From Adhaeribacter pallidiroseus (GTDB taxonomy: Bacteria; Bacteroidota; Bacteroidia; Cytophagales; Hymenobacteraceae), in contig NZ_QASA01000001.1 in the NCBI RefSeq assembly GCF_003340495.1, positions 5,828,001-5,892,000 on the forward strand: 64,000 nucleotides of DNA, given 5' to 3'. The notes under the pieces are model-generated. The model saw nothing but the letters and a program-made list of their open reading frames with translations, searched no databases and was not told the DNA's origin. Below, one piece after another: positions 1 to 64,000 of this stretch (the stretch's first letter is position 1; every line of letters starts with the position of its first letter). A program made the translations under genes and the position numbers.

Positions 1-1
1 C

Positions 2-253
2 GAATGGTACCAGGCCATTGCCAATTCCGGCCAAGTTTCGGATACGTTTAAAGCCGTGAAAGATCCTTACGCCAACAATGCATCTTTTAACGCTTTCGGG
101 AAAAAACTAGACGGCGACGAAGTGATTGATCATGTTTTTGCCACCAGTCATTTTAAAACTTTAAAATGGGGCATTTTAACCGATACCTACCACGGCAAAT
201 TTCCTTCCGACCATTTTCCGGTACTGGTAGAACTAAGCCTGAGCGCCAAATAA
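2..253 (+). CDS. Endonuclease/exonuclease/phosphatase family protein, 3' end
   Basis: The reading frame is open from the first bases of the window, so this is the C-terminal ~83 residues of a longer protein whose start lies outside. The residues include the C-terminal SDHFPVLVEL segment with the catalytic/metal-binding SDH triad typical of the EEP (DNase I-like / exonuclease III) superfamily, and a GDEVIDHVFATSHF stretch matching the family's (D)-x-IF/VF strand. Family knowledge: Mg2+-dependent phosphodiesterases or phosphatases; in Bacteroidota these are often secreted. The exact substrate cannot be judged from this fragment. A probable terminator hairpin lies about 90 nt downstream. Confidence 0.8.
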   Translation, partial: EWYQAIANSGQVSDTFKAVKDPYANNASFNAFGKKLDGDEVIDHVFATSHFKTLKWGILTDTYHGKFPSDHFPVLVELSLSAK

Positions 254-343
254 TTTGTTCCTGATTAATACCGGTACATTAACTTTTCGGACTAATCTAC
301 TGTCTTCCATTAGCAAAAGTAAATTTTATTTTTTTTCCGAAGT

Positions 344-393
344 AAAAGGTAAAACGCCCATTAACTCCCAAGGAGCGGGGGTTTTACTTTTTA
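344..393 (+). terminator. Probable rho-independent terminator after the EEP gene
   Basis: The left arm AAAAGGTAAAACGCCC (344-359) pairs with GGGGTTTTACTTTT (from 378), followed by a T-rich tract. It lies downstream of the EEP stop codon. Confidence 0.6.
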
Positions 394-478
394 TTTATCG
401 GGTTTTCAAAGCCTTTCCCAAAACGGTATTTTTTTCATAAATTGGGAGCTTATTTTCATGTAAAATTTAAAAAACTGG

Positions 479-780
479 TGCGTTCCGGCAGTAGGGAATA
501 ATACCGCTCCATGCAATATTTTAAACTATCCGGGTTGTCGGCTATTTAAAAACAGGATACAGGGGGTAATGATGCCCAACGTACTGGATAACTGGCGAGG
601 CGAAAGTCCCAGTCATGCAAGTGCTACCCAAGTAATAGCCGGATTATACTTGGGTATTATTCGGGTAAACACACGAATAATACAGTCAGAATGGTTTGGA
701 GCAGTTAAAAACAGTAGTTAAAAGATAAGACCGCCGGTTTGGTTTTATACCTAAAAGTATAATACAATAAAAATTAGCTA
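479..780 (+). other. Gene-free, highly structured block (possible group II intron 5' remnant or structured RNA)
   Basis: No credible ORF. The block begins GTGCG (479-483), the usual 5' end of a bacterial group II intron. It then contains a small stem (ACTGG...CCAGT near 590-613) around GGCGAAAGTC, and three consecutive stem-loops: TACCCAAGTA (625-634) with TACTTGGGTA (647-656), TATTATTCG (655-663) with CGAATAATA (674-682), and ATAAGACC (725-732) with GGTTTTAT (741-748, one G-U pair). No reverse transcriptase ORF follows in this orientation. A decayed intron domain I is one explanation; an unrelated structured RNA is another. Confidence 0.35.
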
Positions 781-873
781 CGCGAAATATTATGAATAAA
801 TGCTTAAGAAGAAATGCATTATCTTTTTCTGTGCAATTTTTAAATTCTGTATTGGTCTGTAGAACATTTATTT

Positions 874-919
874 GTATAATATTTAAAGTAGGATTATAAC
901 CTTACTTTAAATATTATAC
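874..919. repeat. Perfect 17-bp inverted repeat with 12-nt loop
   Basis: GTATAATATTTAAAGTA (874-890) is the exact reverse complement of 903-919. It is AT-rich with no GC clamp and no T tract beyond the arm, and it abuts the first attC-like site. Function unknown. Confidence 0.7.
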
Positions 920-978
920 AACTCCTCCGTACATAATGCGGATAACCGTATGTTATGTTGTTTATAAAATAGTTAGCA
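916..978 (+). other. attC-like site 0 (upstream of the lprI-like cassette)
   Basis: The left heptamer is ATACAAC (916-922) and the right core is GTTAGCA (972-978), identical to the right core at 25309-25315. The interior contains CATAATGCGG and CCGTATGTTATG, which can fold on each other. The next ORF starts 9 nt after the right core, the same spacing as in the other cassettes. The folding here is less clean than in the other sites. Confidence 0.45.
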
Positions 979-987
979 GCAAAAAAT

Positions 988-1479
988 ATGAGACAAATAT
1001 TGACTATGTTATTTGTTCTGATTTCCTCAGTTGTCTATTCTCAAAACAATGAGATTATAACAAATCAAAAGGCACAGCTTTTAGATAGATATAATTTTGA
1101 TGATGATTGTGGAAATGGAGCGCAGCAAGATATAAATATTTGTTTAGGCAAAGCAATTGAAAAACTTGAAAAGTTATTGTTTGACAAATATAGATGCTTA
1201 ATTTCTTCACTTGATATGGCCATCCAAAAGAATTCCTTAGAAGATAAACAACAGGCTTCAGAGTATAAGAAAATCAAAAAAGCTATTATTACCTCTCAAA
1301 AGACTTTTGAAAAATTAAAAAAGCAAAATACTATTTTTTACCTATCTTATTATAGAGAAGGAACAGAGCGTCCCATGTTTTTCGGTTTGAGTAAAATACA
1401 AGACTTAAAAGATAGACTCAATCGATTAGATGATTATTTGGAGACATTGGAACAAGATAACGTAATTAAATGTAAATGA
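988..1479 (+). CDS. Secreted LprI/DUF1311-like protein (cassette ORF)
   Basis: 163 residues with a signal peptide (about residues 1-18, cleavage after VYS). The mature part has the pattern C-x3-AQQDINICLGKAIEKLEKLLFDKY, resembling the lysozyme-inhibitor LprI N-terminal domain (DUF1311): two Cys, a Q-Q-(D/E)-x-N motif, then a D/K-rich helix with LLFDKY at the usual D..LN..Y position. Family members are periplasmic or envelope proteins; inhibitor activity is not demonstrated for most. The gene is AT-rich relative to the flanks. It lies 9 nt after one attC-like core, and its stop is 8 nt before the next attC-like site, which is what a promoterless integron cassette looks like. The LprI assignment is by motif only. 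Confidence 0.6.
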   Translation: MRQILTMLFVLISSVVYSQNNEIITNQKAQLLDRYNFDDDCGNGAQQDINICLGKAIEKLEKLLFDKYRCLISSLDMAIQKNSLEDKQQASEYKKIKKAIITSQKTFEKLKKQNTIFYLSYYREGTERPMFFGLSKIQDLKDRLNRLDDYLETLEQDNVIKCK

Positions 1480-1493
1480 AGTTTCTGCTGCTA

Positions 1494-3337
1494 ATCGAGT
1501 AGACGGCCCCACCAGTGTTGGCTGATGGGGAGCGCCTCTCACACCACTGTACGTACGGGTCTCGTATACAGCGGTTCGTTAAGTTGGGGGGCTACTTGTT
1601 TGTAGTAATCGAACAACGATTCATAACCTTTCTTGACCAACCGTTTCAGCGTGATAGTGGTCACCAGGATGGGGCTTTGCGCTACTGCCCAGCCCCCTTT
1701 CCGGGTCTGGCTCCAGGCATAGGCTTCCCCTTTTGAGACGCCTAATCGGATCAGGTTCTTTCTTTTCCGCTCGGGTTTCTTCCAGTCGTGCCAGATGCAA
1801 TGGCGCAGCCGGTTTCTGAGCCAACTATCCACTTGCTTTAACTTCCCCTGAATGCTGGCTAGACGAAAGTAGTTTACCCAGCCTCGCTGCACTTCCTTGA
1901 GTTGCTGAACGCGCTGCTCAAAGGCACTGGGCGTGGTCTTGCGGGTAATCCCTTTCAGGTTCTGCTTCAGCCTGGCCCAAGCCTTTTCTGCTACCACCAA
2001 CTGGTATTTACCTTTCTCCCCTTTCCGGTAAGTGGGTACAAACCGGTAGCCTAGTATCTGAAAATCTACGGGTCGTCTAATGCCGCTCTTTTCCCGGTTG
2101 ATGGGTAGCCTTAGCTTATTCTTCAGGAACAGGAAAAGGTTGTTGCCCACCTGCCGGGCCTCCGACTCACTTTTGGTATAAACACTAAAGTCATCGGCAT
2201 AGCGCACGTACCGCAAGCCTTGCTTTTCCAACTCTTTATCCAGCTCGTGAAGCAGAATATTGGAGAGCAGCGGACTCAACGGACTGCCCTGTGGTACCCC
2301 TTTCCGGCGTTTGGTTAACTTTCCCCCAATAAGGATAGGGGCCCGAAGCCATTTGCGGATCAGGCGCAGCGTGAGCGGGCATTTTACTTTCTGGTATACC
2401 AGTTGCAGGAGCAGGCAGTGCTCTACTTCATCAAAGAAGCTTTTCAGGTCCATATCGACAATATGCTGATAGCCTTCATTAATGTTCTTCTGGGCTTGCC
2501 ACACCGCCTGATGGGCGTTGCGGTTGGGCCGGAAGCCGTAGCTGTACTCTTTGAACTCCAGCTCGAAAAGCGGGGCTATGGCTTGGTTGACTGCTTGTTG
2601 TAGCAGCCGGTCGGTTACGGTAGGAATGCCTAACCGGCGCTTCTGGCCGTTGCTCTTAGGTATTTCTACCCCTAAGATGGGTAGAGGAAAGTACTGGCTG
2701 CTCCGGATAGCCGTAACTAAGGCCTCCTGATTTACTTGCAGATGCCCAGCTAGTTCAAGTACGGACATACCGTCTACGCCGGCTGCCCCTTGGTTAGCCT
2801 GCACTTGCCGGTAGGCTAGCAGCAGGTTGCCCCGGTGCAATACTTTCTCAATCATCCTACTTTCTACTTTATCTGTAATCCCTGTTCCGCTTACGCTAAG
2901 GCTGGCCAGGCCTCCTTACCACATTTGGAACAACTTCACGTTCGGCCCTTCGTCATCTTGTGAGACCTCCGCAGCGCTTACGGCTCGTTTCCTGATGGCT
3001 ACTATGGCTTCTGCTGACTTCTCTCTTACCAACCCGTGGCCGAGAGACCTCCCCAGGTAAGAGCATATTCCTTCCTCCGATTCCTGGTACATCTACCCAC
3101 TAGTACTTGTTGGTCAGGAGCTTTGCAAAGAGGTGCTTGCTTACCCGCACTAATGGGCCTCTTATGTACTTTCTGTTCGTCAGTACCGGATTTTGTAGTC
3201 CCGCTTTCTTCCCTGCTTATCTCACGATAAACCAGCTTGCGGCTTACTAACAGGCTGCACCAACTCGCCTGTAAGGGTCTTGCACCCTCTGGAATAATTT
3301 GGTACCTTTCAGTACCAGATGCCCATACTGGGCGCAC
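1494..3337 (-). mobile_element. Group II intron, copy 1 (antisense to the cassettes)
   Basis: On the minus strand the element starts GTGCGCCCAGTATGGGCATC at 3337, a textbook group II 5' end, and finishes CTACTCGAT at 1494. It carries a reverse transcriptase/maturase ORF (2855-1539), a ~480-nt 5' segment for domains I-III, a domain V-like hairpin (about 1541-1576: ACCGCTGTA pairing with TACAGTGGT around a GAGA turn) and a domain VI hairpin (1507-1530: CCCCACCAG/CTGATGGGG on the plus strand). Identity with copy 2 runs over 1491-3347, including ~10 nt of 5' exon. The end points are inferred from consensus termini and the copy comparison. The element lies inside an attC-like site, as known for group IIC-attC introns. 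Confidence 0.88.
1539..2855 (-). CDS. ltrA: Group II intron-encoded reverse transcriptase/maturase (copy 1)
   Basis: 438 residues. RT blocks run from about residue 50: GIPTVTDRLLQQAV, YGFRPNRNAHQAV, VDMDLKSFFDEV (132-143, first catalytic Asp), GVPQGSPLSPLLSN (186-199) and RYADDF with the catalytic YADD at 219-222. A maturase (domain X) region follows (about 310-420: GWVNYFR, then a basic LRNRLRHCIWHDWKKPERKRK stretch). There is no HNH/En domain, in keeping with the short intron-encoded proteins of class C and related introns. The protein splices the intron RNA and reverse transcribes it into new sites. The last residues (YTRPVRTVV) are a reading of domain V, so the ORF overlaps the ribozyme core, as in many annotated copies. 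The sequence is identical at protein level to copy 2. Confidence 0.95.
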   Translation of the reverse strand: MIEKVLHRGNLLLAYRQVQANQGAAGVDGMSVLELAGHLQVNQEALVTAIRSSQYFPLPILGVEIPKSNGQKRRLGIPTVTDRLLQQAVNQAIAPLFELEFKEYSYGFRPNRNAHQAVWQAQKNINEGYQHIVDMDLKSFFDEVEHCLLLQLVYQKVKCPLTLRLIRKWLRAPILIGGKLTKRRKGVPQGSPLSPLLSNILLHELDKELEKQGLRYVRYADDFSVYTKSESEARQVGNNLFLFLKNKLRLPINREKSGIRRPVDFQILGYRFVPTYRKGEKGKYQLVVAEKAWARLKQNLKGITRKTTPSAFEQRVQQLKEVQRGWVNYFRLASIQGKLKQVDSWLRNRLRHCIWHDWKKPERKRKNLIRLGVSKGEAYAWSQTRKGGWAVAQSPILVTTITLKRLVKKGYESLFDYYKQVAPQLNEPLYTRPVRTVV

Positions 3338-3397
3338 ACCACACCTATACGGCAGCTGTGCCACCGCAAAGCCCAGTACGTTAGGGGTATCCTTAAA

Positions 3398-3754
3398 ATG
3401 ACAACAAAGAAGAAATATATTTTTATTGGTATAATTTTTTTCTTAACTTATGCTGTGATTGCACAGTTATGGGGAACAGAAAAAGGAATTAATGATTTTT
3501 CAAAATTCAATAAAGCTGAAATTAAAGGTAAAATTGAGAAAAAAGTATATGCTTCAGCTTCTGGAACACGAATAAATATAAAAGAACAAGAATATATTTT
3601 TCACCCAATTACAAATAAGGAAAATAGGAACAAAATTTTTAGTTACATAGCTGAAGTTGGGGACTCAATTTTAAAACCAGCATACTCAGACACATTAATC
3701 TTGATAAAAAAAGGTCGATTACTAAAATATGCTTTCAGAAAGGTAGGTATATAA
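3398..3754 (+). CDS. Small single-pass membrane or secreted protein of unknown function (cassette ORF)
   Basis: The open frame begins further upstream at 3299, but that part reads through the attC-like site, so I place the start at ATG 3398, 11 nt after the GTTAGGG core. The product is 118 residues with an N-terminal hydrophobic helix (KKYIFIGIIFFLTYAVIAQL, about residues 4-24) serving as signal anchor or signal peptide, then a soluble, lysine-rich domain with alternating short strands. It ends in a basic GRLLKYAFRKVGI tail. I do not recognise a family. Strongly AT-rich. The stop is 9 nt before the next attC-like heptamer, consistent with a promoterless cassette. Confidence 0.6.
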   Translation: MTTKKKYIFIGIIFFLTYAVIAQLWGTEKGINDFSKFNKAEIKGKIEKKVYASASGTRINIKEQEYIFHPITNKENRNKIFSYIAEVGDSILKPAYSDTLILIKKGRLLKYAFRKVGI

Positions 3755-3763
3755 AAGTACTCC

Positions 3764-3817
3764 CACCAACAACACCTTTACTGTAGCTACGCCACCTCAA
3801 AGCCCAGAACGTTGTGC
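3764..3817 (+). other. attC-like site, uninterrupted
   Basis: Left heptamer CACCAAC (3764-3770), then AACACCTTTA, the small palindrome TGTAGCTACG, CTCAAAGCCCAGAAC, and right core GTTGTGC (3811-3817). Nearly the same box order as the site at 25757-25809. Last recognisable member of the left cluster. Confidence 0.65.
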
Positions 3818-4146
3818 GGCATTTAAATAAATAAAAATAGTACGGCCACAATTTCGGATGTTTAGAAGAAAATGCCAGAATTAAGCAGATTCTATGGAAA
3901 TACAATTTGCATTTTTGCGAAAAACCTTAATTTACCTTATTTTTTTGCAAAATACGGAAAGTATATACGTATAATTGCTATTAAAAGTGGCTAATGACTA
4001 GAAGGTGAACTGCCAAGAAGAGCATTGCGGTTAGTTGAAGACTGAACCGAATTACCTAAAAAGAACTAATGATTAATTATGGTTTACAAAGTATGATGGC
4101 CAAACTACGCTCTAAAACCGCGCTGATTTAGCTTTAAAATTGTTTT
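3818..4146. other. Spacer without recognised features
   Basis: AT-rich sequence between the last attC-like site of the left cluster and the IS630-type element. No ORF with a plausible start and no strong palindrome seen. Confidence 0.5.
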
Positions 4147-5193
4147 TAAGTACTTAGACAAAATTAATTATATATTTCTGACCGATGTTATCAAGTATTT
4201 GGGTCAGATGTTGTTGTAAGTTATCCCAGCACATATAAGCATTAAAGTCGAGCCATTGGTATTTAATTTTCTTCCAGAGCATTTCAATTTTGTTCAATTC
4301 CGGAGAATAAGCCGGCAAAAAAAAGATATACAAGTCTTGTTCTTGCCATTGTTTTACTTTTTCCATAAAAACCTTTGAGCGGTGAGTAGGTGCATTGTCA
4401 AGCACTACTACTGTTTTTTGCTGTATCTTTTCACAAAAGCTGTCGAGCAAACTAACAACTTCTTTGCTGCCCATCCGCCCGGTATGGGTTTGGTAATAAA
4501 AATCTGCTTGCCGGTTAAGCAATCCAGCTACATTTATCCGCCTGCCTTTGGCGGCGGGTATTTCTAGGGTCTTACCTTGCTTCTGCCAGGCATAAGGCAG
4601 GGCTGAAGTCAGCGAAAAACCGCTCTCATCGTAGTAATAAAGCGGCAAGAAGCCCTGCTCCTGTAAGCATTCCAATTGATAGAGCTGCTCTTGCTTTGCT
4701 TCAAAGTCCTGCTGGTTGCGTTTGCCTTTTACACTATGGCGAACCCTTCGGAAAGAGTAGGCGCTACGTTTTTAAAAAGCGCTGTAGGGTTTTCTTACTC
4801 ACCACTACGGCGTGCTTTTCTTGTATAAGCGCTACCACGGCATTTAAATTGCGGTGGTGCGCTGCTACATACGCCTCTAACTGCTCTTGCTCGATACCAG
4901 CTAACTTCTGCTTACGGCCTCGTCCGCTTTCCAGCTCAATACCCGTCCGCCCGCCCTGCTTCCATTTATCTAAACAGTTGGTAATCGTTAAAAGGGTAAC
5001 GCCAAAGATGCCCGCCAGTTCATTAATAGACTTACCCTGATGCGAAAGAAGCAAACACTGGCTACGCTTGCGCTCGATTAAATACCTGCTGCTTTTATAA
5101 ACCGCTTGCAACTCTCGTGCTTCCTGCTCTGTTAAATCAATATACCGCATAACTGATGTAACAAGTATATAGGTATTTTTGTCCCTTTACTTA
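4147..5193 (-). mobile_element. IS630-family insertion sequence
   Basis: About 1.05 kb, bounded by TA dinucleotides (4147-4148 and 5192-5193), as expected for IS630/Tc1-like targeting. The imperfect terminal inverted repeats are left AGTACTTAGACAAAATTAAT and right (complement) AGTAAAGGGACAAAAATACC. It encodes a two-part IS630 transposase. End points are inferred from the IR alignment and TA flanks. Confidence 0.75.
4154..5150 (-). pseudogene. IS630-family transposase, split by a +1 frameshift
   Basis: The N-terminal part (5150-4764) carries a helix-turn-helix region (GKSINELAGIFGVTLLTITN) followed by a GRKQKL linker. The C-terminal part (to 4154) carries the DDE catalytic core: YYYDESGF (first D), VVLDNAPTH (second D) and PAYSPELNKIEMLWKKIK (E). 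Between them the frame changes at an A5 run (complement of 4769-4773). Reading ...RFLK, skipping one base, then RSAYSFRRVRHSVKGKRNQQ restores a continuous IS630-like protein. One extra A in the run would explain it. Programmed frameshifting is possible in this family, but I see no strong slippery heptamer, so I call it a probable pseudogene. It is unrelated to the cassette genes. Confidence 0.75.
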
Positions 5194-5428
5194 TTTAGAG
5201 AGTTAAATGAAACTTGTTAATAGTATTATTATTAGAAAATAGGTTTACAAACTAAAAAAACCATTTTACTAATTACTTAAACTTAGACTCGACTCCTGAT
5301 TTCCTTGCAGCATTATTATAATCAGCAACGTATAATATCATACTTTGTAGACCACAACCAAATTTTAAAAATTTTAGTGGTTTGTTCGTTACAGTAGCCC
5401 ATTTTTAAAAAATCAGATTCTTGAAACT

Positions 5429-5467
5429 AAAAAGCCGAACAACATGCGAGATGCTGTCCGGCTTTTT
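5429..5467 (-). terminator. Strong bidirectional terminator hairpin
   Basis: AAAAAGCCG (5429-5437) pairs with CGGCTTTTT (5459-5467). The stem extends inwards through ACAACAT/ATGCTGT. It lies just downstream of the stop codon of the giant repeat protein (5486) on the minus strand. Confidence 0.85.
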
Positions 5468-5485
5468 GTGTAAAATTTAAAAAAA

Positions 5486-8400
5486 TTACTTATTCAGGAG
5501 TAGTTTCTGTGTGTTTTGTTTGGTGGGGGTTTGCAGTTGCAGCAAATACATACCGGCGGCTTGTTTCCCCGCTTGCCATTGCACCTGGTACGTTTGCTTG
5601 GCTTTGGCTTCTCCCCGGAATAAAGTAGCAATTTCCCGGCCTTGACCATCGAGCACGCGCACGCTGGCAGCCTGAGTTTGCGGCAGGGTAAAACGAACGG
5701 TTACCTGCTCCTGGAACGGATTTGGATACGCGAGGAGCGGGGTAAGTTCTGCAGATTCTTCTGGCGTGGTAGCCGTTCTGGCTGCTACCCGTGCGTTGTT
5801 GGTTGGAACCACTTTTATGAGCCAGTAATCGGTACCGCCCTGGCTGGGTTGCGTCCGGTCGCCGCTCGCTCCGGAGTTGGAACGACCGCCCAAGAGCAAA
5901 CCGCCGTCTTTTGTTTGGGTTACGGTACGGAGTTCGTCTTCGCCGCTGCCACCGGCGCGTTGGTCCATTACCAGGTTCCCTTGCTCGTCTACTTCTACTA
6001 CCCAGTAATCGCCGCTGCCCTGGCTCGCCTGGGTTTTATCGCCGCTTACGCCGGAGTAAGAAGTGCCGGCCAGCAGGTAATGGCCTTGCTCGGTGTAAGT
6101 ACTGGCGCTTAGATTATCATCCTTGTCGCCACCAAAACCTTTATCCCAAAGCTTAGTACCGTTTGCATCTATTTTAATTAACCAGTAATCGCGACCGCCC
6201 CGGCTAGCCTGGCTTTTATCACCGCTGGCCCCGGAAGTGCTGTAGCCCGCCAGATAAAGGTTGTCGCCATCACTGTGTCGTACCGATACGGCATAGTCCT
6301 GGCCGGTGCCGCCGTAGGTTTTTTCCCAGAGTAAGTTGCCGTCTTTATCGGTTTTTACGGCCCAGTAATCTACATCGCCGCGGCTGGCTTGGGTTTTATC
6401 GCCGCCCTGGCCAGAGCTAGAACCGCCGCCCAGGAAAAATCCTCCGTCGCGGGTTTGGGTAAAGCCGCCCAGCCTATCGGCACCGGTGCCGCCATAACGT
6501 TTGTCCCAGATTTTAGTGCCGGTACTGCTTATTTTTACCAGCCAATAATCGTAATTGCCCTGGCTAGCTTGCGTTTTGTCGCCGCTCACGGGAGAATTGC
6601 TGTAACCACCCAGCACGTATTCGCCCGAGCTCAGCTGAATTACTTTTTCCAGTTCGTCATTGCCGCTGCCACCCAAGGTTTTATCCCAAAGTTTATTACC
6701 TAGTTTATCTGTTTTTACCAGCCAGTAATCCCGACCGCCTTGGCTAACTTCAGTTTTATCGCCTTTTTTGCCCGAGAAAGAACTGCCGGCTAGTAAATAC
6801 CCGCCATCCTGGGTTTGAATTACGCGGTTGAGATAATCATTATTCGCACCGCCGTAACTTTTCTCCCATTGTTTTAGGCCGTTTTTATCGCTCTTTACAA
6901 TCCAGTAGTCGTTCCGGCCCTGGCTCCATTGGGTTTTATCGCCGCTGATGTTTGAATCGGTATAGCCTCCGGACAAGTAGCCGCCATCCGTAGTTTTAAT
7001 AACATCGGCAAAGTTATCGGTGCCCGTGCCGCCGTAACGCATGTTCCAGTTAGCCGACGGGGGTGGGGTTTCATCGAGCACCTGCACAAGCCAGAAATCT
7101 CCGCGGGACGCAAAAGGATAGGTAACGGTATCGCGGGGAGCTTCGGTTTTATCATCGCCGATAAGGCCGTTGGATGTGCCACCCAGCAGGTAACCGCTAT
7201 TGGCAGTAGGTATTACGGCTCCCAGCACATCGTCATCGCGGCTGCCCAGGGTACGATCCCACAGCCTGGTGCCGGCTTCGTCTATTTTTAAAATCCAGTA
7301 ATCCCTTTCGCTTCTTCTACCGCTCCAAAATTGATCACTATAATAGTACAGAAACCTTTCGCCGCCCCCGCTGGCATTCTCACTTTTATCCCCGCCTTTA
7401 TCGGAGTCAGAAGTGCCCGCTAATAAGTAATTCCCGTCGGGGGTTGCCCGGATAGCCGCTAGTTCGGAATTGCCGGTTAAGTAGGTACCTATGTCGAACA
7501 CTTTTTCGGATCGGATGCCCCCGTAGGTTTTATCCCAAACTTTAATGCCTTTACTGTTTAATTTTACAATCCAGTAATCGCTCAAGCGGGTATAACTGTT
7601 TCCACCGATATTTTTATCGGTTTTGTCGCCGCCTTGTTCCGCGTCGGAGTAGCCCCCGATTAAGAAGTTGCCATCCGGGGTAACTAATAAACTGGTTAGT
7701 ACCGAACTACCTAAATCTACCTGGCACTTGGCCGGATCATCTTCAAAACACTCATCGTAGGCATAGGTTTCGGTTAGGCCCCCGAGGGTTTTATCCCATT
7801 GTTTATTCCCGTTTTCCTGCAGGCGCAGCACCCAGTAATCGGCCTGGCCGCGGCGCGCTTCGCTCTTATCGCCGGATTTACTGGAAGCCGACGTGCCGCC
7901 GATTAAATAGCCGCCGCCCGGTACCAGGGCCAGGGCCACTAGTCTATCGGCCTCCGCTCCGCCATACGTTTTATCCCACAATTTGGCGCCGTTGGCGTCG
8001 ATTTTTAAAATCCAGTAATCGCTGCGGCCTTTACTGCCCTGGCTTTTATCGCCGCCCGTACCCGAGAAAGAGGTACCGCCGAGTAAAAAGCCGCCGTCCG
8101 GGGTACTAATCAATGCGGTTAATTTATCGGCCTGGTTGCCGCCGTAGGTTTTATCCCAAAGTTTATTGCCTGCCGCATCAATTTTTAAAATCCAGTAGTC
8201 GCCGCTGCCTTTGCTGCCCTGACTTTTGTCGCCGCTGTTGCCGGAGTAAGAAGTGCCGCCCAGTAGGTAACCACCGTCCGGCGTAGCCAGCAGGATAGTT
8301 AAACTATCGGCCTGATTGCCCCCGTAGGCTTTATCCCAGAGTTTTGCGCCTTGGTTGTTTAGCTTGGTGATCCAGTAATCGCTGGCACCCTGGGTGGCGC

Positions 8401-10123
8401 TGCTTTTATCGCCGGTTTTACCGGATTCGGAGTAACCCCCCGCCAGATAGCCGCCATCCGGCGTTGGAATTAAAGCCAGCAAGGCCTCGCGATTAAATCC
8501 GCCCAAGGTACGGTCCCACTGTTTCACAATGGTTGGTCTGGCTTCTACGGGAATAAACAGGTCGGTAACGGTGGCATTAAACTGGGCATTGCCGGGTTGA
8601 TACGCCTGAATATGCACGGTATTGGCTCCGGAAACGGTAAGCTCATTGCCTTGCACCGTAGCGGGGCCAGATACTACCCGGAAAGATACCGGCAACCCGG
8701 AACTACTGGTAGCTTCCAGCACAAAAGGCGCATCGCCGAGGGTGCGGGTAAGCAAATTAGAATTGCCGAAAGTAATGGTTTGATTTTTCCGGACGGTGTT
8801 GTCTAATTTTATAACCCAAAAATCCGAGCTGCCTTTGCTGTTTTGCGTTTTGTCTTTGGTAATATCGGAAGAAGAATTACCACCCAAAAGATAGCCACCA
8901 TCCGTTGTTTGCTGCACCGAGGTTAAACCATCGGAGCCAGCGCTGCCTAAAGCTCTGTCCCATTCTTTAGTACCATCTGCTTTTACTTTTACAACCCAGT
9001 AATCGGTGTCGCAGGATATATCGTCGACGGTACAAGCGCCTTGGTAGCCTTCGGTTTTATCGCCGCTGATGCCCGAATTAGAATAGCCTCCTAAAAGGTA
9101 ACCGCCATCCGAGGTTTGCTCAAAATCGGTTAAGACTTCCAATTGATCGGCTCCAAAACGGAGGGCCCAAATTTCCGAACCATCGGCCTTTAACTTTGTT
9201 AACCCGTAATCACCACTTCCGTAAGCCACTAAAATTTCGCCGTTTTGGGTAGTTTTAATCTTAACTGCTTCTACCCAGTCTTTTTCCCAGCCAACGGTGT
9301 GGTCGGGCTTTATTTTAATGAGTTTCCGGCCTTGCTCGTATATTTCGCCGGCCAGCAGCAAGCCTCCGTCCGGGGTGCTGGCGAAGGCCGTTAAGTTACT
9401 GCTGTTTCTGCCGCCGTAGGCTTTGTCCCATATTTTGGTACCATCGGGTTTTATTTTTACAACCCAAAAATTACCATCTGACCGGGGAGCGGTTCTATCG
9501 CCCACAATGCCGGATACGGAGTTTCCTCCCAGTAAATAATTCCCATCCGGGGCTTCCTGGATTGATACTAAATAGTCGTAACTGCTACCGCCGTAATTTT
9601 TTTCCCAGATTTTGGTACCGGCGGCATCCAGTTTCACGATCCAGTAGTCCGCGGCTCCCCGGTCGGGCGAGGTTTTGTTGCCGCTCACCGCCGAAAGCGA
9701 AGTGCCGCCGAGCAAAAAGCCGCCATCCGGAGTCAGGACCAGGGATTTTAAATCATCGTAGTCAGAGCCGCCAAAGGTTTTGTCCCAGGCTTTCGAACCG
9801 TCGGCGTTTAGTTTCACCACCCAGTAATCGGTGGTAAGATTGCCGTATTTGTCTTTTTTGCCTTGATTATTCTGGGATTTGTCGCCGCTGATACTCGAAG
9901 AAGAATTACCCGCCAGAATATAGCCGCCGTCCGGAGTTTGTTTGGCGGTTATTAAAGCATCGCCTGATGAGCCACCAATGGTTTTATCCCAAACTTTATC
10001 TTGGGCAGAAGTAGCGGTAGTAAACCCCAGCAAAAGAAATAAGCTAAAGTAGTAAGAGCGCCACCTATAATGTAAGACCCGATTTGTAGAAACCAGAAAG
10101 GTAAAAGATACTTGTAATTTCAT
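5486..10123 (-). CDS. Giant T9SS-exported protein with ~21 tandem beta-propeller-like repeats
   Basis: 1545 residues. An N-terminal signal peptide ends near TTATSAQ (about residue 40). I count about 21 copies of a 60-70 residue repeat with consensus DYW(V/I)(V/L)K(I/L)D..G.K.WDK.(Y/L)GG...D.L....[17 protein letters not shown](S/T)Q.S.G; copies 4 and 5 are degenerate. Around residues 490-570 the array is interrupted by an Ig/MBG-like domain (QTITFG...). The last ~80 residues form a type IX secretion sorting domain ([16 protein letters not shown] ... [11 protein letters not shown] ... KLLL). Family knowledge: such proteins are exported through T9SS and anchored or released at the cell surface. 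The repeats resemble those of large cell-surface propeller proteins; ligand unknown. A single gene followed by its own terminator. Confidence 0.85.
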
Positions 10124-10617
10124 GATTTGGAAACTAGAGAAAAAATACCAACAAGTGAATTAGTAAAGCCGAAGAAAAGATAGCAAACGCACCCCATTGG
10201 GGATGGGAGCTAGTGGGAGAACTGCTAAATGTAAGCAGCTGATATTCTTGTTCCTATACCTAACTTTAGGTATTTTTTAGGGGATAAGGCGCTTTTTTTT
10301 TAAGAAATATTCTTTAACTGGGGAGAGTAGTTAAAGAATAAAACAAAGTTGCGAACAACCCGCAAAAAATGCAGGAAGCTCCCGGCCAAAAAAACTAAGT
10401 GCCGCATCATTACCAGGTAGAAGTAAAAAAAACGGATAACGGTATTTAAAACTAGCTTGCTCTTGTTCGGGCTATATTATGGAAAGTAATTTATAAAATC
10501 AGGAGAACTGAAGGAGGAAAGGGGATTTACCAGGGGACTACTACCTCCGGAATAGCTGGGCTTACCCGGTGTTGGTAGCCTGTAGCGCGTATAGATGGTA
10601 GTTAAAAGCTATGGTTT
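10124..10617. other. Spacer upstream of the giant repeat protein
   Basis: About 490 nt with no credible ORF. Presumably holds the promoter of the minus-strand gene, but I cannot place it confidently. Confidence 0.4.
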
Positions 10618-11034
10618 TTAGTAGGAAACCAGAGTAGGTTGCTTCAGCCAGGCCAAAGCCAGTTGTTTACTATTAAATTCTTTCAGGAACAAAGCCTCCG
10701 GGTTTTCGACTCGGCGTATTATTTGCTCTACCGCCATTTTATTGAAAATATCTTCCGACACTACCGTGGCATGGCGGCGAATGGTACTGGCTTGAAGCCG
10801 GGGTAAAGCATTTACCGCGAACCAATCCTGGTCGGCTTGCCGGATAACTTTCATTTTACGGTTATCGCCGAGCCAACGTAATGGCTTGTATTCCTCTATT
10901 AATTGCAGGCATTGGGTCACGGCCTTCCGAAATTCCGCACTACTCAAAAATCCTTGCCACTGGGCAGTTCCTAATTCCCATTCTGGTTCATAGGCAATTG
11001 TAACCACATGATTTTGAAAGTAAATATTATGCAT
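10618..11034 (-). CDS. STAS/SEC14-like small cytoplasmic protein
   Basis: The frame is open to a TTG at 11040, but the ATG at 11034 is the better start (138 residues). No signal peptide. The pattern of short strands and helices (VVTIAYEPEWELGTAQW; a central helix FRKAVTQCLQLIEEYKPLRWLGDNRKM; ending ALAWLKQP) resembles the SpoIIAA-like/STAS-related proteins that are common as single genes in Hymenobacteraceae. Such proteins are presumed regulatory or phospho-signalling components, but their roles are mostly unknown. Stands alone, with no operon partner. Family assignment is by overall feel, not a decisive motif. Confidence 0.5.
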   Translation of the reverse strand: MHNIYFQNHVVTIAYEPEWELGTAQWQGFLSSAEFRKAVTQCLQLIEEYKPLRWLGDNRKMKVIRQADQDWFAVNALPRLQASTIRRHATVVSEDIFNKMAVEQIIRRVENPEALFLKEFNSKQLALAWLKQPTLVSY

Positions 11035-11432
11035 GGTCAAAGAAAAATTTGTACTCTAAATATAGGATAATCTTATATACCAAAAATAGCTTGGCATGTT
11101 TTCCTAATCTGGGTTATTTTAAAAATGATTTTTAAATTTTGATTTAAATCCTAATTATACCGGAGCTGGTACTAAACCGTAATAGTTGCCACGGGAAGGT
11201 GAAAAATTTAAAAAAGCGTTGCAAAAGTTGTTCGTAACCGGACAGTGTACGGAAGTGGGGCGTTCGAAAACGTACATGTTTTAATTTGTTTTTTTAAAAA
11301 ACCAGCTTTACGAGCGTTATTTCGTGTTTTTCTGGTTTGGCATAGCCATTGCCCTTCTGTTAAAAGAAACAGCTGGGTAAAAGCCCGGTGTAGAAAATTA
11401 AATAGAAAACGAAAAAACAACAAAATAAAACT
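11035..11432. other. Divergent intergenic region, no gene seen
   Basis: Separates two divergently transcribed small genes. Overlapping opposite-strand ORFs here lack plausible starts or composition. Likely carries promoters for both neighbours. Confidence 0.4.
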
Positions 11433-11732
11433 ATGAAAAAGCTTCTTCTTTCTCTTGCTCTAATGGCTCAAGTAGGTTTAACCATGGCTCATGACAAAGC
11501 AAACACCACCATGGTACAGGTCCGGAACGATAACGTAAAAATGTTTAAGCAAGCCGGTACTTCCACGCCCATTGTGGAAACAATTGCGACTACCGACCGG
11601 GTAGAACTGGTTCGTAAATTTAACAAGAACTGGGCTATTGTGCTAGTAAACAATAAGGTTGGCTACGTGCTGCTGTCGGAGCTAACTAACCTCAAAGCAA
11701 CTCCAGCATCCCGAACATTAGCCAAACAATAA
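11433..11732 (+). CDS. Small secreted SH3-like protein
   Basis: 99 residues. A signal peptide (MKKLLLSLALMAQVGLTMA) is followed by about 65 residues with the alternation VRNDNVKMFKQAG...VETIATTDRVELVRKFNKNWAIVLVNNKVGYVLLSEL. This is the usual layout of a bacterial SH3 domain: entry strand, RT-like loop, W-A-I-V, then the G-Y-V exit strand. Such domains bind cell-wall or envelope ligands; the specific role is unknown. Monocistronic, followed within 25 nt by a strong terminator hairpin. Confidence 0.65.
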   Translation: MKKLLLSLALMAQVGLTMAHDKANTTMVQVRNDNVKMFKQAGTSTPIVETIATTDRVELVRKFNKNWAIVLVNNKVGYVLLSELTNLKATPASRTLAKQ

Positions 11733-11756
11733 CTTATTATAGGATACTTAGTTCAG

Positions 11757-11789
11757 GCAAACAGCCACTCCCGCGGGGTGGCTGTTTGC
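11757..11789 (+). terminator. Terminator after the SH3-like gene
   Basis: Perfect 12-bp inverted repeat GCAAACAGCCAC (11757-11768) / GTGGCTGTTTGC (11778-11789) with a 9-nt GC-rich loop. Confidence 0.8.
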
Positions 11790-11996
11790 TGGTTTATACG
11801 GGTAGCGTTTTGTTACCAGAGCGGTAAATAACTAAATGGCCGGAATCATGGGTACTCATTAGTGGAGTTATAGGCCTAAACCCGATGAGGGATGGGCTGC
11901 AAACCGCATGGGGGAGTTTTTTAAATTTTTCTGTTTCGGGTGAGCTGTTGGCGGGTTCTGGATCTAAAACCAGCGTAATTTTAAAGCTTCAAAAAA

Positions 11997-12434
11997 TTAA
12001 AAGGGAACCTGAGCCAGTTGCGTTAACTGCAAATATCTTTTGCCGGAATTTTTATCGTAAAAGCAGCCGTCTTCCAACACAAAATGTTCGGTTTCTACGT
12101 GGTTATCTTCCTGGTACGATATATTTAAAATAGAACCGTTTACCCGCCAAATGCCGTACTTCGCTTTTTCCAGGGGTATATTTTCATTCACATCCACAAA
12201 CATCCACTTAGCGGTACCATCGTATTTTAATACATAAATTTCCTTGGCATCGCTCAAAGCATAATGATCTGATTTTACCGTGTAATTTCCCGCGTATTTG
12301 GTGGTGTAGGGCGTAATCTCTGGCTTCAGGCTTAGCTCTTGATTTTGGTTTAAAGAACCGGGTTTAGAGCTGGTAAATGTGTTGCAGGAGCAAATGGCAG
12401 CAGAAAAAATAAAAAGAAAGAGTACTTTACTCAT
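11997..12434 (-). CDS. Predicted lipoprotein of unknown function
   Basis: 145 residues. N-terminal SPII signal MSKVLFLFIFSAAICSC with a lipobox-like AICSC (acylated Cys 15 or 17). The mature domain is rich in beta strands with a motif typical of small lipocalin-like or META-like lipoproteins (GNYTVKSDHYALSDAKEIYVLKYDG-type start, then WMFVDVNE, YGIWRVNGSILNISYQ, HFVLEDGCFYDKNSGKRYLQL). It probably sits on the periplasmic face of a membrane. I do not recognise the family. Monocistronic. Confidence 0.6.
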   Translation of the reverse strand: MSKVLFLFIFSAAICSCNTFTSSKPGSLNQNQELSLKPEITPYTTKYAGNYTVKSDHYALSDAKEIYVLKYDGTAKWMFVDVNENIPLEKAKYGIWRVNGSILNISYQEDNHVETEHFVLEDGCFYDKNSGKRYLQLTQLAQVPF

Positions 12435-12875
12435 AAGTAATCAGATCTGATAACTTGCCTGGCGCGGTACAAATGGTACAGGCAACTACTTTTTTTATAA
12501 CTACCGGGCTACTATATTTATTGCCTTTAACTTAAAACCGGGAAAAATATTTAGAAAAAGAAGGTAAAAAGTAAAAAGTTTACTTGCCAAAAGGTTGGCA
12601 AGCCAGCGAAACAACTATCCTGGGTAATGCCAAGCATTATACTCGCCATTGCCGGTAAACCAGGCCACCGGCGGTTGGTAATTAACTGGTTATTTTAATA
12701 CAGGTAACAAAATTAACTTAACCAAAGCGGGTTAAGGAGTAGGAGATTTTTGCGAGGTTATTGATAAACCAATTTCCTTTTGCTATTATTGATTATTCTA
12801 TGGGGTTAACCCGCGTATATTTAAATACCAAACTTATAAAATTAAAAAGCAAACTTTTCAGAACTTAATATTTCT
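12435..12875. other. Divergent spacer between lipoprotein and DUF1080 genes
   Basis: About 440 nt, no ORF worth calling and no strong inverted repeat noticed. Confidence 0.4.
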
Positions 12876-13490
12876 ATGGATCACAAATCTTTTTTTAAAA
12901 TTGCGCTGTTTTCTTTAATGCTGGCTTTTACCTGCCAGGCGCAGGCCCAAACCAAACTTTTTAATGGTAAAAACCTGGCTGGCTGGCAAGTACACGGCAC
13001 CGAAAAATGGTACGTCGAAAACGGTGAACTCATCTGCGAGAGCGGCCCCGATAAACAATACGGTTACTTGGCTACCGACCAAAAATTTAAAGATTTTGAA
13101 TTAACGGTAGAGTTTAAGCAACAAGCCGACGGCAACAGTGGCGTATTCTTCCATTCGTCGCTGGATGGTACTAAAGTTTCGGGGTGGCAAGCCGAAGTAG
13201 CGCCTCCGGGCAAAAGTACCGGTGGTATTTACGAATCGTACGGTCGTGGCTGGCTCATTAAACCCGATGCGGAAAAAGATAAAGCCTTAAAAATGGGCGA
13301 GTGGAACAAAATGAAAGTACGCGTAGTGGGCAACCAGGTAACCACCTGGTTAAACGGTACCCAAATGATTGAATTAACCGATGAGCAAATTGGTAGCCGC
13401 GATGGCGTAATTGCTTTGCAAATCCACGATGGCGGGGGCATTAAAGTACGCTGGAGAAACATCGCCGTAAAAGAACTGAAGAAGAGCTAA
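12876..13490 (+). CDS. Secreted DUF1080 (3-keto-disaccharide hydrolase-like) protein
   Basis: 204 residues: a signal peptide (to about residue 25, ...CQAQAQ) plus a complete DUF1080 jelly-roll domain. Characteristic segments are LFNGKNLAGWQVHG near the N terminus, W-Y-V-E-NGELICESG, F-K-D-F-E-L-TVEFK, GNSGVFFHSS, a G-G-I-YES loop, GEWNKMKVRVVGNQVTTWLNG, and the terminal GGGIKVRWRNIAVKEL. The family (also called 3-keto-disaccharide hydrolase) is lectin/glycosidase-like and common in polysaccharide-degrading Bacteroidota and Planctomycetes. Exported to the periplasm or surface. Followed by its own terminator; the next gene (PQQ dehydrogenase) is also related to sugar oxidation, but the 370-nt gap argues against an operon. 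Confidence 0.85.
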   Translation: MDHKSFFKIALFSLMLAFTCQAQAQTKLFNGKNLAGWQVHGTEKWYVENGELICESGPDKQYGYLATDQKFKDFELTVEFKQQADGNSGVFFHSSLDGTKVSGWQAEVAPPGKSTGGIYESYGRGWLIKPDAEKDKALKMGEWNKMKVRVVGNQVTTWLNGTQMIELTDEQIGSRDGVIALQIHDGGGIKVRWRNIAVKELKKS

Positions 13491-13515
13491 GGAACCGATT
13501 TATAATGGGTGTTTA

Positions 13516-13545
13516 AAATGCCATCTTGCGGGATGGCATTTTTAT
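13516..13545 (+). terminator. Terminator after the DUF1080 gene
   Basis: AAATGCCATC (13516-13525) / GATGGCATTT (13532-13541) with a T-rich tail. The remaining bases to 13857 contain no recognisable feature. Confidence 0.85.
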
Positions 13546-13857
13546 TTGATGGCTTAAGCTTCTAAAGCCACCTACCAACTAAGTTTCGGCGGCGCGGGCT
13601 GATCAGTAGGCCAGCGCAACGCTGAAATTTTAAATTTTGCCATTTTTCAAACCCATCCGCCGGAGCTTTTTAAAAATAACATTTTAATAGGTATTAAATT
13701 TTATCTTAAGATCCTGTTTCGCATTTCGGTTAGAAATAGAAAAATCTTCTTGGGATCGAGGAGTGGAAGAATGAACCGGGGCAGCGGACTAGAATAACGG
13801 GTATATTTTACATACTATGGCGTACGCAGGGTTTTATTTAAACTAGTTAGATTAAAT

Positions 13858-16038
13858 ATGTACAAGGCCATTATAAAAGTAAACCGGGCTGCTCTTTTGC
13901 TGGTTTTTATCTGCGGGCAAGTTCTGAGCAGTTGCAGTACCGCGGATACTTCAGGAAAATTAAAAAATTTAAAAAAAGCAGATACAATTACTGCTGACGC
14001 TAATTGGCCGGAGTATAACGCCGACGGTGCTAGAAGCCATTATTCCAAACTAAAACAGATTACCAAGGCGAATGTGGCGCAACTGCAAGTAGCCTGGACC
14101 TATTCCTCCGTCGGGGCCGATTCGGTACTAACGGGTACGCAAATGCAGTGTAATCCCATTGTTATAGGTGGGGTGTTGTACGGCGTTTCGGCTACTACTC
14201 AGGTTTTTGCTTTGGATGCGGCTACCGGTAAAGAACTCTGGAAAACCAACCTCCCGGATAATGGGGGTACTACCAGCCGGGGCGTTACGTACTTTACCGA
14301 TGGCAACATAAAACGGCTGTTTTTTGGCGCGGGTAAGTGGCTGTACGCCCTGGATGCCACCACCGGCAAGTTAGCTGCCGAATTTGGAGCAGAAGGCCGG
14401 ATTGATTTAAAAATAGGTATTACCCGGCCCCACGCCGATAATTACGTTACCTCCAACACTCCCAATACCATTTATCAAAATACAATTATTGTGGGCGCCC
14501 GGGTAGCCGAAGAAGATGGCGCGCTGCTGGGCGATATCCGGGCTTTTAATGTATACACGGGTAAATTAATCTGGACGTTTAAAACCATTCCGGAGCCGGG
14601 GCAGCCGGGCTACGATACCTGGTACCCCGCTAACCCGCGGCAGCGTTTGGGCGGCGCCAATGCCTGGGCCGGCCTGGCGATTGATCGGGAAAGAGGTATT
14701 GTGTATGCGCCCACGGGCTCGGCGGCTTACGATTTTTACGGCGGCAACCGCCGAGGCGATAACCTCTACGCCAACTGCTTGCTGGCTCTGGATGCGATTA
14801 CCGGCAAACTGTTGTGGCATTTTCAGTTGGTGCATCATGATATCTGGGACCGCGACCCGCCCGCCCCGCCTAATTTACTTACCGTAATCCATAACGGCGT
14901 GAAAACCGATGCGGTAGCTCAGATTACCAAGCAAGGTTTTGTTTTTATATTCGACCGGGTTACGGGTAAACCCTTGTTTCCCATAGAAGAAAGAAAAACC
15001 CCGGGCAATGCTATGCCGGGCGAGTACCCCAGTGCTACCCAGCCGTTCCCATTAAAGCCCGATCCGTTTACGCGGCAGGTGTTCACCGAAAACGATTTTA
15101 ACTCTTTTGTGGCCGACCGCGATTCGCTGGTTCAATTATTACGAGCCTCTCGGCACGGCAGTGTTTACCTACCGGTGGGTAAAGAAATGACCTTGTTTTT
15201 TCCGGGTACGGATGGCGGGGCGCAATGGGGCGGAGCCGCCACCGACCCGGACGGCATAATGTACGTGCCAGCCAAACAATTGCCGGTTTATACCAGCTTA
15301 AAAGAAGTAGCGAAATCTAATAATTTACCGGTAACCAGCAAGGCTTATTATCTATCGCGTTGCGCTTCCTGCCACGGCGAAGACCGCAAAGGCAATCACG
15401 ATGGTTCTTATCCGGCGCTGATAGATGTTTCTAAAAAGTACTCGGCAAAAGAAGTTCACCAATTATTAGAAAAAGGCCGGGGCATGATGCCTTCTTTCTC
15501 GCATGTTTCTTTAAAAGAACGAACCGCGATTGTTAATTATATTTTAAATAATTCCGGCGGTGATGTTCTCGTAACGGAGCCAAACGCCACGGAAGATAAC
15601 CCGGATAAATCGCCCTACCAGCATACCGGCTACAACCGCTGGTACGACCGCAATGGGTATCCGGTTAGTGTGCCGCCCTGGGGTACGCTCACCGCCATCG
15701 ACCTGAATACGGGTAACCAAAAATGGCAGGTGCCTCTGGGCGAATACGAAGCCTTAACTAAAAAAGGAGTTCCGGTAACCGGCACCGATAACTACGGCGG
15801 CCCTTTGGTAACCGCCAGCGGCCTGGTACTTATTGCGGCTACCCGCGACGAAAAAATCCGGGCATTTGATAAAACCAATGGTAAATTGCTGTGGGAAGCT
15901 CCCTTGCCAGCGGCCGGTTATGCCTCGCCGAGTACTTACGCCGTTAACGGGATACAATTTGTAGTAATTGCTTGCGGTGGCGGCAAACTTAAAACTAAAT
16001 CCGGCGATCAATACGTCGCTTTTTCCCTGGATAAATAA
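13858..16038 (+). CDS. PQQ-dependent dehydrogenase (quinoprotein) with inserted cytochrome c domain, lipoprotein
   Basis: 726 residues. An SPII signal (LLLVFICGQVLSSC) suggests membrane tethering by a lipid on the periplasmic side. The propeller begins WPEYNADGARSHYSKLKQI, with W-motif repeats such as ALDAATGKELW, ALDATTGKL and ALDAITGKLLWHFQ. The VHHDIWDRDPPAPP segment is typical of membrane-type glucose dehydrogenases and related PQQ sugar/alcohol dehydrogenases. A haem c motif CASCH (about residues 502-506) and a distal Met-rich loop (GRGMMPSF) form a cytochrome c domain placed inside the propeller, before the last blades (PWGTLTAIDLNTGNQKW, FDKTNGKLLWEAPLP). It oxidises a sugar or alcohol in the periplasm and passes electrons to the respiratory chain. 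Substrate cannot be read from sequence. No PQQ synthesis genes are in the window. Confidence 0.88.
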   Translation: MYKAIIKVNRAALLLVFICGQVLSSCSTADTSGKLKNLKKADTITADANWPEYNADGARSHYSKLKQITKANVAQLQVAWTYSSVGADSVLTGTQMQCNPIVIGGVLYGVSATTQVFALDAATGKELWKTNLPDNGGTTSRGVTYFTDGNIKRLFFGAGKWLYALDATTGKLAAEFGAEGRIDLKIGITRPHADNYVTSNTPNTIYQNTIIVGARVAEEDGALLGDIRAFNVYTGKLIWTFKTIPEPGQPGYDTWYPANPRQRLGGANAWAGLAIDRERGIVYAPTGSAAYDFYGGNRRGDNLYANCLLALDAITGKLLWHFQLVHHDIWDRDPPAPPNLLTVIHNGVKTDAVAQITKQGFVFIFDRVTGKPLFPIEERKTPGNAMPGEYPSATQPFPLKPDPFTRQVFTENDFNSFVADRDSLVQLLRASRHGSVYLPVGKEMTLFFPGTDGGAQWGGAATDPDGIMYVPAKQLPVYTSLKEVAKSNNLPVTSKAYYLSRCASCHGEDRKGNHDGSYPALIDVSKKYSAKEVHQLLEKGRGMMPSFSHVSLKERTAIVNYILNNSGGDVLVTEPNATEDNPDKSPYQHTGYNRWYDRNGYPVSVPPWGTLTAIDLNTGNQKWQVPLGEYEALTKKGVPVTGTDNYGGPLVTASGLVLIAATRDEKIRAFDKTNGKLLWEAPLPAAGYASPSTYAVNGIQFVVIACGGGKLKTKSGDQYVAFSLDK

Positions 16039-16357
16039 GCCTGTCTCTTGGCTTTTAATCTTTATTCTTGCGCTGAAGTAGATTTTTTTAATTTTTCTAT
16101 TTATTCTGTTGATTATACCAGACAGTATGAAGTAGTAGCCATAAGTTTATGAAGTGAAATGGATAAGCGTTACCACCGTTCCTCTTGTGGAGCCTTTCCA
16201 AGGCTCCAAAAAACTACCCTGAGAAGCAGAGAATCCTTTCTACTGAGCAGATAGGTTTGGCTTAGGAACAAAGAGGGATTGTTTTAGCCCGAACGTACCA
16301 GATTACCGCATAATAAATACCTTTACGCTTGATCTGCCCTTAGTTCTTATTACGTTT
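16039..16357. other. Spacer with a terminator-like hairpin
   Basis: Contains a perfect 9-bp hairpin TGGAGCCTT (16188-16196) / AAGGCTCCA (16200-16208), close to the terminal hairpin of the dispersed ~185-nt repeat family. The rest of that repeat is not recognisable here. No ORF. Confidence 0.5.
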
Positions 16358-17233
16358 ATGCGAAATGTTTTACCCGGGGTGCTTTTTGCCATGTTGTGGG
16401 CTTCGGCCTCGGTGGCTACCAAAATTGGAGTAGCCCACGCGCATCCCCTGCTCTTGGCCAATATTCGGTTTTTAATTGCCGGCGGAATGATGCTGCTATT
16501 TTGTTATGGCTTGCAACGGGATAAAAATCCCTGGCCCCAGGGCGTAGAGTGGCGGCAACTGCTCTTTTTCTCTTTTTTGAATACCACTGTTTACTTAGGG
16601 GCTTTTGTGCTGGCTTTAAAAGAAGTTTCGGCGGGGATCGGGAGCCTTTCTACGGCTACTAATCCGCTATTTATTACTTTACTCTCGGCGGTTTGGCTGC
16701 GGCGGCCGATAAAGTGGGGCGAAAGCTTGGGTATTATGCTGGGCCTGGCGGGGGTCGGTTTGGCTACTTTTCCGTTGTTGCTAAACAGTTTTGCCACTAC
16801 CCGGGGATTGCTTATTTTATTAACCGGCATGGTATCCGTGTCGGCGGCTACGGTTTATTACGCGCAGGTAAAATGGCGATTACCAACTTTAATTATTAAT
16901 GGCTGGCAGGTTTTAATGGGGGGTTTGTGCTTGCTGCCTTTTACCTTTTACTTGGCCGATTTTAAAAATTCGCACCTGGATACCGCCTTCTGGGAAGCGG
17001 TTTTCTGGCTGGTGGTACCGGTTTCTGTTATTTCGTTGCAGCTTTGGTTTTACCTGGTAAAACAAGATGCGGTAAAGGCTTCGCTTTGGTTGTTTTTGTG
17101 TCCGATCTTTGGCTTTTTTTATTCTTATACCTTGTTACACGAGCCAATAACCTGGTATACTTTTGCCGGTACCGCTTTGGTAATTATGGGTTTGTACTTG
17201 GCGCAACGCGAAAAATTTAAAAAAACGGGGTAA
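16358..17233 (+). CDS. EamA/RhaT family transporter (DMT superfamily)
   Basis: 291 residues with about ten predicted transmembrane helices in two EamA repeats (first half MRNVLPGVLFAMLWASASVATKIG; second half starting near GLLILLTGMVSVSAATVYYAQV). Typical features are A-S-xx-K-I near the first helix, ANIRFLIAGGMMLL in helix 2, SAGIGSLSTATNPLF in helix 4, and a conserved E-P pair in the last third (LLHEPITWYTFAGTALVIMGLYL). It sits in the inner membrane. The family exports or imports small metabolites such as amino acids or nucleosides; the substrate is unknown. Monocistronic. Confidence 0.85.
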   Translation: MRNVLPGVLFAMLWASASVATKIGVAHAHPLLLANIRFLIAGGMMLLFCYGLQRDKNPWPQGVEWRQLLFFSFLNTTVYLGAFVLALKEVSAGIGSLSTATNPLFITLLSAVWLRRPIKWGESLGIMLGLAGVGLATFPLLLNSFATTRGLLILLTGMVSVSAATVYYAQVKWRLPTLIINGWQVLMGGLCLLPFTFYLADFKNSHLDTAFWEAVFWLVVPVSVISLQLWFYLVKQDAVKASLWLFLCPIFGFFYSYTLLHEPITWYTFAGTALVIMGLYLAQREKFKKTG

Positions 17234-17501
17234 GCAAAAGTTTTTGCTTGAAGCGGGAGTTTAAATCTTAGTGCGCCATCCCGTTTAAAAAGAGAAAAGT
17301 ACCCCCTTTAGAGAAGAGAGGATTTTCGGTTTTTTGCGCATAAGGAATAAAATTATTTATAAATTCTATTTGAAACTCTATTTCAAAATCATGTACTTGG
17401 CGAAAATTTAAAAATTTGCAATGGCTTAGCGGCTTACAGGGGAGGCAACTTCTTTCCGCTAGGTTTTATTGCTTATTCCTACACCGAAAGAACCACACAT
17501 T

Positions 17502-19046
17502 ATGGCAAAAATTGTTTCTCCGCAAGTTGACTTTGCTGAACTGATCCGGCAGGTAAAGCAGGTAACCCCCGAAATTTATGATCAGCAGGGAAATTACCTG
17601 AACCTTTTAGAAGAGCACTGGCAGGAGCCGGGCACTCCCCGGGAATTTATATCTCCTATTGATGGCTCCGTATTGGGTAGCCTGCCTTTCCTGGATAAAG
17701 CTACTGCGCTCCGGGCGGTACACGGTGCCCATCGGGAGGCGGTAGATTGGGGTCGCGTAGACCTGGACGAACGCAAACAGCGGGTGCAGGATTGCCTCGA
17801 CCAACTCCGCGATAATGTAGAGCTGATTGGCAAGCTGCTCATGTGGGAAATTGGTAAAACCTACAAACTGGGCTTTACCGACATCGACCGTTGTATTGAT
17901 GGCGTGCAATGGTACGTGGATAATATGGAAGAAATGCTGGGTCGCCGGGAGCCCTTGGGCGTGGTTTCCAACATTGCTTCCTGGAATTACCCGATGTCGG
18001 TGCTGATGCACGCGGTATTGGTGCAGGTGCTTTGCGGCAACGCGGCCATCGCTAAAACGCCTACTGACGGCGGCTTTATCTCGTTGAGCGTAACCTTTGC
18101 CATTGCCCGCCGCTGTGGCTTGCCGGTAACCTTGGTAAGTGGCTCCGGGGGCGAGTTAAGCGATGTACTGGTAAAAGACCAGGCCATTGAATGTCTTTCT
18201 TTTGTGGGGGGCCGCTACAACGGGCGCAACATTGCCGATGCCCTGGCTTCGGTGCACAAGCGCTACATGCTCGAAATGGAAGGCGTGAACACCTACGGCA
18301 TCTGGAATTTCTCGGACTGGAACAACCTGGGCGACCAACTCAAAAAAGGCTACGACTACGGCAAACAACGCTGCACCGCTTACGTGCGCTTTGTAGTAGA
18401 ACGCCGCTTATTTCCGCAGTTTTTAGAAACCTACTGGACTGCTATCCGCAGCCTGAAGATTGGGAATCCTACTTTGGTCGACAACCCCCATGATAAACTA
18501 CCCGACTTGCATTTTGGCCCGGTAATCAACAGCCGCCAGGCCGAAGATCTGGACCGGTTATACGCCGATGCGCTTAAAACCGGTGCCACGCCTTTTTACG
18601 AAGGCAAACTGGATGATTCGTTATTCTTACCGGATCAGGACCGTTCGGCGTACCGGGCCCCGCGCGCTTTGGTAAATTTGCCGCGCCAAAGCGAACTGTA
18701 CTTTAAAGAACCTTTCGGGCCGATTGACTCGGTAGTGCTGGTAGACCGCGTAGAAGAACTGGTAGGCGAAATGAATATTTCCAACGGAGCCTTAGTAGCG
18801 GCCGTAGCTTCGGATGATACCAAATGGGCGCAACGCACCGCCAAAGAAGTACGGGCTTTTAAAGTGGGCATCAACAAACTCCGTTCCCGCGGCGACCGCG
18901 AAGAGGTATTTGGGGGCTTAGGCGAATCGTGGAAAGGCGCTTTTGTGGGCGGTAAATTACTGGTAGAAGCCGTTACGCAAGGTGCCCCATCGGAACTCGT
19001 ACTCGGCAATTACGCAGATGCTACTTTGCTGCCGGAGAAAATTTAG
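17502..19046 (+). CDS. Aldehyde dehydrogenase family protein (divergent)
   Basis: The frame is open from a TTG at 17469, but ATG 17502 is the better start (514 residues). ALDH fold: a cofactor-domain motif SNIASWNYPMSVLMHAVLVQ with the catalytic Asn (SWNYP), the NAD(P)-binding Lys in NAAIAKTP, and F-V-G-G in ECLSFVGGRYNG at the usual FTGS position. The general-base Glu is in LEMEGVNTYG (normally LELGGK) and the nucleophilic Cys in GKQRCTAYVR. The C-terminal motif is YFKEPFGPI. It oxidises an aldehyde to an acid with NAD(P)+. The LEMEGVN and KQRC variants place it away from mainstream ALDHs. The gene lies immediately left of the second cassette cluster but has ordinary local composition and belongs to the host chromosome. 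Confidence 0.85.
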   Translation: MAKIVSPQVDFAELIRQVKQVTPEIYDQQGNYLNLLEEHWQEPGTPREFISPIDGSVLGSLPFLDKATALRAVHGAHREAVDWGRVDLDERKQRVQDCLDQLRDNVELIGKLLMWEIGKTYKLGFTDIDRCIDGVQWYVDNMEEMLGRREPLGVVSNIASWNYPMSVLMHAVLVQVLCGNAAIAKTPTDGGFISLSVTFAIARRCGLPVTLVSGSGGELSDVLVKDQAIECLSFVGGRYNGRNIADALASVHKRYMLEMEGVNTYGIWNFSDWNNLGDQLKKGYDYGKQRCTAYVRFVVERRLFPQFLETYWTAIRSLKIGNPTLVDNPHDKLPDLHFGPVINSRQAEDLDRLYADALKTGATPFYEGKLDDSLFLPDQDRSAYRAPRALVNLPRQSELYFKEPFGPIDSVVLVDRVEELVGEMNISNGALVAAVASDDTKWAQRTAKEVRAFKVGINKLRSRGDREEVFGGLGESWKGAFVGGKLLVEAVTQGAPSELVLGNYADATLLPEKI

Positions 19047-19201
19047 AAATTTAAAAATGCTTCCTGATTAATTGCATTTAAGCTGAAAATTTAAAAAAAT
19101 TTAAAATCTGAAGTTAGCGTAGTAGCTGGTTTTAGATTTTTGTTTCTGGGGATTTCTTGAATAAATACATCCTATATTCGTTAATACAGGTATGTTTATA
19201 C

Positions 19202-19253
19202 AGCTAACGGGTGTGGTATAAACACACCTAAGGTGTTTAGCAGGTAGTTAGGG
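19202..19253 (+). other. attC-like site at the left edge of the right cluster
   Basis: Left heptamer AGCTAAC (19202-19208), interior palindrome GGTGTG...CACACC, then right core GTTAGGG (19247-19253). Followed by the IS5-type element and the first ORF of the cluster. Confidence 0.6.
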
Positions 19254-19266
19254 GTAATATATAATA

Positions 19267-20165
19267 GACTTCTTTCAAAAGTACTTAGATAGTGTCGTAA
19301 TTAGCAATGGCAGCAAAGAGGTTAAAGCGTAAGCCAAAGCGCTTTCGACGATTTCTATACTTGGTAGCAAAAATTTTGAATCGTTTAAGAAAACCAAACA
19401 CGTTTTCAATCTTGATTCGCTGGGAAGACAACGCTCGGTTTTGTTGCTGGTCTTGCCGCGTTAAAGGATAATGTTTGGAGGCCTTCTTCGGGGTATGGGC
19501 TTGCGGGATCAACTTTTTGATTCCTTGATAACCCGAATCCGCTAATAGCAGGATAGGAGTTGGGAGTTTAAGCTGGCTGCATTTAAAAAGTTGGAAATCA
19601 TGCACTGCTCCTTTGGCAAAATGCGTACAAATGATTTTTCCGCTCTTCTTATCCACTATCATTTGTGTTTTCAGATGATGTTGTTTCTTTTTAGCCGAGT
19701 AGTAGCGTCTTTGTTTTTTTGGGGACGTTCGATTCTTGTCTCCGTAGCATCTACCAGTACTACTTGGTAACTGATGGAACTTTGGAGAAGGGCTTTTTTG
19801 CCAGGTAAGCTAAATTCCCCGGATTGGAGTAAAAGATTTTCCGCTCGTGTAATCAAGCGGAAGGCCGTGGCTTCACTCACTTGGTAGCTCTGAGCGATGT
19901 GAAAATAGGTCCGGTATTCCCGATTATATTCTAACATCATCAATACTTGATCGGCCTCCGACAAGCGACTAGGACGACCGAGAACTTTCTTGTTTTTGGC
20001 TATTTGTTCGCTTAAAACTGCTTTCATGTGCTCAAAGGTGGCTTTATGCACCCCTGTTAAGCGCCGGAAAAGAGCTTCGCTTAAAAAGCGGATTTGTTCG
20101 TATTTTGTCACCATACCGCAAAGTTCTGCTATTTACTTAATATCTAATTACTTTTGAAAGAAGTC
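19267..20165 (-). mobile_element. IS5-family (IS427-like) insertion sequence
   Basis: About 900 bp. Terminal inverted repeats GACTTCTTTCAAAAGTA (left) and the complement at the right end, flanked by TA on both sides (19265-19266 and 20166-20167), as for IS427-group targets. It encodes a two-frame transposase on the minus strand. It is inserted between an attC-like site and the next cassette ORF. Confidence 0.8.
19285..20114 (-). CDS. IS5-family transposase, two overlapping frames with probable programmed -1 frameshift
   Basis: Frame A (20114-19671, 147 codons) has the N-terminal DUF4096-like/HTH region (GVHKATFEHMKAVL ... GRPSRLSEADQVLMML ... YQVSEATAFRLITRAE) and runs into the first catalytic Asp (VLVDATETRIERPQKN). 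The second frame (to 19285) carries KTQMIVDKKSGKIICTHFAKG, the second Asp (LLLADSGYQG) and the C-terminal R-I-K-I-E-N-VFGFLKRF with the catalytic Glu. The frames join at a heptamer A AAA AAC (complement of 19719-19713), inside an A7 run, in the correct phase for -1 slippage. The continuation reads QRRYYSAKKKQHHLKTQMIVD. IS427-group elements are known to use such frameshifting. The element appears intact. Confidence 0.8.
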
Positions 20166-20181
20166 TAATAAAAAATTAGGA

Positions 20182-20538
20182 ATGAAAGAGGCAGTAATTT
20201 CTGTAATGATAGTTGGTGCATTCATAGTTGCCTCCTACTACCTTCATAAGTACATGCGGAATATAAAATCTATAATTTGGTTCTTATCCTTGATTCTTAT
20301 GTATATAGTATTGCTTTACGGCTACTTAGAAATAATTAATAAAATACACCAATATCTTAGAGATAGAGGCATTTATATAGAATTTGGACATGCGAGTATT
20401 TTATTATTAGAACTGGGTGTAATCTGTTTGTTTTTTGCCTTAATAAATATTGTTTGGGCGGCTGTTAGTAGATATAGGAATTTACAAAATAAAAATACAT
20501 CCCCTAATCGAGTAGACGGCCCCACCAGTGTTGGCTGA
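20182..20538 (+). CDS. Small polytopic membrane protein of unknown function (cassette ORF, 3' end altered by intron 2)
   Basis: 118 residues as read. Three to four hydrophobic segments: AVISVMIVGAFIVASYYL, IIWFLSLILMYIVLLYGYL and ASILLLELGVICLFFALINIVWAAV, ending in a short basic tail. No family recognised. The last ten codons (NRVDGPTSVG) lie within the group II intron. With the intron removed the frame would end ...TSPNHT-stop inside the attC-like site. The intron is antisense to this gene and cannot splice from its mRNA, so the altered tail is what would be made. AT-rich like the other cassettes. Its original upstream junction has been separated from its attC-like neighbour by the IS5 element. 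Confidence 0.55.
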   Translation: MKEAVISVMIVGAFIVASYYLHKYMRNIKSIIWFLSLILMYIVLLYGYLEIINKIHQYLRDRGIYIEFGHASILLLELGVICLFFALINIVWAAVSRYRNLQNKNTSPNRVDGPTSVG

Positions 20539-22350
20539 TGGGGAGCGCCTCTCACACCACTGTACGTACGGGTCTCGTATACAGCGGTTCGTTAAGTTGG
20601 GGGGCTACTTGTTTGTAGTAATCGAACAACGATTCATAACCTTTCTTGACCAACCGTTTCAGCGTGATAGTGGTCACCAGGATGGGGCTTTGCGCTACTG
20701 CCCAGCCCCCTTTCCGGGTCTGGCTCCAGGCATAGGCTTCCCCTTTTGAGACGCCTAATCGGATCAGGTTCTTTCTTTTCCGCTCGGGTTTCTTCCAGTC
20801 ATGCCAGATGCAATGGCGCAGCCGGTTTCTGAGCCAACTATCCACTTGCTTTAACTTCCCCTGAATGCTGGCTAGACGAAAGTAGTTTACCCAGCCTCGC
20901 TGCACTTCCTTGAGTTGCTGAACGCGCTGCTCAAAGGCACTGGGCGTGGTCTTGCGGGTAATCCCTTTCAGGTTCTGCTTCAGCCTGGCCCAAGCCTTTT
21001 CTGCTACCACCAACTGGTATTTACCTTTCTCCCCTTTCCGGTAAGTGGGTACAAACCGGTAGCCTAGTATCTGAAAATCTACGGGTCGTCTAATGCCGCT
21101 CTTTTCCCGGTTGATGGGTAGCCTTAGCTTATTCTTCAGGAACAGGAAAAGGTTGTTGCCCACCTGCCGGGCCTCCGACTCACTTTTGGTATAAACACTA
21201 AAGTCATCGGCATAGCGCACGTACCGCAAGCCTTGCTTTTCCAACTCTTTATCCAGCTCGTGAAGCAGAATATTGGAGAGCAGCGGACTCAACGGACTGC
21301 CCTGTGGTACCCCTTTCCGGCGTTTGGTTAACTTTCCCCCAATAAGGATAGGGGCCCGAAGCCATTTGCGGATCAGGCGCAGCGTGAGCGGGCATTTTAC
21401 TTTCTGGTATACCAGTTGCAGGAGCAGGCAGTGCTCTACTTCATCAAAGAAGCTTTTCAGGTCCATATCGACAATATGCTGATAGCCTTCATTAATGTTC
21501 TTCTGAGCTTGCCACACCGCCTGATGGGCGTTGCGGTTGGGCCGGAAGCCGTAGCTGTACTCTTTGAACTCCAGCTCGAAAAGCGGGGCTATGGCTTGGT
21601 TGACTGCTTGTTGTAGCAGCCGGTCGGTTACGGTAGGAATGCCTAACCGGCGCTTCTGGCCGTTGCTCTTAGGTATTTCTACCCCTAAGATGGGTAGAGG
21701 AAAGTACTGGCTGCTCCGGATAGCCGTAACTAAGGCCTCCTGATTTACTTGCAGATGCCCAGCTAGTTCAAGTACGGACATACCGTCTACGCCGGCTGCC
21801 CCTTGGTTAGCCTGCACTTGCCGGTAGGCTAGCAGCAGGTTGCCCCGGTGCAATACTTTCTCAATCATCCTACTTTCTACTTTATCTGTAATCCCTGTTC
21901 CGCTTACGCTAAGGCTGGCCAGGCCTCCTTACCACATTTGGAACAACTTCACGTTCGGCCCTTCGTCATCTTGTGAGACCTCCGCAGCGCTTACGGCTCG
22001 TTTCCTGATGGCTACTATGGCTTCTGCTGACTTCTCTCTTACCAACCCGTGGCCGAGAGACCTCCCCAGGTAAGAGCATATTCCTTCCTCCGATTCCTGG
22101 TACATCTACCCACTAGTACTTGTTGGTCAGGAGCTTTGCAAAGAGGTGCTTGCTTACCCGCACTAATGGGCCTCTTATGTACTTTCTGTTCGTCAGTACC
22201 GGATTTTGTAGTCCCGCTTTCTTCCCTGCTTATCTCACGATAAACCAGCTTGCGGCTTACTAACAGGCTGCACCAACTCGCCTGTAAGGGTCTTGCACCC
22301 TCTGGAATAATTTGGTACCTTTCAGTACCAGATGCCCATACTGGGCGCAC
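20507..22350 (-). mobile_element. Group II intron, copy 2 (antisense to the cassettes)
   Basis: Same element as copy 1, shifted by exactly 19,013 bp and in the same orientation. Shared sequence is 20504-22360. I noticed two base differences (20801 A versus 1788 G; 21506 A versus 2493 G), both synonymous in the RT gene. The termini, domain V and domain VI hairpins match copy 1. Near-identity implies recent movement or gene conversion. Confidence 0.88.
20552..21868 (-). CDS. ltrA: Group II intron-encoded reverse transcriptase/maturase (copy 2)
   Basis: 438 residues, identical in protein sequence to copy 1: RT blocks with YADD at 219-222 and GVPQGSPLSPLLSN at 186-199, a maturase domain, and no endonuclease domain. 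Both copies are intact, so either could drive mobility of both introns. Introns lacking the endonuclease generally use single-stranded or folded DNA targets and nascent strands for priming, which fits insertion next to a DNA hairpin such as attC. Confidence 0.95.
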   Translation of the reverse strand: MIEKVLHRGNLLLAYRQVQANQGAAGVDGMSVLELAGHLQVNQEALVTAIRSSQYFPLPILGVEIPKSNGQKRRLGIPTVTDRLLQQAVNQAIAPLFELEFKEYSYGFRPNRNAHQAVWQAQKNINEGYQHIVDMDLKSFFDEVEHCLLLQLVYQKVKCPLTLRLIRKWLRAPILIGGKLTKRRKGVPQGSPLSPLLSNILLHELDKELEKQGLRYVRYADDFSVYTKSESEARQVGNNLFLFLKNKLRLPINREKSGIRRPVDFQILGYRFVPTYRKGEKGKYQLVVAEKAWARLKQNLKGITRKTTPSAFEQRVQQLKEVQRGWVNYFRLASIQGKLKQVDSWLRNRLRHCIWHDWKKPERKRKNLIRLGVSKGEAYAWSQTRKGGWAVAQSPILVTTITLKRLVKKGYESLFDYYKQVAPQLNEPLYTRPVRTVV

Positions 22351-22413
22351 ACCACACCTAAAGCACACTAAAGCGTGCCTTAGCCAAGTACGTTGTAGGT
22401 AATTTAACGAAAT

Positions 22414-22914
22414 ATGAAAATCTTCATTTTAGTTATATTAGGATTGTTGGCTTCTACCAGTCTGTACAGTCAAGACAAATGCGACCTATCGTCTCTGTCA
22501 CAAGACGACAAGATGCTGATGCAGAGTTTCTGGACCAATTTTAAATCTGCAATCACTAAAAAGGACAAAGTAAAGCTGGCAGCTCTCTGTAACTTTCCCT
22601 TTACCTGTAGCTTTTGCCAATATATAGATCATCCTAACTCCAACCAACCTTATGTGGATGTAACAGAAAAGGGATTTCTTAAATATTACTACAAGATGTT
22701 TTCGGATGAGAGATTAATGAAAGAAGTTGCCAAGCACACCTTACCGGATGAATTTATTCTTACTACGCATTTTAACACAGTTGACAATAAATGCTCCTAT
22801 AGTTTTGCATATGGAGTTCGAGAAAATGAAAAGCACCCAGGACGACAGTATTTTTTCGATTTGCAAAAGGTCGGTAGTAAATTCAAAATTACCGGTGCTT
22901 GGACCTTGCTTTAA
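22414..22914 (+). CDS. Secreted cysteine-containing protein of unknown function (cassette ORF)
   Basis: 166 residues. A clear signal peptide MKIFILVILGLLASTSLYSQ is followed by about 146 residues with Cys in DKCDLSS, a CNFPFTCSFC cluster and DNKCSYSF. The sequence has the helix-plus-curved-sheet look of NTF2/SnoaL-like secreted proteins (MQSFWTNFKSAITKKDKVKLAALCNFPF, then a C-terminal YFFDLQKVGSKFKITGAWTL strand pair). That resemblance is an impression, not a family match. The start lies 15 nt after an attC-like core and the stop is 17 nt before the next, so the gene has no room for its own promoter. Confidence 0.6.
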   Translation: MKIFILVILGLLASTSLYSQDKCDLSSLSQDDKMLMQSFWTNFKSAITKKDKVKLAALCNFPFTCSFCQYIDHPNSNQPYVDVTEKGFLKYYYKMFSDERLMKEVAKHTLPDEFILTTHFNTVDNKCSYSFAYGVRENEKHPGRQYFFDLQKVGSKFKITGAWTLL

Positions 22915-22931
22915 GAATAAAGAAAAATTAT

Positions 22932-22997
22932 CTACAACATTGCGTAAACGCCAATTGCGGCCCATGGCCTCGTCGTCGTTTAAATTAACCGTTGTGC
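22932..22997 (+). other. attC-like site
   Basis: Left CTACAAC (22932-22938), paired TAAACG...CGTTTA arms around a GC-rich centre, right core GTTGTGC (22991-22997), the same core as at 3811. Confidence 0.65.
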
Positions 22998-23020
22998 GTT
23001 ATTTATAACAAAGTAAAGAT

Positions 23021-23791
23021 TTGGAAAGAGCAACTGAAGTAGTAATAGTAGATTCAGAAGAACACATACCTTCCAATGAATTTATCAGCTCTATTCCCAG
23101 AGAAAAGTTACTTAAGCTATTATTTAAATCTCCTGTTCTTCAATACCGGGAAGCGATTGGTAATAGATTGAAGGATGAACTTACTGGTTTCCAAATTAGC
23201 ATCCATACGATTGAACCTGAAATCAACATAGCCAAACTTATAACAGACCAAGAGATTGAGGAACATCAAGCCTTTTTCGAACAATGCGCAAAAGATTATC
23301 GCGCATTAGGAGAAAAATTAATCTTTAGGTTAGCTAAAAAGCTAAATATTGAACTATATAAAGATTTTCCATTGGGTACTTTCTGGGGCCTAAATATGCC
23401 ATCTGGGAAAATGGGTGAATGGCAGTATTACGTTCATGGCTTTCATTGCTGCTTTGAAAATAAGGTTACCCATCAAATTATTGAAGTGCCGTTAGTTTTT
23501 AGCTATGAATTTGGTGACTTAGACCCATACTTCTTCACTGGATTCATAAAATCCACCAGTTCTTATTATCCCTTGCCTGTTGCTATTTATGATAACTACG
23601 CTGATGGTTTAAAGATATTGGATAAAATGTTCTCTCTTGGAAAGTTTGAAAAAATCCCTTCCAATGTAGGCAACCACTTCGGTATAGTCGTAGCGGATAG
23701 AGAGAAAGTAGAAATCACTCCTTATAAAGAAGAAAATTTCAAAAGTAAAAAACCAAAATTTAATTTATGGAGGTTTTTGGGTCTAAAATAA
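23021..23791 (+). CDS. Uncharacterised cytoplasmic protein (DUF6896-like impression; cassette ORF)
   Basis: 256 residues from a TTG start; no signal peptide or membrane segment. The C-terminal half contains FWGLNMPSGKMGEWQYYVHG, FHCCFEN, a strand IIEVPLVFSYEFG and DLDPYFFTGFIKS. This W-x-Y-x-x-H-G ... C ... EV ... D-x-(Y/W)-x-F pattern reminds me of DUF6896 and related immunity-like domains, but I cannot confirm it. The N-terminal half is helical. The stop is 8 nt before the next attC-like heptamer. A stand-alone cassette protein; an immunity or anti-toxin role is speculation. Confidence 0.55.
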   Translation: MERATEVVIVDSEEHIPSNEFISSIPREKLLKLLFKSPVLQYREAIGNRLKDELTGFQISIHTIEPEINIAKLITDQEIEEHQAFFEQCAKDYRALGEKLIFRLAKKLNIELYKDFPLGTFWGLNMPSGKMGEWQYYVHGFHCCFENKVTHQIIEVPLVFSYEFGDLDPYFFTGFIKSTSSYYPLPVAIYDNYADGLKILDKMFSLGKFEKIPSNVGNHFGIVVADREKVEITPYKEENFKSKKPKFNLWRFLGLK

Positions 23792-23799
23792 AAACGTAC

Positions 23800-23868
23800 G
23801 CACAACAAGGTGCATAAGCCATGCTTCGGCCGACTGCCTTCGCCGTCGTTTATACTAGACCGTTAGGC
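23800..23868 (+). other. attC-like site with consensus right core
   Basis: Left GCACAAC (23800-23806), GGT/ACC inner boxes, GCATAAGC pairing with GTTTATAC, right core GTTAGGC (23862-23868), a perfect match to the attC consensus GTTRRRY. The interior GTGCATAAGCCATGCTTCGG recurs at the site 24532-24601. Confidence 0.75.
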
Positions 23869-23950
23869 GGCATTTAGGAAAATAATTTTTTAGGGTTAAA
23901 AAATCAAATAAGTTTACTTCCTTTTGGCGTTGCTACCGTAATACGAAAGC

Positions 23951-24232
23951 ATGATAATATCTTTTGGCTCCAAAGAGACAGAAAAGATTTGGAACGGAGA
24001 ACGAGTTGCTAAACTTCCTATTGAAATTCAGACAATTGGCAGGCGTAAATTAAGGATGTTGAACAACTCTCAAAATATAGCAGACTTGCGGATTCCCCCT
24101 TCAAACCGATTAGAGAAGCTGTCTGGAAATTTAAAAGAATTTTATAGTATCCGAATTAATGACCAGTGGAGAATCATTTTCCAATGGAACAACGGACAAG
24201 CCTCAGAAGTAGAAATTAGTGATTATCATTAA
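23951..24232 (+). CDS. higB: HigB/RelE-family toxin (mRNA interferase)
   Basis: 93 residues, the usual HigB length. RelE/ParE fold signature: MIISFGSKETEKIWNGE start, KLPIEIQTIGRRKLRMLNNSQ, DLRIPPSNRLEKLSGN, and the terminal FYSIRINDQWRIIFQWNNG, with the basic RI..QWRI strand that forms the active site. Family members cleave mRNA on the ribosome. It precedes higA with only 5 nt between them, the toxin-first order of the HigBA type. The 82 nt between the preceding attC-like core and the start is the largest such gap in the cluster, so this cassette may carry its own promoter, as toxin-antitoxin cassettes in integrons usually do. Confidence 0.9.
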   Translation: MIISFGSKETEKIWNGERVAKLPIEIQTIGRRKLRMLNNSQNIADLRIPPSNRLEKLSGNLKEFYSIRINDQWRIIFQWNNGQASEVEISDYH

Positions 24233-24237
24233 AGAAC

Positions 24238-24537
24238 ATGGAAAAATTACCAAATATACACCCAGGAGAAATATTGCAGGAGGAATTTCTTGTTCCCCTC
24301 AACATTACCGCTTACCGACTTGCTAAAGATATTAATATTCCTCAAACCAGAATATCGGAAATTTTAAAAGGTAATAGAAGAATCACAGCCGACACCGCAT
24401 TGAGGTTGAGTTACTACTTTGGGAATTCTCCTAAATTTTGGCTCGGACTGCAGGACGACTATGATTTGGAAGAAGAAAAAACCAACAAGCAACATGAGTT
24501 GGAAAGTATAAGGAAGTTTGAGAAAAACGTCGCCTAA
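24238..24537 (+). CDS. higA: HigA-family antitoxin (XRE-type HTH)
   Basis: 99 residues. Classic HigA/VapI pattern: NIHPGEILQEEFLVPLNIT at the N terminus, then the helix-turn-helix AYRLAKDINIPQTRISEILKGNRRITADTALRLSYYFG and NSPKFWLGLQDDYDLE. It binds and neutralises HigB and represses the operon. The stop codon overlaps the left heptamer of the following attC-like site (GCC TAA C), so the coding region ends inside the recombination site. The pair stabilises neighbouring DNA by post-segregational killing, a role proposed for toxin-antitoxin cassettes in large integron arrays. Confidence 0.92.
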   Translation: MEKLPNIHPGEILQEEFLVPLNITAYRLAKDINIPQTRISEILKGNRRITADTALRLSYYFGNSPKFWLGLQDDYDLEEEKTNKQHELESIRKFEKNVA

Positions 24538-24601
24538 CGGTTAGTGCATAAGCCATGCTTCGGCCGACGGCCTGGCACGTCTCATGCACTAAATGTTCAG
24601 T
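24532..24601 (+). other. attC-like site with consensus left heptamer
   Basis: GCCTAAC (24532-24538) matches RYYYAAC exactly. The arms TTAGTGCAT / ATGCACTAA form a perfect 9-bp stem. The right core is GTTCAGT (24595-24601), two positions off consensus. The higA stop lies within the left heptamer. Confidence 0.7.
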
Positions 24602-24609
24602 AATTAAAA

Positions 24610-25245
24610 TTGAAGCAAATTATATTACTTCTGTTCTTTGTCAGTTTGAAAAGTTTTTCACAAGTAGAAGTTCGTGGAATTTCAAAAATTGAATTAGCTG
24701 GGATTCAATCCGATTCAATTAACCTATCTGCAAATAAAGAATTTGAAAAACGAATAAAGCTAAAGTCAATTGAGAAATCTGAAAATGAAGTTGAAATAAG
24801 ATTCTATGAATTACTATCCTTAAGTAACACTAGGAACCTTAAAGTATTGGTTTTAAAGAATGATATTTGGAAAGCCACTGAATTTTCTGAAATCAATAAT
24901 CCAAGATTAAAAATAAGTAAGTTTGCCTTAGATGCTCCAAATGGATTTGAATTAGTTATTCAAAAGCTCTTTCAGAATAAATTAACCAAGCTGCCGAGCC
25001 AAGAAGCACTTAAGCCAAGGATGAAGAAATATGGTCAAACCGATCCTAAGAGAGGGAGAGCAGAAAAAGTCTTAATTGTAAATGACGGGAAAAGCTACAC
25101 TATAGAATTTAAAATTGGAGATAAATTCAGGATTTATAATTTTAGTAACCCTGAAACTTATGCTAACTTTTATAATGATGTGCAGGAGTTAAAAGACTAT
25201 GTAGCAATCAAAAATATATTTACTGAAGAGTTAAAAAGAAAATAA
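24610..25245 (+). CDS. Secreted protein of unknown function (cassette ORF)
   Basis: 211 residues from a TTG start, 8 nt after the attC-like core. Signal peptide KQIILLLFFVSLKSFSQ. The mature part is basic and rich in Lys, Glu and Ile, with repeating short strands (VEIRFYELLSLSNTRNLKVLVLKNDIW). The C-terminal third reads NDGKSYTIEFKIGDKFRIYNFSNPETYANFYNDVQELKDYV, which looks like a small beta-sandwich or cystatin-like domain. No family recognised. Strongly AT-rich. The stop is 4 nt before the next attC-like heptamer. Confidence 0.55.
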   Translation: MKQIILLLFFVSLKSFSQVEVRGISKIELAGIQSDSINLSANKEFEKRIKLKSIEKSENEVEIRFYELLSLSNTRNLKVLVLKNDIWKATEFSEINNPRLKISKFALDAPNGFELVIQKLFQNKLTKLPSQEALKPRMKKYGQTDPKRGRAEKVLIVNDGKSYTIEFKIGDKFRIYNFSNPETYANFYNDVQELKDYVAIKNIFTEELKRK

Positions 25246-25249
25246 CTAC

Positions 25250-25315
25250 TGGCAACACAATGTATACAAAACCCTTGCTTCGCTACAGGATTTGCATACA
25301 CGCGGACCGTTAGCA
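25250..25315 (+). other. attC-like site with long hairpin
   Basis: Left TGGCAAC (25250-25256), arms TGTATACAAA / TTTGCATACA (one mismatch) continuing inwards, right core GTTAGCA (25309-25315). Confidence 0.7.
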
Positions 25316-25326
25316 TAAATTATTGA

Positions 25327-25752
25327 ATGAAAATAGAAGAATTACATAAAACACTCCAGAAGTTGGGCGTACCAGGAGATAGATATTACCTCCATGGGCT
25401 TTATGGCTCCACAGATGATGATGAAAAATATGCCCTTGTAATAAAAAAGGGAAAGTACACTATCGAATATGAAGTGTATTATCGAGAAAGAGGTGGGAAA
25501 CATTCAATTCTAACTTTTACGGAAGAGGATAAAGCTTGCGAATACTTTTTTAGACAAGTAAAAGATAGTTGGACACAAGAGCAAATACAAAAAATAGATG
25601 GATTCAGTGGAATGACAGTTAACGAGCGACTTTATATTAGTGAACTCATGGATGAGTTCGCTAAATGTAAGGCTGTTAACAAGACAAGAGCAGTGCATAT
25701 TTTAAGAATGTTGCAAATTGACGAGCCATCTATTAAAGAAATTATAAAATAA
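25327..25752 (+). CDS. Small cytoplasmic protein of unknown function (cassette ORF)
   Basis: 141 residues, no signal peptide, starts 11 nt after an attC-like core and stops 4 nt before the next. The N-terminal half (LGVPGDRYYLHGLYGSTDDDEKYALVIKKGKYTIEYEVYYRERG) is a mixed alpha/beta unit of the kind seen in small bacterial immunity proteins; the C-terminal half is helical (MTVNERLYISELMDEFAKCKAVNKTRAVHILRMLQIDE). I do not recognise the family; the immunity-protein resemblance is only general. No promoter space upstream. Confidence 0.55.
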   Translation: MKIEELHKTLQKLGVPGDRYYLHGLYGSTDDDEKYALVIKKGKYTIEYEVYYRERGGKHSILTFTEEDKACEYFFRQVKDSWTQEQIQKIDGFSGMTVNERLYISELMDEFAKCKAVNKTRAVHILRMLQIDEPSIKEIIK

Positions 25753-25756
25753 CTGG

Positions 25757-25809
25757 TGCCAACAACACCTTCACGGCAGCTATGCCGCCGCAAAGCCAAA
25801 CCGTTAGCT
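25757..25809 (+). other. attC-like site, right edge of the cluster
   Basis: Left TGCCAAC (25757-25763), AACACCTTC, the perfect hairpin CGGCA-GCTA-TGCCG, CAAAGCC, right core GTTAGCT (25803-25809). Beyond it the sequence changes to ordinary chromosomal genes. Confidence 0.7.
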
Positions 25810-25885
25810 TTGATACTATTCGTATATTAAACTCATTCAAGACACGAAATCACCGGTAAAGCTGTAAATGTTACGAATTTGCTTA

Positions 25886-25907
25886 TATTTGATTTTTGCA
25901 AAAATCA
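25886..25907 (+). promoter_or_regulatory. Palindrome and 17-bp motif upstream of araC-type gene (putative operator/promoter)
   Basis: TATTTGATTTTTGCAAA (25886-25902) recurs exactly at 26851-26867, upstream of the SDR gene. Here it is part of a perfect 18-bp palindrome TGATTTTTGCAAAAATCA (25890-25907). GATTTTTG also resembles the Bacteroidota -7 element TAnnTTTG. Probable site of autoregulation (inference). Confidence 0.5.
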
Positions 25908-25911
25908 GATA

Positions 25912-26844
25912 ATGGCTAATATAACTTCGCTGCAGGATTTTTACCGGGAGATGGGTTTTGTAAACGACATTGAACTCAAGCATTTATTACCCGATGGCCT
26001 GGAGAAAGAAATCGGACATTTTAATGTTTTTAATATTGCCAGCCTGCGGCAGAAGGTAAAAGAAACCAAACTCATGCCTTATAACCGACGCATCTATTAT
26101 AAAATAAGTTTAATAAAAGGACACAACCGCGCTGAATACGCCGATAAGGTAATTGATATTAGAGATAATGCCTTATTGTTCGCCTCTCCTAAAGTACCTT
26201 ATAACTACCTGCCGCAAGATGAGCAGCAAGCGGGTTTCTTCTGCATTTTTACGCCCGAATTTTTAGCCGCTTCCAGTACTAGTATTTTACTGGATGAGTT
26301 GCCAATTTTTAAACCAGGCGGTTACCCTATCTTCCAGTTAAATGCCGGCCAGATTAAAGAGTTGGAATATATTTACGAGAAAATGTTCCGGGAATTAGCC
26401 TCCGATTATGCCTTTAAATACGATTTATTGCGCAATTACGTGTTAGAGTTAATCCATTTTGGCCAAAAATTGCAGCCGGATATTGCCACTTACACCTTGC
26501 ATAATGCCACGGCCCGCATTGCCGGCTTGTTTGTAGAACTGCTGGAGCGCCAGTTTCCGATTACCTCGCCGGGGCAGCAATTAGAACTGCGAACTGCCAA
26601 AGCCTACGCCGAACGGTTAGCCGTGCACGTAAACCATCTCAACAAAGTTTTAAAAGAAAACACCGGAAAAACCACTACCGATGTTATTGGCAGTCGCCTG
26701 GTGCAGGAAGCCAAAATTTTGCTCAAACAAACCGACTGGAATGTGTCGGAAATTGCGTATTCCTTAGGCTTTGAAGAAGTGGCCCATTTTTCTAACTTTT
26801 TTAAAAAACAAGCGGGTTTGTCGCCCTTAGCTTTTCGTTCTTGA
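25912..26844 (+). CDS. AraC-family transcriptional regulator
   Basis: The frame opens upstream at 25879, but ATG 25912 (MANITSLQDFYREM) is the better start: 310 residues. The N-terminal cupin-like sensing domain (to about 200) includes NRRIYYKISLIKGHNRAEYADKVIDI and LLFASPKVPYNY. The C-terminal two-HTH AraC domain (about 215-310) has VNHLNKVLKENTGKTTTDVIGSRL and LLKQTDWNVSEIAYSLGFEEVAHFSNFFKKQAG, with the family's FSNFFKK signature. It is followed 90 nt later by an SDR gene with the same upstream motif, so it probably controls itself and that gene in response to a small effector. Confidence 0.85.
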   Translation: MANITSLQDFYREMGFVNDIELKHLLPDGLEKEIGHFNVFNIASLRQKVKETKLMPYNRRIYYKISLIKGHNRAEYADKVIDIRDNALLFASPKVPYNYLPQDEQQAGFFCIFTPEFLAASSTSILLDELPIFKPGGYPIFQLNAGQIKELEYIYEKMFRELASDYAFKYDLLRNYVLELIHFGQKLQPDIATYTLHNATARIAGLFVELLERQFPITSPGQQLELRTAKAYAERLAVHVNHLNKVLKENTGKTTTDVIGSRLVQEAKILLKQTDWNVSEIAYSLGFEEVAHFSNFFKKQAGLSPLAFRS

Positions 26845-26850
26845 ACCACC

Positions 26851-26867
26851 TATTTGATTTTTGCAAA
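26851..26867 (+). promoter_or_regulatory. Second copy of the 17-bp AraC-associated motif
   Basis: TATTTGATTTTTGCAAA, identical to 25886-25902, lies between the araC-type gene and the SDR gene, within an ATTTG...CAAAT dyad. It lies about 70 nt before the SDR start. Confidence 0.5.
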
Positions 26868-26935
26868 TAATAGATTGATGCTTGCAAACACCTGCCCGGT
26901 AAACTGTGCCAACTTTGTCGTATAAAATTTAAAAA

Positions 26936-27700
26936 ATGACTACCAATAACAAAATCGCACTAGTAACCGGCGGGAGCCGGGGGCTAGGCAAAAACATGGC
27001 TCTTAGCTTAGCTAAAAAAGGGATAGACGTGGTGCTTACCTACCACCGCAACCAGCCGGAAGCCGAAAAAGTAGTGGCAGAAATACAAACCCTGGGGCAA
27101 AAAGCCTATGCGTTTCAATTAGATGCCGGCAATATTACATCCTTAGACGGCTTTTTTGAAAAGGTAACTGCCCATTTACAAGCACAAAACGGTACTTCCA
27201 ACTTTGATTTTTTAATCAACAATGCCGGCACAGCCCTCTACGCCAATTTTGCCGAAACCACCGAAGAGCAGTTTGATACGGCCTTGAATATCCACTACAA
27301 AGGCGTGTTTTTCTTAACGCAAAAAGCTTTGCCTTTTTTAAACGATGGCGGACGCATCATCAATATTTCCTCCGGATTGGCGCGTTTTTCTAATCCGGGT
27401 TCTTCGGCCTATGGTTCCATGAAAGGTGCTGTGGAAGTACTTACCCGGTATTTGGCCAAAGAACTAGGCTCGCGCGGCATAGCGGCTAATGTAGTAGCGC
27501 CCGGGGCCATTGCAACAGACTTTGGCGGCGGCCGGGTGCGCGATAATAAAGACATGAACGCGCACATTGCGAGCCTCACGGCGCTGGGTCGGGTAGGTTT
27601 GCCCGATGACATTGGCGGGGTGGTTGCCTTTTTATGCACCGAAGAAGCCCGCTGGATTAATGGCCAACGGATTGAAGTTTCCGGCGGCGTGAACTTGTAA
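26936..27700 (+). CDS. SDR-family NAD(P)-dependent oxidoreductase
   Basis: 254 residues. Classical SDR: TGGSRGLGKNMA (TGxxxGxG cofactor loop, residues 12-23), NNAG at about 98, catalytic Ser in NISSGLARFSNPG, Y-x-x-x-K in SSAYGSMKGA, and a C-terminal GQRIEVSGGVNL. The TYHRNQP strand end suggests NADP preference (inference). It reduces a ketone or aldehyde; the substrate is unknown. Probably induced by the adjacent AraC regulator. A strong terminator lies about 35 nt after the stop. Confidence 0.9.
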   Translation: MTTNNKIALVTGGSRGLGKNMALSLAKKGIDVVLTYHRNQPEAEKVVAEIQTLGQKAYAFQLDAGNITSLDGFFEKVTAHLQAQNGTSNFDFLINNAGTALYANFAETTEEQFDTALNIHYKGVFFLTQKALPFLNDGGRIINISSGLARFSNPGSSAYGSMKGAVEVLTRYLAKELGSRGIAANVVAPGAIATDFGGGRVRDNKDMNAHIASLTALGRVGLPDDIGGVVAFLCTEEARWINGQRIEVSGGVNL

Positions 27701-27735
27701 TTTTAAGAATACGATTGCTAACCAGATTTTACCGT

Positions 27736-27781
27736 CCTAGAACTAACAAAGTTTTTTCTCTTTGTTAGTTCTAGGGCCTTT
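27736..27781 (+). terminator. Strong terminator after the SDR gene
   Basis: Perfect 16-bp arms CCTAGAACTAACAAAG (27736-27751) / CTTTGTTAGTTCTAGG (27760-27775), followed by GCCTTTTTT. Confidence 0.92.
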
Positions 27782-27860
27782 TTTAATGCTAATTTCCCCA
27801 TCACTTCTAAACGGTACTTTTAACCGAGCGAATAAGTTTTAGGCAAGTAGCTACTCGCAA

Positions 27861-28044
27861 CTAACACCCGTTTGGCTCAAGAGGACCTTCCTGTATTCCG
27901 GTGCGCAGCACTCCGCAGCAGAGCAAGGAAAGAGGGCTTAGACCCGCCCGAAGAGTCAAACGAGGCCCGCTGGCCACGCGAGGCAAACGCAGCCTGTTCA
28001 AACGAGATAGCACCTGAGCCTGGAGACGGGTACAGGCTCCCAAA
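27861..28044 (+). repeat. Dispersed ~185-nt repeat, copy 1
   Basis: Starts CTAACACCCGTTTGGCTC and ends CTGGAGACGGGTACAGGCTCC. Shares with the other copies GAAAG..GGCTTAGAC, AGAGYCAAACGAGGCCCGC, GGCAAAC, CAAAC.AGATAGCACC and the terminal GGAG/CTCC hairpin. Non-coding; ORFs across it are opposite-strand artefacts. Confidence 0.8.
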
Positions 28045-28126
28045 AATGGCTACAACAACCATAGATTCGGCTACATCTCTCTTTTAGTTACTGCTGACCT
28101 TTGTAGAAACTAAAAAATTTAAAAAA

Positions 28127-29026
28127 ATGAAAATTGTAGTTACCGGCTCGTTGGGCCACATCAGCCAGCCACTCACCCAAGAGTTAGTGCAAAAAGGCCA
28201 TACGGTTACCGTGATCAGCAGCAATCCGGAAAAACAAACCGAAATTAAAGCTTTAGGAGCCACCGCGGCCATTGGCTCTTTAGAAGATGTTGTTTTTTTA
28301 ACGGCCACTTTTACCGGGGCCGATGCCGGGTATACCATGGTGCCGCCCAACAATTACTTCGATCCTAACCTGGACCTGATTGCGTATTACCACCAGCTTG
28401 GCCAGAATTACGCCCAAGCCATCCGGGAATCAGGTGTAAAGCATGTCGTAAATTTGAGTAGCATTGGCGCCCATTTAGCAAAAGGCAACGGTATCTTGCG
28501 GGGCGCGCATGGCGTAGAGCAAATATTAAACAAACTGCCCGCAGACGTAACCATAACGCATCTGCGCCCCACTTCCTTCTATTATAATTTATACGGCTAC
28601 CTCGACCTGATTAAAAACCAAAATCTGATCGCGGCTAACTACGGCGCCGGCGACATTATTCCCTGGGTTTCGCCGGTAGATATTGCCGCCGCCGCCGCTG
28701 AAGAATTGGTAAACTCCCAGAGTGGCAGAAAAGTACGTTACGTCTCCAGCCAGGAATTAAGCGGATCCGAAACCGCTCAAATATTAGGTGCCGCCATCGG
28801 CAAACCAGATTTGCAATGGATTGTAACTTCCGACGAACAAACGTTGGCTGGCTTAACTGCCATTGGCATGAATCCGGCAATTGCGGCCGGACTGGTAGAA
28901 ATGTACGCCGGCCTGCACAGTGGTTTATTAGCCGAAGATTATTACCGTAACCGGCCCGCCCAAATGGGTAAAGTAAAACTAACTGATTTTGCCCGGGAAT
29001 TTGCAGCCGCCTTTCAGCAAAAGTAA
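28127..29026 (+). CDS. NmrA-like NAD(P)-binding protein
   Basis: 299 residues. Rossmann N terminus KIVVTGSLGHISQPL (a G-x-L-G-x-I variant of GxxGxxG), SSNPEKQTEIKALGATAAIGSLEDV, then VVNLSSIGAH and HLRPTSFYYNLYGYLD with the atypical SDR (NmrA/HSCARG-type) layout: no YxxxK catalytic pair, and a C-terminal substrate-like domain. Members act as redox sensors, azoreductase-like or quinone reductases. It is 12 nt upstream of an AraC-type regulator gene on the same strand, so the two form an operon. Confidence 0.82.
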   Translation: MKIVVTGSLGHISQPLTQELVQKGHTVTVISSNPEKQTEIKALGATAAIGSLEDVVFLTATFTGADAGYTMVPPNNYFDPNLDLIAYYHQLGQNYAQAIRESGVKHVVNLSSIGAHLAKGNGILRGAHGVEQILNKLPADVTITHLRPTSFYYNLYGYLDLIKNQNLIAANYGAGDIIPWVSPVDIAAAAAEELVNSQSGRKVRYVSSQELSGSETAQILGAAIGKPDLQWIVTSDEQTLAGLTAIGMNPAIAAGLVEMYAGLHSGLLAEDYYRNRPAQMGKVKLTDFAREFAAAFQQK

Positions 29027-29038
29027 GTATCTTGTACT

Positions 29039-29962
29039 ATGGCCACAACCTTGCAACCTCTCCGCTTTAAAACCATTAGCGAATACCACCAGCGCATGAG
29101 GCTTCCCAAGCCGGAACACCCTTTAATTAGTGTGATCAATATGGAAACGATGCCCATTTTTGCCGGTCAGGGGCCGCAGAATCTGGTTTTAGACTTTTAT
29201 TCCATTGCCCTGAAACGCAATTTTAACATTAAGTTTAAATACGGACAGCAAGAATATGATTTCGACGAAGGCATTATGTTTTTTATCGCGCCGGGGCAAG
29301 TATATGGCATTGAAGCAAATCCGCATCAAGAAGTAAAACGGTCGGGGTGGATGTTGCTCATTCATCCCGACTTTTTATGGAATACGCCTTTAGCCAAAAC
29401 CATTAAGCAATACGAGTACTTCGACTACGCGGTAAATGAAGCCTTATTTCTGTCGGAGAAAGAAGAACACACCCTTACGAACCTCCTGCAAAACATTGCC
29501 CAGGAATACCATTCTAATATCGATAAGTTCAGCCAGAACGTAATTATTGCCCAGCTAGAATTACTGCTCACGTACGGCGAACGGTTTTACCACCGCCAGT
29601 TTCTCACCCGCAAAATCACCAATCACCAAATCCTAAACCGGGTGGAAGAACTTTTGCATGAATATTTTAACAGCGAAGACTTAACCGAAAAAGGTTTACC
29701 CACCGTGCATTATATTGCCGATAAACTAAATATATCGCCTACTTATTTAAGCAATTTACTCAAGGTTTTAACCGGCCAAAGCACCCAGCAACACATCCAC
29801 GATAAACTCATCGAAAAAGCGAAAGAAAAACTATCCACCACGGCTTTATCCGTCAGCGAAATTGCTTTTACCCTGGGCTTCGAACATTCGCAATCCTTTA
29901 GCAAATTATTCCGCAGCAAAACCAACCTTTCCCCGCTAGAATTTCGCCAATCGTTTAATTAG
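29039..29962 (+). CDS. AraC-family transcriptional regulator
   Basis: 307 residues. The N-terminal cupin sensing half includes FYSIALKRNFNIKFKYGQQEYDFDEGIMFFIAPGQ. The C-terminal AraC HTH pair (about 210-305) has ADKLNISPTYLSNLLKVLTGQSTQQHIHDKLIEKAK and SVSEIAFTLGFEHSQSFSKLFRSKTNLSPLEFR. The LxPxxF/FSKLFR hallmarks are present. Starts 12 nt after the nmrA-like stop, so probably the local regulator of that oxidoreductase. Confidence 0.87.
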   Translation: MATTLQPLRFKTISEYHQRMRLPKPEHPLISVINMETMPIFAGQGPQNLVLDFYSIALKRNFNIKFKYGQQEYDFDEGIMFFIAPGQVYGIEANPHQEVKRSGWMLLIHPDFLWNTPLAKTIKQYEYFDYAVNEALFLSEKEEHTLTNLLQNIAQEYHSNIDKFSQNVIIAQLELLLTYGERFYHRQFLTRKITNHQILNRVEELLHEYFNSEDLTEKGLPTVHYIADKLNISPTYLSNLLKVLTGQSTQQHIHDKLIEKAKEKLSTTALSVSEIAFTLGFEHSQSFSKLFRSKTNLSPLEFRQSFN

Positions 29963-30312
29963 CGGTACGCTTAATTAGAAATTAGAAATTAAAAATGATT
30001 GCCAGATATTCAGCAATTTATTATTGTAATGTTTGTGGCATCTATGCGCGGATTTACTTCCGTGTCTTACTATAGTTAAATTTTAAAAATCCTGTTTGCA
30101 TAGCGGGGGTCATTATTATGATTGCAAAGTGCAGTTGTTTCATGGCTTAGGTAATTGGTTCTTTTTGTCTTGATACAAAAAGAACCAACGAAAATTAAGA
30201 CGCTAAAAACTCGCGGAACAACAGAACAGTTTAGCGTCAACACTTGCACCTGGCTCAGGCTATCTGTTGCATAGTAGGCGAGCAAAATTTTTAAAAAAAA
30301 TTTAAAATTTTC

Positions 30313-30340
30313 GTCATTCAGGAGGAACCTATTTGGCTAC
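30313..30340. repeat. 28-nt dispersed motif, copy 1
   Basis: Starts GTCATTCAGGAGGAACCTAT; 27 of 28 bases match 41181-41208. Both copies lie about 300 nt before a member of the ~185-nt repeat family. Confidence 0.6.
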
Positions 30341-30638
30341 GAAGCATAACCGTTTCATCTAGTAATATCTGTTTCTATATCACAATAATTCATCCGCTTA
30401 TTCGCAGATAAAAAAGTCCCCTTCGGAGGGGATAGGAGGAGGATGATTACCACGATAATATATTGGTAACTGGTGCTTAGTAAATGGTAATTGAAAAGAA
30501 AGCTCCCTGCCTGAAATAAGAAGGGTTTGGAGGTGGTTGATTTTAGTAGAAAGCAACTAAAATTTAAAAATTTCTTCATTCCAACTCAACAACACCACCA
30601 GAATCAATCAGCAAACAAAAGCCGTTGCTAAGAATAAC

Positions 30639-30825
30639 TGACACCAGTTTGGCTCAGGAGGGCCTTCTAAGGTTCCGGTACTGCGCAGCAGTATTCCGAC
30701 GTAAGGAGGAAAGGAAGCTTAGACCGCCCGAAAGAGCCAAACGAGGCCCGCCGGCCAGGAGGCAAACTTGAAAGCAGCTAGTTAGATTGCGCCAGTACAT
30801 GGAGACTTGAAAAGGCTCCAAAGAA
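30639..30825 (+). repeat. Dispersed ~185-nt repeat, copy 2
   Basis: Starts CTGACACCAGTTTGGCTCAG and ends with the imperfect hairpin TGGAGACTTGAAAAGGCTCC. The internal GTTTGGCTC and GAGCCAAAC boxes are inverted relative to each other. Confidence 0.85.
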
Positions 30826-31014
30826 AAGCTTTTGATTTTCAAATAATTATTAGCTTCAATTTATTAAATGCTTTCCATGTAAAGCACTTCTTCAAGCATA
30901 ACACAGAAGACTGATCTTTAAGTAGAACCTTAACTAAACATTCTTCTGTTCAACTGAGCAACGCAAAATATTTTACGTGAATTATTTGCAAACTAAAATT
31001 AAACTTGTACGTTT

Positions 31015-31032
31015 GTACTATACATATAGTAC
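31015..31032 (+). promoter_or_regulatory. Perfect 18-bp palindrome, probable GntR operator
   Basis: GTACTATA-CA-TATAGTAC lies 25 nt before the start codon of the GntR-type regulator gene, inside a repeated GTAC-rich stretch. Likely operator for autoregulation of the GntR-slipin operon (inference from position and symmetry). Confidence 0.65.
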
Positions 31033-31057
31033 ATTATTATATTGTAACAATAGGATA

Positions 31058-31432
31058 ATGATCGAGTTTAAACTAGACCCTAAATCTGGTTCGCCCTTTT
31101 ACCGGCAGATTATCGACCAGATTAAGTATGGCATTGCGGCCGGTAACCTGAAAACGGGCGAACAACTCCCGACGGTCCGGTCGTTGGCCGTAGATTTAAA
31201 AGTAAACCTGAACACCGTAGCCAAGGCTTACAAAGAACTGGAAATCCAGAATGTATTAGCTACCCAACAAGGTACCGGTACCTTTATCAGTAACCTTAAA
31301 ATTGAAATACCTACCGCGGAAAAACAGAACAAACTCCAGGAAATTTGCAGTGAGTTCGCTTCCATTGCCTTTAGCTACGGCTTTTCGGTAGACGACATCA
31401 TTCAGCAACTTCAAAAATTAAAAATCCGATGA
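31058..31432 (+). CDS. GntR-family regulator (YtrA-like, short)
   Basis: The frame is open from 30977, but ATG 31058 (MIEFKLDPKSGSPFYRQI) is the start matching the family: 124 residues. Winged helix: SPFYRQIIDQIKYGIAAGNLKTGEQLPTVRSLAVDLKVNLNTVAKAYKELE (GntR HTH with the LPTVR and NTVAKAY motifs), QQGTGTF in the wing, then a short helical tail without a large effector domain, as in the YtrA subfamily. The stop overlaps the slipin start by 4 nt (ATGA). YtrA-type regulators usually control ABC transporters, so coupling to a slipin is less usual. Confidence 0.88.
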   Translation: MIEFKLDPKSGSPFYRQIIDQIKYGIAAGNLKTGEQLPTVRSLAVDLKVNLNTVAKAYKELEIQNVLATQQGTGTFISNLKIEIPTAEKQNKLQEICSEFASIAFSYGFSVDDIIQQLQKLKIR

Positions 31433-32316
31433 AAACCAATACCGATAGATGGTGGAATCCGATTTCCGCCACTGTATTAATTGTTTTATTAGCCATTTCT
31501 TTTGCACTCTTATATTTTCAAATTATCCACCCGGTTGGGTTTGGGGCTCTGGTGCTGCTTTCTTTATTGGCGGCGCGGGCCATTAACATTGCCAACCAAT
31601 GGGAAAAAGCCGTGGTGCTCCGGATGGGGAAATACCAGGGTTTAAAAGGTCCTGGTATCTTTTTTATCATTCCCATTATCGACAAAATTGATACTTACAT
31701 CGACCAGCGCGTGCGGGTAACGGATTTTAAAGCCGAGCAAACCTTAACCAAAGATACGGTGCCGGTAAACGTAGACGCCGTAGTTTACTGGACCGTGTGG
31801 GACGTGGAGAAAGCCGCCCTGGAAGTGCAGGAATACGAAACCGCCATCTACTACATTGCCCAAACCGGCTTACGCGACATGATCGGGAAACACGAACTGG
31901 CCGACCTGTTGCAGGAACGCGATAAAGTAGCCGAAGATTTACAACAGATCATGGATCACCACACCAATGCCTGGGGCATTACCTGCCAGAACGTGGGCAT
32001 TAAAGACATTGTTATTCCGCAAACCCTAGCCGACGCCATGAGCAAGGAAGCCCAAGCCGAGCGGGAACGACGCGCCCGGGTAATCCTGGGAACCGCCGAA
32101 ACCGAGATTGCTTTTAAGTTTGCCGAAGCCAGCGAACAATACCGCAACAACCCGGTAGCTTTGCACCTGCGGGGCATGAACATGCTGTTCGAAGGTTTGA
32201 AAGAAAAAGGCTCGATGGTAATTGTGCCCAGTTCCGCCCTAGATTCCATGAATTTAGGTGCGATGGGTGGTTTAGTGTCTCTGGCCAAAGCCAACGATCT
32301 GGAAAAAACAACTTAA
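31429..32316 (+). CDS. Slipin (SPFH/Band 7, stomatin-like) membrane protein
   Basis: 295 residues. An N-terminal membrane hairpin (ATVLIVLLAISFALLYF and VGFGALVLLSLLAARAI) is followed by the SPFH domain: NQWEKAVVLRMGKYQGLKGPG, FFIIPIIDKIDTYIDQRVRV and TKDTVPVNVDAVVYWTVWD. A helical C terminus follows (AMSKEAQAERERRARVILGTAE), then a short conserved tail (MVIVPSSALDSMNLG). Slipins oligomerise as membrane scaffolds and affect lipid microdomains and proteolysis. Usual partners (NfeD-type protease) are absent; the gene is co-transcribed with the GntR regulator. Confidence 0.9.
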   Translation: MKTNTDRWWNPISATVLIVLLAISFALLYFQIIHPVGFGALVLLSLLAARAINIANQWEKAVVLRMGKYQGLKGPGIFFIIPIIDKIDTYIDQRVRVTDFKAEQTLTKDTVPVNVDAVVYWTVWDVEKAALEVQEYETAIYYIAQTGLRDMIGKHELADLLQERDKVAEDLQQIMDHHTNAWGITCQNVGIKDIVIPQTLADAMSKEAQAERERRARVILGTAETEIAFKFAEASEQYRNNPVALHLRGMNMLFEGLKEKGSMVIVPSSALDSMNLGAMGGLVSLAKANDLEKTT

Positions 32317-32593
32317 AGCAGCACTTAATTAAAAATTAAAAAAAAAGAGACAATTTGAATCTCTAGATTGGAAGTTTGGTAGTGCTTAGCCAATCTCCTT
32401 TGTAGGTTACTAACAGTAGCCGGGGCCTGGGATGCTGGCCAGAACTGGACCTTCTTTTTCGAATCTAAATGGAGTCCCATAAAGAAGTAAAAATTAATGG
32501 AAAACCAAGTGGTATGGCAATAATTGATTTATCATTTCTTATTTTTAAAAGTACAAATACTGCACTTTAGCGTAAATCATCAGCCATTAACTT

Positions 32594-33520
32594 ATGAAAG
32601 TAAAGATTACAATTGTTTTAATCCTGTTCAGCAGCTTCTTTTTTAAAAATTCCTTATCCGCCCAAACCATTTCTAAAGAAGAGCTCACCTATCTTACTTC
32701 TGATTGGCAAGGCGAACGATTTCCGGACGGACGCCCAAAAATTCCGGATAATGTGCTGGAACGGGCCAAGCTTATTATGATTGATGATGCCTGGAGCGTT
32801 CTAAAAAACGAAGGCTACGTAAACCAGTTTGAAGGCAACTGGAAAAGCGTAAATGATCTGCCCATGGCGGGCCGGGCGGTAACGGCCATGTACTTGCCCA
32901 GCCGGCCCGATCTGGAAAAACACATTAAAGACCGGGGCGCCAAACAAGGCCGCAAGGGCAATACCAATGCCTGGCCTATTGATATACTCGCCAAAGGCGA
33001 TTTATACGTGGCCGATGCTTTCGGGAAAATCAGCGGCGGCGGTATTATGGGCGCTACTTTGGCTAATTCGATTATCAGTAAATCGGGGAACGGTGTAGTT
33101 TTCGATGGCGCTGCCCGCGATTTGCAGGAACTTCGCCAGATTAAAGGATTTAACGCCGTCGTGCGCGATTTTCATCCTTCCTACACCGAAGAAATGGTTT
33201 TGCAAGGACTAAATACGCCCATCCGTATCGGCAGAGCGGTGGTATTGCCGGGCGATCTGGTAATTGTACAACCCGAAGGCGTGCTTTTTGTGCCAGCCCA
33301 CCTGGCGGAGCAAGTAGTAAGTACCTCGGAGTTTGTGATCCGGAAAGATAAATTCGGTTTTGAAATGGTCCGTACCGGCAAATACAGCACCGGGGAAATC
33401 GATAGCCAATGGCCAGATCAAATAAAAGCTGATTTTTTAAAATGGCTCGAAAAACACCCGGAACTAGGCAAAATGACCCGCCCGGCACTGGATAAAGTAA
33501 TGAGTAAAAGAACGTGGTAA
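32594..33520 (+). CDS. Exported RraA-like protein
   Basis: 308 residues with a signal peptide (KITIVLILFSSFFFKNSLSAQ). The RraA / 4-hydroxy-4-methyl-2-oxoglutarate aldolase fold is visible: MAGRAVTAMYLPSRPDL, DLYVADAFGKISGGGIMGATLA (the G-G-x-x-G metal/substrate loop, normally W-G-E/G-G-x-x-A), FDGAARDLQEL (G-x-x-R-D catalytic motif) and VLPGDLVIVQPEGVLFVPA. Cytosolic relatives are aldolases/decarboxylases or RNase E inhibitors; the exported Bacteroidota versions are uncharacterised and often next to sugar or aromatic catabolic genes. The neighbour here is a GH43 enzyme on the other strand, beyond a repeat-filled spacer. Confidence 0.82.
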   Translation: MKVKITIVLILFSSFFFKNSLSAQTISKEELTYLTSDWQGERFPDGRPKIPDNVLERAKLIMIDDAWSVLKNEGYVNQFEGNWKSVNDLPMAGRAVTAMYLPSRPDLEKHIKDRGAKQGRKGNTNAWPIDILAKGDLYVADAFGKISGGGIMGATLANSIISKSGNGVVFDGAARDLQELRQIKGFNAVVRDFHPSYTEEMVLQGLNTPIRIGRAVVLPGDLVIVQPEGVLFVPAHLAEQVVSTSEFVIRKDKFGFEMVRTGKYSTGEIDSQWPDQIKADFLKWLEKHPELGKMTRPALDKVMSKRTW

Positions 33521-33590
33521 CCGTTGACGCTTCGCCCAGTTAAGAATTTTACAAATAGTGAATGGTAGTTTTCATAGCAGAAGCTATTAC

Positions 33591-33772
33591 TTGGAGCCTT
33601 TTCAAGTCTCCAGGCACGGGTGCTATCGAGTTTGAGAAGTAACTAGTTTGCCTCATGGCCGGCGGGCCTCGTTAGGCTCTTCCGGGCTGGTCTAAGCTTG
33701 TTTTCCTCCTACGTCGGAATGCCTGCGGCACCACAACCTTAGCAGGCCCTCCACAGCCTAACTGATGTCAGC
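33591..33772 (-). repeat. Dispersed ~185-nt repeat, copy 3 (reverse)
   Basis: Reverse complement of the family: its 3' hairpin (TTGGAGCCTTTTCAAGTCTC) comes first on the plus strand, and the CTGACATCAG start is at the right. Shares GAGGCCCGCCGGCCATGAGG with copies 2 and 4. Confidence 0.82.
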
Positions 33773-33929
33773 TGCTTGTAGCTTCCGCTTTTCTGATTCG
33801 TACTGTTGGAAATATTAAATGCAGATTAGGCCCATTGTAGTTAGTAACAGTAATTAAATTTGAAAATTAACTTCTTCTAACATACTGCTTCTATTCTTCT
33901 AAAATGGTAAATACGGTAGCTAAGCGCAA

Positions 33930-34119
33930 CTGACATCAATTTGGCTGTGGAGCACCTGCTAGGGTCTCGGTTCTGCGTAGCAGAATTCCGCAGCGGAGCG
34001 AGGAAAGAGAGGCTAGCGAGTGCGGAAGAGCCAAACGGGGCCCGCCGGCCATGAGGCAAACTCAGCCTGGTCAAACTAGATAGCACCAGCACCTGGAGCC
34101 TTGGAAAGTCTCCAAAGAA
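33930..34119 (+). repeat. Dispersed ~185-nt repeat, copy 4
   Basis: Starts CTGACATCAATTTGGCTGTG and ends CCTTGGAAAGTCTCCAAAGA. Head-to-head with copy 3 across a ~155-nt spacer (33773-33929) that has no ORF. Confidence 0.82.
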
Positions 34120-34218
34120 CTCCGTTATGGAACAATCAATGTACTATTTAGTATTAGCAATTAAAGATGCGCCTTTCTTAATTCATCCCTAACCCTACCG
34201 TAACAACATAAACAATTA

Positions 34219-35385
34219 CTATTTTTTACTCCCAATCTTTACGCCCGACGGAAGTTTTTGCGGAGTGGTAGTCGGGCCATAGACTTTTAATATTCCATCT
34301 TTTACTTCCATGCGATCGATGAAAACGACGCGTTCGTCGCCGGTTTTGGTGGTTCTTCCGTGATACACGCAGAACATTTCTTTGCCATCCGGAGAGTAAG
34401 TGATGCTGTTGTGTCCCGTACCGGTTACCGTACCACCTTTAGCGGAATTCTTCTGCAATACGGGGTTATTAGCCGCTTTTTTAAACGGACCTAAAGGCGA
34501 GCTAGACGTGGCGTACCCCACGGCATAATGCTGACCGCCAAAATAATTGGCCGAATACATGATGTAATACGTGTTGCCTTTTTTAAACGTAACGGAGCCC
34601 TCGGTCCAGCGGCGGTTTACTTCTTTGCTGGTAACCGATCGGCTTTCCCATTCGGCTTGTTTATCGCTGAGTGTAACGGGTGGCCGCAGCAATAATACGG
34701 GTTCACCAATCACGCCGGAAAAGTCGGGCTTTAACTCCACGCCGTACACCCAGCTTTCTTCAATTTCTTGGTACCAGCCTTTTTTTTGGGCCCAATCGGC
34801 TATTTCGCTTTCTACGGGGTGCTTGTAGGCTGCCCGCGAGTAGTATAAATAAGCCTTGCCATTGGTATCAAAAAACACATTAGCATCAATTACCGGATAA
34901 CCCGGGTCAAAAACCGGTTTGTTGGCCAGATCCACGAAAGGGCCGGTCGGTTTATCGGCTACGGCTACGCCAATTTTAAAATTTTCTACTTCTTTATTCG
35001 GGTTTTCTTTCCATTGCGCGCTGTAAAACAGGTAAAACTTACCTTTTACCTCGTATACTTCCGGTGCCCAGTAGGCGCCGTCCCAACTGGCTTTCGGGTC
35101 GCTCCAGCCGTTTTTGTTGTTGTGAAAGTAGACCTGTCCTTCTCGTTTCCAGTTCACTAAATCTGTAGAAGAATAAGCTGCAAACCCTTTGTCGGCGCCC
35201 GCTCCGGTGCCGTACATGTAATACATGCCGCCGGTGCGCAGCACGTAAGGGTCCCCGAATTGGACCTTTAAAGGGTTGGTATAAGTAGCTTTAGCGGCAG
35301 CAACCCGCTGGGTGATGGTTTGGGCTAACGCGGGGTACATAGATAGGCTGGTGAAAAAGCAAAATAAGAGCAGCGTATTTTTCAT
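34219..35385 (-). CDS. Secreted GH43-family glycoside hydrolase
   Basis: The frame opens at 35406, but ATG 35385 (MKNTLLLFCFFTSLSM) gives a cleaner signal peptide ending ALAQ: 388 residues. Five-bladed GH43 propeller: catalytic base Asp in VQFGDPYVLRTGGMYYMYGT, transition-state Asp in YPVIDANVFFDTNGKAYLYYS, and general acid Glu in RRWTEGSVTFKKGNTYYIMYS. Further blades include GAYWAPEVYEVKGKFYLFYS and GHNSITYSPDGKEMFCVYHG. The family acts on arabinan, xylan or galactan side chains with inversion. Probably periplasmic or surface-exposed. Stands alone, with no SusC/D pair in the window. Confidence 0.9.
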   Translation of the reverse strand: MKNTLLLFCFFTSLSMYPALAQTITQRVAAAKATYTNPLKVQFGDPYVLRTGGMYYMYGTGAGADKGFAAYSSTDLVNWKREGQVYFHNNKNGWSDPKASWDGAYWAPEVYEVKGKFYLFYSAQWKENPNKEVENFKIGVAVADKPTGPFVDLANKPVFDPGYPVIDANVFFDTNGKAYLYYSRAAYKHPVESEIADWAQKKGWYQEIEESWVYGVELKPDFSGVIGEPVLLLRPPVTLSDKQAEWESRSVTSKEVNRRWTEGSVTFKKGNTYYIMYSANYFGGQHYAVGYATSSSPLGPFKKAANNPVLQKNSAKGGTVTGTGHNSITYSPDGKEMFCVYHGRTTKTGDERVVFIDRMEVKDGILKVYGPTTTPQKLPSGVKIGSKK

Positions 35386-35617
35386 AGAGCGAGTAAATTT
35401 ATGCAAAATAAAGGTAAGCTAATTATTCTTAAGAGCTGCTTCCGGATAAATTAAAAATGTTTACCCATAGGTTTTAACCCGGAATCAGCAAAAGCCCAAT
35501 AAACAACGGCACGAACAAATAGCCATTAAAAATAAAGGCAGATAACAGATGCCGGTTTCTGCCATTTTTTAAAGGTAGTACTTTCCTTATTCGGAGGAGG
35601 TACTGATTACCCTAAAT

Positions 35618-35887
35618 TTAAATTCTGGTGAAACCATAACCCGGCGCGTCCGGATCGAAGTCGTAGCGATCGCAGCGGGAATCGTACCAATCTTTTACAA
35701 ATTGTTCCAGGCTTTCCAGATGCGCTTCAATGGCGGATATTCCTTCGGCATGTTCTTCGCCGTCTACCAGGCATGGCTCAGTAGCGGAATCTTCCCGAAT
35801 CAGTTCGTATTTAAAAGCTAAGCGGTTTAAACGGTCTTGCCAGGTAGGGATCAAATGGTTATCCGGAGGGTAATAGATCGTGATCAT
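35618..35887 (-). CDS. Small acidic protein of unknown function, coupled to PPOX gene
   Basis: 89 residues. Its start overlaps the end of the PPOX-type gene by 29 nt, so translation is likely coupled. Sequence: MITIYYPPDN start, a predicted helix TWQDRLNRLAFKYELI, E-D-S-A-x-E-P-C-L-V-D-G-E-E-H-A-E-G with one Cys, a long helix SAIEAHLESLEQFVKDWY, then an Asp-rich tail DRYDFDPDAPGYGF. No recognised family; the same operon partner would be the first thing to look for elsewhere. Confidence 0.65.
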   Translation of the reverse strand: MITIYYPPDNHLIPTWQDRLNRLAFKYELIREDSATEPCLVDGEEHAEGISAIEAHLESLEQFVKDWYDSRCDRYDFDPDAPGYGFTRI

Positions 35888-36512
35888 TGGGTTGCTTTTT
35901 TAATTTTTCCAATTCCGCGGTTAGTTTTTCGTTTTTGGCTTCCATATCGGCGAGGCGTTGGCGTTGGGCTGCAAAGGCAGGTTCCAGTTCTTCGGCGGTG
36001 TAGCGCGGGGTAATGTGCTGCGGGCAGTTCCAATCGTAGGCCTGCACGGTTAGTACCAGTATGCGCTCTGGCCGGTGTTTATAGTCGGCGGGGTCTATTT
36101 GGGCAAACAGTTCGGGCTCGTCGGTGAGGGATACTACTTTGGCCTGGGCGTATACTTTCAGGCGGGCCCGGTGCGGGTACGACACCATAATGAGCGCCAC
36201 CTGGGGGTTGGTTTCGATGTTGCCGACGGAGATGTACTGCCGGTTGCCCGAAAAATCCACGAAAGCTAGGGTTTCATCGTTAAGTACTTTTACAATGCCC
36301 TTGGACCCGCCGCGGTGCTGAATGTAGGGGTAGCCGTTCTCGCCGATGGTGGCCAGGTAAAAATGATCCTGTTCCGCAATAAACTTCTTTTTATTCGCAG
36401 TCAGGCCATCCACCACGTGGTATTTCTCCACGCGCTCGTAAATGTGCCGGCTCCCGAATTTCTGCTGCAATTCTTTAACAGCATCAGAAAAAGCTAATTG
36501 GCTGTAGTTCAT
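35859..36512 (-). CDS. Pyridoxamine 5'-phosphate oxidase-like (PPOX) flavoprotein
   Basis: 217 residues. The split-barrel flavin-binding core has FIAEQDHFYLATIGENGYPYIQHRGG, GIVKVLNDETLAFVDFSGNRQYISVGNIETNPQVALIMVSYPHRARLKVYAQAKVV, the layout of the pyridoxamine phosphate oxidase-related proteins that bind FMN or F420. The last ~45 residues (LEPAFAAQRQRLADMEAKNEKLTAELEKLKKQ) form a predicted coiled coil. A general redox or detoxification role is inferred; true PNPOx activity is unlikely. First gene of a two-gene operon with the small acidic protein. Confidence 0.85.
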   Translation of the reverse strand: MNYSQLAFSDAVKELQQKFGSRHIYERVEKYHVVDGLTANKKKFIAEQDHFYLATIGENGYPYIQHRGGSKGIVKVLNDETLAFVDFSGNRQYISVGNIETNPQVALIMVSYPHRARLKVYAQAKVVSLTDEPELFAQIDPADYKHRPERILVLTVQAYDWNCPQHITPRYTAEELEPAFAAQRQRLADMEAKNEKLTAELEKLKKQPNDHDLLPSG

Positions 36513-36851
36513 CTTTTTCGCAGTTGGAGATAATGCTTAAACAGGCTGGTAGGATGCTTTGTTTATTGGTTGATGTTTGGGTGGTGATCTGTTAGGCTTG
36601 TGCATGAATTGATATCCAATGGGCTTCTGAAAGGCAAACTGATGGGTTAAATGTATAACTATTTTGTTAAATACAACATAATACGAGGATAATCTATTTT
36701 CTTAATCAATGTTTAATATGTATATAAATGAGATCTGATCAAGAAAAATATGACTAAAATAATTTAAAAAGTATGGTCTAAATAAGTTCTATATACTTAT
36801 ATTAGTGACTTAGATGCTCATGTTATAACTATTAAAAGCATTACTTTTGAA
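36513..36851. other. AT-rich spacer upstream of the nuclease gene
   Basis: About 340 nt; composition shifts to AT-rich around 36650 and stays so through the following gene. No palindrome of note. Confidence 0.4.
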
Positions 36852-38639
36852 ATGACTTACATAAATAATATTTTATATTTAGTTGGCCCAAATGGAACAG
36901 GTAAAACTAGAGCTTTAAAAACTTTATCAAACCAACAAACAGGTATCTATATTTCTAGACATCGACCATACCAACATGGAGGAATTGAATATAATGAAAC
37001 TGCGAGTAATGAAATAATTTCAAATTTCAAAGGATATTCGGAGTATAATATAGAGCAACTGGCAATGAGCCTTTTGCGAGAACGCAGTAATTTAAGATTT
37101 AAAATTTTCGCTATATTATCTAAGAAATTAGGTAGAGATTTTTATGTAGAAATTATTGAAAGAAGTCAAAACTTTAAAGTTACATCCGGTTTAAATGAAA
37201 ATTTTTATGAGGGAGTAAAAATACCTAGATATGATTTTGTTGGAGAAAGTTCAGGGCTTAAGGAATTACTTATTCTTTTAACAATAATCCATTCTGAACT
37301 TTCAGATAAATACTTTATTGATGAACCTGAAATTTCTCTTCATCCTGAGGCACAACGTTTCTTGAAAAATGAAATCATAAAACTTGCAAAAGAAAAACAA
37401 GTAAAGTTTTGGTTAGCGACCCATTCTCCTATATTTTTTGCTCCTGAAAGTATTGAAGAGCTTTCACAAGCAATATTTTTCTCAACCCCTCATATAGCTG
37501 AAGGTAATAAACCTGATTTTACCAAGCTTTCATCCGGGCAAATCGTACATTTAGAGAAGAGCTTGTTAAGACTTGATACAGAAAAATGGTTACTTGTACA
37601 TTCAAAGGCAGTAATATTTTGTGAAGGTTTTCGAGATAAAGCAATTTTTAAAAAAATACTTGAAAAAGTTAATATTGATTTAAGTGAGAAAGATTTTTCT
37701 ATTGTCGAAACAGGGGGAAAAGATGATTTTTCTACATTATTTTTATTGTGTTCTGCTATCACTAAACCCTGTTACTTTATTGGGGATTTAGATAATCTTA
37801 TAGAAAGTAAATTAATTGATAAGTATAATGATAATGGGTTGGTTAATAAAGAAATATCATCTTATGCTACCAGCATCCAAGATTATATTTCTGAGAAAAT
37901 ACGTAAGCCTTTAGGAGATATAATAGATGAAATTCTTAAATTAGATGAAGAGAAATTAAAGTTAGATAAACAGAGTGTTATTAAAAACAACTTAAACAGA
38001 ATAAGATTAAAAAGTGTCAATTCTAAAAGTTTAGCTCTCGAGATTATTATCAAACATGATAAATATCTAAAATCGTTATTTACTGAAAAATCAATTCAGG
38101 CTAAGATTAGTTTGGTAAAAAGTGCATCTGAAAATGCAATTAATCTCTTATTAAAAGTTGGCTTTTTTATCCATACAACGGGTTCCTTAGAAACTTATTA
38201 TGAATCAAATCCCTTTAGCCCAGATGACGACAAAGAAAAAATTCGATTATTTGATGCTGAATGGGAAGCTGTAAAAGTTAATACGAAGGAACAAATTGAA
38301 CATAGATATAAATCAGTAATTGATTTTATTAAATCAATTACGAAAGAAACATTTGATAGCAAAAAATTTGTAAGCAATGAAGTTAGAAAATACCTTGCAA
38401 AGATTTCTGTTATACTATTAGAAGACAAACCTTTTAATCATGAGATGTTAGCATTAAATACTAAGTACCAAGCTCTTAAAATATCTGATTTATTAGTATT
38501 AAAGGAATTGACTTGGAATGATGTTAATTATGAATTATATGGTGAATCTGTTAACGGATTTTTACCTAAATTCAAATTGAAAATATCCTCTTTGTCAGGT
38601 ATAAATTCTCCAGAGACTATTGAATTTGTTGGTGAATGA
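36852..38639 (+). CDS. OLD-like ATPase with TOPRIM nuclease domain (candidate defence gene)
   Basis: 595 residues. ABC-type AAA ATPase: Walker A GPNGTGKT (12-19), a signature-like SSGLKELLIL near 138, Walker B YFIDEPEISLHPEAQ (about 154-168) and switch-His ATHSP (about 189). A TOPRIM domain follows: VIFCEGFRDKAIF (catalytic Glu, about 256), IVETGGKDDFSTL and YFIGDLDN (D-x-D, about 311). A long helical and sheet C-terminal region follows. OLD-family ATPase-nucleases cleave DNA and act in phage defence (for example GajA of Gabija). No UvrD-like helicase (GajB) or other known partner is adjacent, so it is an orphan or a single-gene system. Markedly more AT-rich than the neighbours, suggesting horizontal transfer. 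Confidence 0.85.
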   Translation: MTYINNILYLVGPNGTGKTRALKTLSNQQTGIYISRHRPYQHGGIEYNETASNEIISNFKGYSEYNIEQLAMSLLRERSNLRFKIFAILSKKLGRDFYVEIIERSQNFKVTSGLNENFYEGVKIPRYDFVGESSGLKELLILLTIIHSELSDKYFIDEPEISLHPEAQRFLKNEIIKLAKEKQVKFWLATHSPIFFAPESIEELSQAIFFSTPHIAEGNKPDFTKLSSGQIVHLEKSLLRLDTEKWLLVHSKAVIFCEGFRDKAIFKKILEKVNIDLSEKDFSIVETGGKDDFSTLFLLCSAITKPCYFIGDLDNLIESKLIDKYNDNGLVNKEISSYATSIQDYISEKIRKPLGDIIDEILKLDEEKLKLDKQSVIKNNLNRIRLKSVNSKSLALEIIIKHDKYLKSLFTEKSIQAKISLVKSASENAINLLLKVGFFIHTTGSLETYYESNPFSPDDDKEKIRLFDAEWEAVKVNTKEQIEHRYKSVIDFIKSITKETFDSKKFVSNEVRKYLAKISVILLEDKPFNHEMLALNTKYQALKISDLLVLKELTWNDVNYELYGESVNGFLPKFKLKISSLSGINSPETIEFVGE

Positions 38640-38712
38640 AATTTAATAACGTATTAGACGTTGTTGTCCTTAAAGGTAGCGAAGCGCTCTAAGTACTTCC
38701 CGTGCAACCAAT

Positions 38713-38756
38713 CTCTGATTGGCTTTTATCACAATACTCCATTCCGCCAATCAGAG
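38713..38756. repeat. 11-bp inverted repeat downstream of the nuclease gene
   Basis: CTCTGATTGGC (38713-38723) / GCCAATCAGAG (38746-38756), 22-nt loop. Could be a terminator without a T tract. Confidence 0.5.
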
Positions 38757-38916
38757 TTTGGCTTTCCAAAAAATGGGTAGAGACCGCTCGCGCGAACTTT
38801 AGCCATAACCAAAGAAACACAACTGAAGGTATTTCCCGTAATAAAGCAGGCGGTTCGCTAATTCCGGTAAAAAGTAAATCGGCGACTAACGAAGTATAAC
38901 CAACCCAACCCACACC

Positions 38917-39075
38917 ATGACGACCAGATCAGGAGATCAACAAAAGAAGCAGCGCCAAAAAGAATTTGAGGAGAAAAAAGAACACCAGAAGCGCCTGCTG
39001 GCCGTCAAAAAAGCAGAACGCGATGCCCGTAAAAGCAAGGAGAAACCGGGCGAACTGGGTGAGTCGCAGGCTTAG
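38917..39075 (+). CDS. Small, highly charged 52-residue protein
   Basis: ATG at 38917, stop TAG at 39073-39075. The product starts MTTRSGDQQKKQRQKEFEEK and ends KPGELGESQA; nearly half the residues are Lys, Arg, Glu or Gln, giving one long amphipathic helix. No hydrophobic segment or Cys. No family known to me. It has typical local codon use and is separated from the AT-rich nuclease gene, which supports it being a native short gene, but the evidence is thin. Confidence 0.4.
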   Translation: MTTRSGDQQKKQRQKEFEEKKEHQKRLLAVKKAERDARKSKEKPGELGESQA

Positions 39076-39101
39076 CGCTAATGTAAATTTTAAATTTTCC
39101 T

Positions 39102-39971
39102 TTAACGCACCACCGCAACTTTAACCGGGGCGGGCTTCGCCACTGCTTTGCGAAATGCCGAAGGGCTTAAGCCGCGATTTTTCCGGAAAAATTTGTTTAA
39201 GTGGCTTTCGTCGGTAAAGCCCAGTTCATCGGCAATTTCGTTCAGGCGTTTATCGCTGTGCTGCAAACGTGCTTCAATTAACTTAACCCGGTAATTCGTA
39301 AGGTATTGCTGCAGGCTCTCGCCGGTATGTTTTTTTAAAAATCGGCCCAGGTAAGTTTCCGAAATGCCAAAATGCTGACTAATCATTTCGGCGCGCGTTT
39401 TCTCGGGAAAGTAAATATTGTTCTGGATGTAGTTGATAATATCCAGGGCTTTTACGTCGGTACCGGCGTGCACTTGTTCGGGTAAGTATTTGGCAATATT
39501 GCGGGCTACCACCACAATCAGGGTATTGATTAACTGCTGAATTAATGCCTGGTTGTACAAATCGCGGTTTACGTATTCCCGGAAAATGGCTTCCACCAAG
39601 GGCCGCACCAACGTTTTATCGACCTGGTTTTTTAAAATACAGCCCGGCTGGTGGCTGGCGTTTTGTAAAATATACTCCAGTCGCTGAATGTTGTCGGTGT
39701 GCAGGCCGCTTTGCTGAATGTAAATATCGTTGAACCGCAAAAAGAAAAATTCGGTAGTGGTATGTATCTCGAACGAATGGCAATCCTCGGGCGTAATCAG
39801 AAACATATGGTTGCGCCCGTAAGTAAACTTATTCTGGTTGATGCATTGCACGCCCGTACCCGACAAAATAAAAATTAATTCGAAGAAGTTATGTTGGTGC
39901 TCCATTTGGGGGCACTCGTCCAGGGTTTTAAAAACAAGGGAAAACGGTTCGTGCAGGCTTTCTTTCTTCAT
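39102..39971 (-). CDS. AraC-family transcriptional regulator
   Basis: 289 residues. Cupin sensing domain at the N terminus (PQMEHQHNFFELIFILSGTGVQCINQNKF, HMFLITPEDCHSFEIHT). C-terminal AraC domain (about 185-280): SQHFGISETYLGRFLKKHTGESLQQYLTNYRVKLIEARL and RLNEIADELGFTDESHLNKFFRKNRGLSPSAFRK. Transcribed away from a quinone-reductase-like gene, sharing a ~95-nt promoter region. Probably regulates that gene. Confidence 0.88.
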   Translation of the reverse strand: MKKESLHEPFSLVFKTLDECPQMEHQHNFFELIFILSGTGVQCINQNKFTYGRNHMFLITPEDCHSFEIHTTTEFFFLRFNDIYIQQSGLHTDNIQRLEYILQNASHQPGCILKNQVDKTLVRPLVEAIFREYVNRDLYNQALIQQLINTLIVVVARNIAKYLPEQVHAGTDVKALDIINYIQNNIYFPEKTRAEMISQHFGISETYLGRFLKKHTGESLQQYLTNYRVKLIEARLQHSDKRLNEIADELGFTDESHLNKFFRKNRGLSPSAFRKAVAKPAPVKVAVVR

Positions 39972-40011
39972 GGTGTAATTATACCAAATTAGCGAAAAAT
40001 TATACTGGTAC

Positions 40012-40037
40012 TTGCCTGTTTTTTTGGTACAACTTTG
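40012..40037 (+). promoter_or_regulatory. Possible Bacteroidota promoter for the MDR oxidoreductase
   Basis: TTG at 40012-40014 and CAACTTTG at 40030-40037 (7/8 match to the TAnnTTTG -7 box), 30 nt before the start codon. The spacing is slightly short of the usual 19 nt. Confidence 0.35.
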
Positions 40038-40066
40038 CCGTGTTCAAAAAACAAAACACCAAAAAC

Positions 40067-41008
40067 ATGAAAGCATTTGTATTAAAAGATTTTGGCGGGG
40101 CCGACCAACTGGTACCCACCACCATAGAAACTCCGGTTATGAAAGCCGACGAAGTATTAGTGCAGGTAAAAGCCATTAGCCTGAACCCCGTAGATGCTAA
40201 AACCCGCTCGGGCAAAGGCATGGCCGGCCGCTTAAAAGAATTGCCAACCATTATTCTGGGCTGGGATGTATCAGGCGTTGTCACCGAAGTAGGCGAAAAC
40301 GTAACAAAATTTAAAAAAAACGATGAAGTTTTTGGTATGGTCAACTTTCCGGGTCATGGCCAGGCTTACGCCGAATACGTAGCGGCACCCGCCGCGCATT
40401 TAGCTTTAAAACCCAGTAACATTACCCACGAAGAAGCCGCGGCCGCTACTTTAGCGGCTTTAACTGCCTACCAGGCCTTTGTGCACAAAGCTTCCGTTAC
40501 GCCCGGGCAAAAATTATTGATTCATGCGGCTGCCGGGGGAGTAGGGCATTTTGCCGTACAATTGGCCAAACATTTGGGCGCTTACGTGATTGGAACTTCT
40601 TCGGCCGCCAACAAAAAGTTTGTTTTAAGTTTAGGTGCCGACGAGCACATTGATTACCAAACGCAGCGCTTTGAAGACGAAGTGCAGGACGTAGACCTGG
40701 TGCTGGATGCTTTAGGCGGCGCTAACATTGCCCGCTCTCTGGAAGTGATAAAACCCGGGGGTACGCTCATTACCATTCCCAGTGGACTGGCCGATACGGT
40801 AGCCGAACAAGCCAAAGCGAAAAATGTAAACGGCTTTTTCTTTTTAGTGCAATCCAGCGGCGATGATATGCAGCAACTGGCTACTTTACTGGAGCAAGGC
40901 ATTATAAAACCCCACGTATCCCGCACCTTCCCGTTCCAAGACCTGCCCCAAGCCAGCGCCCAAATAGAATCTGGCAAAACCAAGGGTAAACTGGTAGTTA
41001 CGGTATAA
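40067..41008 (+). CDS. NADP-dependent quinone oxidoreductase-like (MDR family)
   Basis: The frame is open from 40040, but ATG 40067 (MKAFVLKDFGGADQL) is the start: 313 residues. Zinc-independent medium-chain reductase: NPVDAKTRSGKGMAGRLKELPTIILGWDVSG (GxDxxG-type motif), KFKKNDEVFGMVNFPGHGQAYAEYVA, the nucleotide-binding loop LIHAAAGGVGHFAVQLAKHLGAYVIGTSSAANK, and the ending QIESGKTKGKLVVTV. No zinc-binding Cys set. Reduces quinones or enones with NADPH. Divergent from the AraC gene, a common arrangement for xenobiotic-inducible reductases. Confidence 0.9.
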   Translation: MKAFVLKDFGGADQLVPTTIETPVMKADEVLVQVKAISLNPVDAKTRSGKGMAGRLKELPTIILGWDVSGVVTEVGENVTKFKKNDEVFGMVNFPGHGQAYAEYVAAPAAHLALKPSNITHEEAAAATLAALTAYQAFVHKASVTPGQKLLIHAAAGGVGHFAVQLAKHLGAYVIGTSSAANKKFVLSLGADEHIDYQTQRFEDEVQDVDLVLDALGGANIARSLEVIKPGGTLITIPSGLADTVAEQAKAKNVNGFFFLVQSSGDDMQQLATLLEQGIIKPHVSRTFPFQDLPQASAQIESGKTKGKLVVTV

Positions 41009-41180
41009 TTTATAGTTTAGAAGGAGTCTTAAGTAACAGGACAAAATTAAGTTGCTAAAATCCTGAGTTTAAGCAATTGATGGTTAAAGTTATAACGATC
41101 GAATAACGAACAACTCAAAACGACCAACTACTTATAATAAGTAGGATTAGAGATAAAATTTAAAAAATTAGAATTTCCTG

Positions 41181-41208
41181 GTCATTCAGGAGGAACCTAT
41201 TGGGCTAC
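41181..41208. repeat. 28-nt dispersed motif, copy 2
   Basis: One base different from 30313-30340. Confidence 0.6.
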
Positions 41209-41486
41209 CTAGCTAAAAAGTCTTCTTCTGAATGGCTGGCATGTTTTTACAGTCAATCTAATTTCTCAATAGATCCGGAATAAGTTTTAATAAGGTTTAT
41301 GGAGTAATTGACCCGCTAAACGGTACGAAATAAATCCCCCGACCGGCTCGGGACGACGTTCTTCTTTTTAGGAAATAAGAGAAGTTAAGCCGTTGTTTTT
41401 AAAATTCAAAAATTCTGTTTTCATCAAGTTACATATTTCGGCACGTTAATTAAATCCTGGTCGCTCCAAATAACAGCTAAGAATAA

Positions 41487-41650
41487 CTGACCCTGGTTTT
41501 GTAAAATAGAGACTTTTGCGTTCCGGTATGGCCCAGCAGCATGGCGTACCGAGTGCAGAAAGAAAAAGTTTGTAGCAACACCTCCTCCCCTGTTTTTAGG
41601 GGAGGTGCCTTTAGGCGGAGGGCTAATAGATATTAGCCAGGTGGCAAACT
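41487..41650 (+). repeat. Dispersed ~185-nt repeat, decayed copy 5
   Basis: Begins CTGACCCTGGTTTTG and ends near GGTGGCAAACTAAGCC; the middle carries an inserted hairpin CCTCCCCT (41584-41591) / AGGGGAGG (41598-41605) not found in other copies. Identity to the family is partial. Confidence 0.5.
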
Positions 41651-41668
41651 AAGCCGTTATATAATAAA

Positions 41669-42547
41669 CTAGTTAGTGGCCGCGCTTTCATTAATTGGGT
41701 TTAAATGTTTAATAATGGCCATAACATCTTCTTCGCCCAGGGTAGATTCGGCTTGCTGAAAGGTGTTTTGTACTACCTCGGCGAGGGGCGTGTGGGAGCC
41801 TTCTTGTTGAGCCAACCGCAAATCTTTGGCAATGTGTTTTAAGGCAAAAGCCGGCTGAAAATTATTCGCCACAATAGCCTCACCCTTTATTTTTGTAAAA
41901 ATATTGCCCAAGGCGCTATTGCCAATAAGCGTGAGTAAATCTTGGGTTTGGATGCCGTGTTGCTGCGCAAAAATGACGGCTTCCGCCAGGCCTTGGGCGT
42001 AAAATCCAAGTAAAGTGTTAATAGCCAATTTGGCCGAATTACCGGCGCCTGTTTCACCCACCCGTAGGGTTAATTTGCCGAGTTGGTCCAGCAGGGGTTT
42101 AACCTGGTGGAAGATAGCCTCTTCGCTACCCACCATAATAACTAATTGTCCCTCTTCGGCTTGCTTTACACTACCGGAAACCGGGGCATCGAGGTAAAAA
42201 CTTTGCTTTTCCCGGCACATACGGGCCATTTCTTGGCTAATACCCGGCGAAACGGTACTCATGTTAACAAATATTTTTCCGGAAACCGGGGCATTTAGTA
42301 AACCTGTTTCGCCCGTAAAAATTTCCCGGGTAGCCTGGTCGTCAGATACCATCAGGAAAATAACCTCGCTCTGGGGCACTAGTTGAACCGGCGACTCGGC
42401 CGTACTTGCCCCTGCCGAGCTTAAAGCTTCTATTTTAGCTTTACTTCGATTATAAACGGTTACCGCATAACCAACATTTATTAATTTCTGCGCCATCGGA
42501 ATACCCATTTTACCAAGGCCAATCCAACCAATGTTTTTTATCTTCAT
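41669..42547 (-). CDS. 3-hydroxyisobutyrate dehydrogenase-like NAD(P)-dependent reductase
   Basis: 292 residues. Rossmann start KNIGWIGLGKMGIPMAQKLINVGYAVTVYNRS (GxGxMG with an N-R end favouring NADP, inference), EVIFLMVSDDQATREI, FVNMSTVSPGIS, DAPVSGSVKQAEEGQLVIMVGS (substrate-binding DAPVSG), catalytic Lys in GAGNSAKLAINTLLG, and a helical C-terminal domain with FALKHIAKDLRLAQQEG. Family substrates are beta-hydroxyacids such as 3-hydroxyisobutyrate, tartronate semialdehyde or glyoxylate; which one is not determinable. Monocistronic. Confidence 0.9.
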   Translation of the reverse strand: MKIKNIGWIGLGKMGIPMAQKLINVGYAVTVYNRSKAKIEALSSAGASTAESPVQLVPQSEVIFLMVSDDQATREIFTGETGLLNAPVSGKIFVNMSTVSPGISQEMARMCREKQSFYLDAPVSGSVKQAEEGQLVIMVGSEEAIFHQVKPLLDQLGKLTLRVGETGAGNSAKLAINTLLGFYAQGLAEAVIFAQQHGIQTQDLLTLIGNSALGNIFTKIKGEAIVANNFQPAFALKHIAKDLRLAQQEGSHTPLAEVVQNTFQQAESTLGEEDVMAIIKHLNPINESAATN

Positions 42548-42754
42548 TCTTTATTTTTACGGAAAATGCACGTCGGTTAAGCTCGTGTTGCTTCAGAGTA
42601 GCTCATATACCTGGTTTACCCATTACAACGTAGCTTTTATAGGTCATTCGTAATTAAGGCCGGGAGAGTTGTGGAGCGCTCCGAATAAATGCGCAGATAT
42701 AAGTAAGATGAAAGAAAATTTAAAAAATTAAAACGCTTACACTAAAAAATTAAA

Positions 42755-42994
42755 ATGCTTATGCAACAGAAAATTGCTTTTGCCTTAATTATAAGTATAG
42801 TTACTACCGGCATTATCTCTTTTACGCTAATTAGCGTAAATATTGGTTTCCAGGAAAAATTTATAATTACCTGGTTGCGGTTCTGGTTAATGGGTTACAC
42901 GGTAGTTACTCCGGCCATTTTGTTTATTGGACCTAAAGTGCAGTTATTTGTAAACTATTTATTTAAAGAAAGCTCATTGGAGCAGAGTGACTAA
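42755..42994 (+). CDS. DUF2798 membrane protein
   Basis: 79 residues with two transmembrane helices: KIAFALIISIVTTGIISFTLISV and RFWLMGYTVVTPAILFIGPKVQLFVNYLF. This is the DUF2798 pattern (paired helices with FL..WL..W......P...F..P.V....). Role unknown. Two start ATGs are possible (42755 or 42761). Its stop lies 1 nt before the fabF start, so the two are co-translated. Confidence 0.8.
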   Translation: MLMQQKIAFALIISIVTTGIISFTLISVNIGFQEKFIITWLRFWLMGYTVVTPAILFIGPKVQLFVNYLFKESSLEQSD

Positions 42995-42995
42995 T

Positions 42996-44246
42996 ATGAA
43001 AAGAGTTGTTATAACGGGTTTAGGCGCCATTACCCCCTTAGGCAATACCGTAGAAGAATTCTGGCAGAATATTGTAGCGGGTAAAAGCGGAGCCGCGCCC
43101 ATTACAAAATTCGACGTCAGCAAATTTAAAACGCAGTTTGGCTGCGAAGTAAAAAATTTCCATCCGGAAGATTATCTGGAGAAAAAAGAAATCCGGAAGT
43201 ACGACTTATTTACCCAATATGCCATTGCGGCCAGCGATCAGGCTATTCAGGATGCAGGCCTGGATTTTTCGCAAATGTCCGAAGCGGAAAGATACGAAAT
43301 AGGGGTAATCTGGGGTACGGGTAACGGCGGTATTGGTACTTTTGAAGAACAATTGCGGGAGTTTCACGCCGGCGATGGTACCCCGCGGTTTAATCCCTTT
43401 TTTATTCCCAAAATGATTGTGGACATCGCGGCGGGTGTTATTTCGATCCGGCATAAATTGTTTGGTCCTAACTATTGTACGGTTTCGGCCTGCGCGTCTT
43501 CCAATACGGCAATCATCAGTGCTTTTGATACCATCCGGATGGGCAAGGCCAGCCTGATGGTAGCGGGTGGTTCCGAGGCGGCTATTACGGAATCTTCGGT
43601 GGGTGGTTTTAGTTCGGCGCAAGCTTTATCCAAACGCAACGAGCATCCCGAATTAGCCTCCCGGCCTTTCGACCAGGACCGCGATGGTTTTGTAATGGGC
43701 GAAGGCGCCGGGGCTTTAATTTTAGAAGAATTAGAACACGCCGTTAAAAGAGGCGCCCGTATTTACGCCGAAATGGTGGGCGGCGGCATGGCCGGCGATG
43801 CCTACCATTTAACCGGTACTTCGGCCAACGGGTTAGGCGCCGCTTTAGGCATGGAAAAAGCGCTCAAGGATGCCCAGCTTGCTCCCCACCAAATCGATTA
43901 CATTAACGCGCACGCTACTTCTACCGGTATCGGCGACCTAAGCGAATTAAACGGCATTAAAAAAGTTTTTGATACTATTCCGGTAACGATTAGTGCCACC
44001 AAATCCATGACGGGCCACTTACTGGGTGCGGCCGGAGCCGTGGAAAGCATTATAAGTGTCCTGGCCGTAAAGGAAAATATTGTTCCGCCCACTATTAACA
44101 CGCAAAATCTGGACCCGGCCATTCCGGCCGGCTTAGAGCTTGTTTTAAATAAAGCTGTTTCTAAACCAATTAACTATGTTTTAAACAACACGTTTGGTTT
44201 TGGCGGCCATACGGCCAGTTCTATTTTTAAAAAATACACGGATTAA
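42996..44246 (+). CDS. fabF: Beta-ketoacyl-ACP synthase II
   Basis: 416 residues from ATG 42996. Condensing-enzyme motifs: KRVVITGLGAITPLGNTVEEFW at the N terminus, nucleophilic Cys in YCTVSACASSNTAI (about 164), first His in DYINAHATSTGIGDLSEL, Lys in ISATKSMTGHLLGAAGAVE, second His in NTFGFGGHTAS. Catalyses condensation of malonyl-ACP with acyl-ACP in fatty-acid elongation. Sits away from an acpP/fabD cluster and is linked to a DUF2798 gene, so it may be an accessory copy; the housekeeping copy cannot be excluded from this window. Confidence 0.93.
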   Translation: MKRVVITGLGAITPLGNTVEEFWQNIVAGKSGAAPITKFDVSKFKTQFGCEVKNFHPEDYLEKKEIRKYDLFTQYAIAASDQAIQDAGLDFSQMSEAERYEIGVIWGTGNGGIGTFEEQLREFHAGDGTPRFNPFFIPKMIVDIAAGVISIRHKLFGPNYCTVSACASSNTAIISAFDTIRMGKASLMVAGGSEAAITESSVGGFSSAQALSKRNEHPELASRPFDQDRDGFVMGEGAGALILEELEHAVKRGARIYAEMVGGGMAGDAYHLTGTSANGLGAALGMEKALKDAQLAPHQIDYINAHATSTGIGDLSELNGIKKVFDTIPVTISATKSMTGHLLGAAGAVESIISVLAVKENIVPPTINTQNLDPAIPAGLELVLNKAVSKPINYVLNNTFGFGGHTASSIFKKYTD

Positions 44247-44296
44247 ACCCTAAAATAAAATTTGGAAACAGGAAAGCAATCAGGCAGCTGGCCGGG

Positions 44297-45913
44297 CTAA
44301 TCATTCTCGAACTGTTGCCGCAGCTTTTCTTCTTCCAGGTCGAGTAAGGTTAGGTGCTTGCGCACGATTTCTTCGTCTACTTCGGCCTTTTTGTTTATCT
44401 GGTGCAACAAGTGGCGTTCGTGCGTTAATATGTCGGCCATAATTTCGCGGTAATTCTCTACGTTGGCATCCACCCAGGTGTTACCTGTTTCGGGTTTTTG
44501 AAAATGGTCTAAAAAAGCAAGGTCGCTTTGTAGCCGTTGTTTCAGGCTTTTAATTAATTCATTTTCCGCTACATGGGTGGCATATTTCTGCTGAATGAGC
44601 GTTAAGGCCGCGTTTTTTAATTTTTTACGCACTTTCAAGTCCTGCTCGGGCAGCGATAAAGGATAATCGGTATCTGGCGGATTGACCCAGCGAATAACCA
44701 ACGGCAAGGTTAAACCCTGAAAAACCAAAGTTACCAGAATAACCGTAAAGGTGATAAACAAAATAAGATTGCGCTGCGGAAAAGCTTCGCCATTACTTAA
44801 TACCAGCGGAATAGCTAAAGCCGAGGCTAAAGAAACCACGCCCCGCATCCCGGCCCAGCCCACAATCAAAGGTCCCCGCCAGCCCGGGTTATTATCGGCG
44901 GTGGTAATGTAGCGGCTAATAAACCGGGTAAAGAGCGAAGCCCCAAAACAACACAGCAACCGGGTAATAATTACCACCAGCGAAATAAGCAAACCATATT
45001 TTATAGCTTCGCTTAAAGAGGTATAGTCGCCGAGCTGTTGCACAATAACCGGCAGCTGCAAACCAATCAGCATAAAAATAAAGCCATTGAGCGCAAAACC
45101 CACGGTTGCCCACACATTGGCGCCCCGTAACCGGCTCAGGTGACTCAATATGGTGTGGCTGTGATGTGATAAAAACAATCCGCCGCTAACTACGGCCAAT
45201 ACCCCAGAGAAATGAAACTTCTCGGCGGTGAGGTACATCACGTATGGTGCCATAAAAGTAAGCACGGTATCCATGCTGGGCGTAGTGGGCAACCACCGGT
45301 GAATGGCGTAAAATACCAGCGCCACGCCCAAGCCGGTAAGCGTACCCATGATAATTACCACCAAAAAGCTGGTAATGGCTTCGTGCATCACAAAGCTGCC
45401 CGATACCACGGCGGTTAAAGCAAACCGGAAAACAATTAAGCTAGATGCATCATTCAATAAACTTTCTCCCTCCAGAACCGAAACAATGCGTTTGGGTACC
45501 GATACATCTTTTAAAACGGAGGTAGCCGATACCGCATCGGGCGGCGAAATAATAGCACCTAATAAAAAACCCAAAGCCAAGGTAAAACCCGGAATAAGCG
45601 CGTGCGAAATAAAGGCAATAACGCTGGCGGTAAGAATAACAATTAAAAAAGCAAAAGAACCAATGACCCGCCGCCACTTCCAGAACTCTTTCCAGGACGT
45701 GTACCAGGCAGCTTCGTAGAGCAAAGGCGGCAGGAACAACAAAAATATCAGTTCCGGCTCTACGCGGATCACGGGTAAACCCGGAATAAAACTCAGCAGT
45801 AAGCCACCCAGCACCAGAACAATCGGGTAAGAAATTTTGAGCCGGCGGGCCAGCATCACCAGAAACAAAATTACCAGCAGCAAGGCCAGGTAAAAGAACA
45901 GGGTATTCTGCAT
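44297..45913 (-). CDS. Na+/H+ antiporter (CPA1 family)
   Basis: 538 residues: 12 or so transmembrane helices (residues 1-410) and a cytosolic helical tail. CPA1 motifs: LLFLPPLLYEAAWYTSWKEFW, GAIISPPDAVSATSVLKD (ion-binding PDAV), ESLLNDASSLIVFRFAL (ND pair), GWAGMRGVVSLASALAIP (basic motif). Exchanges cytosolic Na+ for H+ in the inner membrane. Convergent with fabF. The long basic tail (LKVRKKLKNAALTLIQQKYATHVAENELI) is typical for the bacterial NhaP/YjcE-like group. Confidence 0.92.
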   Translation of the reverse strand: MQNTLFFYLALLLVILFLVMLARRLKISYPIVLVLGGLLLSFIPGLPVIRVEPELIFLLFLPPLLYEAAWYTSWKEFWKWRRVIGSFAFLIVILTASVIAFISHALIPGFTLALGFLLGAIISPPDAVSATSVLKDVSVPKRIVSVLEGESLLNDASSLIVFRFALTAVVSGSFVMHEAITSFLVVIIMGTLTGLGVALVFYAIHRWLPTTPSMDTVLTFMAPYVMYLTAEKFHFSGVLAVVSGGLFLSHHSHTILSHLSRLRGANVWATVGFALNGFIFMLIGLQLPVIVQQLGDYTSLSEAIKYGLLISLVVIITRLLCCFGASLFTRFISRYITTADNNPGWRGPLIVGWAGMRGVVSLASALAIPLVLSNGEAFPQRNLILFITFTVILVTLVFQGLTLPLVIRWVNPPDTDYPLSLPEQDLKVRKKLKNAALTLIQQKYATHVAENELIKSLKQRLQSDLAFLDHFQKPETGNTWVDANVENYREIMADILTHERHLLHQINKKAEVDEEIVRKHLTLLDLEEEKLRQQFEND

Positions 45914-46035
45914 AGAAGCTACTTATAAGTACCGGCCTTAATGTTATCTAAAAAATTGGTAAAATTGCCGATGGCCCGCTTATTTTTAAATTTTGTTATT
46001 TTCGTTCAGAAACTCCTACTCGCATAATTACCAGA

Positions 46036-47430
46036 TTGATGAAAAATTTTAAAAATATAATGCCTTGGGGCCTTCTTTCCTTGTTGGTGACGGGTGTTTT
46101 TTTCGCCTTTCGGCCAAAAGCAACTAAACTGCCCAACATTATTGTGGTGGTAACCGATGATCACCGTTGGGATGCTCTGGGCGCTATGGGCAATAATATT
46201 ATTCAAACACCGCACCTGGATAAGTTGGCGCGTAAAGGTTTGCTGTTTAAAAACGCTTACGTTACTACGGCTATTTGCATGGTGAGCCGCGCCAGTTTAC
46301 TCAGCGGTCAGTACTTATCGCGGCACAAGATTAATGAATTTACCACCGATTTCAGTAAAGAAGCCGTGGCGCAAACCTATCCTATTTTACTCAAAAAAGC
46401 GGGGTATACAATTGGCTTTATCAATAAATACGGCGTCGGGCAGAAGAATACGCCCAAAGCTTATTTTGATTTTTGGACCTGCACGCCCAAACTACAACCC
46501 GACTACGAAATGCAAGACGAAGCCGGCCATTTTATTCATAATACCGACCAGACCGACCGCGACATTCAAACTTTTCTGGACCGGTTTGGCAAGCAAGCGC
46601 CTTTTTGTTTATCCATCGGGTTTAAAGCGCCGCACGAGCAGGACGGCGATCCGCCGCGCTTTATTGTGCAGGAAAAATTTAAAAATTTATACCAAAACGT
46701 AACTATCCCCACTCCCGAAACCGCCGACCCGAAATATTGGAACAGCTTTCCGGCATTTTTTAAAAACGATAAAAACATTGCCCGCGTCCGCTGGAAGCCG
46801 TTATTCGCTACCCCGGAGCTGGCCCAGGAAACCACCAAAAATTACTACCGCTTAATTACCGGCGTCGACGAAGTAATCGGCAATATGGTAGCTAAATTAG
46901 AAAAACTAGGCATTGCCGATAATACCGTAATTTTATTTATTGGCGATAATGGCTTTTACTTAGGCGAACACGGCCTGGAAGGCAAGTGGTTTGGCCACGA
47001 AGAATCTATCCGGGTACCTTTAATTCTGTACGATCCCCGGCAGCCCGCTGCCTTACAAGGAAAAACTATCAGCGAAATAGCGCTTAATGTGGATGTGGCT
47101 CCTACTATTTTAAAATTAGCGAACCAACCCATCCCCGGGCAAATGCAGGGAGTAGATTTACTGGCTTTAGCCGCGCAAAAGCCCGGAACTGCCCGCCAAA
47201 GTTTCTTTTACGAACATACTTTTATGGGCAGTCCGCGTTTACCCAAAGTAGAAGGCGTGGTGAGCCGCGAAATGAAATACATGCAATTTATCGAACACCA
47301 TTACGAAGAGTTGTACGATTTAAAAAAAGACCCGAAGGAAAAGCAAAATTTGGCTGCTGATCCGACTTACCAAAAACAATTGCAAATAATGCGCTTTCAG
47401 TACCAAAAGTTAAAGCAAGAAGCGCAGTAA
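46036..47430 (+). CDS. Exported sulfatase
   Basis: 464 residues, N-terminal signal/anchor IMPWGLLSLLVTGVFFAF. Metal-binding VVVTDDHRWDALG. Formylglycine motif region TAICMVSRASLLSGQYLSRH: the Cys to be converted and the Arg are present (C-x-x-S-R), but the canonical Pro is Val, a variant that also occurs in other S1 sulfatases. Metal site 2 is in VILFIGDNGFYLGEHGLEGKWFGHEE. The mature part includes ELYDLKKDPKEKQNLA near the end, a hallmark of the family. Hydrolyses sulfate esters on glycans. Convergent with a GH95 gene, suggesting sulfated fucose-containing polysaccharide use (inference). A maturation enzyme (anSME/FGE) is not in the window. Confidence 0.9.
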   Translation: MMKNFKNIMPWGLLSLLVTGVFFAFRPKATKLPNIIVVVTDDHRWDALGAMGNNIIQTPHLDKLARKGLLFKNAYVTTAICMVSRASLLSGQYLSRHKINEFTTDFSKEAVAQTYPILLKKAGYTIGFINKYGVGQKNTPKAYFDFWTCTPKLQPDYEMQDEAGHFIHNTDQTDRDIQTFLDRFGKQAPFCLSIGFKAPHEQDGDPPRFIVQEKFKNLYQNVTIPTPETADPKYWNSFPAFFKNDKNIARVRWKPLFATPELAQETTKNYYRLITGVDEVIGNMVAKLEKLGIADNTVILFIGDNGFYLGEHGLEGKWFGHEESIRVPLILYDPRQPAALQGKTISEIALNVDVAPTILKLANQPIPGQMQGVDLLALAAQKPGTARQSFFYEHTFMGSPRLPKVEGVVSREMKYMQFIEHHYEELYDLKKDPKEKQNLAADPTYQKQLQIMRFQYQKLKQEAQ

Positions 47431-47519
47431 AAGTCTACTTTGCATGCAGCTTAAAGCTATTCTACCCGCCAAACTTTAAATTTTTACGGGATTTAAACCT
47501 TTACGATAATTATCTGAAA

Positions 47520-49913
47520 TTACCACGCAATCACTTGCTTCTGGCCGGGCTGTAGCTTTACTATTTTAGATTGATTGCCATACTGCAAAGTGGCCTCACC
47601 TCCTTTTATAGAACGGATTTCTGTTTGTTGCAAACGGTTGTTTTGCCAGTTCATGTTTACTTCAAAACCACCCCGGGCTTTTAACCCGTTTATTTGTCCC
47701 TTTGCCCAACTGGCTGGTAAGGCCGGTAATAAGTCCAGGAGTACGCCTCCCGAAGCGGTTGGCACATGGCTTTGCAGCAGCATTTCGGCCATACCGGCGG
47801 TAGTACCAAAATTAGCGTCCATCTGAAAGGGCGGGTGCTGGCCAAATAAGTTCGGTGAGGTGCTTTTGGTAATAACTACGTCCAGGCTGCTTTTCGCTTT
47901 TTCGGCTTCTTTTAAACGGGCATACTGGCTTACTAACCAGGCGGCGCTCCAACCCGTGTGGCCGCCGCCTTTGGCAATGCGGTAATCCAATGACTTTTTA
48001 GCCGCCGCCGCTAACTCGGGCGTTTGAATTAAATTAATCTGGTTACCCGGGTGTAACGCAAATAGATGGGAAATGTGGCGGTGTCCCGGTTCCGCTTCCG
48101 GAAACTCGCTGGCCCATTCCATTAAGCGGCCATCCGAACCAATCTGCGGCCCGGCTAATTGCTGCTGGGCCTGGGCAATGCGTTTGGTCCAATCGTCCTG
48201 CACACCGAGTACGGTAGAAGCCATCCGGAAATCATGGAACAATTGCCAGATGACCTGCTGTTCGTGCGCCGGCCCCATGCTGATCTGGCTTTTGCTGCCA
48301 TCGGGGGCGATAAACGTATTTTCCGGGGAACCGGCCGGCCCCGACACCAGCTTGCCGGTTTGCGGGTGCACCACCAGCCAGTCCAGGTAAAATTCGGTAG
48401 CCGCTTTTAATACCGGATAATGTTGCTGCAGAAAAGCTTTATCCTGCGTGAACCGGTAATGCTCCGCAATGTGCTGGCACAGCCAGGCGGTTGCGCCCGT
48501 GTGCATGCCCCAGCCAGCTTCTTCGCCGGGCGCGGTATAGCCCCAAACGTTGGTAATCGGGTGAATAACCCAGCCGCGGGCGTGGTAATGCACGCGGGCC
48601 GTTTCGGAACCGGGTTTGGTAAGCGACCGTAGTAAATCGAAATAAGGCAGATGCATCTCGGGCAGGTTGGTCACCTCGGCTGGCCAGTAATTCATCTGAA
48701 TGTTAATGTTGGTGTGGTAATCGCCGTTCCAGGGGGTTTGCAGCTTGTTCGTCCAGATGCCCTGTAAATTAGCGGGCAAAGTACCCGGCCGCGACGAGGC
48801 AATGAGCAAATACCGGCCGTATTGAAACAACAACTCGTACAAATGCTGGTCGGTGGAATTATTTTTAAAATTAGCTAATCTTTCGTCGGTAGGTAGTTTA
48901 TCTTCCCCCGTAAACAAATTAAAGGAAACTCGTTTAAAATAAGGCTGGTACTCGGTTAAGTGCCTGTTAAGTAATTGCTTGTACGGTTTTTGAGCGGATT
49001 TTTGCAAATTGCTTTGGGTGATATTTACATAATCCCGGCCTTTGTAAGTAGGATACTCCAATTTATAATCCGTGGAGGCGGTAAGCAGCAAAGTTACTTC
49101 GTTGGCTCCCTGAACCGTTAGGCCGGTGTTGCTGTACTTTACCGAGCCTTTAGTCACTAAAGCTTTCAGCCGGGTCATGTATGCGAGTCCGTCGCCGCCT
49201 TTACCGTTGCTTAGCTTACCGGCCATTACTAACTGGCCGTTTTCGGGGTAAGTCCGGAACCGTTCGGCACGGGTTAGCTGCGCAGTAAACGAAAGCTGCC
49301 CCGGTTTGCTGGCCGTGAGGTGTACTACCATTACCTGATCGGGCTGACTAATAAATACTTCGCGCTGAAACTGCACGTTATTTTGCGTATAACTTACCCG
49401 CACCACGGCATTGTTCAGGTCGAGTTCCCGGCGGTAATTCTGATAAGGCGCTTTTTGGGTAAAATCGAGATACAGTTCGCCTAAAGGCTGAAAACTACCA
49501 AAAGGTACCGTAGATCCGTTGCCGTGTCCGGAACCTTGGCCTTTGGCAATTTGTGTTTTATTCGTGAGAGCGGTGGCTTCTTGGTACTTGCCGGCAAACA
49601 ACAACTTCCGGATTTCGGCCTGGGCGGCAAATGCCTGGGGGTTGTTGTTATCGTCCGGACTTCCCGACCACATGCTTTCTTCGTTTAGCTGCAGGCGTTC
49701 GCGGGGCACATCACCAAAAACCATAGCTCCTAACGAACCGTTACCCAAGGGCAATGCTTTCAGCCATTCCGGGTCGTCTTTCCAACCGTTCGGATCGTCG
49801 GGTGCCTGCGCATTGGCGGGTTTGGTATACCATAATTTTAAATTTGGCTGCGGTTGCGCCTGAACCATTGCCGATAAAAAACACCCGAAAAGCAAAAGCC
49901 AAAATTTAATCAT
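47520..49913 (-). CDS. GH95-family alpha-L-fucosidase/galactosidase, exported
   Basis: 797 residues, signal peptide KFWLLLFGCFLSAMVQAQ. GH95 layout: N-terminal beta domain (LWYTKPANAQAPDDPNGWKDDPEWLKALPLGNGSLGAMVFGD...RLQLNEESMWSG), linker, then an (alpha/alpha)6 barrel with SSRPGTLPANLQGIWTNK, WNGDYHTNINIQMNYWPAE, GPAGSPENTFIAPDG and HRHISHLFALHPGNQI, and a C-terminal sandwich ending VKLQPGQKQVIAW. Family enzymes are inverting 1,2-alpha-L-fucosidases or related L-galactosidases. It probably acts in the periplasm on sulfated or fucosylated glycans along with the neighbouring sulfatase. Monocistronic. Confidence 0.92.
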   Translation of the reverse strand: MIKFWLLLFGCFLSAMVQAQPQPNLKLWYTKPANAQAPDDPNGWKDDPEWLKALPLGNGSLGAMVFGDVPRERLQLNEESMWSGSPDDNNNPQAFAAQAEIRKLLFAGKYQEATALTNKTQIAKGQGSGHGNGSTVPFGSFQPLGELYLDFTQKAPYQNYRRELDLNNAVVRVSYTQNNVQFQREVFISQPDQVMVVHLTASKPGQLSFTAQLTRAERFRTYPENGQLVMAGKLSNGKGGDGLAYMTRLKALVTKGSVKYSNTGLTVQGANEVTLLLTASTDYKLEYPTYKGRDYVNITQSNLQKSAQKPYKQLLNRHLTEYQPYFKRVSFNLFTGEDKLPTDERLANFKNNSTDQHLYELLFQYGRYLLIASSRPGTLPANLQGIWTNKLQTPWNGDYHTNINIQMNYWPAEVTNLPEMHLPYFDLLRSLTKPGSETARVHYHARGWVIHPITNVWGYTAPGEEAGWGMHTGATAWLCQHIAEHYRFTQDKAFLQQHYPVLKAATEFYLDWLVVHPQTGKLVSGPAGSPENTFIAPDGSKSQISMGPAHEQQVIWQLFHDFRMASTVLGVQDDWTKRIAQAQQQLAGPQIGSDGRLMEWASEFPEAEPGHRHISHLFALHPGNQINLIQTPELAAAAKKSLDYRIAKGGGHTGWSAAWLVSQYARLKEAEKAKSSLDVVITKSTSPNLFGQHPPFQMDANFGTTAGMAEMLLQSHVPTASGGVLLDLLPALPASWAKGQINGLKARGGFEVNMNWQNNRLQQTEIRSIKGGEATLQYGNQSKIVKLQPGQKQVIAW

Positions 49914-50282
49914 AAAGGAACAATTAAAAAAACAGGTTAAGGTCCGTATTTGGCCAGCCTAATCTTAAAACAAGCCGTACTGACGAGCCCTGCAGTTACC
50001 TATAGCGAAGTAGCAGGAGTGATGCCGGTACGGTTAAGTAAACGTAAAAGACAACCTAGCTACAAACTTGAAAATAAGCACTCGGCCGGTTTGTTGCAAA
50101 AGAATCTTATTTATTCGCCCGAAAACTTGTTTTAATAGCGGCTAAGTTACTCTTTTAGATACTTTATGTTATCAAAAAGTAAAATTTTTTAAATTTATCC
50201 TGACTTTCGTAAAAATTTTAGTAAAGTTTGTTTGTTAACCAAAATAATTTAAATATTTTGCAGCGTAAATAAAGCTAAACAA
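49914..50282. other. Divergent promoter region of GH95 and ROK genes
   Basis: About 370 nt. The small ORF at 49950 has no plausible composition. No strong inverted repeat seen. Confidence 0.4.
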
Positions 50283-51506
50283 ATGAGTACCTTGTTTTTG
50301 GAAGATGCCTTCTTACAAACGCTCAACCACGTAGAGCGCAAGAAGCATTTGCAGAAACTAAAGATTATCAAGTATCTGTACCTGAAAGGTGCTAAAACCA
50401 ACGCGGCTATCTGCGAGCATTTCTCCATTAGTGCGCCTACCTCTATGGCGCTGCTCAACGAATTAATTACCGACGGCATTGTGGAGAAGCAAGGCCGGGG
50501 CTTATCCATCGGCGGCCGCAAACCCGATTTATTTGGCTTACAGGAAAATTCCTTATTTGTGCTGAGCATCGAAATGGAAAAGCACAAAACCCGGATGGCT
50601 ATTTTTAATAACAATAACCAGAACATTACCGGTATCCGTACTTTTTCGCTGCAAATAACCCAGGATTTAAGTGCTCTGGACCAGCTGCATACCTGCGCCG
50701 AAGAATTGATTTTAGACTCGGGCCTGAAAAGAGATAAACTGATTGGTATTGGCATGAGCATGCCCGGCCTGGTAGCTTCAAAAGAAGGAAATAATTATAC
50801 GTACTTACTAAACCCCGATAAAGCAGAGTCGCTGGAGCGGGTACTGGAAGAAAAATTTCAAAAACCGGTATTTATTCAAAACGACGTAAAAACCATTAGC
50901 CTGGCGGAGCACCGATTCGGGTTGGCCCACGGGAAAAAAGACGTACTAGTAATTTGGATGAACTGGGGCATTGGCCTCGGCATGATCCTGGACGGAAAGC
51001 TGCGGAGCGGTACTTCGGGCTTTGCCGGCGAGTTTGGGCATATCCCCATGGTGGAAGACGGCCTGCTGTGCCAGTGCGGCAAGCGGGGTTGCCTGGAAAC
51101 CATTGCCTCCGGCATGGCCTTGGTACGGTTGGCCAAAGAAGGCATAAAAGCCGGGGCTATCTCGCTGTTAAGCACTATGCCGGAAATAGAATTAGAGCAA
51201 CTGGAGCCGGCAACCATTATCGAGGCCGCCAACCGGGGCGACCAGTTTGCTATTTCCATTTTATCGGAAATCGGGATGAACCTGGGCAAAGGCTTGGCCA
51301 GCCTGATTCAGCTGTTTAACCCGGAACTGATTATTTTGAGCGGCACCATTGCCGAAGCCAAGCAATACATTACTACGCCGGTGCAGCAATCATTAAACAC
51401 GTATTGCATGGCGCAGCTCCGCGAAAAAACCAGTATAGCGCTGTCTAACCTCGGCGAAAATTCCATGATTTTAGGCTCGTTGGCACTGGTAATGGAAAAT
51501 ATTTAA
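50283..51506 (+). CDS. ROK-family transcriptional regulator (NagC/XylR-like)
   Basis: 407 residues. N-terminal winged helix (about 20-85: KIIKYLYLKGAKTNAAICEHFSISAPTSMALLNELITDGIVEKQGRGLSIGGRKPDL). A ROK kinase-like domain follows: GIGMSMPGLV, VFIQNDVKTISLAEHRFGLAHGKKDVLVIWMNWGIGLGMILDGKLRSG, GEFGHIPMV, and the zinc-binding CQCGKRGCLETIAS (C-x-C-G-x-x-G-C-x-E). Senses a sugar or amino-sugar phosphate and represses uptake/catabolic genes. It is 100 nt upstream of the nagB fusion gene on the same strand, so N-acetylglucosamine or glucosamine-6-phosphate is a good candidate signal (inference). Confidence 0.88.
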   Translation: MSTLFLEDAFLQTLNHVERKKHLQKLKIIKYLYLKGAKTNAAICEHFSISAPTSMALLNELITDGIVEKQGRGLSIGGRKPDLFGLQENSLFVLSIEMEKHKTRMAIFNNNNQNITGIRTFSLQITQDLSALDQLHTCAEELILDSGLKRDKLIGIGMSMPGLVASKEGNNYTYLLNPDKAESLERVLEEKFQKPVFIQNDVKTISLAEHRFGLAHGKKDVLVIWMNWGIGLGMILDGKLRSGTSGFAGEFGHIPMVEDGLLCQCGKRGCLETIASGMALVRLAKEGIKAGAISLLSTMPEIELEQLEPATIIEAANRGDQFAISILSEIGMNLGKGLASLIQLFNPELIILSGTIAEAKQYITTPVQQSLNTYCMAQLREKTSIALSNLGENSMILGSLALVMENI

Positions 51507-51609
51507 AAAAACTCCTGCCGGATAATTGCAAGTAAACCAGGGCATACGAACCAGCTACGTGTAGCAACCAAATCAAGTCTATTATAAAACTTTTATATTT
51601 TGTTAAACT

Positions 51610-53529
51610 ATGATCCGCTTAAACTTACTCGAAGAAACCCGTTTTGAAAAGCTACCCGTTACGGTTTACCCCGATCAGCACATTGCCTCGAAGCAAGTAG
51701 CCCGCCGCATTTGCGAACTTATCCGCCGGAAGCAGCAAAACGGAGAAACCACCGTGCTGGGTCTGGCTACCGGTGCCACCCCGGTGGGGGTCTACGCCGA
51801 ACTGGTTCGGCTGCACCGCGAAGAAGGCTTAAGCTTCCGGAATGTGATTACGTTTAACCTGGACGAGTATTATCCCATGAAGCCCACCGCGCCGCAAAGC
51901 TACGTGACGTTCATGAACGAAAACTTATTCGACCACATTGATATTCCGCGGGAAAACATCAACATTCCGAACGGAACCTTGCCGCTGGAAGAAATTCCGG
52001 CTTTTTGTTTAGAGTACGAGCGCAAAATAGAAGATTTAGGTGGCCTGGATCTGCAAATATTAGGGATTGGCCGGACGGGGCACATTGGTTTTAACGAACC
52101 CGGTTCGGCGCCGAACTCCGGTACCCGCCTGGTAACCCTCGACGATCTGACCCGCCGCGATGCTTCCCGCGATTTTGGCGGGAAAGAAAACGTGCCGACC
52201 AAAGCCATTACCATGGGCATCGGTACTATTTTCAAAGCCCGCGAAATTATTTTGATGGCCTGGAACCGCAAAAAAGCGCCGATTATTAAAAAAGCGGTAG
52301 AAGGCGAAATGTCCAGCGAAGTACCGGCTACTTTTTTGCAGCTTTCAGATAGTGTAGAGTTTGTGCTGGACGAAGATGCCGCTGCCGAACTAACCCGTTT
52401 TGATACGCCGTGGCAGGTAAAAGATTGCGTCTGGGACGAGCAAATGACCAAAAAAGCGGTTATCTGGTTATCGCGGTTGTTAAACAAACCGATCTTAAAA
52501 CTGACCGAAGAAGATTACAACAACCACGGCATGGCCCAACTGGCCGTCGAAAAAGGACCGGCTTACAACATCAATATTCACGTTTTCAATAAAATACAGC
52601 ATACCATTACGGGCTGGCCGGGCGGTAAACCTGATTCCGATGATTCGCAGCGGCCGGAACGGGCCAACCCGGCGAAAAAGCGCGTCATTATTTTCTCGCC
52701 GCACCCCGACGATGATGTGATTTCCATGGGGGGTACGTTTATCCGGTTAGTAGACCAGAAGCACGATGTGCACGTGGCTTACCAAACCTCCGGCAACACC
52801 GCAGTGTGGGACGACGATGTGCTGCGCTACATGGAATTTGCCATTGATTTTAACGCCAGCATTGGGGAAGACAACAGCAAGTTTCACCAAATCTACGAGG
52901 ATATGCGGCAGTTTTTCGAGCATAAACAACCCAACCAGGTAGATACCCGCGAGATCCGCGACGTGAAAGGCTTTATCCGGAAAACCGAAGCTATTTCGGG
53001 TGCCCGTTACGCGGGTTTAGCCGACGACCATATTCACTTTATGGCTTTGCCGTTTTACGAAACCGGTAAAACCAACAAAAACCCGGTTACCGACCGCGAC
53101 ATTGAGTTGACCATGGAGTTGTTGCAACAAGTAAAGCCGCACCAGATTTTTGCCGCCGGCGATTTTGCCGACCCACACGGCACGCACATTGTTTGTTTCC
53201 GGATTATCCTGGAAGCGTTAAAACGCCTGCAAAAAACCGAAAACTGGACCCAGGATTGCTGGTTATGGATGTACCGCGGTGCCTGGCACGAGTTCGAAAC
53301 CCACGAAATTGAAATGGCTGTACCGCTGTCGCCGCAGGAAGTGGAACGTAAACGCAACGCTATTTTTAAACACCAGTCGCAGAAAGACCGGCCCGTATTC
53401 CCCGGCGACGATGCCCGGGAGTTTTGGGTACGCGCCGCCGAGCGCAACCGCGAAACTGCGAAAATCTACGATAAGCTGGGACTGGCCGATTACGAAGCCA
53501 TGGAAGCATTCGTACGCTGGAAATTTTAA
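51610..53529 (+). CDS. nagB: Glucosamine-6-phosphate deaminase fused to PIG-L-type deacetylase
   Basis: 639 residues. The N-terminal deaminase (about 1-270) has VLGLATGATPVGVYAELVRL, VITFNLDEYYPM (catalytic Asp), GIGRTGHIGFNEPGS and TKAITMGIGTIFKAREI. After a linker (about 330-355) comes the LmbE/PIG-L domain: IIFSPHPDDDVISMGGTFIRL (zinc-binding HPDDD), DARYAGLADDHIHFM-type strand, and GDFADPHGTHIVCFRIILEAL with the catalytic AHPxHxH-equivalent DPHGTH. It converts glucosamine-6-phosphate to fructose-6-phosphate and ammonia; the attached PIG-L domain may remove acetyl groups from the amino sugar first (inference). This fusion is widespread in Bacteroidota. Preceded by the ROK regulator. Confidence 0.93.
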   Translation: MIRLNLLEETRFEKLPVTVYPDQHIASKQVARRICELIRRKQQNGETTVLGLATGATPVGVYAELVRLHREEGLSFRNVITFNLDEYYPMKPTAPQSYVTFMNENLFDHIDIPRENINIPNGTLPLEEIPAFCLEYERKIEDLGGLDLQILGIGRTGHIGFNEPGSAPNSGTRLVTLDDLTRRDASRDFGGKENVPTKAITMGIGTIFKAREIILMAWNRKKAPIIKKAVEGEMSSEVPATFLQLSDSVEFVLDEDAAAELTRFDTPWQVKDCVWDEQMTKKAVIWLSRLLNKPILKLTEEDYNNHGMAQLAVEKGPAYNINIHVFNKIQHTITGWPGGKPDSDDSQRPERANPAKKRVIIFSPHPDDDVISMGGTFIRLVDQKHDVHVAYQTSGNTAVWDDDVLRYMEFAIDFNASIGEDNSKFHQIYEDMRQFFEHKQPNQVDTREIRDVKGFIRKTEAISGARYAGLADDHIHFMALPFYETGKTNKNPVTDRDIELTMELLQQVKPHQIFAAGDFADPHGTHIVCFRIILEALKRLQKTENWTQDCWLWMYRGAWHEFETHEIEMAVPLSPQEVERKRNAIFKHQSQKDRPVFPGDDAREFWVRAAERNRETAKIYDKLGLADYEAMEAFVRWKF

Positions 53530-53628
53530 AAAATTTTAATTCAAAGCTTGTACCAAGGTTGATAAAGCTGGTTGGGAAGACACAACCAGCGGCACTACAA
53601 CGCAATTAGAACAAGTAACGCAAATGCC

Positions 53629-53657
53629 GCCGTTTGTGTCTGCACAAACGGCTTTTT
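53629..53657 (+). terminator. Terminator after the nagB fusion gene
   Basis: GCCGTTTGTG (53629-53638) / CACAAACGGC (53643-53652) followed by TTTTT. It may serve the convergent hydrolase gene as well. Confidence 0.88.
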
Positions 53658-53691
53658 AAAAATCACCTTCCTGTTAACCTTAAGAGATAAA

Positions 53692-54555
53692 TCAGGCAGG
53701 TGATTCTGTTTTTATAAAGTCCAAAATCAAGTTATTAACTACATCCGGTTGTTCGTGGTGCAGCCAATGCGTAGCCTTATCCAGAAATTCTAAGCGGCCA
53801 TCGCGGCATTGGTCGATGCTGGGCTGGGCCATGGCGGCGCTTAAAAATTTATCTTGCTTGCCCCAAATCAATAAAGTAGGTACGTTTATTTTATCTTTAC
53901 CCGTGAGCGGATCGTATTTGTAAGCCCGGTACCAGTTAATCATGGATCGCAGCGCACCGGGTTGTTGCCAGGCTTTTTTGTACAAGGCCAGGGTTTGGCG
54001 CGAAAAGGTGTGGGGCCAAGCCGTTTGCACCACCGAGCTTTCTAAAATTTTAAAATGGAAAGCCCGGCAAAGCCACTCCGGTAAAAAAGGCACCTGAAAG
54101 AACCCGACGTACCAGCTGCGCAACCGTTGCCGTCCGCTATTTTTTAAATGTTCGTGTAATACCACCGGGTGCGGCATATTCAGAATAATTAGTTTGTGTA
54201 TTAGTTCGGGATAATGCTGTGCCATGGCCCAGGCTACGGCACCGCCCCAATCGTGGCCAACTAAGTAAACCTGCCCGGTCGTTAATTGCCGGATTAAAGC
54301 GGCTATGTCGGCGGTGAGGTGGGTTAGCGTATACGCTTTTACTTTTTGAGGTTTGCTGCTGCGGTTATAACCGCGTTGGTCGGGCGCTACCGCGTAAAAA
54401 CCTTGTTCCGCGAAGAACAAAAGTTGCTGCCGCCACGACAGTCCTATTTCGGGAAACCCGTGTAAAAACAAAAGCAGGGGTTGATTAGCAGCGCCGGCGG
54501 TGGTTACTTGCAGCTGCACGTTGTTTACCGCGTATATTTTTTGAGTTAAGGTCAT
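53692..54555 (-). CDS. Alpha/beta hydrolase, epoxide-hydrolase-like
   Basis: The frame opens at a TTG (54600), but ATG 54555 (MTLTQKIYAVNNVQLQV) is the likely start: 287 residues. Oxyanion HGFPE (LFLHGFPEIGLSWRQQL), nucleophile elbow VGHDWGGAVAWAMA (Asp as in epoxide hydrolases and haloalkane dehalogenases), acid/support strand PTLLIWGKQDKFL, and catalytic His in ATHWLHHEQPDVV. The YFQVPFLP-like cap residues also fit the soluble epoxide hydrolase group. Cytosolic. Substrate unknown. Monocistronic, convergent with the nagB fusion. Confidence 0.87.
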   Translation of the reverse strand: MTLTQKIYAVNNVQLQVTTAGAANQPLLLFLHGFPEIGLSWRQQLLFFAEQGFYAVAPDQRGYNRSSKPQKVKAYTLTHLTADIAALIRQLTTGQVYLVGHDWGGAVAWAMAQHYPELIHKLIILNMPHPVVLHEHLKNSGRQRLRSWYVGFFQVPFLPEWLCRAFHFKILESSVVQTAWPHTFSRQTLALYKKAWQQPGALRSMINWYRAYKYDPLTGKDKINVPTLLIWGKQDKFLSAAMAQPSIDQCRDGRLEFLDKATHWLHHEQPDVVNNLILDFIKTESPA

Positions 54556-54745
54556 AGGTAAACGTACTGCAAAAGGCGGCTTCGGGATATAGGCGGGCAA
54601 TAAGAAAATAGTAAATTTAACTCGAATTTTAAAAAACAGGTTTGTAGCCGTCTACGCGAAATAGATTTTAGACGTAAACTGAAAAATTGATTTTTTACGT
54701 AGCCAATTAAACCATCCCGGATAAAAATTTAAAAAACTTACCCCA

Positions 54746-55351
54746 ATGATACAAACTATTATTTTCGATTTAGGCGGCGTGCTGATCGACTGGAACCCCG
54801 AGTATTTGTACCGCAAGCTGTTTACCGATGAAACCGAAATGCGGCATTTCCTGGAAAATGTGTGTACCCCCGATTGGAACGAAGAACAAGACGGCGGCCG
54901 CACCATCCGGGAAGCCACCGATTACCTGCTCGCCAAACACCCGGAACACGCCGAAAATATCCGCGCTTTTTACAATCGTTGGCCCGAAATGCTGGGTGGC
55001 GCTATTGCGGGTACCGTGGCTATTTTTAAAGAATTAAAAGAAACCGGCAAATACCAGTTTTACGCGCTTACCAACTGGTCTGCCGAAACGTTTCCGGTGG
55101 CGCTGGAACAATTCGATTTCTTGGGTTGGTTTGACGGCATCGTGGTGTCGGGTACCGAAAAAGACCGCAAACCCTTTGCTTCTTTCTACCAAACCTTATT
55201 AAATCGCTACCAGGTACACCCTGAAGAAGCCATTTTTATTGATGATAACTTGCGTAACATACGTGCCGCCGAGGCTTTGGGAATTGCTTCTATTCCGTTT
55301 ACTACGCCGGAAGCGTTGCGCGCCGACCTACAAGCGCGCGGCATTTTATAA
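54746..55351 (+). CDS. HAD-superfamily phosphatase/dehalogenase-like
   Basis: 201 residues. HAD motif I IIFDLGGVLIDWNPEYL (nucleophile Asp 9), motif II FYALTNWSAE, motif III Lys in GTEKDRKPFASFY, motif IV AIFIDDNLRNIRAAEALG. The cap is the small alpha-helical C1 type inserted after motif I (about residues 20-90), as in the HAD-IA group with sugar-phosphate and haloacid substrates. Acts on a small phosphorylated metabolite in the cytosol; which one is unknown. Monocistronic. Confidence 0.9.
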   Translation: MIQTIIFDLGGVLIDWNPEYLYRKLFTDETEMRHFLENVCTPDWNEEQDGGRTIREATDYLLAKHPEHAENIRAFYNRWPEMLGGAIAGTVAIFKELKETGKYQFYALTNWSAETFPVALEQFDFLGWFDGIVVSGTEKDRKPFASFYQTLLNRYQVHPEEAIFIDDNLRNIRAAEALGIASIPFTTPEALRADLQARGIL

Positions 55352-55476
55352 AAATACCAGCTGGCCGATAATGTTTTTTTAAATTTAAGGATATAAGTTA
55401 GCGGTTGCAGCTAGGCGCGCCAATACAGTTTAACGGTATTGTTTTTAAACGGATTAGTTACCAGCTACCTCTAGTT

Positions 55477-55527
55477 GCACTCTCTTTAAACACCGTGGCA
55501 AGTAATCATTAAGTTTAAAGAGAGTGC
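55477..55527 (+). terminator. 15-bp perfect inverted repeat after the HAD gene
   Basis: GCACTCTCTTTAAAC (55477-55491) / GTTTAAAGAGAGTGC (55513-55527), loop 21 nt, no T tract after it. Terminator or mRNA-stabilising hairpin. Confidence 0.55.
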
Positions 55528-55603
55528 TTATGCATAATGGTGCCTGAATAAATTAAAAGAAACCAGCCGGCTTTATTTCGGCAAAATCGGGTAAATAACC
55601 TCG

Positions 55604-56281
55604 TTACAGTTCGCGATATTTCATGCGGAGCAGCCCTTTTACCGGTGCGGCCGGGTTAAGGCCGGGTTCTGCGGGATAAATCCGGGTCATCAGGGCATTT
55701 ATTTCAAAAATAACTTCCAGGGTTTTTACCTGGCCTAATACCGGGTCGGGTTCGGTTCCTTCGATTAACTCCGTAATTTTTAGATAACTGGTAGCATCCT
55801 GCGCGTAATCGGCCCCATAAAAGCTGTAATTTTTGTCGTCCCGCATCTGCAACCTGAAGCCTGTGGTAACATCCCGATGGAGCATGGATAGAAGAATCTT
55901 ATTACCCACGGCGAGTTTTTCTTTTACCCGGTCATAAGGGTAGTAACTTTTAACCGCCGCTGGCAAGTCAGTATCAGCGATATAATCGTTGCTGTATTTA
56001 ATTAAAGGTAACTCTACTATGATGCTATATCCGTTAAGCGTATCCGCCACGGTGAAGCTATGAAGAATATAGGAACCATCCTGGGGGGCAGAAGGGCCTT
56101 TAACCGAATTATTGGCGATAATGTTGGTTTTACCAAATTGCCACCCGTTGGGCATCGTGCCCGTATAGCCAACAGATTGTAATTGCATCTGTCGCTGCGT
56201 TCCCTCCGGATCTTTAGCGCAGCCAAAAAGAAGCACTACAATTAGAGTGGTTAACAGCTGGGTAAATTTTCGATTTTTCAT
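55604..56281 (-). CDS. Predicted lipoprotein, paralogue A
   Basis: 225 residues. SPII signal LLTTLIVVLLFGCAKDPEG (acylated Cys at about 21). The mature domain shares with the neighbour (56388-57077) the pattern QLQS(V/I)G(Y/F)(T/S)GT(M/L)P(N/E)G..FGKT, QDGSYILHSF-type strand, (A/T)DTL, ELPL/DLPQ, Y-x-Y-D-(R/K)-V-K-(E/Q)-K-L, the invariant ELIEGTEPDPVLG(Q/S)VKTLEVIF, and terminal GLLRMKYRE. No family known to me. Last gene of an ECF-sigma operon; periplasmic or outer-membrane lipid-anchored (inference). Confidence 0.75.
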   Translation of the reverse strand: MKNRKFTQLLTTLIVVLLFGCAKDPEGTQRQMQLQSVGYTGTMPNGWQFGKTNIIANNSVKGPSAPQDGSYILHSFTVADTLNGYSIIVELPLIKYSNDYIADTDLPAAVKSYYPYDRVKEKLAVGNKILLSMLHRDVTTGFRLQMRDDKNYSFYGADYAQDATSYLKITELIEGTEPDPVLGQVKTLEVIFEINALMTRIYPAEPGLNPAAPVKGLLRMKYREL

Positions 56282-56387
56282 AAAAGCAGGAAAGTTGTAG
56301 CTAAACTATTTGGAAAGGCTGTGCTGCTGGATTATAGCAATGGCGAATGTAATAAAATGACTTCGTGAAACTGTTTAAGAGTTTTTG

Positions 56388-57077
56388 CTAAAACTCCCGG
56401 TATTTCATTCTTAAAAGCCCGGTCATTTTGGTAGGAGGCTTGGGTACCGCTGATTGGGGATCATACATTTTTATATCCAGGTCGAATATTACTTCCAAGG
56501 TTTTAACACTGCCCAAAACCGGGTCGGGTTCGGTTCCTTCTACTAATTCTACAACTTTTAAAAAACTGCCTGTTTGATTCGGGCCTTGGGAAACAAAGCC
56601 GGTGTAGTTGGTATTGTTATGTATTTGTATTCCGAAACTGCTGGTATCGGCATTAGCGGTATTAAAGCCGTACAAAATTTTATCTCCCATGCGGAGTTTC
56701 TGCTTTACTTTATCGTAAGCATAATATTGCCGGGCGATCTGTTTTAATTCACTCCCGTCGTCTTCGTGACCCAGAATAAAGGCAGGGCTGTATTTAACTT
56801 GCGGTAAATCCATGCTAATGCTAACGTTGCTGAGCGTATCCGTAATAACTAAGCCATGGTAAATAAAGGAACCATCCTGCGAGTTAGCAGAACCACCTAC
56901 GGCGTTGGTAGCTACCAGACCGGTTTTGCCGAAATCCATACCTTCGGGCAGCGTGCCGGAAAAGCCGATAGATTCTATTTGGAGCCGCTTCGGGGAGTTA
57001 TCTTCTGCCGGGTCGCAGGCGAAAAGAAATAGCACCATGAAAGCAGCTAAAAGATGGGTAAGCATTTTACTTTTCAT
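56388..57077 (-). CDS. Predicted lipoprotein, paralogue B
   Basis: 229 residues. SPII signal THLLAAFMVLFLFACDPAED (acylated Cys at about 21). Tandem paralogue of the downstream gene: shares VELVEGTEPDPVLGSVKTLEVIF and GLLRMKYREF but diverges in the middle loop (GHEDDGSELKQIARQYYAYDKV). Probably arose by tandem duplication. It sits 40 nt after the anti-sigma-like gene and is likely co-transcribed. Function unknown; surface or periplasmic lipoprotein under envelope-stress or nutrient control (inference). Confidence 0.75.
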   Translation of the reverse strand: MKSKMLTHLLAAFMVLFLFACDPAEDNSPKRLQIESIGFSGTLPEGMDFGKTGLVATNAVGGSANSQDGSFIYHGLVITDTLSNVSISMDLPQVKYSPAFILGHEDDGSELKQIARQYYAYDKVKQKLRMGDKILYGFNTANADTSSFGIQIHNNTNYTGFVSQGPNQTGSFLKVVELVEGTEPDPVLGSVKTLEVIFDLDIKMYDPQSAVPKPPTKMTGLLRMKYREF

Positions 57078-57118
57078 ATTTAAATTGATTTTTTTAAATT
57101 TTTAAGAAGATTGGGAGC

Positions 57119-58459
57119 CTACCGGGTAGTTTTGGTTGGGTCTGGTGCGCGGCTGAAACGGCGTTTAAAGGTTAGCTGCAACCCAAAAGTATAAGGCCGC
57201 AAGCGAAAGGGCTCTTGCTTTCGGTAAATAGAACCAAGGTAATACGTGAAAGTGGGCATTAGCCGGCCCTCAAAAAGGCTACCTAAAGGCTTGCTAAACC
57301 CCAAGCCCACCGCTACGTGGTAATTTGCTGGCGCGAGTAAATTGCGGCGGGTAGATTCGCTGGAATCTTGCCATTGCCCGTTGTAGGATTGGTAGGTTTT
57401 CCCAGTGAGCAGCCAATTAGCTCCTCCTGCTACGGTAACATTAAACTTGCTTTTGGAGCGTTCCCGGAAGTAATACGTTAAGCCAACTTGCGTTCTTCCG
57501 TAATGGTAGGTACTAACAAGTTGCCGGGTGTTCTGCAAAGAATTAAAAACGGGGCTATCATTCTGGTAGGTAAAGTTTTCTTTTAGTTTTAACCAGGCAA
57601 TAGTTGCTTCCCAGTGTAATGGCGTAGTAATGGGTTTGCTGACCAGCAAGCCTAGTTCCAACCCAAATCGCTCGGCACTTCCGTGATGGCGGTTTTTTAA
57701 ATAAGTGGCAAACAAGCTGTCCGGCGCATGCGACACCACTGACCTAAAGGCGTAATTAGGTGCCACTAAAAATCCTAACAACCAATCTTCTTTTTTTTCT
57801 TTTTGGCTTTTATTGGGTGAAGTAACCAGTGGCTTAACCCCCGCCGAATCGGACTTACTGCGTACTGCTTGCTGTAGTTTAGTAGCGGAATCTGCGGCAA
57901 CGGCTTGCTCCTTGGTGGTATAAACGCTGTCTTCAGAATTTTGGGTAGTGAAATTAATAATTACTTGTTCTGTAGATCTTGTTTTTTCGGTGACTCTCGT
58001 GGCCTTCGAAACTCCAGGGAGAGCTTGGTATTTTTCTGATTTTACAGTGCGCTGGTTAATGGCTCTGGCCGTTGATTTGTTCGGCTTCCTCGTAAAGTTT
58101 AAGGGTGGGTTTAAAGCTGGAGCGAGCGGCCAGGTTAATGGGTTATTTTTTAAATTTTTTCGGGTGATAACGGGTTTAGCAAGTTGCAACGGGCGGCCTG
58201 AAGTTTTTAGATTAGCTTGGTTATTATGCTCCCCAACCTGAATTGGTTTGCCCGCTAATTGCTGGTTCTGCTGCTTCGAAAAATTTAAAAAAAGCAAAAG
58301 TCCCAGTACTAATAAGCTGCCACCTACCCACCAATATGCCCGAAATTGTTTTCGGGGTTTTATTTCGGTTTTAATATCATCCCAGGCCGTAGCCGGCGGC
58401 TCCATTTCGAGCTGCGCCATTTTACGCCGTATTATTTCCAGTTCTTTATCGGTTAGCAT
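57119..58459 (-). CDS. Anti-sigma-like / outer-membrane-like protein coupled to ECF sigma
   Basis: 446 residues. A short cytoplasmic N terminus (MLTDKELEIIRRKMAQLEMEPPATAWDDIKTEI) resembles the sigma-binding part of Bacteroidota anti-sigma proteins. One transmembrane helix (YWWVGGSLLVLGLLLFLNF, about 43-61) and a long low-complexity periplasmic linker follow. The C-terminal ~200 residues have alternating strands like a small outer-membrane barrel (YHYGRTQVGLTYYFRER, FNVTVAGGANWLLTGKTYQSYNG, YRPYTFGLQLTFKRRF). The start overlaps the end of the sigma gene (ATGCTAA). It probably holds the ECF factor at the membrane and senses an envelope state (inference). The TM-plus-barrel-like fusion is common in this phylum. 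Confidence 0.75.
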   Translation of the reverse strand: MLTDKELEIIRRKMAQLEMEPPATAWDDIKTEIKPRKQFRAYWWVGGSLLVLGLLLFLNFSKQQNQQLAGKPIQVGEHNNQANLKTSGRPLQLAKPVITRKNLKNNPLTWPLAPALNPPLNFTRKPNKSTARAINQRTVKSEKYQALPGVSKATRVTEKTRSTEQVIINFTTQNSEDSVYTTKEQAVAADSATKLQQAVRSKSDSAGVKPLVTSPNKSQKEKKEDWLLGFLVAPNYAFRSVVSHAPDSLFATYLKNRHHGSAERFGLELGLLVSKPITTPLHWEATIAWLKLKENFTYQNDSPVFNSLQNTRQLVSTYHYGRTQVGLTYYFRERSKSKFNVTVAGGANWLLTGKTYQSYNGQWQDSSESTRRNLLAPANYHVAVGLGFSKPLGSLFEGRLMPTFTYYLGSIYRKQEPFRLRPYTFGLQLTFKRRFSRAPDPTKTTR

Positions 58460-58995
58460 GATTTAGTAATGGAGTACTTCTGCAAAATCTTTTTTAAGTA
58501 AACTTTGGCTTTGGTTAACTGCGACCGCGATGTAGCCTCGGCGATGCGCAGCATTGCGCTGATTTCCTGGTGCGAGTAACCTTCGAGCACGTACAGGTTA
58601 AATATTATTTTGTAACCGGCCGGCAACAGGTTAATTAAAACCAATAGTTCTTGTTCCGATATAGCGTCGAGCACATTATCCTCGGCGGGTAAAGTTTCTT
58701 CGATGGAGCTGTAATCGAGCTGGTCCTGGTATTTGCGATTGCTGTGGTAAAAATTAATAGCAGTGTTCACAAAAATGCGCCGCATCCAGCCTTCCAAAGA
58801 GCCGCCCTGGTACGTTTTTAACTGCCGGAAAACTTTAATAAAAGCCTCCTGGAAAATATCCTCGGCTTCGGGCCGCGAAGAAGTGTACCGGACGCAGATG
58901 GCCATCATGCGCCGGGAATAAAGCTGAAATAACTTTTCCTGGAAAGCTGGTTTTTCCTTTTTACAACCGGCAATAATTTCCGCTTCCGAATACAA
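58453..58995 (-). CDS. ECF-type RNA polymerase sigma factor
   Basis: 180 residues. Region 2 around MAICVRYTSSRPEAEDIFQEAFIKVFRQLKTYQGGSLEGWMRRIFVNTAINFYH (conserved DIFQEAFIKVFR and W-x-R-R-I-x-x-N). Region 4 has LLPAGYKIIFNLYVLEGYSHQEISAMLRIAEATSRSQLTKAKVYLKK. Directs RNA polymerase to a specific promoter set. Overlaps the anti-sigma-like gene by 7 nt; the two lipoproteins follow. The four genes form one operon. Confidence 0.93.
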   Translation of the reverse strand: MYSEAEIIAGCKKEKPAFQEKLFQLYSRRMMAICVRYTSSRPEAEDIFQEAFIKVFRQLKTYQGGSLEGWMRRIFVNTAINFYHSNRKYQDQLDYSSIEETLPAEDNVLDAISEQELLVLINLLPAGYKIIFNLYVLEGYSHQEISAMLRIAEATSRSQLTKAKVYLKKILQKYSITKSC

Positions 58996-59201
58996 AATAG
59001 AACGCTATTATAATCTGATATTTTGGTTCAAGGCAATTAAGTGGGAGTTCTATATACAAGACAAGCTAAACTATAATGATGCTGCTTGGTCCATTAAAAT
59101 TTTTTGAGGATAAAGCCTACGGGAAAAGGCACCCCGCGCATAGGAGTAAGATTACTTTTGTATAGACCCGGCTTACCAGAAAATGCCTTGTAAGTCCGAT
59201 T

Positions 59202-59979
59202 TTAATAAATCAGACTTTCTTTTTTAAGGCAATGGGGCAACATTTTTAAAAAAGGCCGGCACTTATCGTAATTTAATTCATAATAGTTACTACCCAGGTG
59301 TATATGCTGGTAGTAGGCCACCTGATGATCTTTGTAGTATTTTTCGGAAGGAATTTGCCAGTACTGGTTACCTAATTTTGCGGCTAAAAACCATTTTCTA
59401 AAAGACGGGTTGCCCGGCCATTACCATCCTGCAATGGATGAATATGGGCTAACTTTAAATGAATAAGAGAAGCATAATAAAATGCTTCTGCTGGTGAAAG
59501 AGTTTGTTGTAGTAAAAAAGCAATTTGCCGGAAGAACTCCTGCATTGTTTCTTTTACAAATTCAGGTTCAATAGCTAGGTAAACCAACCCGGATACGCTA
59601 AATACGCCTATTTTATCCGTTCTGCATTTGCCTCTTTTACTAGCGATAACCGGCGTTTTAGCTACTATTTTATGGCAATTCAGAAAGTTTTTCTCGTTCA
59701 AACTATTTTTTTGCACCCATTCGTAAGCCGCAACCAGGTTATCAATTTCTTGTAATACTTTCGGCGGTTTAAATTTTTGAGCAGAAAATTTAAACCGCCG
59801 AAAGTATTTAAGTCAATGCGGTTGCCTTCAATATTAGCAGAATAAACCGCCGAAGCTTGCGTAGCGTAACTTAAATTCCCCGTTTGTTCCTTAAAATCAA
59901 AATTAGCCGCCAGCTTTTCTATATCTTTTCCAATTTGCTCGTGATATTCTTGAAAATACTTTCTATCAGTAATATTCAT
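59202..59979 (-). pseudogene. Fic-domain protein, broken by two frameshifts
   Basis: Three reading-frame pieces. Piece 1 (from 59979) starts MNITDRKYFQEYHEQIGK and contains the inhibitory-helix motif SANIEGN, then fails at a perfect 24-bp palindrome (59755-59809). Piece 2 reads KFKPPKVLQEIDNLVAAYEWVQKN, then the active site HIHPLQDGNGRATRLLE (Fic motif HPxxDGNGRxxR intact). Piece 3 continues in another frame as KWFLAAKLGNQYWQIPSEKYYKD and stops at 59202; one missing A in GAAAATGG explains the second shift. An intact version would transfer AMP (or another nucleotide part) to target proteins. As it stands no full protein is made. Confidence 0.85.
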
Positions 59980-60236
59980 TCCTTTTGTTTACAAGTTTGA
60001 ATTGCAGAAGGTTTATTATACCAAAAGAATTAAGCATTGGGCAAAATTTGATGTTAATTGAGAGAATAAATATCTTCTGACTGATTGTTAAAGGTTTTTT
60101 ATTCTATACCTTAGCCTTTGATGTTAATATTGGACGTTTATAATGATTGTGTCTTCTGATTTGCAATATTTGTTTAAACTTATGATTAATTTTTTATAAT
60201 TTAAAACTTATGATTTTTATAGTTCTATTAATTAAT

Positions 60237-61602
60237 TTAGAAAAGATTAGTTCTGCTTTCAGTTATGGATTTTGCATCAGAATTATCTTGTAATTCTTTA
60301 AAATAATTTGTCCAATGGCTAGTTTGACCTGTGGCATAAGTTATAATTCCTAAATCAGATAATCTATATTTTACACTTGTCTTACTAACCGTAAAAAAGT
60401 CTGCTAAAAAGGTTATTATTTTAAAAAAAATCTTCCCGATTTACCTGCTGATTATCGTAATAAATAGTTCCTTTATTTCTAATTCCATGGTTTATTTGGT
60501 ACATTATTAAACGCACAGATATGCTGTTTTTCTGCATAAGTAGTGACGCGGCAAATTGATTCGCTTGCCATTCTATCCAATGTTTTGCATTTACTAACTC
60601 ATGCTTTCCTAGTATCAAATTATATTCTGAATCTTTAAAGTTATCATATACTTCTTGATCTAGTGTGAGTTTACTATGAAGAAAAAAATGGCCTAATTCA
60701 TGAGCGAGTACAAAGGAGAATCTTTCTGTTAATTGGATAGAATGATCTATGAAAATAGATTTTGATGCATTGTTATAAAAACCTATTATTTTATTACCGT
60801 TGGAATCAAAACCTAGATCCTGATTAAAATCTGTCTTTAAACTATACTTCTGATTTAGATAGATAATGAATTTTGACAAACTTATTTTGTCGTGGTAGAT
60901 AAGTATGCCTGGATCAAATGATGTTAATATGTCAGTAGTGATTTTCTCGATTGATTCATTAGATAATCTAAGTAATCCTTGAACTTGATTGTTTTCTTTA
61001 CTTGATTTAAAAGGTTTGTTTTTAAATAAATTAGTAAAAAAGTTTTCTAAAGTAACATTCCAGGAGAATGCAGTACTATTTATTCCAAGAATCAAAGGTG
61101 CATCAAAGTTTTGTTCATCCTTAAGTTCTTTTATTGAATTATATCCATTATAAATGTTACTACTTCTATTTATTTTATGTAATTTTATATCATAAGAATT
61201 GTCATCTCCTGCTTCAATAAGCATGATCCCTTTTGATTTAGCATATCTAAAGGCTCCATCTTGGAAAGTATTATCTGTAATAAAAATCCCTTTTACATGT
61301 ACTCCAGCTACTTGTTTGATTTTATCATGAAATTCTTCGACATCACTTACAGGAACTTTGTGGTTAGAATAGCTTTTGCACTCAATTATACATAAGAGAG
61401 TATAACGTTGAGCTCCAGGTGGCCAAACCTCAATTGCTAAATCAAAAATAATATCACTTTCTCTATCTTTGGAATAATATTTCTTCTTTTTATAAATAGT
61501 ACATTGTGCAGGTATAATTCCTAATTGCTGGCTATTGATAGCATCTTCAATTAGTTTAAATGATTTTTCCTCAAAAAAATCTCCTTTGTTGACAGTACTC
61601 AT
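60237..61602 (-). CDS. Mrr-like PD-(D/E)XK nuclease fused to ImmA/IrrE metallopeptidase, with homopolymer frameshift
   Basis: The uninterrupted frame (61602-60421) gives 393 residues. The N-terminal nuclease-like domain (about 1-150) has an Asp in ESDIIFDLAIEVW and ECKSY (about 73-77), the D...ExK of restriction-endonuclease-like Mrr_cat folds, with VKGIFITDNTFQDGAFRYAKSKGI. The middle is variable. The ImmA/IrrE peptidase motif is FVLAHELGHFFLH (HExxH at about 299-303), with N-A-K-H-W-I-E-W-Q-A-N-Q-F-A. The frame ends at an 8-T run (complement of 60423-60430). Removing one T extends it by about 60 codons (...FLADFFTVSKTSVKYRLSDLGIITYATG...), a normal winged-helix-like end of ImmA proteins. 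Phase variation, sequencing error or early decay are all possible. Strongly AT-rich; probably acquired; defence or stress signalling (inference). Confidence 0.75.
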
Positions 61603-61770
61603 ATGGAGATAAAATGGATATTATTTAAATATATTTAATATGTAATATTATAAAACATAAATGGTTCTAAACTTTATTCTTAAAGTAAAAGAATGAAGTT
61701 TAGAACCGAGCATAATTGAGAAATGTCAATTTAATGTTTATTTATTATGAAGAATATAATAACACTGAAT

Positions 61771-63417
61771 CTACTTCTTATTGCTATCCACCTTTATCCG
61801 GTCGTCGCGGTTGGCGAGCTCCCAGGTGGTGTTAAATACCAGGCGGCCAATTTTTTCAATTTTATCGAATAGAATTTTATCTACTTCGTCGGTATCCTGG
61901 TGGTAATCGTCGTGCACGCCGTTAAAGAAAAAGGCTACCGGAATGTTGTGTTTCGCAAAATTATAATGATCGGAACGGTAGTAAAAACGGTTCGGATCTT
62001 CGGGATCGTTGAACCGGTAATCTAATTTTAGTTGGGTATATTGTTTGTTCGCCGCTTCGTTAATGGCGTGCAACTCCGACGATAATTTATCGGAACCAAT
62101 CACGTACACGTAGTTTTTGTCGTTTTCGTGCTCTTTATCCAGGCGGCCAATCATGTCAATATTTAAATCGACTACGGTATTTTCCAAGGGCAGTACCGGA
62201 TGGTCGGTGTAATACTCGGAGCCCAGCAAACCTTTTTCTTCGCCGGTTACGGTCATAAACAATACGCTGCGGCGGGGGCCGAAACCATCTTTTTTAGCTT
62301 GCGCAAATGCTTGCGCCAGTTCCAGTACCGTTACGGTGCCGGAACCGTCGTCGTCGGCGCCATTGTACACTTTACCATCCTGTACACCCACGTGGTCGTA
62401 ATGCGCGGTTACTACTACAATTTCGTCTTTTTTATCGGTGCCTTCTACCAAGCCCAGCACGTTTTCGGTGGGGAGCGGCTCGCGTTTACGGGCCAACTTT
62501 ACCTGAATGGTACGGATGGGTTTAAACGGCGAGGCAATGGCCTGGCTGGCTTTGCTTACCTGGCCGTGGTAGGCGGTTAGGTTGCGCGTAGTGGCGTTGA
62601 GTAAACGGCCACCCATTTCGGGGCCGATAAAAATGCCGGGTACTTCCGGCGCTTCGGCTTTTTCTTTCGGAAACTTCACCGAGGCCCGTTCGGCTACGGC
62701 TTTAATGCGGGCCACGTACTGGTTAAATTCGTCTTGGGAGGTGCGGCTGCTGATTAAAACTACGGCTAAGGCCCCTTTTTGCGCGGCTACGGTACTTTTC
62801 TTTTTCCAATCCGTAGACCAGGCCGAAGGTTTGCTGGTTTGGGTAATTAAAGATTTGCCCTGGCGGTTGGTAGGTTCGCCCACGAACATCAGGGCTACTT
62901 TACCGGTAACATCCACATTGGTGTAGTCGGTGTAAGCCGAGTCTTCGATGCCGTAACCCACGAACACCGTTTCCAGGTTTTGCTCCGTGGAAAAAGTAGG
63001 GTCGCCTTGCACGTAGAAATCATCCAGAAAAATAAACTTTTTGGCATCAATGGTTACATAGCCTTCGTCCCAGGAAGTTTTTTCGAGGTTAAAGGTTTGA
63101 TAATACGGGTTGCTGCCGTCTTTTACCGGACCAATTAGGCCATCTTCTTTAAATTGTTTAGAGATATATTCGGCGGCCATTTTCTGGCCCTTTTCGCCGG
63201 TATCTCGACCTTCGTACTCGTCGGAAGCAATAACGGTTAAGTGTTTGGTTAAGTCGGCGGCGGTAATGGTGGCCGCGTACGTTGGAGCGGCTGCCCGCAG
63301 TTTCGTTACATCGGTAATGGCTTTCTCTTCGGCCACACTGCTGATAGCTTTCGGCTTGGAACAACTCGCAGTAATTAAAGTTGCGGCTAAAGCAAGAGTA
63401 TATAAATTTTTGTTCAT
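61771..63417 (-). CDS. M28-family metallopeptidase, lipoprotein
   Basis: 548 residues. SPII signal LYTLALAATLITASCSKPK (acylated Cys at about 19). A PA-like insert (about 140-260) precedes the peptidase domain. Zinc ligands: VVTAHYDHVG (His), YNGADDDGSGTVTVLELAQAF (Asp), GEEKGLLGSEYY (Glu pair), NIDMIGR (Asp), and the final YYRSDHYNFAKHNIPVAFFFNG (His). Family members are aminopeptidases or carboxypeptidases of the periplasm or surface; the PA domain limits access to substrate. Monocistronic. Confidence 0.92.
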   Translation of the reverse strand: MNKNLYTLALAATLITASCSKPKAISSVAEEKAITDVTKLRAAAPTYAATITAADLTKHLTVIASDEYEGRDTGEKGQKMAAEYISKQFKEDGLIGPVKDGSNPYYQTFNLEKTSWDEGYVTIDAKKFIFLDDFYVQGDPTFSTEQNLETVFVGYGIEDSAYTDYTNVDVTGKVALMFVGEPTNRQGKSLITQTSKPSAWSTDWKKKSTVAAQKGALAVVLISSRTSQDEFNQYVARIKAVAERASVKFPKEKAEAPEVPGIFIGPEMGGRLLNATTRNLTAYHGQVSKASQAIASPFKPIRTIQVKLARKREPLPTENVLGLVEGTDKKDEIVVVTAHYDHVGVQDGKVYNGADDDGSGTVTVLELAQAFAQAKKDGFGPRRSVLFMTVTGEEKGLLGSEYYTDHPVLPLENTVVDLNIDMIGRLDKEHENDKNYVYVIGSDKLSSELHAINEAANKQYTQLKLDYRFNDPEDPNRFYYRSDHYNFAKHNIPVAFFFNGVHDDYHQDTDEVDKILFDKIEKIGRLVFNTTWELANRDDRIKVDSNKK

Positions 63418-63587
63418 TAGGTTACTTTCTGGTGGACAATAAAACGGGGACTACAGCATTAAAATTTAATGGTGAGAAACGAAAAAATTTAAAAAATAGC
63501 GGTTACTAGCGTTAAAAATGTTTAAAGCCTGGTTTACAGGTAGTTTATTTGCTTAAACGTTACTACTAAGCATTACAATATACTACA

Positions 63588-64000
63588 CTACGGTTTATAA
63601 ATTAAAACGGTGGCATAAGCGGCCACCCCTTCTTTTTTACCCACAAAGCCTAGTTTCTCGGTAGTGGTAGCCTTAATGGAGATAGCCTCTTCGGGCAAGT
63701 GCATAACTTCAGCCAAACAAGTTTTCATGGCCGGAATGTGCGGATTTACTTTGGGTTCCTGCAAGCAAACGGTGGAATCGATGTTACTAATTTCATAGCC
63801 GGCTTCCCGGATGAGTTTTAACACGTCGCGAAGTAAAATTTTACTGTCGATGCCTTTGTACTGCGGATCGGTGTCGGCGAAGTGGTACCCAATGTCGCGC
63901 ATATTGGCGGCGCCTAGTAACGCATCGCAGATAACGTGGATAAGGACATCGGCGTCGGAGTGGCCCAGCGCCCCGTGCGTATGCGGAATTTGTATGCCGC
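63588..64000 (-). CDS. ispF: 2-C-methyl-D-erythritol 2,4-cyclodiphosphate synthase, partial
   Basis: The frame is open through the right window edge, so the N terminus is missing (the piece after it starts ...GIQIPHTHGALGHSDADVLIH). Residues visible include the substrate and zinc-binding LGHSDADVLIHVICDALLGAANMRDIGYHFADTD (metal-binding Asp and His in HSDAD and in IGYHF), and the C-terminal KATTTEKLGFVGKKEGVAAYA with the conserved T-T-E-x-L-G. It forms the cyclic diphosphate in the MEP (non-mevalonate) isoprenoid pathway. The initial ATG at 63902 is internal to the family domain and is not the start. Confidence 0.96.
   Translation of the reverse strand, partial: GIQIPHTHGALGHSDADVLIHVICDALLGAANMRDIGYHFADTDPQYKGIDSKILLRDVLKLIREAGYEISNIDSTVCLQEPKVNPHIPAMKTCLAEVMHLPEEAISIKATTTEKLGFVGKKEGVAAYATVLIYKP

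Follow-up and report, generated by a model that had tools for sequence, protein, structure and literature searches.

A mobile group IIC intron of Adhaeribacter pallidiroseus, very probably specialised on the integron attC sites of Bacteroidota

The published IIC-attC introns lie antisense to the cassettes, in the R'' element of the attC bottom strand, where the target reads TTGT/T (PMC7923331). Integrons have been recorded as rare in the phylum Bacteroidota: a survey of Bacteroidetes reported only cassette-less integrases, and then one complete integron, in Salinibacter (PMC9024848). An IntI-specific domain of the integron integrase has been called necessary and is used to define IntI (PMC9668308). 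No open-access paper joining IIC introns, attC and Bacteroidota was found; an earlier mention is possible, as the two founding IIC-attC papers lie outside this coverage. The window analysed here, a whole stretch of 64,000 nt from Adhaeribacter pallidiroseus, carries two copies of a group II intron. The intron features are as follows (throughout, a slash marks a cut or a boundary).

1494-3337, minus strand: group IIC intron copy 1, 1844 nt, complete by four-copy alignment, antisense in an attC-like site.
20507-22350, minus strand: copy 2 of the group IIC intron, located in another attC-like site and 2 nt different from copy 1.
1539-2855, minus strand: intron-encoded RT/maturase of class C, 438 aa, with RVT_1 and GIIM domains and a TIGR04416 match.
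3131-3134, minus strand: EBS1 (ACCU, intron nt 204-207) in copy 1, which pairs with IBS1 GGT according to covariation in 73 introns.

The ends at 1494-3337 are exact on the minus strand, since four genomic copies align over the identical 1844 nt and differ beyond it. These four full copies (two in the window and two elsewhere) are accompanied by a diverged remnant of 76%. The pairwise differences among the four copies are only 0-3 of 1844 nt, so the spread of the intron in this genome is recent, and the element may be active at present.

The first-pass annotation had proposed that classification by RNA structure and RT phylogeny would decide whether the intron belongs to a class known to use attC sites or terminators. 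The RT comparisons, together with an Rfam match to the ribozyme, assign it to such a class, class IIC. The Rfam model RF02001 (group II D1-D4-3) matched both window copies over its full length, at 3061-3231 of the minus strand with 109.7 bits for copy 1, and the intron ends, GTGCGCC...CTACTCGAT, are IIC-like. The intron RT scored 381 bits against TIGR04416 (cut-off 300). The Pfam search identified RVT_1 and GIIM alone in the 438 aa, with no endonuclease (En) domain found. Among solved structures, phmmer ranked GsI-IIC (6ar1) best with 346 bits, followed by the E. rectale IIC enzyme (331) and LtrA (141). The RT also groups with IIC introns in the RT tree, and the closest annotated relative of the intron, with 90% RT identity, lies on a plasmid of Adhaeribacter swui. 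The intron is thus classified from its sequence as IIC with an En-less class C RT.

The sites that bear on its insertion in the window are the following.

1487-1493, plus strand: attC site 1 to the left of the intron (R'' TGCTA/AC), where the cassette at 988-1479 ends; the bottom strand reads GT/TAGCAGC.
3338-3388, plus strand: attC site 1 to the right of the intron, with R' GTTAGGGG at 3380-3387; model R1 matches 3333-3388 of the minus strand with 54.6 bits, as a site of its training set.
3763-3819, minus strand: empty attC-like site (IBS1 TGT) at the end of the next cassette; 64.7 bits with model R1, also a training-set site.
22346-22400, minus strand: the part of attC site 2 that borders copy 2 on its right; 50.3 bits with model R1, again a training-set site.

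The four-copy alignment and the rejoined flanks confirmed that the intron lies exactly inside an attC-like site, as had been claimed. The rejoined sites read CTA-AC-CACACC and the empty ones at 3767 and 25760 read CCA-AC-AACACC, just as first described, and in both window copies the bottom strand is cut as GT/TAGnn within the complement of the left AAC heptamer. The other two copies are cut at the same point, GT/TGGGC and GT/TATGC. Rejoining the flanks of the copies yields attC-like elements of the form YAAC...GT/TRRRY, antisense to genes. All four full copies interrupt GT/TRRRY within the R'' of attC-like hairpins, the diverged remnant also sits in an attC-like site, and no copy was found at an unrelated target. 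The chance expectation for four copies in attC-like sites is 0, as the genome of 6.4 Mb contains 36 matches, each ~57 nt long, which cover ~0.03% of it. Position and strand are identical to those of the published IIC-attC introns (compared with PMC7923331), as the annotation had suggested. Thus both outcomes that would have spoken against its interpretation, another intron class and copies at unrelated targets, were looked for and neither was seen, which supports that interpretation.

The 9-nt 5' flank AGGTGTGGT (in intron sense) is common to all four copies, with T(A/G)NN on the 3' side. This identity might suggest that one intron-bearing attC was copied along with moving cassettes, with no independent transposition into attC. 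However, the four occupied sites have different R'' sequences and different upstream genes, their hairpin arms fall into at least three types, and empty GGT sites having the same 5' flank exist, so that copying with cassettes is a very improbable account. The shared bases GGT are explained by EBS1, which requires them.

Covariation between intron and exon located this EBS1 element. Nucleotide 206 in domain I pairs with exon position -3 in 71 of 73 aligned introns (T:A in 62, G:C in 9), although the EBS1 change at this nucleotide represents only about three independent events. Nucleotide 207 pairs with exon -4 in 31 of the 46 introns whose exon -4 is other than T, versus 15.6 after shuffling, and this pairing fails where exon -4 is T. 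These two covariations place EBS1 at intron nt 204-207. The EBS1 of the window intron, ACC, complements the IBS1 GGT, which is present at 4/4 occupied versus 2/16 empty sites examined in the genome (p=0.003). The base difference between occupied and empty sites, listed in the first-pass annotation, is explained by this match, as the empty sites have TGT. The GT/T of the published TTGT/T is kept; exon -3 is G in the intron's own copies, with matching EBS1, and T in most relatives. As in other IIC introns, IBS1-EBS1 is short (3-4 bp), and a conserved hairpin takes the place of IBS2.

Relatives of the intron were collected at 80 named loci, nearly all in Bacteroidota (Pontibacter, Flavobacterium, Chryseobacterium, Labilibaculum, Algoriphagus, and others), and at further loci. 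GT/TR was found at 58 of 62 distinct relatives' sites having both flanks. The suggestion that the intron family is suited to Bacteroidota cassettes holds, in that relatives across the phylum insert alike. Two kinds of site were distinguished, one of ~55 nt, to which the window sites belong, and one of ~130 nt; an AAC lies 122-124 nt upstream of the cut in 23 sites, with a null maximum of 9. Several relatives (L031/L049 in G146, L078, and L092) are head-to-tail introns, in which the 3' end CTACTCGAT directly abuts the next GTGCGCCC or GTGTGCCC. Three intron copies lie ~2.2 kb apart in apparently a single array (L061, L063, and L065; G400 C1:251201-256927). Some relatives (L078, L088, L091, and L115) come from MAG contigs assigned to cyanobacterium, Micrarchaeota, Williamsia, and Cloacimonadota; these contigs are probably misbinned Bacteroidota.

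Within an integrated cassette array, the next cassette contributes the TTRRRY of R'. Therefore the R' and R'' of one site, which come in part from different cassettes, need not match; this accounts for the null result of the cognate R'/R'' pairing test (5.49 vs 5.43), and for the outcome of an attC search of the window with strict heptamers, which returned mostly noise and was abandoned. At 35 of 76 intron sites, the cassette side carries an inverted copy of the R'' 9-mer at a distance of 150-1500 nt (300 swaps: mean 0.59, maximum 4), and such recurrence at the cassette start marks real cassette boundaries. Likewise, in arrays found by the attC model, cassette starts match their own R'' at 113/150 positions, versus 60.3 when shuffled; many start/R'' pairs show a recurrent A/G mismatch after the tenth base. 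Many intron targets are thus true cassette ends, with boundaries at G/TT. About half of the 76 intron sites fail the cassette-start test, possibly owing to cassette reshuffling, decay, or sites other than attC.

The sites show the attC end consensus RYYYAAC...GTTRRRY and the R/L-box bottom-strand fold, with heptamers that often depart beyond GTT[AG]. Ten short sites share a common fold of R box, spacer, and inner stem, in which compensatory changes exceed those of shuffles and slid partners. The covariation score is 0.446 for the short sites (0.211 shuffled) and 0.600 for the long sites (0.180 shuffled); in 17-19 pairs of the 19-bp stem of the long sites, at least one sequence has both bases altered. 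Single short sites folded as DNA generally showed no gain over shuffles (of six, two were no better than the shuffle mean and one was clearly better), so the fold rests on comparison, thermodynamic folding of single sites being uninformative. The compensatory changes support a predicted bottom-strand fold for both the short (~55 nt) and the long (~130 nt) sites.

It might be argued that this is an ordinary terminator-targeting IIC intron, that the cassette-end hairpins are terminators, and that their attC likeness is incidental, since the usual insertion point of IIC introns follows a stem-loop that lies upstream of IBS1 (PMC4424553; PMC7923331). However, a T5 run was found at only 4/62 sites of the attC clade, versus 10/13 sites of other IIC introns (p=3e-7). 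Insertion occurs within the 3' stem arm, at GT/TRRRY, and R'' matches the cassette start. The terminator explanation is largely refuted and is extremely unlikely.

Horizontal transfer of the known proteobacterial IIC-attC lineage into Bacteroidota would account for the common class, target type, strand, and cut position, and the 3' exons of the proteobacterial L057 and L058, TAGAA and TAGAC, are also alike. However, RT identity to the proteobacterial IIC-attC introns is only 37-38%. The RT tree places the Bacteroidota introns in one clade and the class 1 integron introns (L057, L058, and L221) in another; forcing both groups together costs 82 log-likelihood units (AU p=6e-5). Most of the other IIC introns in the tree, which are placed between the two attC groups, sit after terminator T-runs. 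Transfer is therefore unlikely. The Bacteroidota introns are placed by their RT sequences in a lineage outside the known IIC-attC clade, and this lineage is phylum-wide in Bacteroidota. Given the separate clades, the resemblance to the known IIC-attC introns is probably convergent. Because most other IIC introns follow terminators, attC targeting probably arose twice; two origins are the simplest reading of a tree that is unrooted and whose proteobacterial IIC-attC group comprises three distinct sequences only.

Taken together, we are highly confident that this is a mobile group IIC intron specialised on Bacteroidota integron attC sites. The excised intron RNA with its RT would reverse-splice into the folded, single-stranded bottom strand of attC. 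Recognition may have two parts: the attC hairpin, which would substitute for the terminator stem that other IIC introns recognise, and 3-4 bp of EBS1-IBS1 together with T at +1, at GT/TRRRY inside R''. The cDNA synthesis is probably primed from replication forks, because the intron RT has no endonuclease. Reverse splicing into the bottom strand would place the intron antisense to the cassettes, and would let it spread as a parasite of cassette arrays.

The cassettes and attI-like heads in the window are the following.

960-980, plus strand: attI-like head with the start of the cassette that holds copy 1 (TAG/TTAGCAGC); this start is identical to the cassette's own R''.
988-1479, plus strand: cassette ORF upstream of copy 1, LprI-like (PF07007, 26.8 bits).
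19235-19254, plus strand: attI-like head GTTTAGCAGGTAG/TTAGGGG belonging to the array in which copy 2 lies; the start matches the R'' at copy 2.
20182-20538, plus strand: cassette ORF before copy 2, from the ORF list, its frame now extending 32 nt into the intron.
22414-25811, plus strand: cassette array with an attC-like site after each cassette, from ORFs, with sites found by reading and by model R1 at 25756-25811.
22414-22914, 23021-23791, 23951-24537 (HigBA-like pair), 24610-25245, and 25327-25752, plus strand: the cassettes of this array.

A HigA match (TIGR02607) supports the HigBA-like toxin-antitoxin cassette at 23951-24537. An IS element at 19262-20170, which carries ORFs for a DDE transposase and is bounded by inverted ends of 30 nt, is inserted between the cassette start and the ORF upstream of intron copy 2. 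The window also contains, at 5486-10123, an ORF for a 1545-aa protein whose repeats have a 180-nt period. Beyond the window, the covariance model of the short attC identified 36 sites in the genome at E<=0.1, and gave matches in 11 other genomes of 19 searched. About ten further attI-like heads (11 places counted) are dispersed in the genome before cassettes, with no integrase nearby; they read GATAACCGGANNAACTCCGTTTATC and GTTTANCNRNTAG/TTR.

One array of this genome is headed by an integrase. At C1:1326000-1344000 (L189, 10250-14976), a tyrosine recombinase is followed by a co-directional attI-like site and five cassettes with attC. Against TIGR02249 this array-side integrase scored 204 and 201 bits (cut-off 265) with a hole at 180-241, and the IntI-specific domain of ~38 residues is missing from it. 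The gene is frameshifted at a T8 run in this genome; in the relative G006 it is intact, encodes 480 aa, and heads a large array. Similar recombinases occur in 41/118 genomes of the order, and an inverted cassette-start pair lies downstream of 20/29 such recombinases (loci L232-L260), versus upstream of 3/29. In G121 and G050, an intron copy lies ~10 kb from an integrase without the IntI domain. The relative G003 carries a canonical IntI (L019, 9169-10158, minus strand; 284 bits with TIGR02249). The canonical IntI of G003 and G006 was initially taken as the likely integrase and then set aside, as no cassettes were seen beside that of G003.

The host arrays are judged from these features to be integron-like and of an unusual sort. 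We consider it reasonably probable that Bacteroidota have a widespread integron type of their own, with an Xer-like integrase lacking the IntI domain, long-armed attC, and dispersed attI-like heads, and that a separate IIC lineage came to parasitise its attC sites through independent evolution. These host integrons may prove a larger discovery than the intron, and their array-side integrase makes the need for the IntI domain in folded attC recombination testable. Moreover, the introns mark attC sites without attC-finding software, and therefore reveal cassette arrays in a phylum where integrons are recorded as rare. The suggested two adoptions of attC hairpins as intron targets would mean that targeting by hairpin and short IBS1 can switch between terminators and recombination sites.

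Compared with known systems, the group IIB introns in integrons and CALINs of halophiles also lie within cassette arrays; however, their RTs are of classes CL1 and E, and no attC-hairpin specialisation has been described for them (PMC7923331). The terminator-inserting IIC introns (GsI-IIC, B.h.I1, and O. iheyensis type) are alike in ribozyme class, RT type, and a hairpin before a short IBS1; they sit after T-runs, whereas the Bacteroidota attC clade does not. The canonical IntI integrons likewise have attC-bounded cassettes, a cassette start complementary to R'', and an array headed by a tyrosine recombinase and an attI-like site. The arrays described here differ in an array-side integrase that lacks the IntI stretch and is co-directional with the cassettes, and in many attI-like heads dispersed without integrase. 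The IIC-attC introns of Proteobacteria (S.ma.I2 type; L057, L058, and L221) are the closest in behaviour: both groups have an En-less class C RT, a GT/T core, and a short IBS1, and both enter the attC bottom strand in R'', antisense to the cassettes. The present intron and its near relatives differ from them in using an IBS1 of GGT, rather than the published TTGT, and in the Bacteroidota cassettes that they occupy.
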